The notes beneath the pieces were generated by a model. That model had not been told where the DNA came from. It saw nothing but the letters and a program-made list of their open reading frames with translations, and ran no database searches. Below are positions 1-27,936 of a DNA stretch of 27,936 nt, in pieces. Origin of the DNA: a virus; IMG/VR virus record IMGVR_UViG_3300001589_000118, positions 1 through 27,936 of that record; one strand, 5' to 3'. How positions within the stretch are numbered: the first letter of the stretch is position 1; the number at the start of each line of letters is the position of its first letter. The position numbers were made by a program, and so were the translations under genes.

Positions 1-76
1 TAATACCTATTTCGGAAACTAAATGCAAGGGAATAATAAAAATAACAAAACTTTTATACCTAGTAGGACCTCTCCT
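1..76. repeat. Terminal direct repeat, left copy
   Basis: Bases 1-76 are identical to bases 27861-27936. The repeat holds the last codons of the gene ending at 27882 and the start of the next gene (ATG at 23), so the two ends join into one continuous gene order. This fits a circular assembly of a circularly permuted or circular genome of about 27,860 bp. A true 76-bp packaged terminal repeat is possible but less likely, because such a short overlap is typical of assembly graphs. Confidence 0.97.
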
Positions 77-187
77 AGTGGTGGTGGCCGGGGTTGTTTA
101 TGTTGGGAAACAGCAACATATTCTAGCGAGTGCTGCGATGGCTCTATGCAAGCCCAGGGTATCGGTGTAATAACAAGAACAAATTGA
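23..187 (+). CDS. Small Cys-containing phage protein, head-region, unknown function
   Basis: A 54-residue reading frame whose ATG directly follows the TAA (20-22) of the gene that wraps round from the right end. The N-terminal half is polar and Asn/Lys/Ser/Gly-rich with a short Gly run (residues 20-22). The core is CLCWETATYSSECCDGSMQA (residues 25-44), with Cys at 25, 27, 37 and 38, followed by QGIG. This Cys/Trp core looks like a small conserved protein I associate with phages of Bacteroidota, where it lies near capsid genes; that is recollection, not a search. The CxC...CC spacing could bind a metal or form disulphides. No function can be assigned. Confidence 0.7.
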   Translation: MQGNNKNNKTFIPSRTSPSGGGRGCLCWETATYSSECCDGSMQAQGIGVITRTN

Positions 188-211
188 AAACGCAAATTTT
201 AAATTAATAAT

Positions 212-226
212 CGTTATATATATAGT
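212..226 (+). promoter_or_regulatory. CGTTATATAT start-adjacent motif (late-type leader)
   Basis: CGTTATATATATAGT directly precedes the ATG at 227. The same element, after an AT-rich stretch of the form ATTWAAWA, lies before the starts at 2492, 15247, 19553 and 26476. It could be a late promoter or a translation signal; its contact with the start codon makes the type uncertain. Confidence 0.55.
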
Positions 227-823
227 ATGGAAAAAACAAAAATGTTAAATCAAATTAGAACACTTTTAAAAATTGAGGTAAAACTTGAGGATCAAAAGTT
301 AGAAAACGGAACGCTGGTAACGGCTGAGAGTTTTGAAAAAGGAAGTGAAATTTTTATCGTAACTGACGATGAGAAGGTGGCTATGCCAGTTGGAGAATAT
401 CTTTTAGAAGATGGCCGTTTAGTGGTTGTTGAAGAAGAAGGTGTTATTGCTGATGTACGCGCTGTATCTGATGATGTCCCGGCGAAAGAGGAAACGGAAG
501 ACCTTGAGGAAACAATCGAAACAGAAGTGCCGGAAATGGTTGCTACAGAGGTTGAAGCAATTATAGAAGCGGTGGTTGAGGTAATAGCCCCAGTTATTGA
601 GGAAGTAAAATCTGAGATTGAAGAACTAAAAAAGAAGTTTGGAGAGATTAAAAAGTACGAAGACAAGGCAGAAGAAGAAAAGAAAAAAGAGGAAATGTCT
701 GCTTCAAGAAAACCAATAAAACACAATCCACAAGCAAAAACCCCACAAAAAAGACAAGTGGAATTTGCAAAAGGAAAATTTAACACAACACTTGATCGAG
801 TATTAAACAAATTAAACAAATAA
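227..823 (+). CDS. Putative capsid scaffolding-type protein
   Basis: A 198-residue protein one base upstream of the major capsid gene. Residues 20-75 look like a small beta domain (pattern LVTAESFEKGSEIFIVTDDEK, then VGEYLLEDGRLVVVEEEG). Residues 85-155 are strongly acidic and helical (repeated Glu, Val and Lys, a likely coiled coil). The last 45 residues are basic (SRKPIKHNPQAKTPQKRQ). An acidic helical body with a basic C-terminus just before the capsid gene is typical of scaffolding proteins, whose basic tail binds the capsid protein. The N-terminal beta part could instead be a head decoration domain. The role is inferred from position and composition. The start is set by the CGTTATATAT motif ending at 226. 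Confidence 0.6.
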   Translation: MEKTKMLNQIRTLLKIEVKLEDQKLENGTLVTAESFEKGSEIFIVTDDEKVAMPVGEYLLEDGRLVVVEEEGVIADVRAVSDDVPAKEETEDLEETIETEVPEMVATEVEAIIEAVVEVIAPVIEEVKSEIEELKKKFGEIKKYEDKAEEEKKKEEMSASRKPIKHNPQAKTPQKRQVEFAKGKFNTTLDRVLNKLNK

Positions 824-824
824 A

Positions 825-1805
825 ATGAAAAAAAGAAACGTAAATTTAGCCGGAACAACTACTAATATAACGACGACTTATGCCGGAGAATTCGCCGGAG
901 AGTATATCGCGGCGGCATTGCTTTCGGCATCAACTATTGATGATGGCGGAATAACTGTAAAGGCAAATATCGCATTTAAGGAAGTTATCAAAAAGTTGGC
1001 TACAGATGCCCTGGTAAAACCAGCAACTTGTGATTTTGATCCAACGTCAACTATCACATTGACAGAGAGAATATTGACTCCCGAGGAGTTACAAATTAAC
1101 CTACAATTATGTAAGTATGATTTTGTAAATGACTGGGAAGCTCAATCTATGGGATATGGTTTAGGACAAACTTTGCCGCCAAAATTTTCAGATTTTTTAA
1201 TTGCTCACGTCGCTTCAGAGGTCGCGCAAAATACAGAGCAGAATATTTGGAGAGGGGATAAAGCAGCCGCTTTAGTAAATTCTTTTGATGGTTTTGAAAA
1301 ACTAATTGCAGCCGCAGCCGCAGCCGGAGATATTCCAGCCGCTCAACAAGTAGCAGCCGTAGCTGGTGGTTTAACAGCCGCTAATATTATTCTTGAGTTA
1401 TCAAAGGTAGTTGATGCAATTCCAGCCGCTTTATATGGTAAAGAAGATTTATTCCTTTATGTAGGACAAGAAGCAGCTAAATTATATGTACAAGCCCTAG
1501 GAGGTTTTGCAGCAAATGGACTAGGTGCAAATGGTGTTTCGAATATGGGAACCCAGTGGTGGAATAACGGCAGTCTTACAGTCAACGGCGTAAAAATATT
1601 TGTATGCCCAGGAATGTCTCCAAATAAAATGTATGTAGCACAACGTAGCAACTTGTATTTCGGAACTGGACTTCTTAACTCAACTCAAGAGGTCAAAGTT
1701 TTGGATATGGGAGACCTTGACGCTAGTAATAATGTGAGAATGGTAATGAGATTTACTTCTGCCGTTCAATTTGGTATTGCTTCGGATTTAGTTGAATACG
1801 CTTAA
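825..1805 (+). CDS. Major capsid protein (HK97-fold candidate)
   Basis: A 326-residue protein closely resembling the flavobacterial phage major capsid family as I remember it: an N-terminal NLAGTTTNITTTYAGEFAGE stretch, then LTERILTPEELQINLQLCKYDF (residues about 78-99), then PPKFSDFLIAHVASEVAQ with NIWRG. It has an Ala-rich stretch (about residues 160-175) and a beta-rich C-terminal half typical of a capsid A domain. There is no obvious scaffold fused at the N-terminus, which agrees with a separate scaffold-like gene upstream. Its start lies one base after the upstream TAA, so the two are probably co-translated. A strong terminator 20 bases after its stop suggests that a short, abundant transcript ends here. 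Confidence 0.85.
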   Translation: MKKRNVNLAGTTTNITTTYAGEFAGEYIAAALLSASTIDDGGITVKANIAFKEVIKKLATDALVKPATCDFDPTSTITLTERILTPEELQINLQLCKYDFVNDWEAQSMGYGLGQTLPPKFSDFLIAHVASEVAQNTEQNIWRGDKAAALVNSFDGFEKLIAAAAAAGDIPAAQQVAAVAGGLTAANIILELSKVVDAIPAALYGKEDLFLYVGQEAAKLYVQALGGFAANGLGANGVSNMGTQWWNNGSLTVNGVKIFVCPGMSPNKMYVAQRSNLYFGTGLLNSTQEVKVLDMGDLDASNNVRMVMRFTSAVQFGIASDLVEYA

Positions 1806-1824
1806 AATTAATTAATTAATCAAT

Positions 1825-1860
1825 AAGGGGGTAAGTGGTTTATCTACTTACCCCTTTTTT
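1825..1860 (+). terminator. Rho-independent terminator after major capsid gene
   Basis: Perfect 9-bp stem GGGGTAAGT (1828-1836) / ACTTACCCC (1846-1854), extendable by G-T and A-T pairs, followed by a run of T from 1855. It is the strongest hairpin seen in the window. Confidence 0.9.
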
Positions 1861-1875
1861 ATAAAACAAAAAAAT

Positions 1876-2400
1876 ATGCCTTGTCTATTGACTACTGGTA
1901 GAAAACTACCTTGTAAAAGCGCCTTTGGCGGAATTAAGAATATATATATAGCAAACTTTGGAGCGGTAAGTTCTGTCATTCAAGATTTAGCAACTTGCGA
2001 ATATTCTATGACGCAGAATGTTGGTTTCGATTGGTATTTGTTTAATGTAAAGGGTAATTCAAGCCTTGATACAACCGTGACTTCTTCTAGAGAAAACGGA
2101 ACGACTTTTTATACCCAAACATTAAATTTAACCCTTACATATCTTGATGCTTGTACACAAGCAGCGTTGCAAACAATCGCAGTTGCAAGGCCTAATGTAA
2201 TTGTCGAAGACTACTATGGAAACTTTTTCTTATGTGGTTTAGAAAATGGAATGGAAGTAACTGGGGGAACAATTGTAACCGGAGCAGCCGCGGGAGACTT
2301 GAGTGGCTTCACGCTTGTTTTTGAGGGAATGGAAGAAACGGCTCCGCTGTTTTTAAGCGCCGGGCCATCTGCTTCAGTTACGCAAATAACGCCAAACTAA
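1876..2400 (+). CDS. Major tail tube protein
   Basis: A 174-residue protein starting MPCLLTTGRKLPCKSAFGGI. Its central FNVKGNSSLDTTVTSSRENG, then TFYTQTLNLTL, and its C-terminal VEDYYGNFFLCGLENGMEVTG with GAAAGDLSGFTL match what I recall of the tail tube family in phages of Bacteroidota. It is all-beta and ends in a flexible Ser/Thr tail, as expected for a ring-forming tube subunit. It sits alone between two terminators, which suits a product needed in very high copy. A head decoration or other beta-rich virion protein is a less likely alternative. Confidence 0.72.
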   Translation: MPCLLTTGRKLPCKSAFGGIKNIYIANFGAVSSVIQDLATCEYSMTQNVGFDWYLFNVKGNSSLDTTVTSSRENGTTFYTQTLNLTLTYLDACTQAALQTIAVARPNVIVEDYYGNFFLCGLENGMEVTGGTIVTGAAAGDLSGFTLVFEGMEETAPLFLSAGPSASVTQITPN

Positions 2401-2420
2401 AGTTTAATTATATTATATTA

Positions 2421-2450
2421 AAAAGCTCCTTTAACCAGGGGCTTTTTTTT
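2421..2450 (+). terminator. Rho-independent terminator after tail tube gene
   Basis: Stem AAAAGCTCCT (2421-2430) / AGGGGCTTTT (2437-2446) with one G-T pair and a 6-base loop, running into eight T from 2443. Confidence 0.88.
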
Positions 2451-2477
2451 TGTTTTTACAAATAACCATTTTTATTT

Positions 2478-2491
2478 CGTTATATATATAT
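2478..2491 (+). promoter_or_regulatory. CGTTATATAT start-adjacent motif (late-type leader)
   Basis: CGTTATATATATAT runs directly into the ATG at 2492, right after the tail tube terminator. It is preceded by the AT-rich stretch CATTTTTATTT, which aligns with the stretches before the other four copies. Confidence 0.6.
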
Positions 2492-2878
2492 ATGATTATA
2501 TTTAAGCCACAAGCCAGCAATAGATTTATTTGCATACCCAGGAAATACGTTACTAGCGCTTTTATGACTATAAGAGATGATAGCACAAACGTTATTGTAA
2601 AATATACCTTAGTACCTCGGGTTGCTGGTGTTGGAAATATTGATATTAACAATGATACTTTTCAAGTGTATAATTCTACTTATACAAATTTAGTAGAGGG
2701 CCATTTTTACGATTTAACTATTTATGAAGATGATACAGAAGAAGTAGTAATGTTCAAGGATAGAATATTTTGCACTAATCAACAAGATGATATACAAGTT
2801 AACAATGATTTTTACAAATTAAATAAAGGCCAATTTCAAGAGTATGATGGTTTTAATAATGACTATATTGTAATATGA
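2492..2878 (+). CDS. Conserved phage structural protein, unknown (head-tail region)
   Basis: A 128-residue protein beginning MIIFKPQASNRF. I chose the ATG at 2492 because the CGTTATATAT element abuts it; an in-frame TTG at 2450 lies inside the upstream terminator and is unlikely. The sequence alternates beta-strand-like segments (ATMT-type strands, VVKYTLVPR, FYDLTIYEDD, EVVMFKDRIFCTNQ) and ends LNKGQFQEY...NDYIVI. I recall this ending from phages of Bacteroidota, directly upstream of portal genes. It is probably a small beta-rich virion protein such as a connector, decoration or fibre-chaperone component. Its stop overlaps the portal start by four bases, so the two are translationally coupled. 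Confidence 0.72.
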   Translation: MIIFKPQASNRFICIPRKYVTSAFMTIRDDSTNVIVKYTLVPRVAGVGNIDINNDTFQVYNSTYTNLVEGHFYDLTIYEDDTEEVVMFKDRIFCTNQQDDIQVNNDFYKLNKGQFQEYDGFNNDYIVI

Positions 2879-4929
2879 AAAAAAGAAATAGCAAGGGGCA
2901 ATTTAGCAAAACAAAAGTTTCAGAGTTTGGCTTTGTTAATTTGAGTACTTACACCAGCCCCGAAGTAAAGGAAGTTAACGGCTCGGATTGGATTGAATAC
3001 GGAATTGACAATAATTATTTCCAGTACTTGATAGATCGCTATAATGGCAGCCCTACAAATAACGCGGCAATAAACGGAATAAGCCAGGCAATTTATGGCA
3101 AAGGGCTAAACGCTACGGATAGCAGCAAAAAACCTAATGAGTATGCGCAAATGGTTTCTTTGTTTAGAAAAGATGTTGTTAGAAGATGCTGCTATGATCT
3201 TAAACTTATGGGCCAGGCTGCTATCCAGGTAATTTATTCTAAGGATAGAAGCAAAATTGTTCAACTAGAACATATGCCTATAGAAACTTTAAGAGCCGAA
3301 AAATGTGACGAAGATGGTAATGTACCGGCATACTTTTACTATAATGATTGGGCCAATATAAAAAGAACAGATGAGCCTTTAAGAATACCGGCCTTTGGTA
3401 TGTCAAAAGAGGGCATAGAAATTTATTATATTAAACCTTATAAAAGTGGTTTCTACTATTATTCTCCAGTCGATTACCAGGGAGGATTGCAATATGCAGA
3501 ATTGGAAGAAGAAGTATCAAATTACCACCTCAACAATATCCTAAATGGCCTCAGTCCATCAATGTTGATAAATTTCAATAATGGAACTCCAAACCAGCAA
3601 GAACGTAACTTAATAGAAACAAAAATTGCACAAAAATTCTCCGGAACTAGCAATGCTGGGAAATTTATTTTAGCTTTTAACGACAACAAGGAAAGCCAGG
3701 CAGAAATAACGCCGGTACAATTAAGCGATGCGCACAACCAATATCAATTTCTAAGCGAAGAAAGCACTTCAAAAATAATGGTAGCCCACAGAATTGTCTC
3801 TCCTATGTTATTAGGAATTAAAGATGGCTCCGGTCTAGGTAATAATGCTGACGAAATAAAAACAGCCAGCTTGCTTATGGATAATACGGTTATAAGACCA
3901 TTTCAAGAACTTTTGATTGATAGCTTTGATCAAATACTAGCTTACAATGATATTAGCTTAAACCTTTACTTTACAACTTTACAGCCGTTAGAATTTACAG
4001 AGGTTGACAGAAGTTTACAAGATGCAGAAACAATAGAGGAAGAAACCGGGGTTGAGATGTCAAAAATTAATCTTAAAATGATTGATGGAAAACAAGCATA
4101 CAAAACAAAAGAGGAAGCCGAAAAGGTTGCTGACGAAATGGGTTGTGGCGGATCGCACGAACACGAAGTTGAGGGGGTTGTTTATTATATGCCTTGTGTA
4201 TCTCACGAAGAACTAAAAGCGCCTTGCTGGGATGGTTACGAACAAATAGGTACAAAAACAAAAGACGGAAAGGAAGTGCCAAATTGCGTGCCTTTAGAAA
4301 AGGAATTTTTGTCTGATGAGATGGGCCTTGCTATTTTAGAAAATTTAAAGGGAGAAAATATTTCCGATCAATGGGAGTTAGTTGACGAACTTGATACGGA
4401 CATAGATATAAGCGACGAGGATTGGGCCACATTATGTATAAAAGAAAAAAAATCTTTATTTAGAAAATTTGCTGATGAGATAACTTCTAAACCCAGCGGC
4501 TTTAGTTATTTAGATAGTAAAAATTATAAGATTAGATATAAATACGCGGTTGGCTCAACAAAGCAAATGAAAGGCAATAATAAGTCAAGGGATTTTTGTA
4601 AAAATATGATGCAACTTTCAAGCGCTGGAGTTGTATATAGATTAGAGGGAATTGACGCAGCTTCTAGAGAGGGTGTGAACGAAAGGCTAGGGCATAAAGG
4701 GAGGCCCTACGATCTGTTTAAATTCAAAGGTGGAGTGTATTGTCGACATAAATGGGTGCGTGCCTTATACCGCCTTAAAAGCAATACTAAACCGTCTGAT
4801 GATTTAAGCGACTATAAAAAAACAAGATCAATCCCAGCTAGTTATATAAAAAGCCCTAGGGGAACAAAGCAATCGGAAATTGCACCAGTTAATATGCCAA
4901 ACCAGGGACATTATCCCGGCGTAAAATAA
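2875..4929 (+). CDS. Portal protein with modular C-terminal extension
   Basis: A 684-residue protein. Residues 38-380 look like a phage portal: WIEYGIDNNYFQYLIDRYNG (39-58), SPTNNAAINGISQAIYGKGL (59-78), a central alpha/beta body, then VAHRIVSPMLLG (303-314) and the long-helix region 325-360. The portal forms the dodecameric vertex through which the terminase pumps DNA. After residue 400 come two short Cys-containing modules: DGKQAYKTKEEAEKVADEMG with CGGSHEHEVEG and YYMPC (404-441), and CWDGYEQIG with KDGKEVPNCVP (451-473). The last 200 residues end in a domain with RDFCKNMMQLSSAG, VNERLGHKG and FKGGVYCRHKWVR. The length is well above a typical portal of about 450, because of this extension. 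The start is ATG with A-rich leader, overlapping the upstream stop. Confidence 0.78.
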   Translation: MKKRNSKGQFSKTKVSEFGFVNLSTYTSPEVKEVNGSDWIEYGIDNNYFQYLIDRYNGSPTNNAAINGISQAIYGKGLNATDSSKKPNEYAQMVSLFRKDVVRRCCYDLKLMGQAAIQVIYSKDRSKIVQLEHMPIETLRAEKCDEDGNVPAYFYYNDWANIKRTDEPLRIPAFGMSKEGIEIYYIKPYKSGFYYYSPVDYQGGLQYAELEEEVSNYHLNNILNGLSPSMLINFNNGTPNQQERNLIETKIAQKFSGTSNAGKFILAFNDNKESQAEITPVQLSDAHNQYQFLSEESTSKIMVAHRIVSPMLLGIKDGSGLGNNADEIKTASLLMDNTVIRPFQELLIDSFDQILAYNDISLNLYFTTLQPLEFTEVDRSLQDAETIEEETGVEMSKINLKMIDGKQAYKTKEEAEKVADEMGCGGSHEHEVEGVVYYMPCVSHEELKAPCWDGYEQIGTKTKDGKEVPNCVPLEKEFLSDEMGLAILENLKGENISDQWELVDELDTDIDISDEDWATLCIKEKKSLFRKFADEITSKPSGFSYLDSKNYKIRYKYAVGSTKQMKGNNKSRDFCKNMMQLSSAGVVYRLEGIDAASREGVNERLGHKGRPYDLFKFKGGVYCRHKWVRALYRLKSNTKPSDDLSDYKKTRSIPASYIKSPRGTKQSEIAPVNMPNQGHYPGVK

Positions 4930-4936
4930 AAAAAAT

Positions 4937-5446
4937 ATGGCTACAGTATTATTTATAAATAGAACAGATTTAGTTAGAAACTCAATTATTGACGGAAATG
5001 TGGATACTGACAAGTTCATTCAGTTCATTAAGATAGCGCAAGAAATTGATATACAGCAAATTATTGGAACTCAAATGTATGAGGGTTTAACCGCTGCTAT
5101 AGTAGCTGGAATTAATTTACCAGCGAATGCAAGGTGGAAAATTATTCTTGACGACTATATTGTAAGTATGCTAATATGGTACGCTCAGAGCAATTACTAT
5201 CCATTTAGCGCATATCAATTAAAGAACGGCGGATTGTACAAACATACCGCGGAAAATTCTCAAAGCGTAGATAAAAATGAGGTTGACTATTTAGTTGAAA
5301 AAGCCAGGACGAATGCAGAATGGTACTCTAGAAGATTTATAGACTTTATGTGTTTTAATCAATCAACCTATCCGGAGTACACTAGCAACGTTAACGACGA
5401 CATTTATCCTTCTTATGAGGCTACTTTTAATGGCTGGGTTATATGA
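4937..5446 (+). CDS. Head-tail connector / head completion candidate
   Basis: A 169-residue, mainly helical protein directly downstream of the portal. It begins MATVLFINRTDLVRNSIIDG and contains QFIKIAQEIDIQQIIGTQMYEGL (helical), LDDYIVSMLIWYAQSNYYPFSAYQLKNGGL and VEKARTNAEWYSRRFIDFM. I recall similar proteins next to portals in flavobacterial phages, where an adaptor or neck role is usually assumed. The position and all-helical make-up are those of connector proteins of the HK97 gp6 type, but I see no diagnostic motif. The stop overlaps the next small gene (ATGA). Confidence 0.6.
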   Translation: MATVLFINRTDLVRNSIIDGNVDTDKFIQFIKIAQEIDIQQIIGTQMYEGLTAAIVAGINLPANARWKIILDDYIVSMLIWYAQSNYYPFSAYQLKNGGLYKHTAENSQSVDKNEVDYLVEKARTNAEWYSRRFIDFMCFNQSTYPEYTSNVNDDIYPSYEATFNGWVI

Positions 5447-5520
5447 GTTATAAAGCAAAGGCAAAAAATATTGAAAAGTTAAAAATCTTTTTAAAGAGGA
5501 TTAAAAAAAGAAAAAAGTAA
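5443..5520 (+). CDS. Very small basic peptide, unknown
   Basis: A 25-residue frame, MSYKAKAKNIEKLKIFLKRI followed by KKRKK: 12 of 25 residues are Lys or Arg. Its ATG overlaps the upstream stop as ATGA and its TAA overlaps the next ATG as TAATG, so it is fully integrated in the operon, which supports translation. It could bind nucleic acid, or act mainly as a coupling peptide between its neighbours. Confidence 0.42.
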   Translation: MSYKAKAKNIEKLKIFLKRIKKRKK

Positions 5521-6401
5521 TGGCAAACGAGATATATTTAAAAAGCTGGTGGGGCTCCGGAGTATGTGATAACAACATAAACTGGGGCTTAGTTTATAAA
5601 CCTTATGCAAATTGCGGAGACCCAAGGGAGCAATCTTTTGTTGAAAAGTTTGGAGAGCCTATAAGCGCTTACTCACTTAGAAACCTTACAAGCAATTCAG
5701 AGCAAGCTGTAGTACAAGTTTCAAATGGAGAAAAAACTTTTGATTTACTAGAAACACAAGTTGGAGACAGAATATACCTTGAAACACTAGGTAAAACATT
5801 AAGGGTTGTTAAATGGTACGACCAGGCTGGAACAGACCAAACTTTAGTTGCTCTTGAGCCATTTGCTCCATTCCTTGTAAAAGATGGCAATGCCTTTTCT
5901 GTAAATAGATTACCAGCAATAAAATTTGATACTGGAAATAAAATAGAATTAACAACTTTTTTAAGACCCGAAAGAGATAATTTAAGAACTTACAATGTAG
6001 GTGCTTACTCTAACGACCAAGAAGAAGTTGAGGGCGGCAATAGTCTTTTATACAATGCTGGTAGAATTACTCAACCAATAATAAGCTGGCTGCCCTTAGA
6101 TAGATTACAAGCGCTTTTAAGAGAGCCTATTTTTCAAAATGGAACAAAAGTTGTTGCAGAAATAGACAAGTTTGGACCATTCCCCAGCCCACTAAAAAAC
6201 TTAAATTTATATCAAATAAAAAATGCTTTAAGCGCGCCTATTAATTTTGGTTTTGGAGAAGGGATAAATATGCTTATGACAGAGTTTATTATATACCCGG
6301 ACGAAACAGAAAATGTTGACAAGGTTACAGAAAATATTCTTCAATATTATAAAATTATTTTATCTCCTACTGAGCCAATAGGATTAAAACCAAAAAAGTA
6401 A
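5520..6401 (+). CDS. Putative tail fibre / receptor-binding protein with lectin-like motif
   Basis: A 293-residue protein. Residues 48-110 carry ISAYSLRNL (48-56), QAVVQVSNGEKTFDL and VKWYDQAGTDQT (97-108). The AYSLR...WYDQ(S/A)G pairing resembles the concanavalin A-like jelly-roll domain of arabinofuranosidase B-type proteins, which recurs in phage fibres and adhesins, so carbohydrate binding at the cell surface is a reasonable guess. The N-terminal 35 residues (SWWGSGVCDNNINWGLVYK) may anchor it to the virion. It lies between the connector genes and the lysis genes, a usual place for a host-recognition protein. No catalytic residues are evident. Its sequence is not low complexity and shows no collagen-like or coiled-coil repeats. 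Confidence 0.5.
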   Translation: MANEIYLKSWWGSGVCDNNINWGLVYKPYANCGDPREQSFVEKFGEPISAYSLRNLTSNSEQAVVQVSNGEKTFDLLETQVGDRIYLETLGKTLRVVKWYDQAGTDQTLVALEPFAPFLVKDGNAFSVNRLPAIKFDTGNKIELTTFLRPERDNLRTYNVGAYSNDQEEVEGGNSLLYNAGRITQPIISWLPLDRLQALLREPIFQNGTKVVAEIDKFGPFPSPLKNLNLYQIKNALSAPINFGFGEGINMLMTEFIIYPDETENVDKVTENILQYYKIILSPTEPIGLKPKK

Positions 6402-6403
6402 TT

Positions 6404-6850
6404 ATGAAAAAAATAAGCAAACATATATCGTATAAAGAGGGTATAAATTCTAATTATGCAAAAGAGCATAAAATAGAAAACAAACCAAATGATGAGCAGC
6501 TAGAAAATATGCAGCTAATCGCAGAAAAAGTTTTTGAGCCATTAAGGGAATGGGTTGGCGGTCCTATAAAAGTAAATAGCTTTTTTAGATCAAAAAAATT
6601 AAATACTGGCATTAAGGGAAGTTTAACCAGCCAACATTTAAAAGGACAAGCAATAGATTTGACAACTATGGGCTTAAAAACTAATTTAGAAATTTTTAAT
6701 TATATAAAAGACAATTTAGATTTCGACCAGGTTATTTGGGAGTATGGTAGAAAAAACCCGGTTTGGATACACGTTTCCTATAAAGCCAAAAATAATAGAA
6801 AACAAGCATTAGTTATAAAGGAAGTCGGACAATATAAAATTTATAAATAA
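6404..6850 (+). CDS. Endolysin, M15-family (D-Ala-D-Ala type) peptidase
   Basis: A 148-residue, single-domain zinc peptidase. The M15 signature is present: SFFRSKKLN (59-67), SQHLKGQAIDL (76-86) and VWIHVSY (120-126), giving likely zinc ligands His78, Asp85 and His123. Members cleave peptide bonds in cell-wall stem peptides; in phages they are endolysins or virion-associated lysins. There is no signal peptide, so release would depend on the holin-like proteins encoded directly downstream. The start lies two bases after the previous stop, and the TAA overlaps the next ATG (TAATG). The size matches compact phage M15 lysins. Confidence 0.85.
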   Translation: MKKISKHISYKEGINSNYAKEHKIENKPNDEQLENMQLIAEKVFEPLREWVGGPIKVNSFFRSKKLNTGIKGSLTSQHLKGQAIDLTTMGLKTNLEIFNYIKDNLDFDQVIWEYGRKNPVWIHVSYKAKNNRKQALVIKEVGQYKIYK

Positions 6851-7002
6851 TGGTAACAGATTACAAAACGCTTATAATAAATTTAGGGACATTTTTGTTT
6901 AGTATGACAAATATTGATATTGCATTAAAGATTACGCTTCTACTTTTGACAATCGGATATACCGCTCACAAATGGTATTTAATGAACAAAAGAAATAAAT
7001 AA
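6850..7002 (+). CDS. Small single-TM protein of the lysis cassette
   Basis: A 50-residue protein with a hydrophobic segment at about residues 25-43 (DIALKITLLLLTIGYTAHKW) and a basic end (MNKRNK). Stop/start overlaps join it to the endolysin upstream and to the holin-like gene downstream. I recall the GYT(A/I)H(K/R)WYLM pattern from small membrane proteins in the lysis cassettes of phages of Bacteroidota. It may be an auxiliary holin, antiholin or pinholin; the sequence does not decide which. Confidence 0.65.
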   Translation: MVTDYKTLIINLGTFLFSMTNIDIALKITLLLLTIGYTAHKWYLMNKRNK

Positions 7003-7457
7003 TGCCTAAAAAAAAGTTTAAAGAAACCAGGGTTGGAAAATTTTTATCTAAGGTGGCCCCAAACATACTAAGCGCAGCAAGTGATATAATACCCGACGCT
7101 GGCATTTTAAAGCTGATAGGCGGCTTAATAAGTAAAGACAAAGTACTTACACCGAAAGATAAAGAAGAAGCCTTAAAGCTGCTTGAAATGGATATTACAG
7201 AAATGCAAGAAGTTTCTAAAAGGTGGTCTTCTGATATGTCAAGCGATAGCTGGCTTAGTAAGAATGTTAGACCGATGATGTTAATTTTTCTTACAATATC
7301 AACCTGGTTGCTTATTCTTATGGACAGCCTTAATATAGAGTTTGGCGTGAGTACTGAGTGGATAGATTTGCTAAAATCTTTACTAATAACAACATATTTG
7401 GCATATTTTGGATCAAGGGGCCTTGAAAAATATAAATACATATCTAAGGCTAAATAG
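7002..7457 (+). CDS. Holin-like protein (3TM-holin type)
   Basis: A 151-residue protein with an amphipathic, charged N-terminal half (residues 1-85) and two clear C-terminal membrane segments, about 91-109 (PMMLIFLTISTWLLILM) and 121-137 (IDLLKSLLITTYLAYFG). The SKNVRPMMLIFLT motif preceding the first segment is typical of the 3TM holin family of phages and gene-transfer agents. It would permeabilise the inner membrane so the M15 lysin can act. It is the last gene of the structural/lysis block. No clear terminator follows it, and 150 bases separate it from the early region. Confidence 0.72.
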   Translation: MPKKKFKETRVGKFLSKVAPNILSAASDIIPDAGILKLIGGLISKDKVLTPKDKEEALKLLEMDITEMQEVSKRWSSDMSSDSWLSKNVRPMMLIFLTISTWLLILMDSLNIEFGVSTEWIDLLKSLLITTYLAYFGSRGLEKYKYISKAK

Positions 7458-7543
7458 ATATATTTCCGAAAGTTTTATTTTGTATTTTATTAGTATTTTT
7501 TTTTAGGCATATAATTTTCTAAGCCTATAAGGTATTTTATTTA

Positions 7544-7551
7544 TATATTTG
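7544..7551 (+). promoter_or_regulatory. Possible early promoter (-7 TATATTTG)
   Basis: TATATTTG matches the Bacteroidota -7 consensus TAnnTTTG and lies 56 bases before the first early gene at 7607. No convincing TTG -33 box is seen at the right distance, so the assignment is moderate. The rest of the 7458-7606 gap is AT-rich with a weak hairpin (TAGGC/GCCTA) that lacks a downstream T tract. Confidence 0.4.
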
Positions 7552-7606
7552 AAGTGATAAAAAAGTGTAAAGTTATTACTTATATTTTTAAAAACCAAAT
7601 AGAAAA

Positions 7607-7735
7607 ATGGAAAACACAAAATGTATTCAAGTTAGAAAAGATTATTACTTATTAATTATTGATAACAAGTCGCTAGGGGAGTTTGAAAAAAGCCAGCTTA
7701 GGCATATAATAGAAACCATAGACAATGCCATCTAA
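7607..7735 (+). CDS. Small unknown protein, first early gene
   Basis: A 42-residue protein (MENTKCIQVRKDYYLLIIDN, ending AI) preceded by an A-rich leader (ACCAAATAGAAAA). Its end overlaps the NinG-like gene by 11 bases, so it is probably its translational leader. No motif or domain is recognised. Confidence 0.55.
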   Translation: MENTKCIQVRKDYYLLIIDNKSLGEFEKSQLRHIIETIDNAI

Positions 7736-8120
7736 AAAACCATCTAGAAGTAAAGTAGTTAAAAAATTAGATGCAATTTTTAGCCAGTATATAAGATTAA
7801 AGGATGCAGACCATTTAGGTAATGCAATTTGCTTTACTTGTAAAAAAACCGATCACTGGAAAAAATTACAAAACGGACATTTTCAATCTCGGAAACATTA
7901 CTCAACTAGATGGCTGGAAAAAAATTGCCAGGTGCAATGTCCGAAGTGCAATGTTTTTAATTATGGAGAGCAATTTCTTTTTTCAAAATACTTAGACGAA
8001 AAATATGGAAATGGTACGGCCGAAGAACTACTAATAAGATCAAAAGAAATAGTAAAATATTCTACCGACGAATTAGAGGATATGATAAAACACTATAAAA
8101 ATTTGGTGGAGAGTTTTTAA
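7725..8120 (+). CDS. ninG: NinG/Rap-like recombination endonuclease
   Basis: A 131-residue protein with the NinG pattern: ICFTCKK (35-41), LQNGHFQSR (48-56), then EKNCQVQCPKCN (65-76) followed by GEQFLFSKYLDEKYG and an EELL helix. Likely zinc ligands are Cys36, Cys39, Cys72 and Cys75, and His52 in NGHF is the likely HNH-type active-site residue. In lambda the family (Rap) resolves recombination intermediates. Here it opens the early block and fits with the annealing, SSB and exonuclease candidates that follow. It is shorter than lambda NinG (about 200 residues) but keeps the core. A terminator follows 36 bases after the stop. Confidence 0.82.
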   Translation: MPSKKPSRSKVVKKLDAIFSQYIRLKDADHLGNAICFTCKKTDHWKKLQNGHFQSRKHYSTRWLEKNCQVQCPKCNVFNYGEQFLFSKYLDEKYGNGTAEELLIRSKEIVKYSTDELEDMIKHYKNLVESF

Positions 8121-8156
8121 AAGACTATCTTTAAATTTCTGTTTTGTTAAGTTAAG

Positions 8157-8198
8157 AAAGAGTTGCCCCTTGAATGGTGGTGGCTCTTTTTTTTTTGC
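8157..8198 (+). terminator. Rho-independent terminator after ninG
   Basis: Stem AAAGAGTTGCC (8157-8167) / GGTGGCTCTTT (8179-8189) with three G-T pairs and an 11-base loop, followed by a T tract to about 8196. Confidence 0.82.
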
Positions 8199-8201
8199 TT
8201 A

Positions 8202-8235
8202 TTGGCTACTTATTAACTTTTTTTTCATATATTTG
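8202..8235 (+). promoter_or_regulatory. Early promoter (TTG - TATATTTG)
   Basis: TTG (8202-8204), a 23-bp spacer and TATATTTG (8228-8235) match the Bacteroidota -33/-7 pattern, although the spacer is at the long end. A palindrome TTAATATTAA (8236-8245) lies just downstream, and the leader ends with AAAACAAAACAGA (8251-8263) against the ATG at 8264. Confidence 0.62.
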
Positions 8236-8250
8236 TTAATATTAATTTTA

Positions 8251-8263
8251 AAAACAAAACAGA
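8251..8263 (+). promoter_or_regulatory. Early leader element AAAACAAAACAGA
   Basis: This A-rich 13-mer abuts the ATG at 8264. It recurs exactly at 11601-11613, 11842-11854 and 12578-12590, and with one or two changes at 12399-12411, 18415-18427, 18788-18800 and 18927-18939, always next to a start codon. It probably replaces a Shine-Dalgarno site, as expected for A-rich initiation in Bacteroidota. Confidence 0.65.
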
Positions 8264-8413
8264 ATGAGAACACAAAAACACGATTTAAAGCTAAAAATTA
8301 AACATCTTGAGCAAGCTCTAAAAAGGGCTATTTTAAATAAAGATGCCTTTGCTCAATTTCATATTTATAAAGATTTAGATATGGCGAAATCAACATTATT
8401 TAATATACAATAA
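8264..8413 (+). CDS. Small unknown early protein
   Basis: A 49-residue, Lys-rich helical protein (MRTQKHDLKLKIKHLEQALK, later FAQFHIYKDLDMAKSTLFNI). It starts at the AAAACAAAACAGA leader downstream of the promoter at 8202-8235, and its TAA overlaps the next ATG (TAATG). There is no recognisable domain; the charged helix could be an interaction peptide. Confidence 0.55.
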   Translation: MRTQKHDLKLKIKHLEQALKRAILNKDAFAQFHIYKDLDMAKSTLFNIQ

Positions 8414-8544
8414 TGGAGACTAATTATTCAAAAGAAACAGCGGATAGTAAATTTGACGAGTATGTATATAGGATAGAAGCCCTATGCAATAAAATAGAAG
8501 AATTAAAAGCAAAAATAGAAGTATCACAAATTTTTAAACAATAA
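8413..8544 (+). CDS. Small coiled-coil-like unknown protein
   Basis: A 43-residue acidic protein whose C-terminal half is a heptad-like helix (YRIEALCNKIEELKAKIEVS). It is translationally coupled to its upstream neighbour (TAATG) and lies four bases before the annealing-protein candidate. No function is recognised. Confidence 0.55.
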   Translation: METNYSKETADSKFDEYVYRIEALCNKIEELKAKIEVSQIFKQ

Positions 8545-8548
8545 CAAA

Positions 8549-8944
8549 ATGGACAGAGAAAAACTAATTACACTTTACAAAAAATACGAACTTACTGAGA
8601 CAGATGTTTACAAACATAAACACTATGTAATTATTACTAGACAAGGAATAGAGCGGATTGCAGCAAAAGAAAATATATCTGTAAGTTACGAGGTTGTAAA
8701 ATGCGATCCCAGCTTTGCAGTTATAAAAGCATATGCGCATATTATTGACAAGCCGGAGATACAAATACAAACATTTGGCAGCGCTTTAAAAGGTGCTACA
8801 TATAATGAGGGAAATTGCAACTCCTGGTATGTTGCGGAAATGGCAGAGAAAAGGGCTTTATCTAGAAGCGTTTTAAAACTAACCGGTTTTTATGAATTAG
8901 GTGTATTTGGCGAAGACGAAAGCGAAGATTTTAAAAGAAAATAG
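8549..8944 (+). CDS. Putative single-strand annealing recombinase
   Basis: A 131-residue protein. The segment WYVAEMAEKRALSRSVLKLT (93-112) followed by GFYELGVFGEDE resembles the helix found in phage annealing proteins of the Rad52/ERF-like group, where an Arg-rich AxKRAxxRAVL stretch precedes LxGLYG and an acidic tail. The upstream part (VSYEVVKCDPSFAVIKAYAH, 45-64) alternates like the beta strands of such domains. It is shorter than most members (about 180-250). Neighbours encoding SSB, a RecA-fold ATPase and nucleases support a role in recombination or replication. The family call rests on pattern memory; a plain unknown DNA-metabolism protein remains possible. Confidence 0.5.
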   Translation: MDREKLITLYKKYELTETDVYKHKHYVIITRQGIERIAAKENISVSYEVVKCDPSFAVIKAYAHIIDKPEIQIQTFGSALKGATYNEGNCNSWYVAEMAEKRALSRSVLKLTGFYELGVFGEDESEDFKRK

Positions 8945-8946
8945 AT

Positions 8947-9078
8947 ATGATAAGCAACGAAATATTTGAACACTACCGAATAAAACAAAGAGAAGTTGTA
9001 AAGGCTAAAAACCTTTTAAGACTTAATGGATATTCAATTAAAAAAAACACAGAAATTTTAGAAAATAATATTAATTAA
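8947..9078 (+). CDS. Small unknown early protein
   Basis: A 43-residue basic protein (MISNEIFEHYRIKQREVVKA, then KNLLRLNGYSIKKN). It lies two bases after the annealing-protein candidate and 13 bases before the SSB gene. The helix plus LNGYSI stretch looks like a small helix-turn-helix fragment, but it is too short to assign. Confidence 0.5.
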   Translation: MISNEIFEHYRIKQREVVKAKNLLRLNGYSIKKNTEILENNIN

Positions 9079-9091
9079 TAAATATATAAAT

Positions 9092-9412
9092 ATGGGTGCA
9101 ATTATTAGCGGTAGCATAGACATTAAAAAGTTACCAAAAGAAAAATTTATCAAAGGAAAAAACGGAAGCGTTTGGTATCAATTTACAATATCTGTAAATG
9201 ACGAAACCAGGTACGGAAATAACGTTGCTTTTATGGATAGCCAAACAAAAGAGGAACGCGAAGCAAAGGTTGCTAGAAACTATTTAGGAAACGGAAAAGT
9301 AATTTGGACCGATGATAAAATAACTTTGGCTGAAAGGGAAGATCAACCAGCTTTTGAAAGCGTTACTAAAACGCAAATAACAGAGCCGGCAAATGATGAT
9401 TTGCCATTTTAA
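9092..9412 (+). CDS. ssb: Single-stranded DNA-binding protein (SSB-like)
   Basis: A 106-residue protein: beta-strand-rich body (ISGSIDIKKL, NGSVWYQFTISVND, GNNVAFMDSQ, GNGKVIWTDDKITL) consistent with an OB fold, and a C-terminal tail ending NDDLPF. The DDxPF tip is the partner-binding tail of bacterial SSB proteins and would recruit host replication and repair enzymes. It is shorter than cellular SSB (about 140-180) because the linker is nearly absent. It coats ssDNA during phage replication and recombination and sits between the annealing-protein candidate and the RecA-fold ATPase. A terminator follows directly. Confidence 0.78.
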   Translation: MGAIISGSIDIKKLPKEKFIKGKNGSVWYQFTISVNDETRYGNNVAFMDSQTKEEREAKVARNYLGNGKVIWTDDKITLAEREDQPAFESVTKTQITEPANDDLPF

Positions 9413-9433
9413 ATAATTTTTTACCTAATTTAA

Positions 9434-9469
9434 AAAGGGTGTGAGTTTTTAACTTGCACCTTTTTTTTT
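9434..9469 (+). terminator. Rho-independent terminator after ssb
   Basis: Stem GGTGTGAG (9438-9445) / CTTGCACC (9453-9460) with two G-T pairs, followed by nine T (9461-9469). A TATATTTA sequence (9471-9478) right after it is a weak -7 candidate for the next gene. Confidence 0.78.
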
Positions 9470-9482
9470 ATATATTTAACAA

Positions 9483-10319
9483 ATGACAGAAAAAGAAACG
9501 GAACAGAATATGTTAATGGAGTTTATAGCGGACACTTGCTTTATTGATATAACAAAAAAAATAGAATATCCGCCAGTAGCTTTAAGCTATGGAGAAAAAG
9601 TTTTACATTCAGATAAAGGGGATAATATAATACCTATTGCTTTGGGTACTTATGGCAATTTATCGGTTATAACCGCTCCGCCAAAGACAAAAAAAACGTT
9701 TTTTGTTTCGTTACTAGCAAGCGCATACTTGAGCGGTAAAAATATTTACACCGGAGATATAAAAGGCCATAGAGGAAACGGAAATTTAATACACATAGAT
9801 ACGGAACAAGGCGCGTGGCATGCCGCTAAAGTTTTTAAAAGGCCGTTTGATATGGACGACAATATTGATGCTAGTAAATACCATACCTTTGCGCTACGGA
9901 CAATAGGTTTTAAAGAGCGTTTAGAATTTATTGAGTACTACCTTAGAGAAAAAATAAATAAGCCGTCTTTGGTTATTATAGATGGCGTTGCTGACTTAAT
10001 CGCAGATGTAAATAACATAGAACAAACAAACGAATTAGTAAGTAAATTAATGAGAATAAGTACGCAATATAATTGCCATATAATAAACGTTATACACCAA
10101 AACTACGGAAGTTCTAAACTAGGTACGGGACACCTAGGAAGCGCCTTAGAAAAAAAAGCGGAATGTGTTATAAGTTTAGAGGCAAATACAGTTAACAAAG
10201 ATTGGACGACTGTAAAGTGTGGCCGGAGTAGGGGGTACTCTTTTGAGACATTTAGCTTTGAGGTTAACGAAAAAGGTTATCCAACAATAGTTGGAGATTT
10301 ATACGATCCTTTGAAATGA
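9483..10319 (+). CDS. RecA-fold ATPase (RepA/KaiC-like, AAA_25 type)
   Basis: A 278-residue P-loop protein. Walker A is APPKTKKTF (65-73), a GxPKxxKT variant typical of RepA-like and Sak4-like ATPases. Walker B is LVIIDG (163-168), and VIHQNYG (203-209) is the sensor-type His/Gln strand. GTGHLGSALEKKAECVISLE (214-233) is the conserved region that follows in this family. Such phage enzymes act as hexameric helicase-like or recombinase ATPases on ssDNA. Its position right after SSB supports this, and it is the only replication-type ATPase recognisable in the genome. The full-length size is normal for the family. Confidence 0.78.
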   Translation: MTEKETEQNMLMEFIADTCFIDITKKIEYPPVALSYGEKVLHSDKGDNIIPIALGTYGNLSVITAPPKTKKTFFVSLLASAYLSGKNIYTGDIKGHRGNGNLIHIDTEQGAWHAAKVFKRPFDMDDNIDASKYHTFALRTIGFKERLEFIEYYLREKINKPSLVIIDGVADLIADVNNIEQTNELVSKLMRISTQYNCHIINVIHQNYGSSKLGTGHLGSALEKKAECVISLEANTVNKDWTTVKCGRSRGYSFETFSFEVNEKGYPTIVGDLYDPLK

Positions 10320-10320
10320 T

Positions 10321-10797
10321 ATGGTAAAAAAAACAATGATATTGGTTGCTGCAAAGCATAAGGAATGGATAGAGATAGTTTCCTCTTTTGGTTGTAATAA
10401 AGAAATTGCCGAAGATTTAGTACAAGAAATGTATATAAAAATACAATTAAAGCTAGAAAAGGGTTTAGATATTTATTATAATGAAAAAGAAATAAATTAC
10501 TATTATATATTTAAAACTTTAAAAACATTGTTTTACGATTTAAAAAGAAAAGGGAAAAAGGTTACAATGGTTTCTATTGATGATTTACATTTAACAACTA
10601 CGGATATAAACTATGATGAGCCGTATAATAAAATAAAAGAAAAATTATCTAAAATGTATTGGTATGATAGGAAAGTTTTTGAGATCATAAACGAGGGGGA
10701 AAGCATTGCAGAATTTTCTAGAAAATCTAAAATACATTATTACTCACTTTATAACACTTACAAAAAAGTAAAAAACAAACTAAAAAAACTATTATGA
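10321..10797 (+). CDS. RNA polymerase sigma-70-like factor (phage-encoded)
   Basis: A 158-residue protein. CNKEIAEDLVQEMYIKIQLK (25-44) matches sigma region 2 (the AEDLVQExFLKL-type core-binding helix), followed by aromatic/basic INYYYIFKTLKTLFYDLKRK (59-78) as in region 2.3-2.4. The C-terminus (RKVFEIINEGESIAEFSRKS to KLKKLL) reads as a region 4-like helix-turn-helix. The layout is that of ECF-type sigma factors. It may direct host polymerase to phage promoters, for example the CGTTATATAT elements before late genes; that link is inference. It lies one base after the ATPase gene and overlaps the next small gene (ATGA). Confidence 0.7.
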   Translation: MVKKTMILVAAKHKEWIEIVSSFGCNKEIAEDLVQEMYIKIQLKLEKGLDIYYNEKEINYYYIFKTLKTLFYDLKRKGKKVTMVSIDDLHLTTTDINYDEPYNKIKEKLSKMYWYDRKVFEIINEGESIAEFSRKSKIHYYSLYNTYKKVKNKLKKLL

Positions 10798-10940
10798 GAC
10801 TAGGAGATTTTATTTATTGCATTACAAAAAATACCGGCATAAAATACCTGGTTGATAAATACCATAAAATTAGAGGTACTAAATGTAATTGTGGCAAAAG
10901 AAGAAAAAAGTTAAATGAAATAAAAATTAAAAGATGGTAA
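10794..10940 (+). CDS. Small basic protein with CxC motif, conserved in phages of Bacteroidota
   Basis: A 48-residue protein starting MRLGDFIYCITKNTGIKYLV and containing CNCGKRRKKLNEIKIK (31-46). The LGDxIxxITxxTGIKxLV plus CxCxxRxxKLN layout is one I recall from very common small proteins in phages and prophages of Bacteroidota, with no known function. Start and stop overlap both neighbours (ATGA upstream, 7 bases downstream). Confidence 0.65.
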   Translation: MRLGDFIYCITKNTGIKYLVDKYHKIRGTKCNCGKRRKKLNEIKIKRW

Positions 10941-11152
10941 AATTTAATAAACAAGATTTTAAAAACTGGGAGTATTTTAGGAATGTAAAAAAAGATACAC
11001 TTTCAGATGATGAGTATAAAATGATTTGCCAGCTTCATTCAATATACTATAAACATAAATATTTTAGACCTTGTACTTGTAACCCTAAAACTATAAAAGC
11101 CTGGATAAAGGAATTGAATATAATATGGGATAATGGGGTTGAAGAAAATTAA
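10934..11152 (+). CDS. Small conserved phage protein, unknown
   Basis: A 72-residue protein with LSDDEYKMICQLHSIYYKHK (23-42) followed by YFRPCTCNPKTIKAWIKELN (43-62). I recall the LHSxYxxHKxxxPCTCNPKxIxxWIxxLN pattern from small proteins next to the CxC protein encoded just upstream, so the pair probably works together. The CTC could bind metal with partner cysteines. It overlaps both neighbours. Confidence 0.62.
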   Translation: MVKFNKQDFKNWEYFRNVKKDTLSDDEYKMICQLHSIYYKHKYFRPCTCNPKTIKAWIKELNIIWDNGVEEN

Positions 11153-11555
11153 CGAATGGGAAAAGGCGGTTGTTTTCCTTTTAAATCTTGACGGCTGGGA
11201 ACTTGAGCATTGCGGAGATGGTGTTTCTAGATATGATGCAATAGGTAAAACTAGCAAAGGTATTGATTGCGTTATAGAAATGAAATTTAGAAATAAATAT
11301 TATGAAGATAAAATGCTTGAAAAGGAAAAGTACGATGCTCTTATGGCCCTAGATAAAGATATTGTAAAAATATACTTTGTTAATGATCCAAAAGGTAACT
11401 TTATGTATTGGCTTAATACTTTATTAATGCCGGATCCAGTTAAAAAATATTGTCCCGATACTACAATTTGGACTAAAAAAAGGCTTTTAAAAGACGTTTA
11501 CTTGCTTAAAGAAAATGAGGCTGTAAGAATAAATATTAAAATTAGACCGGAATAA
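11133..11555 (+). CDS. Putative PD-(D/E)XK-fold nuclease
   Basis: A 140-residue protein. GWELEHCGDGVSRYDAIGKT (21-40) followed by KGIDCVIEMKFR (42-53) fits the PD-(D/E)XK core: Asp35, then Glu49-x-Lys51 on the next strand, as in Holliday-junction resolvases and restriction-type nucleases. The N-terminal helix (INEWEKAVVFLL) is also typical. Such enzymes cut branched or double-stranded DNA during recombination and packaging. The C-terminal 60 residues (VKIYFVNDPKGNFMYWLNTL) complete a small alpha/beta domain. It overlaps the previous gene by 20 bases and ends its transcription block. Confidence 0.52.
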   Translation: MGLKKINEWEKAVVFLLNLDGWELEHCGDGVSRYDAIGKTSKGIDCVIEMKFRNKYYEDKMLEKEKYDALMALDKDIVKIYFVNDPKGNFMYWLNTLLMPDPVKKYCPDTTIWTKKRLLKDVYLLKENEAVRINIKIRPE

Positions 11556-11557
11556 GT

Positions 11558-11588
11558 TTTGTTAATAAGTTAATAAGTGCTATATTGT
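11558..11588 (+). promoter_or_regulatory. Early promoter (TTTG - TATATTGT)
   Basis: TTTG (11558-11561), a 19-bp spacer and TATATTGT (11581-11588) fit the Bacteroidota promoter. The spacer contains the direct repeat GTTAATAA GTTAATAA (11561-11576). A nearly identical module is at 18370-18401. The palindrome TAATATATTA (11588-11597) follows the -7 box. Confidence 0.65.
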
Positions 11589-11600
11589 AATATATTAACT

Positions 11601-11613
11601 AAAACAAAACAGA
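11601..11613 (+). promoter_or_regulatory. Early leader element AAAACAAAACAGA
   Basis: Exact copy of the 13-mer at 8251-8263, here three bases before the ATG at 11617. Confidence 0.6.
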
Positions 11614-11616
11614 ATT

Positions 11617-11817
11617 ATGAAAAACACAAAAACAAGAATTAACGAATTTTTAGAAGATTATAACGCCTTATTAGAGGAACTTAACGATGAGTTAAGCGGC
11701 ATTGAAGATATGGGCTTAAACAAAAAAGCTAAAAGTTTAAAAGATGTAAAACTTGCAGACTTAGAATGTGATGAGTATTTAGAAAATGAGTATCACGAAA
11801 TTAAAGATTTAGTATAA
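11617..11817 (+). CDS. Small acidic helical protein sharing a module with the next gene
   Basis: A 66-residue acidic protein. Residues 2-25 (KNTKTRINEFLEDYNALLEE then LNDE) match residues 84-107 of the protein encoded at 11855-12394 at about 20 of 24 positions. The rest (LSGIEDMGLNKKAKSLKDVK) is unrelated to it. It is probably a helical interaction module present in two contexts after duplication. The start follows the promoter at 11558-11588 and its AAAACAAAACAGA leader. Function unknown. Confidence 0.62.
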   Translation: MKNTKTRINEFLEDYNALLEELNDELSGIEDMGLNKKAKSLKDVKLADLECDEYLENEYHEIKDLV

Positions 11818-11841
11818 ACGCTTTATTATAATATATTAACC

Positions 11842-11854
11842 AAAACAAAACAGA
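11842..11854 (+). promoter_or_regulatory. Early leader element AAAACAAAACAGA with AT palindrome
   Basis: Exact 13-mer abutting the ATG at 11855. As at 11588-11613, it is preceded by TAATATATTA (11829-11838) and TATATTAAC, so the whole leader looks duplicated along with the protein module. No clear -33 box is seen. Confidence 0.55.
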
Positions 11855-12394
11855 ATGAAAACATTTAAACACTTAGATTTTAAGCCCCATAGCAACGTAA
11901 AAGATGGGGTACACGCAATATTAAATTTTGATAACGGAACTTATATATCGGTAGTTGGTGGAGCAGACGGCTTATACGGAAACGGAACAAGTACCTTTGA
12001 GATTATGAGTACAATAACCGATAAGCAGAATAAAGTTGAGGGCTGGCTATCAATAAAACAAGTTACCAGCAGAATGAGATACTTGCAATCATTACCAAAA
12101 ATCAAAAACACAAAAAAAAGGATCAATGAATTTTTAGAAGATTATAATGCCCTTTTGGATAAACTTAACAATGAGACAAATTTTGAAAAACTAGGATATT
12201 TTTTAGAGTATATGATTGATGATAAATATATAGGATCAATTATTATAGACAAACCCGACAGAAAAGAAATAGGCTACTATGGAAGAATAGATGAGGTGGC
12301 CCAAGAAAATATAACTTTTAAAAACAAAAAAACAATAAAAAAAGGACAAGCATTTTATACTAGAATGTATCCTTTATGTGGAAGTAAACTTTAA
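11855..12394 (+). CDS. Unknown two-part protein containing the duplicated helical module
   Basis: A 179-residue protein. Residues 1-80 are a beta-rich domain with VHAILNFDNGTYISVVGGAD (19-38) and GLYGNGTSTFEIM (39-51), a pattern I associate with small phage proteins of unknown function. Residues 84-107 repeat the N-terminal helix of the upstream 66-residue protein. Residues 108-179 (NFEKLGYFLEYMIDDKYIGS, later YYGRIDEV) form a third segment with no recognised relative. The gene looks like a fusion of an independent domain to the module. The start is fixed by the leader element at 11842. Confidence 0.62.
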   Translation: MKTFKHLDFKPHSNVKDGVHAILNFDNGTYISVVGGADGLYGNGTSTFEIMSTITDKQNKVEGWLSIKQVTSRMRYLQSLPKIKNTKKRINEFLEDYNALLDKLNNETNFEKLGYFLEYMIDDKYIGSIIIDKPDRKEIGYYGRIDEVAQENITFKNKKTIKKGQAFYTRMYPLCGSKL

Positions 12395-12398
12395 CTTA

Positions 12399-12411
12399 AA
12401 AACAAAACAAA
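12399..12411 (+). promoter_or_regulatory. Early leader element, variant AAAACAAAACAAA
   Basis: Twelve of 13 bases match the early leader; it abuts the ATG at 12412. Confidence 0.5.
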
Positions 12412-12555
12412 ATGACAGCAAAACAAAAAAGTACCGTAAATAGGCTAAAGGTGCAAGGCTTTAACCTAGTGTATAAAACCGGAGACCTTGTACTACTAGA
12501 GAAACAAAATATGGCGCTTTATGTGCAAACTAACGGCCTTTATTTTAAAGAGTAA
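12412..12555 (+). CDS. Small unknown early protein
   Basis: A 47-residue protein: basic start (MTAKQKSTVNRLKVQGFNLV) then a beta-hairpin-like half (YKTGDLVLLEKQNMALYVQT). It is supported mainly by its leader element and compact spacing. No relative recognised. Confidence 0.55.
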   Translation: MTAKQKSTVNRLKVQGFNLVYKTGDLVLLEKQNMALYVQTNGLYFKE

Positions 12556-12577
12556 ACAATTAAAAACATAACAACTA

Positions 12578-12590
12578 AAAACAAAACAGA
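12578..12590 (+). promoter_or_regulatory. Early leader element AAAACAAAACAGA overlapping start codon
   Basis: Exact 13-mer whose last A is the A of the ATG at 12590. Confidence 0.55.
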
Positions 12591-12781
12591 TGAGAACATT
12601 ACCAAAGTACAAGCAGAATTTAAAAATACAAGGAAATAACGTGTGGAGTTATACTACTATTGTAGCTACAATAGACGGCCATAATTTGCATCAATTAGGT
12701 TACTGGAGCGTAACTACGCAAAAACATATTAACTATGTAGCCGCCTATATGAATTTAAACCTCATAAAAAATGAGAGTTAA
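12590..12781 (+). CDS. Small unknown early protein
   Basis: A 63-residue protein beginning MRTLPKYKQNLKIQGNNVWS and ending LNLIKNES. It is polar and beta-rich with several aromatic residues (WSYTT, GYWSVTTQ). Its end overlaps the next gene by 11 bases. No domain recognised. Confidence 0.58.
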   Translation: MRTLPKYKQNLKIQGNNVWSYTTIVATIDGHNLHQLGYWSVTTQKHINYVAAYMNLNLIKNES

Positions 12782-12944
12782 CGAAGCAGCCTGGGAAAAG
12801 CTAAAAAAGCAAATTGAGTTTTATACTGAGGCTGACTCCTCTATTTCAGACATATCGATTAATTACCAGGTTAAGCCGGCAAAGAACAAAAATTATTTAA
12901 GATTAAATTTAAAAATTGACAAATGGAACAAGATAACAGAATAG
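12771..12944 (+). CDS. Small unknown early protein
   Basis: A 57-residue protein (MRVNEAAWEKLKKQIEFYTE, then DISINYQVKPAKNKNYLRLN). A helix followed by two predicted strands. It overlaps its upstream neighbour by 11 bases and the downstream coiled-coil gene by 22, which supports it as part of a coupled string. No function recognised. Confidence 0.55.
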   Translation: MRVNEAAWEKLKKQIEFYTEADSSISDISINYQVKPAKNKNYLRLNLKIDKWNKITE

Positions 12945-13213
12945 AAGAATTAGAAAAAAAAATAGAAAATTTAAAAAAGCAATTAGAGGACGCAAGAACT
13001 AATACCTACATTGGAGAAACGAATAGCCTATCTTGTAGCGATGGGGAGTTATATATTGGCTATGATAACTGGGGGGTGGAAAGCGTGCTTGTAATGGAAG
13101 TTAACCAGCTTTTTAGGGATCTTCCTTTTATTATAGAGCAAGTATGTAAGGAGCAAAAGAAGATGCAGCAAATGCACCTTAAATTAATTAAAGAGGCAAA
13201 GGAAAAAATATGA
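12923..13213 (+). CDS. Coiled-coil protein, unknown
   Basis: A 96-residue protein. Residues 4-25 form a heptad coiled coil (RIEELEKKIENLKKQLEDA), the middle is a beta segment (SCSDGELYIGYDNWGVESVL), and the C-terminus is a charged helix (CKEQKKMQQMHLKLIKEAKE). Its stop overlaps the exonuclease start (ATGA), so expression of the two is coupled. It could be an oligomeric partner of a DNA enzyme; this is inferred from position only. Confidence 0.58.
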   Translation: MEQDNRIEELEKKIENLKKQLEDARTNTYIGETNSLSCSDGELYIGYDNWGVESVLVMEVNQLFRDLPFIIEQVCKEQKKMQQMHLKLIKEAKEKI

Positions 13214-13923
13214 TTTTATTAATAGATGCCGATAGTTTAATTTTTGCAAGTTGTTATCGTAAAAGGGAAAACCCGGAAGATCAAAAATATTATACCAATA
13301 TAGCAGATGCCAGGAACAAGTTTGATGAGCAATATATGCGAATTGTAAATGACTTAGAAGAAAAATACACTATTGATAAGGTGCTTTGTTTTAGTGGCTC
13401 AAAAGGTAATTTTAGGAAACTAATTACAAGCAAATACAAAGCCAATAGAAAAAAACAAGAAATGCCGCCGCTGCTCCAAGATATGCACCAGTACGTCAAA
13501 ACTCAATACGATAGTATTTTTGGGTATGGCATAGAAACAGATGATATTGTTGCTAGGTACTGGCATAACATAAGCCAGGATATTGGGCGCGATGAGGTTA
13601 TGATTGTCTCAATCGACAAAGACTACCGGCAATTCGCGGCCCTTATTTACAACTATCATTTTAAACATAAAGAGGTTTTAAACATTACAGAAGAACAAGC
13701 TATGTTTAATTTTTACTCGCAAATGATTGAGGGCGACACCGCGGACAATGTAAATTACTTTAAAGGAAAAGGAAAAAGATTTGCGGAAAAACATTTTGCG
13801 AATTGTGTAACCAAATACCAATATACTAGGAGGCTATATGAATTATTTAAACAACAATATAAAGGCAAAGCCAGGCAGAAATATACTGAGTGTTACAACC
13901 TTTTAAAATTAAGGACAAATTGA
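13210..13923 (+). CDS. 5'-3' exonuclease / FEN-type nuclease (PIN-like)
   Basis: A 237-residue protein with the acidic metal ligands of the flap endonuclease/5'-3' exonuclease family: LLIDADSLIF (3-12, Asp6 and Asp8), YGIETDDIVA (106-115), IVSIDKDYRQ (132-141, Asp136 and Asp138) and IEGDTADNVNYFKGKGKRFA (173-192), the helix-3-turn-helix DNA-binding part. SKYKANRK (74-81) is the conserved basic stretch. Such enzymes trim 5' ends and flaps during phage replication and recombination. Size is close to compact phage members such as those of T5/T7 type, though shorter than the PolA domain. It overlaps the next gene. Confidence 0.8.
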   Translation: MILLIDADSLIFASCYRKRENPEDQKYYTNIADARNKFDEQYMRIVNDLEEKYTIDKVLCFSGSKGNFRKLITSKYKANRKKQEMPPLLQDMHQYVKTQYDSIFGYGIETDDIVARYWHNISQDIGRDEVMIVSIDKDYRQFAALIYNYHFKHKEVLNITEEQAMFNFYSQMIEGDTADNVNYFKGKGKRFAEKHFANCVTKYQYTRRLYELFKQQYKGKARQKYTECYNLLKLRTN

Positions 13924-14405
13924 TTGTTATAAAAGTTACAGAAAAAGACAAAAACTTTGCTTTAAAACAAATTGAAAATTTTGCTAAAATAAAACAAGGG
14001 GCCTGGAGGTATAAAGGTGTTGAAGCCTGGCGTGGAATAGTTTGCGAAATGCTTGCTAGTAAATATTTTGAAGCTAATTACGATGTTAAAAAGCCGGCAA
14101 AGGGTTTGGATAGTACCGGAGTAATTGACGATTGCGATATGGTAATTGGCACTAATAAAATAGAAATAAAGTCTGCTACTAAAAACTATTTTAAATATAT
14201 AATGCCAAAGGTAAATAATGTAAATTTAAACCCTAAAGATTATTATATTGGCGTAAAGTATAATGAAACTACAGAGCCAAATGAGGTGCAAATAATAGGC
14301 TGGATTGCTCATTTAGATATTATTAAATTTCCTATAAAAAAAAACAAAGGCGCTGCTTATTACGAAGTGCCATTTAATAAACTAAAATTAATAAAACAAA
14401 AATAA
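13920..14405 (+). CDS. Putative PD-(D/E)XK nuclease / restriction-fold protein
   Basis: A 161-residue protein if it starts at TTG 13920, which overlaps the exonuclease TGA; an in-frame GTG at 13890 would add 10 residues. WRGIVCEMLASKYFEANYDV (37-56) is the helix with a conserved Glu, and DDCDMVIGTNKIEIKSATKN (70-89) is a clear PD-(D/E)XK core with Asp73, Glu82 and Lys84. NPKDYYIGVKYNE and IIGWIAHLD are later strands of the same fold, as in type II restriction-like proteins. It probably cuts DNA; target unknown. The stop overlaps the next ATG (TAATG). Confidence 0.6.
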   Translation: MIVIKVTEKDKNFALKQIENFAKIKQGAWRYKGVEAWRGIVCEMLASKYFEANYDVKKPAKGLDSTGVIDDCDMVIGTNKIEIKSATKNYFKYIMPKVNNVNLNPKDYYIGVKYNETTEPNEVQIIGWIAHLDIIKFPIKKNKGAAYYEVPFNKLKLIKQK

Positions 14406-15061
14406 TGGAAAAAGAAGAATATAAATATCAAGTTATAACAAACCCAACAGATTTAGGCTATCTTTTAAAAGCGCTAACTGGAACAGAAATATTTAAAAAA
14501 ACAAGAACAAGGAATGTAATTGAACATAGGTCTTTTTTTTGCTATTTGCTAAATAAAAAATTTAAACTAGGGCCAACAGCAATAGCTAAGTTTATGAAAG
14601 AAAATACTGAGCTAAAAAGCTACGATCATTCAACGGCAATTTATGCTATTAAAAAATTTAAAGACTATAAAAAAGAAAAAAAGCAATACTTTGAAGACTT
14701 AGAAGAATATTTTGATGTTCAACCAAACCAGGAATTTAAAGATTTGCCAAAATTACAGCGGTTATATATGCAGCAAGAAAATTTAACAAAAAGATTGCAT
14801 AGGGCCGTTTACAAAATTAAAAAACTAGAAGAAGAAAGAGTAAGTGTAAACCGCTCAAAAGAAGAAATAAAACAAGCAAAGAAAAAATTAAATAATTTAA
14901 AAGAAAATATTTTAGATGGTTACACCGAAAACGAATTAAATTACAGAAGATTAACCAGCGATCAAAAAAAGATTTTTGATGATAGGGTGTCTTTAATTTT
15001 AAAAAGTTTTAATTGGAATACGGATAGCAATAAATACGAGGTTATATATTGCGGAGAATAA
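14405..15061 (+). CDS. DnaA domain-IV-like replication initiator candidate
   Basis: A 218-residue protein. Residues 35-86 match the DNA-binding C-terminal domain of DnaA: RSFFCYLLNKKFKLGPTAIA (42-61), then SYDHSTAIYAIKKF (72-85), equivalent to the DHTTV signature helix that reads DnaA boxes. There is no AAA+ domain. Instead a long Lys/Glu coiled coil (about 110-175, KRLHRAVYKIKKLEEERV) and a C-terminal tail follow. It may mark the phage origin or compete with host DnaA. In this family the helix-turn-helix alone can also act as a plain DNA-binding regulator. Translation is coupled to the nuclease upstream (TAATG). Confidence 0.62.
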   Translation: MEKEEYKYQVITNPTDLGYLLKALTGTEIFKKTRTRNVIEHRSFFCYLLNKKFKLGPTAIAKFMKENTELKSYDHSTAIYAIKKFKDYKKEKKQYFEDLEEYFDVQPNQEFKDLPKLQRLYMQQENLTKRLHRAVYKIKKLEEERVSVNRSKEEIKQAKKKLNNLKENILDGYTENELNYRRLTSDQKKIFDDRVSLILKSFNWNTDSNKYEVIYCGE

Positions 15062-15068
15062 TAAAAAT

Positions 15069-15224
15069 ATGATAAAAAAGGAATGGCATTTTATGCTAAA
15101 AAAACAAACTATGAACAGAAAAAAAATAATACAAAGATTGCAACAATTATTTGATAAGCTGCCAAAGGGAGAAAAAAGAAAAGCCCTACAAAAAAAGCTG
15201 CTTAATTTAAAGCTAAATAAATAA
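15069..15224 (+). CDS. Small basic helical protein, unknown
   Basis: A 51-residue, very basic protein (MIKKEWHFMLKKQTMNRKKI, then QRLQQLFDKLPKGEKRKALQ). It is mostly helical and ends just before the CGTTATATAT element, so it is probably the last gene of the early block. Nucleic-acid binding is possible. An internal ATG at 15111 gives a shorter alternative. Confidence 0.5.
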   Translation: MIKKEWHFMLKKQTMNRKKIIQRLQQLFDKLPKGEKRKALQKKLLNLKLNK

Positions 15225-15226
15225 AT

Positions 15227-15246
15227 AAATTAAATACGTTATATAT
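15227..15246 (+). promoter_or_regulatory. CGTTATATAT start-adjacent motif (late-type leader)
   Basis: The 20 bases directly before the ATG at 15247 are identical to 26454-26473, 11 kb away in front of the protease gene. They end ACGTTATATAT. Such an exact match between unrelated genes argues for function. Confidence 0.65.
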
Positions 15247-16497
15247 ATGGAGTTAGTTAAGATCAACCAGGTAAAGCCAAACGAAAAAAACCCTAGATTT
15301 ATAAAAGACTATAAATTTGAAAAGCTAGTAAAATCTATTAAGGAATTTCCTCAGATGCTAAAATTGCGCCCTATTGTAGTAAATAGCGATATGGTTGTAC
15401 TGGGTGGGAATATGCGTTTAAAGGCTTGTAAGGAAGCCGGGCTTGATGAGGTGTATATTTTAAAAGCTGATAACCTTACAGAAGAACAGCAACAAGAATT
15501 TATTGTAAAAGACAATGTAGGGTTTGGAGAATGGGATTGGGATATACTGGCTAACGAATGGGATATAAAACAATTAGAGGAATGGGGCTTAGATGGTTTT
15601 CCTTTTGAGGAAGAAACGGCTGAAAAAGAAGAACATAATAAACTTCACGACATTTTTATTATACCGCCGTTTAGTGTTTTAGATACAAAGCAAGGGTACT
15701 GGATAGATAGAAAAAAATATTGGAAAGAATTAATTGGAGATAACGGCGAAACTAGGGAGGGGCTTTTAGGTGGCGGAATAATGGAGCAAAGACATAGCGG
15801 AGTTAGCATACTTGATCCGGTGCTTGCTGAGATATCCAATAGATGGTTTGGCATAGAAAACGGAAAAACTTTTGATTGCTTTGCTGGGGATAGTGTTTTT
15901 GGTTATGTAAGCGACGCGCTGGGGAATACTTTTACCGGAATAGAATTAAGGCAAGAACAAGCCGATTTAAACAATAAAAGGTTAAAAGGTAGTAAGAGTA
16001 CCTATATTTGTGATGATGGCGTAAACGTGCTAAAACACATACCAGCGGCCAGTCAAGACCTATTGTTTAGCTGTCCGCCATATTTTGATTTAGAAGTTTA
16101 CTCTGAACTTAAAAATGATGCCAGCAACCAGGAAAGCTATGCAGACTTTTTAAAAATATTAGACAAGGCATTTACTGGGGCTATAAAGTGTTTAAAGGAA
16201 GATAGGTTTGCGGTTATTGTGGTCGGGGATATTAGAGATAAAAAAGGTTTTTATTATGGTTTCCCGGATGATATAAAAAATATATTTTTAAAAAATGGCG
16301 TGCAAATATATAACGAAATGGTAATGGCGGATAGTTTAGGCTCATTGCCTCAAAGAGTAGGGCGCTATATGATAAATAGAAAAATTGGAAAATGCCATCA
16401 AAACGTTTTAGTATTTTACAAAGGCAATACCAAAAATATTAGAAAAAATTATAAAAAATTAAACTTTACAAATTTAGATGAAAGCACAAATGTATAA
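15247..16497 (+). CDS. ParB-like / DNA methyltransferase fusion
   Basis: A 416-residue fusion. Residues 1-115 are ParB/sulfiredoxin-like: VKINQVKPNEKNPR (4-17) and MVVLGGNMRLKACKEAG (49-65) with the GGxxR box. Residues 205-400 are a SAM-dependent DNA methyltransferase: TFDCFAGDSVFGY (208-220) and FTGIELRQEQA (229-239) form the SAM pocket, and FSCPPYFDLE (274-283) is the catalytic (S/D/N)PPY-type motif IV with Cys before the first Pro. The class modifies adenine N6 or cytosine N4 in DNA, often protecting phage genomes from restriction or marking them. The catalytic motif comes after the SAM motif. There is no restriction partner next to it. It heads the packaging block and overlaps the SpeD-like gene by 20 bases. 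Confidence 0.82.
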   Translation: MELVKINQVKPNEKNPRFIKDYKFEKLVKSIKEFPQMLKLRPIVVNSDMVVLGGNMRLKACKEAGLDEVYILKADNLTEEQQQEFIVKDNVGFGEWDWDILANEWDIKQLEEWGLDGFPFEEETAEKEEHNKLHDIFIIPPFSVLDTKQGYWIDRKKYWKELIGDNGETREGLLGGGIMEQRHSGVSILDPVLAEISNRWFGIENGKTFDCFAGDSVFGYVSDALGNTFTGIELRQEQADLNNKRLKGSKSTYICDDGVNVLKHIPAASQDLLFSCPPYFDLEVYSELKNDASNQESYADFLKILDKAFTGAIKCLKEDRFAVIVVGDIRDKKGFYYGFPDDIKNIFLKNGVQIYNEMVMADSLGSLPQRVGRYMINRKIGKCHQNVLVFYKGNTKNIRKNYKKLNFTNLDESTNV

Positions 16498-16747
16498 TTA
16501 CGCGGTGTGGGTTGATGAGACAAACCCAGTTGCACTAAAAAACAAATACAATGAACTACTAAGACAAAGCGGTTTTAATGTGTTAGACGTAGCCGAAAAG
16601 CATTTTAAGCCTTTTGGTTATACCGCGCTTTTTTTATTAAGCGAAAGCCATTTAGCAATTCATACTTTCCCGGAGCATAACGAAACCTATATAGAGTTAT
16701 CAAGTTGCGTAAAAGATCCTTTTAATTTATTTATAAAAAATCATTAA
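16478..16747 (+). CDS. speD: Minimal S-adenosylmethionine decarboxylase (SpeD/SpeH-class) homologue
   Basis: An 89-residue protein. YTALFLLSESHLAIHTFPEH (48-67) is the signature of prokaryotic AdoMet decarboxylase, a self-cleaving pyruvoyl enzyme: cleavage between Glu56 and Ser57 would make the pyruvoyl group, with His62 and Cys77 (in IELSSCV) as the other catalytic residues. Their spacing is the same as Ser63, His68 and Cys83 of the Thermotoga maritima enzyme (offset 6 each). The protein ends just after the DPF stretch, so about 30 residues of the usual 115-130 are missing at the C-terminus. The family makes decarboxylated SAM for spermidine, but some relatives have become ornithine or arginine decarboxylases. 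No spermidine synthase is present in the window. Confidence 0.8.
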   Translation: MKAQMYNYAVWVDETNPVALKNKYNELLRQSGFNVLDVAEKHFKPFGYTALFLLSESHLAIHTFPEHNETYIELSSCVKDPFNLFIKNH

Positions 16748-16878
16748 TGGAAAAAGATATTAGAGGTATGTCATTGCCGGAAAGGTACAAGTATATAAAC
16801 GAACAAAAACGGAAAAGGTTTAACCCCACAAGGGAAGAAAAAGAAGCACAAAAGAAAAAAAATAATGAACAAAGATAG
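16747..16878 (+). CDS. Small charged protein, unknown
   Basis: A 43-residue, highly charged protein (MEKDIRGMSLPERYKYINEQ, then KRKRFNPTREEKEAQKKKNN). Its ATG overlaps the SpeD stop (TAATG), and its last 14 bases overlap the small terminase gene. Probably unstructured; no function recognised. Confidence 0.5.
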   Translation: MEKDIRGMSLPERYKYINEQKRKRFNPTREEKEAQKKKNNEQR

Positions 16879-17224
16879 ACACATAAAAAAGGAGAGTTTA
16901 CTCAAGGCCCTGGAACAAAGTTTGGGGGTTGTAACTGTAGCTTGTAAAAAAGCGGACATACCTAGATCAACATATTATAAGTGGCTTAAAGAAGATGAGG
17001 CTTTTGCTATTGAGGTAAGGGATATAGAAAACGTTGCTTTAGATTTTGCCGAAAGCCAATTACATAAACAAATATCCGCAAACTCGACCGCGGCTACAAT
17101 ATTTTATTTAAAGACCAAAGGTAAAAAAAGAGGCTATATTGAGCGCCAAGAAATAACTGGGGCTGATGGCATGCCAACTAACTTTCAAATAGAAATAATT
17201 GATAAAACCGAAGATACAGACTAA
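16865..17224 (+). CDS. terS: Terminase small subunit
   Basis: A 119-residue protein. An N-terminal helix-turn-helix (LLKALEQSLGVVTVACKKAD, then IPRSTYYKWLKED, about 12-44) is followed by a helical stretch (VALDFAESQLHKQISANSTA) and by ATIFYLKTKGKKRGY (92-106), the usual ending before the C-terminal tail that contacts the large subunit. This architecture is common to small terminases that recognise the packaging start site. It sits directly before, and overlaps, the large subunit gene. Length is typical. Confidence 0.8.
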   Translation: MNKDRHIKKESLLKALEQSLGVVTVACKKADIPRSTYYKWLKEDEAFAIEVRDIENVALDFAESQLHKQISANSTAATIFYLKTKGKKRGYIERQEITGADGMPTNFQIEIIDKTEDTD

Positions 17225-18362
17225 TATTGTTTATAAGCATTTAGCAAATACAGATAAAAAAATTGTAGTTGAGCAAGGTGGAACTCGCTCCGGTAAAACC
17301 TACAATATACTTTTATGGATAATATTTAACTATTGCTCCCAAAACAATAATAAGATTATAACAATATGCCGTAAATCATTTCCAAGTCTAAGGGCGACAG
17401 TTATGAGGGATTTTATGTTCATACTACAAAACTATAAATGCTATAGCGAACAATACCATAATAAGTCTAACTCCGAATATAATTTGTTTGGAAACCTGGT
17501 AGAATTTATATCACTAGACCAGCCCCAAAAAATTAGGGGCCGCAAAAGAGACTTGCTATTTGTAAACGAGGGAAACGAATTGTATTACGAAGATATGCAG
17601 CAATTACTATTTAGAACTCAAGATAGAATTATTTTAGATTTTAACCCGTCTGACGAATACCACTGGATATATGATAAATTAATACCTAGGGACGATTGCG
17701 TATTTTTTAAAACAACCTATTTAGATAACCCATTTATTGAGGCATCAATTAAAAGCGAGATTGAGCGCCTTAAAGATACAGACGAACAATACTGGCAAAT
17801 TTACGGCCTAGGGGAAAGAGCCGCAAGTAGAAGCACTATTTTTAAATATGTTGAGGTTAACCAAATACCTAAAGAAGCTGAACTAATTGCATACGGAATG
17901 GATTTTGGGTACACGAATGATCCTAGCACATTTGTATCGGTTTACAGCCAGGGCCACAATTTATATATACAAGAACATTTATATAGAACGCAAATGAATA
18001 CAAGCGATATAAATAACTTTTTAAAACAACTTAATTTAACAAGCAAACCAATTTATGCGGATAGCGCCGAGCCAAGGTTAATATCTGAATTGCGTGCTAT
18101 GGGCCACAATATATTTTCTAGTATAAAAGGTAAGGATAGTATTAATGCCGGGATAGATCTACTTAAAAGGTACAAAATACACATACTAGCAACCTCAACA
18201 AACGCCATAAGCGAATTTAGAAACTACAAATGGAAAGAGGATAAAGCTGGTATGTTGATTAATACGCCGGAGGATAAAAATAACCATATAATTGATCCTT
18301 GTCGTTACGCAACCTACTCAATATTAAGCAGACCAAACTTTGGTAAATATGCCTTACACTAA
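17199..18362 (+). CDS. terL: Terminase large subunit
   Basis: A 387-residue packaging motor and nuclease. ATPase domain: Walker A QGGTRSGKT (26-34), Walker B LLFVNEGNEL (119-128), coupling motif ILDFNPS (145-151). Nuclease domain: YGMDFGYTNDP (232-242, Asp235), IYADSAEPR (285-293, Asp288) and NHIIDPCRY (362-370, Asp366), the RNase H-like acidic triad. It pumps DNA through the portal and cuts the concatemer. It has no ATG before Walker A; the TTG at 17199 overlapping the small subunit gives full-length N-terminal sequence (KIQTNIVYKHL), so I use it. The protein is a little shorter than average (400-450) but complete in motifs. Confidence 0.93.
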   Translation: MIKPKIQTNIVYKHLANTDKKIVVEQGGTRSGKTYNILLWIIFNYCSQNNNKIITICRKSFPSLRATVMRDFMFILQNYKCYSEQYHNKSNSEYNLFGNLVEFISLDQPQKIRGRKRDLLFVNEGNELYYEDMQQLLFRTQDRIILDFNPSDEYHWIYDKLIPRDDCVFFKTTYLDNPFIEASIKSEIERLKDTDEQYWQIYGLGERAASRSTIFKYVEVNQIPKEAELIAYGMDFGYTNDPSTFVSVYSQGHNLYIQEHLYRTQMNTSDINNFLKQLNLTSKPIYADSAEPRLISELRAMGHNIFSSIKGKDSINAGIDLLKRYKIHILATSTNAISEFRNYKWKEDKAGMLINTPEDKNNHIIDPCRYATYSILSRPNFGKYALH

Positions 18363-18369
18363 AAATAAA

Positions 18370-18401
18370 TTTGTGTATATGTTAATAAGTTTGTATATTG
18401 T
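18370..18401 (+). promoter_or_regulatory. Early-type promoter (TTTG - TATATTGT)
   Basis: TTTG (18370-18373), a 20-bp spacer and TATATTGT (18394-18401). The spacer contains GTTAATAAGTT as at 11561-11571, and the -7 box is identical to that at 11581. The leader that follows ends ATACAAAACAGAT (18415-18427) before the ATG at 18428. Confidence 0.65.
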
Positions 18402-18414
18402 GGTATATTAATCA

Positions 18415-18427
18415 ATACAAAACAGAT
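18415..18427 (+). promoter_or_regulatory. Early leader element, variant ATACAAAACAGAT
   Basis: Variant of the early 13-mer abutting the ATG at 18428. Closely related copies AAATAAAACAGAT lie at 18788-18800 and 18927-18939 before the starts at 18801 and 18940. Confidence 0.55.
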
Positions 18428-18619
18428 ATGAAAGACCCAGTAAAATTACCACTAGAAGAATATAGAAAACTATATGCTATTAAGTTGAGGTTAGAAGCCT
18501 ACTTTAGTTATATGGAAGACGATCGGGGTGTACTAAAAGAATTAGCTCCATCTTTTTTAGATGATGCAAAAGAGTTGATTAATGAGTATAATAAATTAAC
18601 CAATGAAAAAGCATATTAA
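18428..18619 (+). CDS. Small unknown helical protein
   Basis: A 63-residue acidic helical protein (MKDPVKLPLEEYRKLYAIKL, later YMEDDRGVLKELAPSFLDDA). The ATG at 18428 is chosen because the leader element abuts it; an upstream GTG at 18398 lies in the promoter. It overlaps the membrane peptide gene by 17 bases. No relative recognised. Confidence 0.6.
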   Translation: MKDPVKLPLEEYRKLYAIKLRLEAYFSYMEDDRGVLKELAPSFLDDAKELINEYNKLTNEKAY

Positions 18620-18701
18620 GACAGAAATAATAATAGTGTTAATGCTTGCATTTTTTGCGATCGCATTAAACGCCTTAAACATATATATAAATGGAAAGTA
18701 A
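18603..18701 (+). CDS. 32-residue single-pass membrane peptide
   Basis: MKKHIKTEIIIVLMLAFFAI followed by ALNALNIYINGK: a basic N-terminus and one hydrophobic segment (about residues 8-25). It overlaps both neighbours, which supports translation. It might act in superinfection exclusion or membrane anchoring, but this is only a guess from topology. Confidence 0.5.
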   Translation: MKKHIKTEIIIVLMLAFFAIALNALNIYINGK

Positions 18702-18789
18702 TTGTTGCGGCGCAGAAGCCAGTTATCTTAGCGATGAGATTTGTAGCGCTTGCTTAGAGCATTGCGAAATGATCGAACTAGAAGAATAA
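18691..18789 (+). CDS. 32-residue zinc-ribbon-like micro-protein
   Basis: MESNCCGAEASYLSDEICSA followed by CLEHCEMIELEE: CCGAE, then CSAC, then C. The CCGAE...CxxCxEHCE pattern is one I recall from tiny metal-binding proteins in Bacteroidota and their phages. Four or five Cys could bind one zinc. Its start overlaps the previous gene. Role unknown. Confidence 0.6.
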   Translation: MESNCCGAEASYLSDEICSACLEHCEMIELEE

Positions 18790-18800
18790 ATAAAACAGAT
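18788..18800 (+). promoter_or_regulatory. Early leader element, variant AAATAAAACAGAT
   Basis: Abuts the ATG at 18801; identical to 18927-18939. Confidence 0.5.
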
Positions 18801-18932
18801 ATGAAAAACATTTTCTCAGTATTAAAAATAAAAAATAACAAGGTAACTTTAAAAACAAGGCCGCTAATGATAGTACCGCTATCCAGGTGTAAATTTGTAG
18901 ATCAAAAAAGACACTTTGTAACCATAAAATAA
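18801..18932 (+). CDS. Small basic protein, unknown
   Basis: A 43-residue basic protein (MKNIFSVLKIKNNKVTLKTR, then PLMIVPLSRCKFVDQKRHFV). The ATG at 18801 is chosen because of the leader element; upstream in-frame codons belong to the zinc-ribbon gene region. Predicted beta strands, no domain recognised. Confidence 0.55.
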   Translation: MKNIFSVLKIKNNKVTLKTRPLMIVPLSRCKFVDQKRHFVTIK

Positions 18933-18939
18933 AACAGAT
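18927..18939 (+). promoter_or_regulatory. Early leader element, variant AAATAAAACAGAT
   Basis: Abuts the ATG at 18940; overlaps the previous stop codon. Confidence 0.5.
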
Positions 18940-19068
18940 ATGAAACAAATAATAGATAAATTTTTAATTAAAAAAAACATAAGGCCTTACAAGATCATAG
19001 CTTTAAGTACTGGTGTAATTGTAGAACATTACCGCAATGGTAAACTAAAAACAGAATATTATGAATAA
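18940..19068 (+). CDS. Small basic protein, unknown
   Basis: A 42-residue protein (MKQIIDKFLIKKNIRPYKII, then ALSTGVIVEHYRNGKLKTEY). A helix followed by a beta hairpin. It overlaps the next gene by eight bases. Its length and layout resemble the neighbouring 43-residue protein, but I see no clear sequence similarity. Confidence 0.55.
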   Translation: MKQIIDKFLIKKNIRPYKIIALSTGVIVEHYRNGKLKTEYYE

Positions 19069-19312
19069 ACTTGCAGAAATTATAGAAACGTATATTAACG
19101 GAAACATAACTATTGCTAAAAACCAATTTAGGTATTGGAGAGTAGATTTAATTCAAATAGTACAATGCAGCGAATTTTTTGGCATACGAAAAACTATAAA
19201 AATATTAAAAGCTATAGGCCTTTCAGATACTTGTATTATTAATTCCTTTCACGATTTTGATAGACAAAACATAGACGAGGCTAAAACAATATTATTAAAT
19301 AACTTTTATTAA
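19061..19312 (+). CDS. Small unknown helical protein
   Basis: An 83-residue protein (MNKLAEIIETYINGNITIAK, later RKTIKILKAIGLSDTCIINS). Mostly helical and moderately basic; FFGIRKTIKILKAIG could be part of a helix-turn-helix. The start overlaps the upstream gene. No function recognised. Confidence 0.6.
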   Translation: MNKLAEIIETYINGNITIAKNQFRYWRVDLIQIVQCSEFFGIRKTIKILKAIGLSDTCIINSFHDFDRQNIDEAKTILLNNFY

Positions 19313-19324
19313 AAACAAAATATT

Positions 19325-19450
19325 ATGAGCGATTGGTTTGACAATTTAAACCCGGCAGATTTACCGGAATACGAATGCAGCGAATGCGGTGCGGAAATAA
19401 ATAAGCCTGGCGTATGTAGTGGGGTTTGTCACGAAGCAAGTATGTTGTAA
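19325..19450 (+). CDS. 41-residue zinc-ribbon-like micro-protein
   Basis: MSDWFDNLNPADLPEYECSE followed by CGAEINKPGVCSGVCHEASM: a CxxC(G) pair at 18-21 and CxxxCH at 31-36, spaced as in a small zinc knuckle. It is the last gene of the micro-gene cluster, and a terminator follows. The second such protein in 700 bases suggests a set of small adaptor-type proteins. Confidence 0.58.
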   Translation: MSDWFDNLNPADLPEYECSECGAEINKPGVCSGVCHEASML

Positions 19451-19472
19451 ATAGTAAGTAATTTTTAAGTAA

Positions 19473-19504
19473 ATAGGGCTGCCTTAATTGGTGGCCTTTT
19501 TTTT
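19473..19504 (+). terminator. Rho-independent terminator ending the micro-gene cluster
   Basis: Stem AGGGCTGCC (19475-19483) / GGTGGCCTT (19490-19498) with three G-T pairs and loop TTAATT, then a T tract to 19504. Confidence 0.84.
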
Positions 19505-19540
19505 ATTATATTTACTTAGTATAAAAAACCATTTTAAAAA

Positions 19541-19552
19541 CGTTATATAGAT
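19541..19552 (+). promoter_or_regulatory. CGTTATATAG start-adjacent motif (late-type leader)
   Basis: CGTTATATAGAT runs into the ATG at 19553, following a terminator, and is preceded by CATTTTAAAAA. It opens the tail module. Confidence 0.57.
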
Positions 19553-20206
19553 ATGAAAATTAATGTAGAAATTCCAAATAGTTTAGCAGATATTACCTTG
19601 AGGCAATATAAGCACTACCTTAAAATACAAAAGAATGTAGAAGATGAGAAATTTTTAGGAGCAAAAATAATAGAGATATTTTGCAATATTAAGTTAGAGG
19701 AAGTTATGCGTTTAAAATTTAGTGATAGTGAGTTAATCACAAATAACCTGGTAAAAATGTTTGACGAAAAGCCTAAACTTTTAAGGCATTTTAAACTAGG
19801 AAAAACTCAATACGGCTTTCATCCAAAATTAGATGATTTAACCCTAGGGGAATATATTGATTTAGATACCTTTATAGGGGATTGGGATAATATGGAAAAA
19901 GCTATGAATGTTTTATATAGGCCTATTGATCAAAAAATAAAAGATAAATATACTATAAAAAAATACGACACGAATGATTTTGATACTATGCTAGATATGC
20001 CTATGGACGCAGTAATTTCTTCGATTTTTTTTTTCTGGAGTTTAGGTCTAGAATTGTCGAAAACTATCACGAACTCTTTGGAGATGGAGGGGGAGGGACA
20101 GGCCTTGACGCACTATCTAACTTCGCTACAAAATGGGGTTGGTTCAACTCAATTTACGGCCTCGCTAAAGGAGACATTACAAAGTATGAAGATATCATTA
20201 AGTTAA
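19553..20206 (+). CDS. Tail assembly chaperone (short, frame-0 product)
   Basis: A 217-residue protein. LADITLRQYKHYLKI, FLGAKIIEIFCNIKLEEVMR, LDDLTLGEYIDLDTFIGDWD, NVLYRPI and PMDAVISSIFFFWSLGLELS match, from memory, the tail assembly chaperone of phages of Bacteroidota, which coats the tape measure during tail assembly. The last 60 residues in this frame (from NSLEMEGEGQ) look poorer than the overlapping -1 frame, so the gene probably has a short product and a longer frameshifted product, as lambda G and GT. It is the first gene of the tail module and starts at the CGTTATATAG motif. Confidence 0.7.
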   Translation: MKINVEIPNSLADITLRQYKHYLKIQKNVEDEKFLGAKIIEIFCNIKLEEVMRLKFSDSELITNNLVKMFDEKPKLLRHFKLGKTQYGFHPKLDDLTLGEYIDLDTFIGDWDNMEKAMNVLYRPIDQKIKDKYTIKKYDTNDFDTMLDMPMDAVISSIFFFWSLGLELSKTITNSLEMEGEGQALTHYLTSLQNGVGSTQFTASLKETLQSMKISLS

Positions 20207-20289
20207 ATTTTCACGAGTGTTTTATGATGCTATCATTTATGAAAGAAAAATCACAAGCAGATGCAAAAAGAATTAAAAGTAAATTTTAA
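19984..20289 (+). CDS. Overlapping -1 frame extension of tail chaperone (GT-like)
   Basis: This frame is open from 19984 to the TAA ending at 20289 and has no plausible start except a late ATG at 20224. From about 20074 it reads LFGDGGGGTGLDALSNFATK, WGWFNSIYGLAKGDITKYED, IIKLNFHECFMMLSFMKEKS and QADAKRIKSKF, which looks like real protein (the WGW...SIY.LA.GDI pattern is familiar from the same family). It would be joined to the upstream gene by a -1 shift, giving about 245 residues. Possible shift sites are the ten-T run 20025-20034 and the purine run GGAGGGGGAGGGA (20086-20098). A sequencing indel in the T run is the main alternative. Confidence 0.65.
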   Translation, partial: YYARYAYGRSNFFDFFFLEFRSRIVENYHELFGDGGGGTGLDALSNFATKWGWFNSIYGLAKGDITKYEDIIKLNFHECFMMLSFMKEKSQADAKRIKSKF

Positions 20290-20757
20290 ATGAGCAGACA
20301 AGGAATTAGAGGTTACTACCAGTTAATCACAACCATAGAGGAGCAGCTTAAGAGCGCATTTACAAATACTATAAGTATTGGAGATATTAGTAGTATAAAT
20401 CTAAACAAGCAAGATATATTTCCTTTGGCCCACATTATAGTTAATAATGTAACCGCTGAGGAAAATGTGTTGAGGTTTAACATAAGCATACTAGCGTGTG
20501 ATATTGTCGATCAATCAAAGGATCTAACAACGGATAGATTTACCGGCAATGACAATGAGCAAGATATTCTGAACACGCAGCTATTGGTACTTAATATGCT
20601 TATACAGCGCTTGAGAATGGGAACATTACACCAGGATATGTATCAACTAGAGGGCAATCCAAATTTAACGCCTTTTCACGATCGATTTGAAAACCAACTT
20701 GCTGGCTGGAGTGGTACAATGGATATCCTTATTTACAATGATATATATATTTGTTAA
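20290..20757 (+). CDS. Tail terminator / tail completion candidate
   Basis: A 155-residue protein with MSRQGIRGYYQLITTIEEQL, IFPLAHIIVNNVTAEENVLR, FNISILACDIVDQSK and a C-terminal NLTPFHDRFENQLAGWSGTM-type strand region. The alpha/beta layout and the IFPLAHIIV plus LACDIVD pattern are familiar from the protein encoded between the chaperone and the gp10-like gene in flavobacterial phages. By position and layout it resembles tail terminator proteins, which cap the tail tube. The stop overlaps the next ATG. Confidence 0.58.
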   Translation: MSRQGIRGYYQLITTIEEQLKSAFTNTISIGDISSINLNKQDIFPLAHIIVNNVTAEENVLRFNISILACDIVDQSKDLTTDRFTGNDNEQDILNTQLLVLNMLIQRLRMGTLHQDMYQLEGNPNLTPFHDRFENQLAGWSGTMDILIYNDIYIC

Positions 20758-21290
20758 TGGTACTTAAAAACGTAGAAGAATATTTAGAGGGTTTGGGGGT
20801 TGATATTGTTGAGCAAGCAAAAAGAAATTTATCCGATGCGAGAAAAAGTAATGGGGATTTATATGATACCTTAAAATACGAATTTGATAGTGACGAAAAT
20901 TCCTTTGTTGTAAAATATTTAATGCAAGAATACGGCATCTTTGTCGATAAAGGTGTAAAAGGAAAAACATCAACCTACCCAAAAACCGCCGCTGCTTTGT
21001 CTCCTTTTCAATACGGATCGGGAAACTTTCCAAAAGGCGGCCTTACAATGGGAATTAAAGAATGGGTTAAAAATAAAAGGTTTCAATTTAGAGATAAAAA
21101 AAGCGGAAAATTTATGAGTTACGAAAGCACGGCGTTACTTGTAACCAGGAGTATATATAACAAAGGTATTGAAGCAACGGAATTTTTTTCAAAACCATTT
21201 AATAGGGTTTTACAAGAAGTACCTATTGAGTTAGTAAAAGCGTTTAAATTGGATATTGAATTAGGTACAATAAAAGGCATAAGAAAATAA
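20757..21290 (+). CDS. HK97 gp10-like tail component
   Basis: A 177-residue protein from the ATG at 20757, which overlaps the upstream TAA; an in-frame TTG at 20751 is less likely. It has an amphipathic N-terminal helix (VEEYLEGLGVDIVEQAKRNL), then GDLYDTLKYEFDSDENSFVV, YGIFVDKGVKGK and a C-terminal helix with STALLVTRSIYNKG. The 'YxxFVDKGVKG' region is typical of gp10-like neck or tail completion proteins, which help join tail to head. The assignment comes from pattern and position. Confidence 0.58.
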   Translation: MVLKNVEEYLEGLGVDIVEQAKRNLSDARKSNGDLYDTLKYEFDSDENSFVVKYLMQEYGIFVDKGVKGKTSTYPKTAAALSPFQYGSGNFPKGGLTMGIKEWVKNKRFQFRDKKSGKFMSYESTALLVTRSIYNKGIEATEFFSKPFNRVLQEVPIELVKAFKLDIELGTIKGIRK

Positions 21291-21292
21291 TT

Positions 21293-21436
21293 ATGGATTG
21301 GAAATTAAGCATAGCATTTCATTTCCCACATAACCGCTTTTTGATCGGTTGGGAATACATATCGTCAGACAAGGAATATAATTACACAACAATAAACCTA
21401 TATTTATTTATAGCAACCATAACACTAGATATTTAA
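21293..21436 (+). CDS. Small conserved phage protein, unknown
   Basis: A 47-residue protein (MDWKLSIAFHFPHNRFLIGW, then EYISSDKEYNYTTINLYLFI). I recall the GWE(Y/I)I...Y.YTT...LF pattern from short proteins in the tail modules of phages of Bacteroidota. It is beta-rich with a hydrophobic end (LYLFIATITLDI), possibly membrane-associated. It lies one base before the next gene. Confidence 0.62.
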   Translation: MDWKLSIAFHFPHNRFLIGWEYISSDKEYNYTTINLYLFIATITLDI

Positions 21437-21437
21437 G

Positions 21438-22466
21438 ATGGCAAATTTAGCATTAAGAAACCCACAATTTAAACATATTTTAGTTAGTGCTTCGGCAAAG
21501 TCCGTTGTATGCAAATTAAAAATAGATAACGTTTTAAGATATACTTTAATAAAAAATTTACCTAGTTTTTTAGTGCCAGTTGGTCAAACAATTAATTTTG
21601 ATATTGCAGAGCTTGCAAGAGATTATTTAGAAATTATTTATGATGCTACCTATATTCCTCAGAGCGTGGATATAGAAACAGAATTAATAAGCTACGATGG
21701 TTTAAACGGGACTGGAAATGTAGTTGATGCTCCGGCCACAATTATAGACAAGGGTTTTGAAGCCTATGGAGATTTTTTAGATGGTGCAAACCCGGAAATA
21801 ACTTTTGATCGGTCTGCTCCCACTTTTTTAATTGCAAACGACCAGCCGCCTACCAGTTTAAATACATTTACAATACTAGCGCCGAATGGGTTTGGAGGAA
21901 AAATACCAAATATAAATTCTTCAGGTGTTGTTAGTGCTACGGCTTATTCAAGTTCAGCCACTTCTACAAGTACTTTAGATGGAGTTATTTGTAAAATAAA
22001 AAGAATTGATTGCACAAAATATGGAGATGGAAACAAAATTATATTTATAAACAAATACGGGGTACAACAAGACTTATGGTTTTTCTTAAAACAAACTAGA
22101 AGCCTTGCAAGAACAAATGAGGGCTACAAAGCAAACACAATAACATATCCAAACAATAGCCCAGCTACATATAATACAGAAACAGCAGCCAACAAAGTAT
22201 TTAATACCCAGGGAAAACAATCATATACATTTAGCAGCGGTTTTTATCCGGAGTTTGCTAATCAATTTTTTGAGGAATTACTTTTAAGCGAATATATTTG
22301 GCTATCTAAATTTATATTACCGGGTAACCCCACAAAAGGGAGTTATAGAGTTCCATTAAAAGTTAAAACCTCATCTATTGAGTACAAGACTTCTGTAAAT
22401 GATAGGCTTATACAATACACAATAGAATTTGTGGACGCTTTTGATTATATAAACAACATAAGATAA
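21438..22466 (+). CDS. Tail tip / baseplate protein, unknown family
   Basis: A 342-residue, beta-rich protein (MANLALRNPQFKHILVSASA; VPVGQTINFDIAELARDYLE; FSSGFYPEFANQFFEELLLS; LKVKTSSIEYKTSVNDRLIQ). I recall similar proteins paired with the long protein encoded next, in flavobacterial siphoviruses. The C-terminus (RLIQYTIEFVDAFDYINNIR) resembles the beta region of distal tail type proteins. It has no enzymatic motif. Stop and next start are adjacent (TAA then ATG). Confidence 0.52.
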   Translation: MANLALRNPQFKHILVSASAKSVVCKLKIDNVLRYTLIKNLPSFLVPVGQTINFDIAELARDYLEIIYDATYIPQSVDIETELISYDGLNGTGNVVDAPATIIDKGFEAYGDFLDGANPEITFDRSAPTFLIANDQPPTSLNTFTILAPNGFGGKIPNINSSGVVSATAYSSSATSTSTLDGVICKIKRIDCTKYGDGNKIIFINKYGVQQDLWFFLKQTRSLARTNEGYKANTITYPNNSPATYNTETAANKVFNTQGKQSYTFSSGFYPEFANQFFEELLLSEYIWLSKFILPGNPTKGSYRVPLKVKTSSIEYKTSVNDRLIQYTIEFVDAFDYINNIR

Positions 22467-24584
22467 ATGAGAACATTACAATTATATATTGGAGGCCAAA
22501 GGGTAGATTTATTCAAAGACGAAAAAGTACAATTAACCCAAACAATAAAAAACGTAAAAGACATATCTAAGGTATTTACAGAGTTTACTAAAACTTTTGC
22601 AGTTCCGGCCTCAAGTGTAAACAATAAAATATTTAAGCATTACTATAATTCAGAAATTACTAATGGTTTTGATGCTAGGGTTAAAAGAGCGGCATCTTTA
22701 GAATTAAATGATTTGCCATTTAAAGAGGGTACAATTAGACTGGAGGGGGTTGATTTAAAAAACAATATGCCTCACACCTATCGTATTACTTTTTTTGGCA
22801 ATACAGTAAACTTAAAGGATATTTTTGCCGATGAGCAATTAAGTAACCTTCAATTTTCTACTGGTTATAATAGGGAGTATAGTTTTAATAAAGCAATACA
22901 AGATTTTAGTGTTGGTTTTGCTCAAACTGTCCTTCCTTTAATTACTCATACAGATAGAATGTTCTACAATACGGCTACAAATAGCAATGTATATGGAAAC
23001 GTTTATCCATCAACCGGGAACAATCCAGCCGTACCAAACGGCATAAAGTGGAACCAGTTTAAATACGCGGTAAGGGTATTAAATATTGTCGGTGCAATAA
23101 TGAATACATACAACATTACTTTTTCAAATGATTTTTTTAATTTTTCTAATACTAATGGAATTGCTGCTTTATATATGTGGCTTAACAGAAAAAGTGGAGC
23201 AGTAACCCAAACCGGTCAAGTAGATGCTGTTTATACTTTGCTGACTGATTTAACTACCAATAACCAAAACTTAAACGGCTCTAGTGCATCTCAAGGCGCG
23301 CTTACTATAAATACTCCATCTTCTCCAGGTGTATTTTTTTTAATTGTAGGTGCTATGCAATTTACAATCACTCCAGTCAATGCTAGTGATACCTGGGGCA
23401 TACAAGTTTTAAGAGACGGGGTTGTAATAAGGACAGAAACAAATACTGGAGGGCCATATAGTTTTTCAATACTACCTGGGCAAAATGGAATTTTAGATAA
23501 CAGAACATATACATTTAGGTTTACAAGTACATCAAACGTCGCATTCCAGCCAAACAGCATTTTCATAAGAATAAATTACCAAAGAATAATTCAAGGACAA
23601 AACCCACAAGCAGAAAATGATGATTGGGATAATGACAATATTTTTCAAACAAACCAAAACCAAGAATTTAATATATCTGAACAAATGCCTAAAATGAAAG
23701 TTATTGACTTTTTAAGCGGCTTGTTTAAAATGTATAATTTAATTGCCTATGTAGAAGATGATATAATTGTGATTAAAACACTAGACGAATATTACGCATC
23801 AAGTACAACCATATATAATATTGACAAATACTTAGATACTGAAAAATCTACAACCGATGTCGCGCTACCATTTAATAAAATAAATTTTAGCTATAAGGGC
23901 TTAGGAACATTATTAGCAAAACAATTTGAACAACTAAATAATACCGGCTGGGGAAGTATGGCGTTTACACTTGATGGCGGTATTTATGATGCACCGAGCG
24001 AGCCATACGAAGTAGAAGTACCTTTTGAGCATATGATGTATGAAAGGTTATACGATGCAAACCCTTTAATTATACCGGCGGCATCTACAGAAATTCAATG
24101 GGGCTTTTCTGTTAATGAAAACCAGCAACCTTATATTGGATCGCCTTTATTGTTTTATGGTGTTGTTCAAGAAAACGCTACTCCAATTAGAATATTAGAT
24201 ACCGCTCAAGTAAACAACGGAACAACTATAACAGAGTATATGATACCATCAAATAGTTTTAAACTTGACCCATCAACATTCAAAGCCAACATACATTTCC
24301 AAAACGAGTTAAATGAGTACCTGGCAAATGAGCCTAATTCTCCATCAAATGATTTTACAGATACTTTATTCGAAACTGAGTACAAAAAATATATACAAGG
24401 GGTTTTTGACAATAGTATGCGGCTAAAAAAAGTTACGGCATATTTGCCAATGAAAATATATTACAACTTGCAACTTAATGATCTAATACAAATAAATCAA
24501 CAAACCTATAAAATTAATTCACTTAGTACAGATTTAACAACCGGAAAAACAGAGTTTGAATTGCTAAACAATATAATATTATGA
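22467..24584 (+). CDS. Large tail hub / fibre-type structural protein
   Basis: A 705-residue protein, the longest in the genome. The first 150 residues (MRTLQLYIGGQRVDLFKDEK; VKDISKVFTEFTKTFAVPAS; KRAASLELNDLPFKEGTIRL; NTVNLKDIFADEQLS) resemble the N-terminal part of a large structural protein I recall from Cellulophaga and Flavobacterium phages. The middle (about 270-370) is a Ser/Thr/Asn-rich jelly-roll-like section that could mediate binding. The C-terminus (LPMKIYYNLQLNDLIQINQQ, LTTGKTEFELLNNIIL) is hub-like. The protein probably forms the tail tip or central fibre. It overlaps the next gene (ATGA). Confidence 0.58.
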   Translation: MRTLQLYIGGQRVDLFKDEKVQLTQTIKNVKDISKVFTEFTKTFAVPASSVNNKIFKHYYNSEITNGFDARVKRAASLELNDLPFKEGTIRLEGVDLKNNMPHTYRITFFGNTVNLKDIFADEQLSNLQFSTGYNREYSFNKAIQDFSVGFAQTVLPLITHTDRMFYNTATNSNVYGNVYPSTGNNPAVPNGIKWNQFKYAVRVLNIVGAIMNTYNITFSNDFFNFSNTNGIAALYMWLNRKSGAVTQTGQVDAVYTLLTDLTTNNQNLNGSSASQGALTINTPSSPGVFFLIVGAMQFTITPVNASDTWGIQVLRDGVVIRTETNTGGPYSFSILPGQNGILDNRTYTFRFTSTSNVAFQPNSIFIRINYQRIIQGQNPQAENDDWDNDNIFQTNQNQEFNISEQMPKMKVIDFLSGLFKMYNLIAYVEDDIIVIKTLDEYYASSTTIYNIDKYLDTEKSTTDVALPFNKINFSYKGLGTLLAKQFEQLNNTGWGSMAFTLDGGIYDAPSEPYEVEVPFEHMMYERLYDANPLIIPAASTEIQWGFSVNENQQPYIGSPLLFYGVVQENATPIRILDTAQVNNGTTITEYMIPSNSFKLDPSTFKANIHFQNELNEYLANEPNSPSNDFTDTLFETEYKKYIQGVFDNSMRLKKVTAYLPMKIYYNLQLNDLIQINQQTYKINSLSTDLTTGKTEFELLNNIIL

Positions 24585-24727
24585 TAAGAGATATTTTAGA
24601 TTTACTCCCTTTAGTGGAAGAAAATACAGAATTAATACGCATAGCAAAAGGTAAATATAAATTAGCGGAAACCTTTAAAGAGGGATACAAGCAAATTAAA
24701 AGAGATTTAAGATATGGAAAAGGCTGA
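24581..24727 (+). CDS. Small protein upstream of tape measure, unknown
   Basis: A 48-residue protein (MIRDILDLLPLVEENTELIR, then IAKGKYKLAETFKEGYKQIK). It is helical with alternating charge, and overlaps the hub gene (4 bases) and the tape measure gene (14 bases). It could be a small tail-assembly factor, but no motif supports this. Confidence 0.55.
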   Translation: MIRDILDLLPLVEENTELIRIAKGKYKLAETFKEGYKQIKRDLRYGKG

Positions 24728-26441
24728 ATTCGAATTAGTTGCTAAAACCGGAAAAGCAGAAGCAAACGTAAAAAAAGTAGATGAGGCGGTAGAAAAAACT
24801 GGTAAATCTGCTAAGAAGACTGGTAAAGAACTATCCGGCATGCAGCAAGTTGGTAACGCGGCTCTAGGTGGTTTAGACAAAATGACTGGCGGTCTTGCCT
24901 CTAAACTTGTAGGTGTTGCCAAGGCTGCGAAGTTAAGTGGTAAGGCTATGAAAACGGCTCTTATATCTAGTGGTATAGGTTTAGCGGTGGTTGCTATTGC
25001 TTTAATAGTTGAAAATTGGGAGAAAATCACAAGCCTTGTAGATGGTGTAAGTAGTGAACAAGAAAAGGCGCTACAAACAACGCAAGACTCACTTGCTGCA
25101 AACCAGGAACAACTTAATGTAATTGGTCAGTCTGAAAACATCTTAAAGCTGCAAGGTAAAACTGAAAAAGAAATACTTGCTATGAAAATGGCGGTAACTG
25201 ATGAGACAATCGCAAATACTAAAATCTTATTAGAACAACAAAAACAGCAGAAAAAATCTCAGATTGAAGCAGCGGAAAGAAACAAAAAAATAGCTACTGG
25301 AATAATTGCTTTTTTAACCGCTCCAATAGTTGTTCTGCTCGGTCTTGTCGATGGCCTTACAAATAGTTTAGCAACTTTAGGAATTTTAGATGAGGGAACA
25401 AAATTAACAGAAGGGTTTTTAGATATGACTTCCTCATTGTTATTTGATCCCGAAGCCGTTGCTGAAAGTGGAGAGGAAACAGTAAAAGCTACTGAGGAAT
25501 CTCTTAGAAAATTAGAAAACACTAGGGCCGGCTATATACTTAGACAAAAGGAAGCAGATAAAAAAGAAAACGAAAAAACTAAAACAACCGATAAAGTCGA
25601 GGTCGATCCGGAGGTAGCTGCAAAGGCAAAGGCTTTAGAAGAAATTGCCAAATTAGAAGATGCATATTTTCAATCACAATTAGCACAAAAAACACAAGAG
25701 GAAAATCTTGTGCGTGAAAAATATTTTGCTCTTATAGAGGCTGCTAAAAAGTACGGAGAGGATACAGCGGTTTTAACAGATGCACAAGCAGCGGAATTAG
25801 CTGCCATAAAAAAGAAATACGCTGATGAGGCCAAAGTACTTAAAGCCGAAAAAGATGCTCAAGATATAAAAGATGATGAGGAAGAAAGAAAAAGAAAATT
25901 CGACCTTTATGCTAAAATAGCAGATATGGCGGCCCAGGCTTTAGGCATAATTGCAGATATGCAAAGCGCAAGGCATAAAAGAGAAAATCAAGAGGGCGCT
26001 CAAGACGAGGCCTCAAAAGAAAAAAGAGCAAGAAGACAATTTAAAGAGCAAAAGAAAATGAATTTAGCTATGGCTGTAGTAAACGCATCTCAGTCAGTAA
26101 TTTCAAGTTTAGCGCAAGCGCCAGTCGCTATAGGGCTTGTTCCAAACCCAATAGGAATAGCCTCTTTAGCTTTAGCTTTAAGTTCGGGAGCAGCAAGTAT
26201 TGCAGCTATTGCAAGGACAACTTTTGATAGTGGAGTAGGTAGTGCTGGTGGCGGCGGTGGCGGCGCTGGTGGCGGAGGGCAACCGCCAGCTTTTAACGTA
26301 GTTGGTGCAAGCGAAACAGACCAATTAGCAGATGCTATAGGCGGTCAATCACAAAGGCCAGCAAGGGCATATGTCGTTTCTAATGATGTTACAACGGCCC
26401 AAGAATTAGACAGAAACATTATAGAAGGCTCAAGTATATAA
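24714..26441 (+). CDS. Tail tape measure protein
   Basis: A 575-residue protein: Lys/Ala-rich N-terminus (FELVAKTGKAEANVKKVDEA), hydrophobic segments at about 82-100 (ALISSGIGLAVVAIALIVE) and 193-212 (IATGIIAFLTAPIVVLLGLV), long coiled-coil stretches (113-190 and 285-385), then a Gly-rich hinge (GSAGGGGGGAGGGG) and a conserved end AYVVSNDVTTAQELDRNI. This layout is that of a tape measure protein, which sets tail length and may be ejected with DNA. At about 1.5 angstrom per residue it would give a tail near 85 nm. The Gly-rich region lies in the last 60 residues. Confidence 0.78.
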   Translation: MEKAEFELVAKTGKAEANVKKVDEAVEKTGKSAKKTGKELSGMQQVGNAALGGLDKMTGGLASKLVGVAKAAKLSGKAMKTALISSGIGLAVVAIALIVENWEKITSLVDGVSSEQEKALQTTQDSLAANQEQLNVIGQSENILKLQGKTEKEILAMKMAVTDETIANTKILLEQQKQQKKSQIEAAERNKKIATGIIAFLTAPIVVLLGLVDGLTNSLATLGILDEGTKLTEGFLDMTSSLLFDPEAVAESGEETVKATEESLRKLENTRAGYILRQKEADKKENEKTKTTDKVEVDPEVAAKAKALEEIAKLEDAYFQSQLAQKTQEENLVREKYFALIEAAKKYGEDTAVLTDAQAAELAAIKKKYADEAKVLKAEKDAQDIKDDEEERKRKFDLYAKIADMAAQALGIIADMQSARHKRENQEGAQDEASKEKRARRQFKEQKKMNLAMAVVNASQSVISSLAQAPVAIGLVPNPIGIASLALALSSGAASIAAIARTTFDSGVGSAGGGGGGAGGGGQPPAFNVVGASETDQLADAIGGQSQRPARAYVVSNDVTTAQELDRNIIEGSSI

Positions 26442-26453
26442 ATGCAAAATTAA

Positions 26454-26475
26454 AAATTAAATACGTTATATATTT
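26454..26475 (+). promoter_or_regulatory. CGTTATATAT start-adjacent motif (late-type leader)
   Basis: Bases 26454-26473 are identical to 15227-15246, and the ATG follows two bases later at 26476. It lies between the tape measure gene and the head module. Confidence 0.65.
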
Positions 26476-27060
26476 ATGAGGATAATAGAACTTATTTTAG
26501 ATGAGGAAGATTTTGAGGCTGGAGTTGAGGCAATCTCTATAGTCGAAAACCCAGCGATCGAAAGCGACTTTGTGGCTTTAAAAAACCAGGAGGTAAAACT
26601 TGCAGAAGTTAGCAGCGAAAAAAAAATACTTATGGGGCCTTTGCTTATTCCAAATAAGCCTATTTATAGGAATGGTAGCGAGGGAGAATATTATATATAC
26701 TTTTCAAAAGAAACAATAGAAAAAGCCTCGCAAATGTTTTTACAGAATGGCAATCAAAGTAACTCAACCTTAGAACACGCCAGGGCCTTAAATGGTTTAA
26801 CGTTAGTCGAAAGCTGGCTGGTAGAAGATAAAGCCAAAGATAAAAGCGCGGTTTATGGTTTAGATGTTCCAGTGGGAACGTGGATGGGGAGTGTCAAAGT
26901 TCAAAACGATAAAGTTTGGAATGAATTTGTAAAGACAAAAAAAGTAAAAGGTTTTTCGATAGAGGGCTATTTTGCGGATAAAATGGAAGCACCAAAAGAG
27001 GCTATAGAAGAACAAATGGCTGAACAATTATTAAACCAAATTAAACAAATAATAAAATAA
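26476..27060 (+). CDS. XkdF-like prohead protease
   Basis: A 194-residue protein. The N-terminus LILDEEDFEAGVEAISIVEN (7-26) followed by PAIESDFVAL is typical of XkdF-like proteins, and the central LEHARALNGLTLVESWLVED (99-118), PVGTWMGSVKV and VKGFSIEGYF (157-166) are the family core. His101 and Ser161 are candidate catalytic residues of the serine-type prohead protease fold. It would process scaffold or capsid proteins during maturation. Position right before the tag-bearing genes and the head genes fits. The stop overlaps the next ATG (TAATG). Confidence 0.77.
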   Translation: MRIIELILDEEDFEAGVEAISIVENPAIESDFVALKNQEVKLAEVSSEKKILMGPLLIPNKPIYRNGSEGEYYIYFSKETIEKASQMFLQNGNQSNSTLEHARALNGLTLVESWLVEDKAKDKSAVYGLDVPVGTWMGSVKVQNDKVWNEFVKTKKVKGFSIEGYFADKMEAPKEAIEEQMAEQLLNQIKQIIK

Positions 27061-27449
27061 TGGAAACAAATTTAAGCAAGGTATATTCTAAATTACCAAA
27101 CAAAAAAGTAAACTTAAAATCTAAAAAAGTAGAGTTAAACGTAGTTTCTGAATTAACAAGTGTTGCATCAAGTGTAAGTGTATTTTTACAAAATGTAGAA
27201 ATTGACTTTGAAGAACTTGAAAGACTACAAAGCGAAATTGATAGTTTCAAAAATAGTTTAGAAGTAGACTTGCAAGATTTAAGCGATGAGTCATACAAGT
27301 TAGAACAAAAGCTTATTGAAGCCGAAGATTTGGCAAATGAATTGGGCGTAAATCCTAGCGAATTAAACCAATTTGAAAATTCTTTTAACATTTATGAAGA
27401 AGCTTTGGAAAAAATAAAAGAAGCATATTCAAAATTAAACCAAATATAA
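27060..27449 (+). CDS. Unknown coiled-coil head-region protein with N-terminal tag
   Basis: A 129-residue acidic, helical protein. Residues 1-24 (METNLSKVYSKLPNKKVNLK with SKKV) closely match the N-terminus of the next protein, with a fully conserved VYSKLPNKK. The rest is coiled-coil-like (VEIDFEELERLQSEIDSFKN, later DLSDESYKLEQKLIEAEDL). The shared tag on different bodies suggests a common targeting or processing signal. The gene lies between the protease and capsid genes, so an internal head role (scaffold-like or packaged protein) is a reasonable inference, but no family is recognised. Confidence 0.6.
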   Translation: METNLSKVYSKLPNKKVNLKSKKVELNVVSELTSVASSVSVFLQNVEIDFEELERLQSEIDSFKNSLEVDLQDLSDESYKLEQKLIEAEDLANELGVNPSELNQFENSFNIYEEALEKIKEAYSKLNQI

Positions 27450-27450
27450 A

Positions 27451-27882
27451 ATGAAAACAAATTTAAAAAAAGTTTATAGCAAACTACCAAACAAAAAAAC
27501 AAACCTTAGAGCGCATAAAATAGCACTAGGATTGATTGATAACTTAGAGTATGATGCAGACTATATTGACGATCAAAGCGGCTTATTATCCTATTTAGCT
27601 TATGAATGGCACGATGAAAAATTCGAAGCAGCCCGTCAAGCCTTTATGGAATTAAATGATGAGTATAAATTTAATGCAAGCGCCGTTATGAGGTTTGATG
27701 ATGTGTCGGGAGATATTGAAAAACTAAACGAAATAAAAGAAAAAGCAGAAGAACTAGGTTTAGAAGCAGATGATGTGTACCCAGCATATGACAGGCATAT
27801 GGAAGCAATAAATTATATGAAAGAGAGTGACGACCAGTATAAAGAAAACGAAAGAGAATTTAATACCTATTTCGGAAACTAA
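27451..27882 (+). CDS. Unknown acidic head-region protein with shared N-terminal tag
   Basis: A 143-residue protein. Residues 1-24 (MKTNLKKVYSKLPNKKTNLR) match the tag of the upstream protein, then diverge. The body is acidic and helical (FEAARQAFMELNDEYKFNAS, VSGDIEKLNEIKEKAEELG) and the end (DDVYPAYDRHMEAINYMKES) is unlike its neighbour. Its stop lies inside the terminal repeat, and the next gene begins directly after it (23-187 in this window). Function unknown; a head role is inferred from position and tag sharing. Confidence 0.6.
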   Translation: MKTNLKKVYSKLPNKKTNLRAHKIALGLIDNLEYDADYIDDQSGLLSYLAYEWHDEKFEAARQAFMELNDEYKFNASAVMRFDDVSGDIEKLNEIKEKAEELGLEADDVYPAYDRHMEAINYMKESDDQYKENEREFNTYFGN

Positions 27883-27936
27883 ATGCAAGGGAATAATAAA
27901 AATAACAAAACTTTTATACCTAGTAGGACCTCTCCT
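27861..27936. repeat. Terminal direct repeat, right copy
   Basis: Exact copy of bases 1-76. It contains the stop of the preceding gene (27880-27882) and the ATG (27883) of the small gene that is complete at 23-187. Confidence 0.97.

Follow-up and report, generated by a model that had tools for sequence, protein, structure and literature searches.

The mini AdoMet decarboxylase (SpeD) encoded by this marine bacterial virus probably supplies decarboxylated SAM (dcSAM) to the product of the gene that it overlaps, a repurposed amino-methyltransferase fused to a ParB-like domain that would aminopropylate phage DNA, a reading to which a probability of about 0.6 can be given. The evidence for it comes from the linkage of both genes, the co-variation of a single cofactor-loop residue with SpeD, the predicted folds and the absence of spermidine synthase matches from the phage records. 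The window, i.e., the whole stretch of viral DNA analysed, has 27,936 nucleotides, and both genes of the pair, their motifs and both terminase genes lie on its plus strand.

According to the proposed pathway, the mini-SpeD would cut itself at Glu56-Ser57, forming a pyruvoyl group, and turn SAM into dcSAM. The pocket of the fusion, bearing Asp215 instead of glycine, would repel the SAM carboxylate and bind the dcSAM amine, and the enzyme would then move a 3-aminopropyl group, and not a methyl group, onto the exocyclic amine of a phage DNA base (N4 of cytosine, N6 of adenine or N2 of guanine). The phage DNA would thereby acquire a positively charged hypermodification, probably directed against restriction or other DNA-targeting defences, with charge neutralisation during packaging perhaps as a further role. 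Taken alone, the use of dcSAM by the fusion is quite likely; DNA is its presumed acceptor by family resemblance, and the anti-restriction or charge-neutralising role is likewise a conditional part of the proposal.

The Mini-SpeD Gene and Its Product

The open reading frame at positions 16478-16747 encodes 89 amino acids and scores 52.9 bits (cut-off 25; E 5e-14) against the Pfam family AdoMet_dc (PF02675), the match covering positions 17-79 of the 107 in the profile; PHROG 27309 is matched over residues 1-87 (2.9e-35). Regarding the active site, the sequence-only reading had placed Ser57, His62 and Cys77 at the exact spacing of Ser63, His68 and Cys83 of T. maritima AdoMetDC, which is borne out by an ungapped alignment: Glu56-Ser57 (16643-16648), where self-cleavage is predicted to give rise to the pyruvoyl group, lines up with Glu62-Ser63 of T. 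maritima, and is followed by the catalytic His62 (16661-16663) and Cys77 (16706-16708). Homologues lacking Ser57 or Cys77, which that reading had named as evidence against itself, were searched for, and all four residues are invariant in an alignment of 37 mini-SpeDs, 37 of 37 keeping both the serine and the cysteine. Outside this alignment stands the SpeD of locus L059 (4295-4552), close to the one of phage P2559S and adjoining an Asp-type methyltransferase, in which about 20 residues are deleted in frame, the whole cleavage site included; this would reflect an inactivated copy or an error of the assembly.

The AlphaFold model of the mini-SpeD has a pLDDT of 96.3, and prokaryotic AdoMetDCs take the first four places among its PDB matches (Z 10.8-11.2, 88-89 residues). 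The T. maritima enzyme is matched over 88 residues with a Z of 11.0, limited to its chain residues 2-96, and thus the viral protein ends about 30 residues early, as had been proposed, the absent part corresponding in the model to the C-terminal region beyond the second helix. Moreover, the dN/dS of 0.06-0.14 relative to 8 relatives (about 0.1) indicates purifying selection, and the frame is confirmed as a real SpeD-family gene with its catalytic residues intact. A chance open reading frame is ruled out by this dN/dS range together with the family matches, and a degenerate pseudogene by the invariant active site and the high-confidence fold.

Recurring relatives have 85-106 amino acids, and 21 close ones are found in IMG/VR. 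Among the isolates of the annotated phage collection, Croceibacter phage P2559S, present under two accessions, is the sole one with a SpeD matching at least 80% of the mini-SpeD; its protein is 51% identical and has 106 amino acids compared to 89. An E. coli strain deleted for speD regained spermidine with the P2559S SpeD, which is a bona fide AdoMet decarboxylase (PMC9992855). With 46.1 bits, below the equivalog cut-off of 75.65 of TIGR03330, the mini-SpeD is classed as a member of the SpeD family and not as a TIGR03330 equivalog; with 63.3 bits, the P2559S enzyme, which is proven active, also misses this value, so the cut-off leaves out an active subfamily. Compared to class 1b SpeD, the type of T. 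maritima and B. subtilis, the mini-SpeD is alike in fold, in the Glu-Ser site and in the catalytic His and Cys; it differs in its shorter length, in being linked to a relative of DNA methyltransferases and not to SpeE, and in two replaced positions, Trp70 by Phe64 and Ser55 by Thr49. As the active P2559S enzyme has Phe and Thr at the same two positions, these replacements do not abolish activity. By analogy with this relative, the 89-residue form would be expected to act as an AdoMet decarboxylase as well. In P2559S, a gene with a methyltransferase domain overlaps the SpeD gene by 38 nt, and since this cultured phage thus also has the methyltransferase partner, it offers a natural experimental system (locus L022).

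Gene Linkage and Neighbourhood

In each of the 22 loci that were collected first, a homologue of the fusion gene lies directly 5' of the SpeD gene, usually overlapping it, and the linkage persists where methyltransferase identity has fallen to about 45%. The overlap with the ParB-methyltransferase gene described in the sequence-only reading is of 20 nt in the window (16478-16497), and such an overlap, or a near-abutment, is common to nearly all linked loci. Across the same 22 loci the methyltransferase is constant, and the terminase encoded downstream ranges from similar to distant, a few loci having none that could be found; other neighbouring genes likewise diverge or are missing. SpeD is tied to the fusion and not to the terminase. 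The small terminase-like gene (16865-17224; PHROG 4044 and 309) and the large terminase gene (17199-18362; PF04466, PF17288 and TIGR01547) serve as context only. In the window, the portal gene (2875-4929), this large terminase gene and a gene resembling head maturation proteases (26476-27060) lie far apart, an order unusual for a tailed phage, which may reflect a permuted or a genuinely rearranged genome.

Two kinds of SpeD are linked to the methyltransferase, one being the mini form and the other a full-length class 1b form, the latter exemplified by locus L086, whose TIGR03330 score of 99.1 bits is above the cut-off. Both kinds are interspersed on the methyltransferase tree, always with Asp215, which suggests that one dcSAM source was replaced by another during the evolution of the pair; the SpeD tree is too short and weak for deep branches, so this replacement is suggested and not proven.

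The ParB-Methyltransferase Fusion

The upstream gene (15247-16497) encodes a protein of 416 amino acids, assigned by PF01555, PHROG 498 and its fold, and proposed here as a dcSAM-dependent DNA aminopropyltransferase. Its ParB-like N-terminal domain (15247-15590) matches PF02195 weakly over residues 2-82, with 22.7 bits against a cut-off of 26.3, and PHROG 620 over residues 2-127, while the match to PF01555 reaches 35.7 bits, above cut-off. The protein bears the marks of class I N4/N6 amino-methyltransferases, namely motif I, an (x)PPY motif IV, PF01555 and the class I methyltransferase fold of its model (pLDDT 86.7). Motif I, FDCFAGDS (15871-15894), is placed in the cofactor-binding loop by alignment and predicted secondary structure, and its Asp215 (15889-15891) is situated, in the model, after the first strand (207-210), in the loop that leads to the next helix (217-224). 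The nearest solved structures to the model are Trm11, TrmN and Trm14, N2-guanine tRNA enzymes (Z 18-20), and BpsA, a polyamine synthase using dcSAM, is also among the matches (Z 15.2).

Motif IV, SCPPY (16069-16083), is the active-site motif of exocyclic-amino methyltransferases. Its Cys-Pro-Pro-Tyr part (residues 276-279; 16072-16083) is invariant in both groups, being found in all Asp-type and Gly-type members compared. At the position of this cysteine, Asp, Asn or Ser is the usual residue of DNA amino-methyltransferases.

The Gly215 form of PHROG 498, as in gp36 of Enterococcus phage phiFL3A, has the same domain layout, the xCPPY motif and often the same site near the terminase genes. It differs from the fusion described here by the sequence FAGGSVRG in place of FAGDSVFG and by having no SpeD neighbour, and is presumably engaged in SAM-dependent methylation.

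Co-Variation of Residue 215 with SpeD

Motif I had been predicted to be GD in SpeD-linked members and GG in unlinked ones, a prediction recorded ahead of the alignment of the unlinked homologues, and the first comparison gave GD in 21 of 21 linked methyltransferases and GG in 5 of 5 unlinked phage homologues. Viral contigs and bacterial genomes then provided larger sets, in which SpeD was looked for with a purpose-built profile. The first comprised 151 homologues at 70% non-redundancy, each with at least 700 nt downstream: 51 had Asp with SpeD, none Gly with SpeD, 4 Asp without SpeD and 96 Gly without SpeD, the corresponding counts at 50% non-redundancy being 10, 0, 1 and 33. Residue 215 is the sole column separating the groups perfectly in this set. 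A second set of 56 homologues, less than 90% identical to the first, gave 37 with Asp and SpeD, none with Gly and SpeD, 3 with Asp and 15 with Gly lacking SpeD (for 14 of these 15, the downstream sequence has at least 700 nt), plus L330, which has a gap/Arg and no SpeD. With both sets pooled, all 88 non-redundant SpeD-linked methyltransferases carry Asp215.

The Fisher tests of these three tables (p 6e-36, 4e-9 and 2e-10, respectively) overstate independence, as the pairing of Asp with SpeD goes back to what is in essence a single origin: the methyltransferases with Asp fall essentially into one clade, with about 5 Asp/Gly changes and 8 SpeD changes on the tree. An independent-pairs test gives 3-4 concordant pairs, none in the opposite direction and 2-3 without difference (sign test p 0.125-0.25). 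The direction of the co-variation is consistent, but the independent events are few. The informative changes are those inside the Asp clade, where exactly Asp215 has been lost in five SpeD-less members (L080, L081, L215, L217 and L330), of which L081 and L217 retain nearly all other residues typical of the clade.

Aspartate is kept without SpeD in a clade of six sequences with the motif FAGDTQKG and in L070, L082, L331, L308 and L347, and searches of the genomes or records of these Asp-type, SpeD-less members found no SpeD match at any other site, most of the searched records being fragments. Thus, Asp215 alone does not imply a dcSAM supply. The FAGDTQKG clade, L070, L082 and L347 are also altered at neighbouring pocket positions, such as residues 218 or 245; the FAGDTQKG clade has gained Lys218 and lost Arg245, and one may speculate that it went back to SAM use by means of this lysine. 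In two of its members (L056, 4565-5719; L058, 1959-3143), there is an adjoining protein of about 390 amino acids with the motifs SGGKDCLAT and CGSCYKC, which has no Pfam match, resembles PP-loop ATPases by eye and might belong to another modification route. Other fusion homologues, set apart in the alignment and having ILKGNS or ILKGSS in the motif I columns (L085, 2914-6367; L075, 1411-5370), are followed by a protein similar to Asp/Asn beta-hydroxylases (PF05118, 54 bits in L085) and are accompanied by a PLP-dependent, PALP-like enzyme below cut-off, possibly another DNA hypermodification cassette on the same scaffold.

Asp215 and the Aspartate of dcSAM-Using Enzymes

Both SpeE and BpsA use dcSAM as an aminopropyl donor and have acidic residues in the cofactor loop, and Asp215 of the fusion is predicted to play the corresponding part. 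In the spermidine synthase of Datura, Asp103 of the GGGDGG motif binds the dcSAM amine through a salt bridge and is believed to keep SAM away by repulsion of its carboxylate, and the replacement of this aspartate (D103I) abolished aminopropyl transfer and conferred a SAM-dependent methyltransferase activity (PMC3725402). Likewise, Asp159 and Asp160 of the GDDD motif of BpsA position the aminopropyl group of dcSAM (PMC12979288). Asp215 appears to occupy the same place as the SpeE aspartate, judging by the motif register (G-D-S vs G-D-G) and the predicted secondary structure. The fusion has no detectable sequence similarity to SpeE, and a profile-profile alignment of both with hhalign returned no alignment, so the correspondence rests on the motif register. 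A further difference is that SpeE and BpsA act on small amines. From its sequence, the fusion is predicted to have lost SAM-dependent methyl transfer through the change to Asp215.

Alternative Explanations

Polyamine supply, in which dcSAM would pass to a host spermidine synthase and yield spermidine for translation or packaging, with the neighbouring methyltransferase being incidental, is unlikely, even though SpeD is carried by many unrelated phages and the P2559S enzyme brings back spermidine in E. coli cells that have SpeE. It leaves unexplained the strict link to one methyltransferase family and the co-varying Asp215, and a Spermine_synth (SpeE) match is found in 0 of the 44 phage records with the SpeD-methyltransferase pair. 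Regarding the bacterial genomes with the pair, in most of which the phage-type SpeD is the only SpeD, 12 of 21 have some Spermine_synth match (10 above cut-off), which favours polyamine supply, and 9 of 21, including Dysgonomonas sp. PF1-14, have none, an absence that is weak evidence as several of the 21 are draft or metagenome assemblies; these nine hosts have no evident route from dcSAM to spermidine. The suggestion in the sequence-only reading of polyamines for packaging is accordingly left weak, SpeD following the methyltransferase. That reading had also considered ornithine or arginine decarboxylation, in which case the linkage would reflect, in the view taken here, shared operon ancestry only. 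Neofunctionalised SpeDs are indeed widespread, phages included, those acting on ornithine being marked by diagnostic Gln, Thr, Phe and Tyr positions, and yet such a change is very improbable here: P2559S SpeD, which has the same motif, is proven as an AdoMetDC and makes dcSAM in E. coli, nearly all members retain the proline of HTxPE, which fits the conserved proline of true AdoMetDCs if the same position is meant, and Asp215 would be left without explanation.

It could also be that SpeD consumes SAM, and that dcSAM inhibits SAM-dependent enzymes, blunting host restriction-modification, with the aspartate serving tolerance or sensing and the phage enzyme still methylating. The methyltransferase adjoining SpeD would suit such a role, and in a passage of one source dcSAM is described as a competitive inhibitor of methylation (PMC2933235). 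Depletion of SAM, already raised from the sequence, keeps a small probability on these grounds, but it does not account for the motif I aspartate: as this residue is needed for dcSAM in spermidine synthase and is thought there to repel the SAM carboxylate, it should, by analogy, harm the SAM-dependent methylation of the phage enzyme itself. Comparably doubtful is an acceptor other than DNA, such as tRNA, a protein or a small amine, which would make the fusion a new polyamine or RNA aminopropyltransferase. Its top structural matches, the Trm enzymes, and the presence of BpsA among them point that way, and the ParB-like N-terminal domain, the DNA-methylase Pfam and PHROG matches and the frequent proximity to the terminase favour DNA. 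As for the aminopropylation of DNA by dcSAM, the sequence-only reading had found a SAM substrate shared by SpeD and the adjacent methyltransferase suggestive; the link between both proteins proved meaningful, given the 22 of 22 loci and the co-variation of Asp215, and the data point to the product of SpeD, instead of a shared SAM, as the cofactor of the fusion.

Relation to Known Systems and Significance

In the CmoA-CmoX system, a SAM variant made by the phage serves a dedicated DNA-modifying enzyme (PMC12783734). The pair described here resembles it in that a cofactor-making gene is steadily paired with a transferase of modified pocket (here 88 linked members, all with Asp) and in that one charged pocket residue sets the selectivity, an arginine in CmoX and, as predicted, an aspartate in the fusion. 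The differences concern the cofactor, carboxy-SAM compared to dcSAM, the transferase family, C5-cytosine compared to amino-methyltransferases, and the added charge, which is predicted to be the opposite here. The CmoX paper contains no mention of SpeD, aminopropyl or decarboxyl- (PMC12783734), and the word methyltransferase does not occur in the virosphere polyamine paper. In the openly accessible journal literature, no report was found of an aminopropylated DNA base or of a dcSAM-dependent DNA modification. An earlier prediction could stand in the account of DNA base modification systems by Iyer et al. 2013. The logic of an altered SAM with a retuned DNA methyltransferase is already known (CmoA-CmoX, 2025), and the chemistry would be new if confirmed.

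On balance, the evidence inclines towards a widespread phage pair that carries out dcSAM-dependent aminopropylation of DNA bases and that would have evolved by a Gly-to-Asp change, in parallel to spermidine synthase. The role of Asp215 is a prediction on one residue, testable in a single assay. If true, an N-(3-aminopropyl) base would represent a new class of DNA modification, as well as a new class of acceptor for aminopropyltransferases, and the primary-amine handle on DNA would be a useful tool. It would also explain why some phage SpeDs occur without a spermidine synthase, and would be, after CmoA-CmoX, a second and independent case of a SAM variant made by phages for a dedicated DNA-modifying enzyme.
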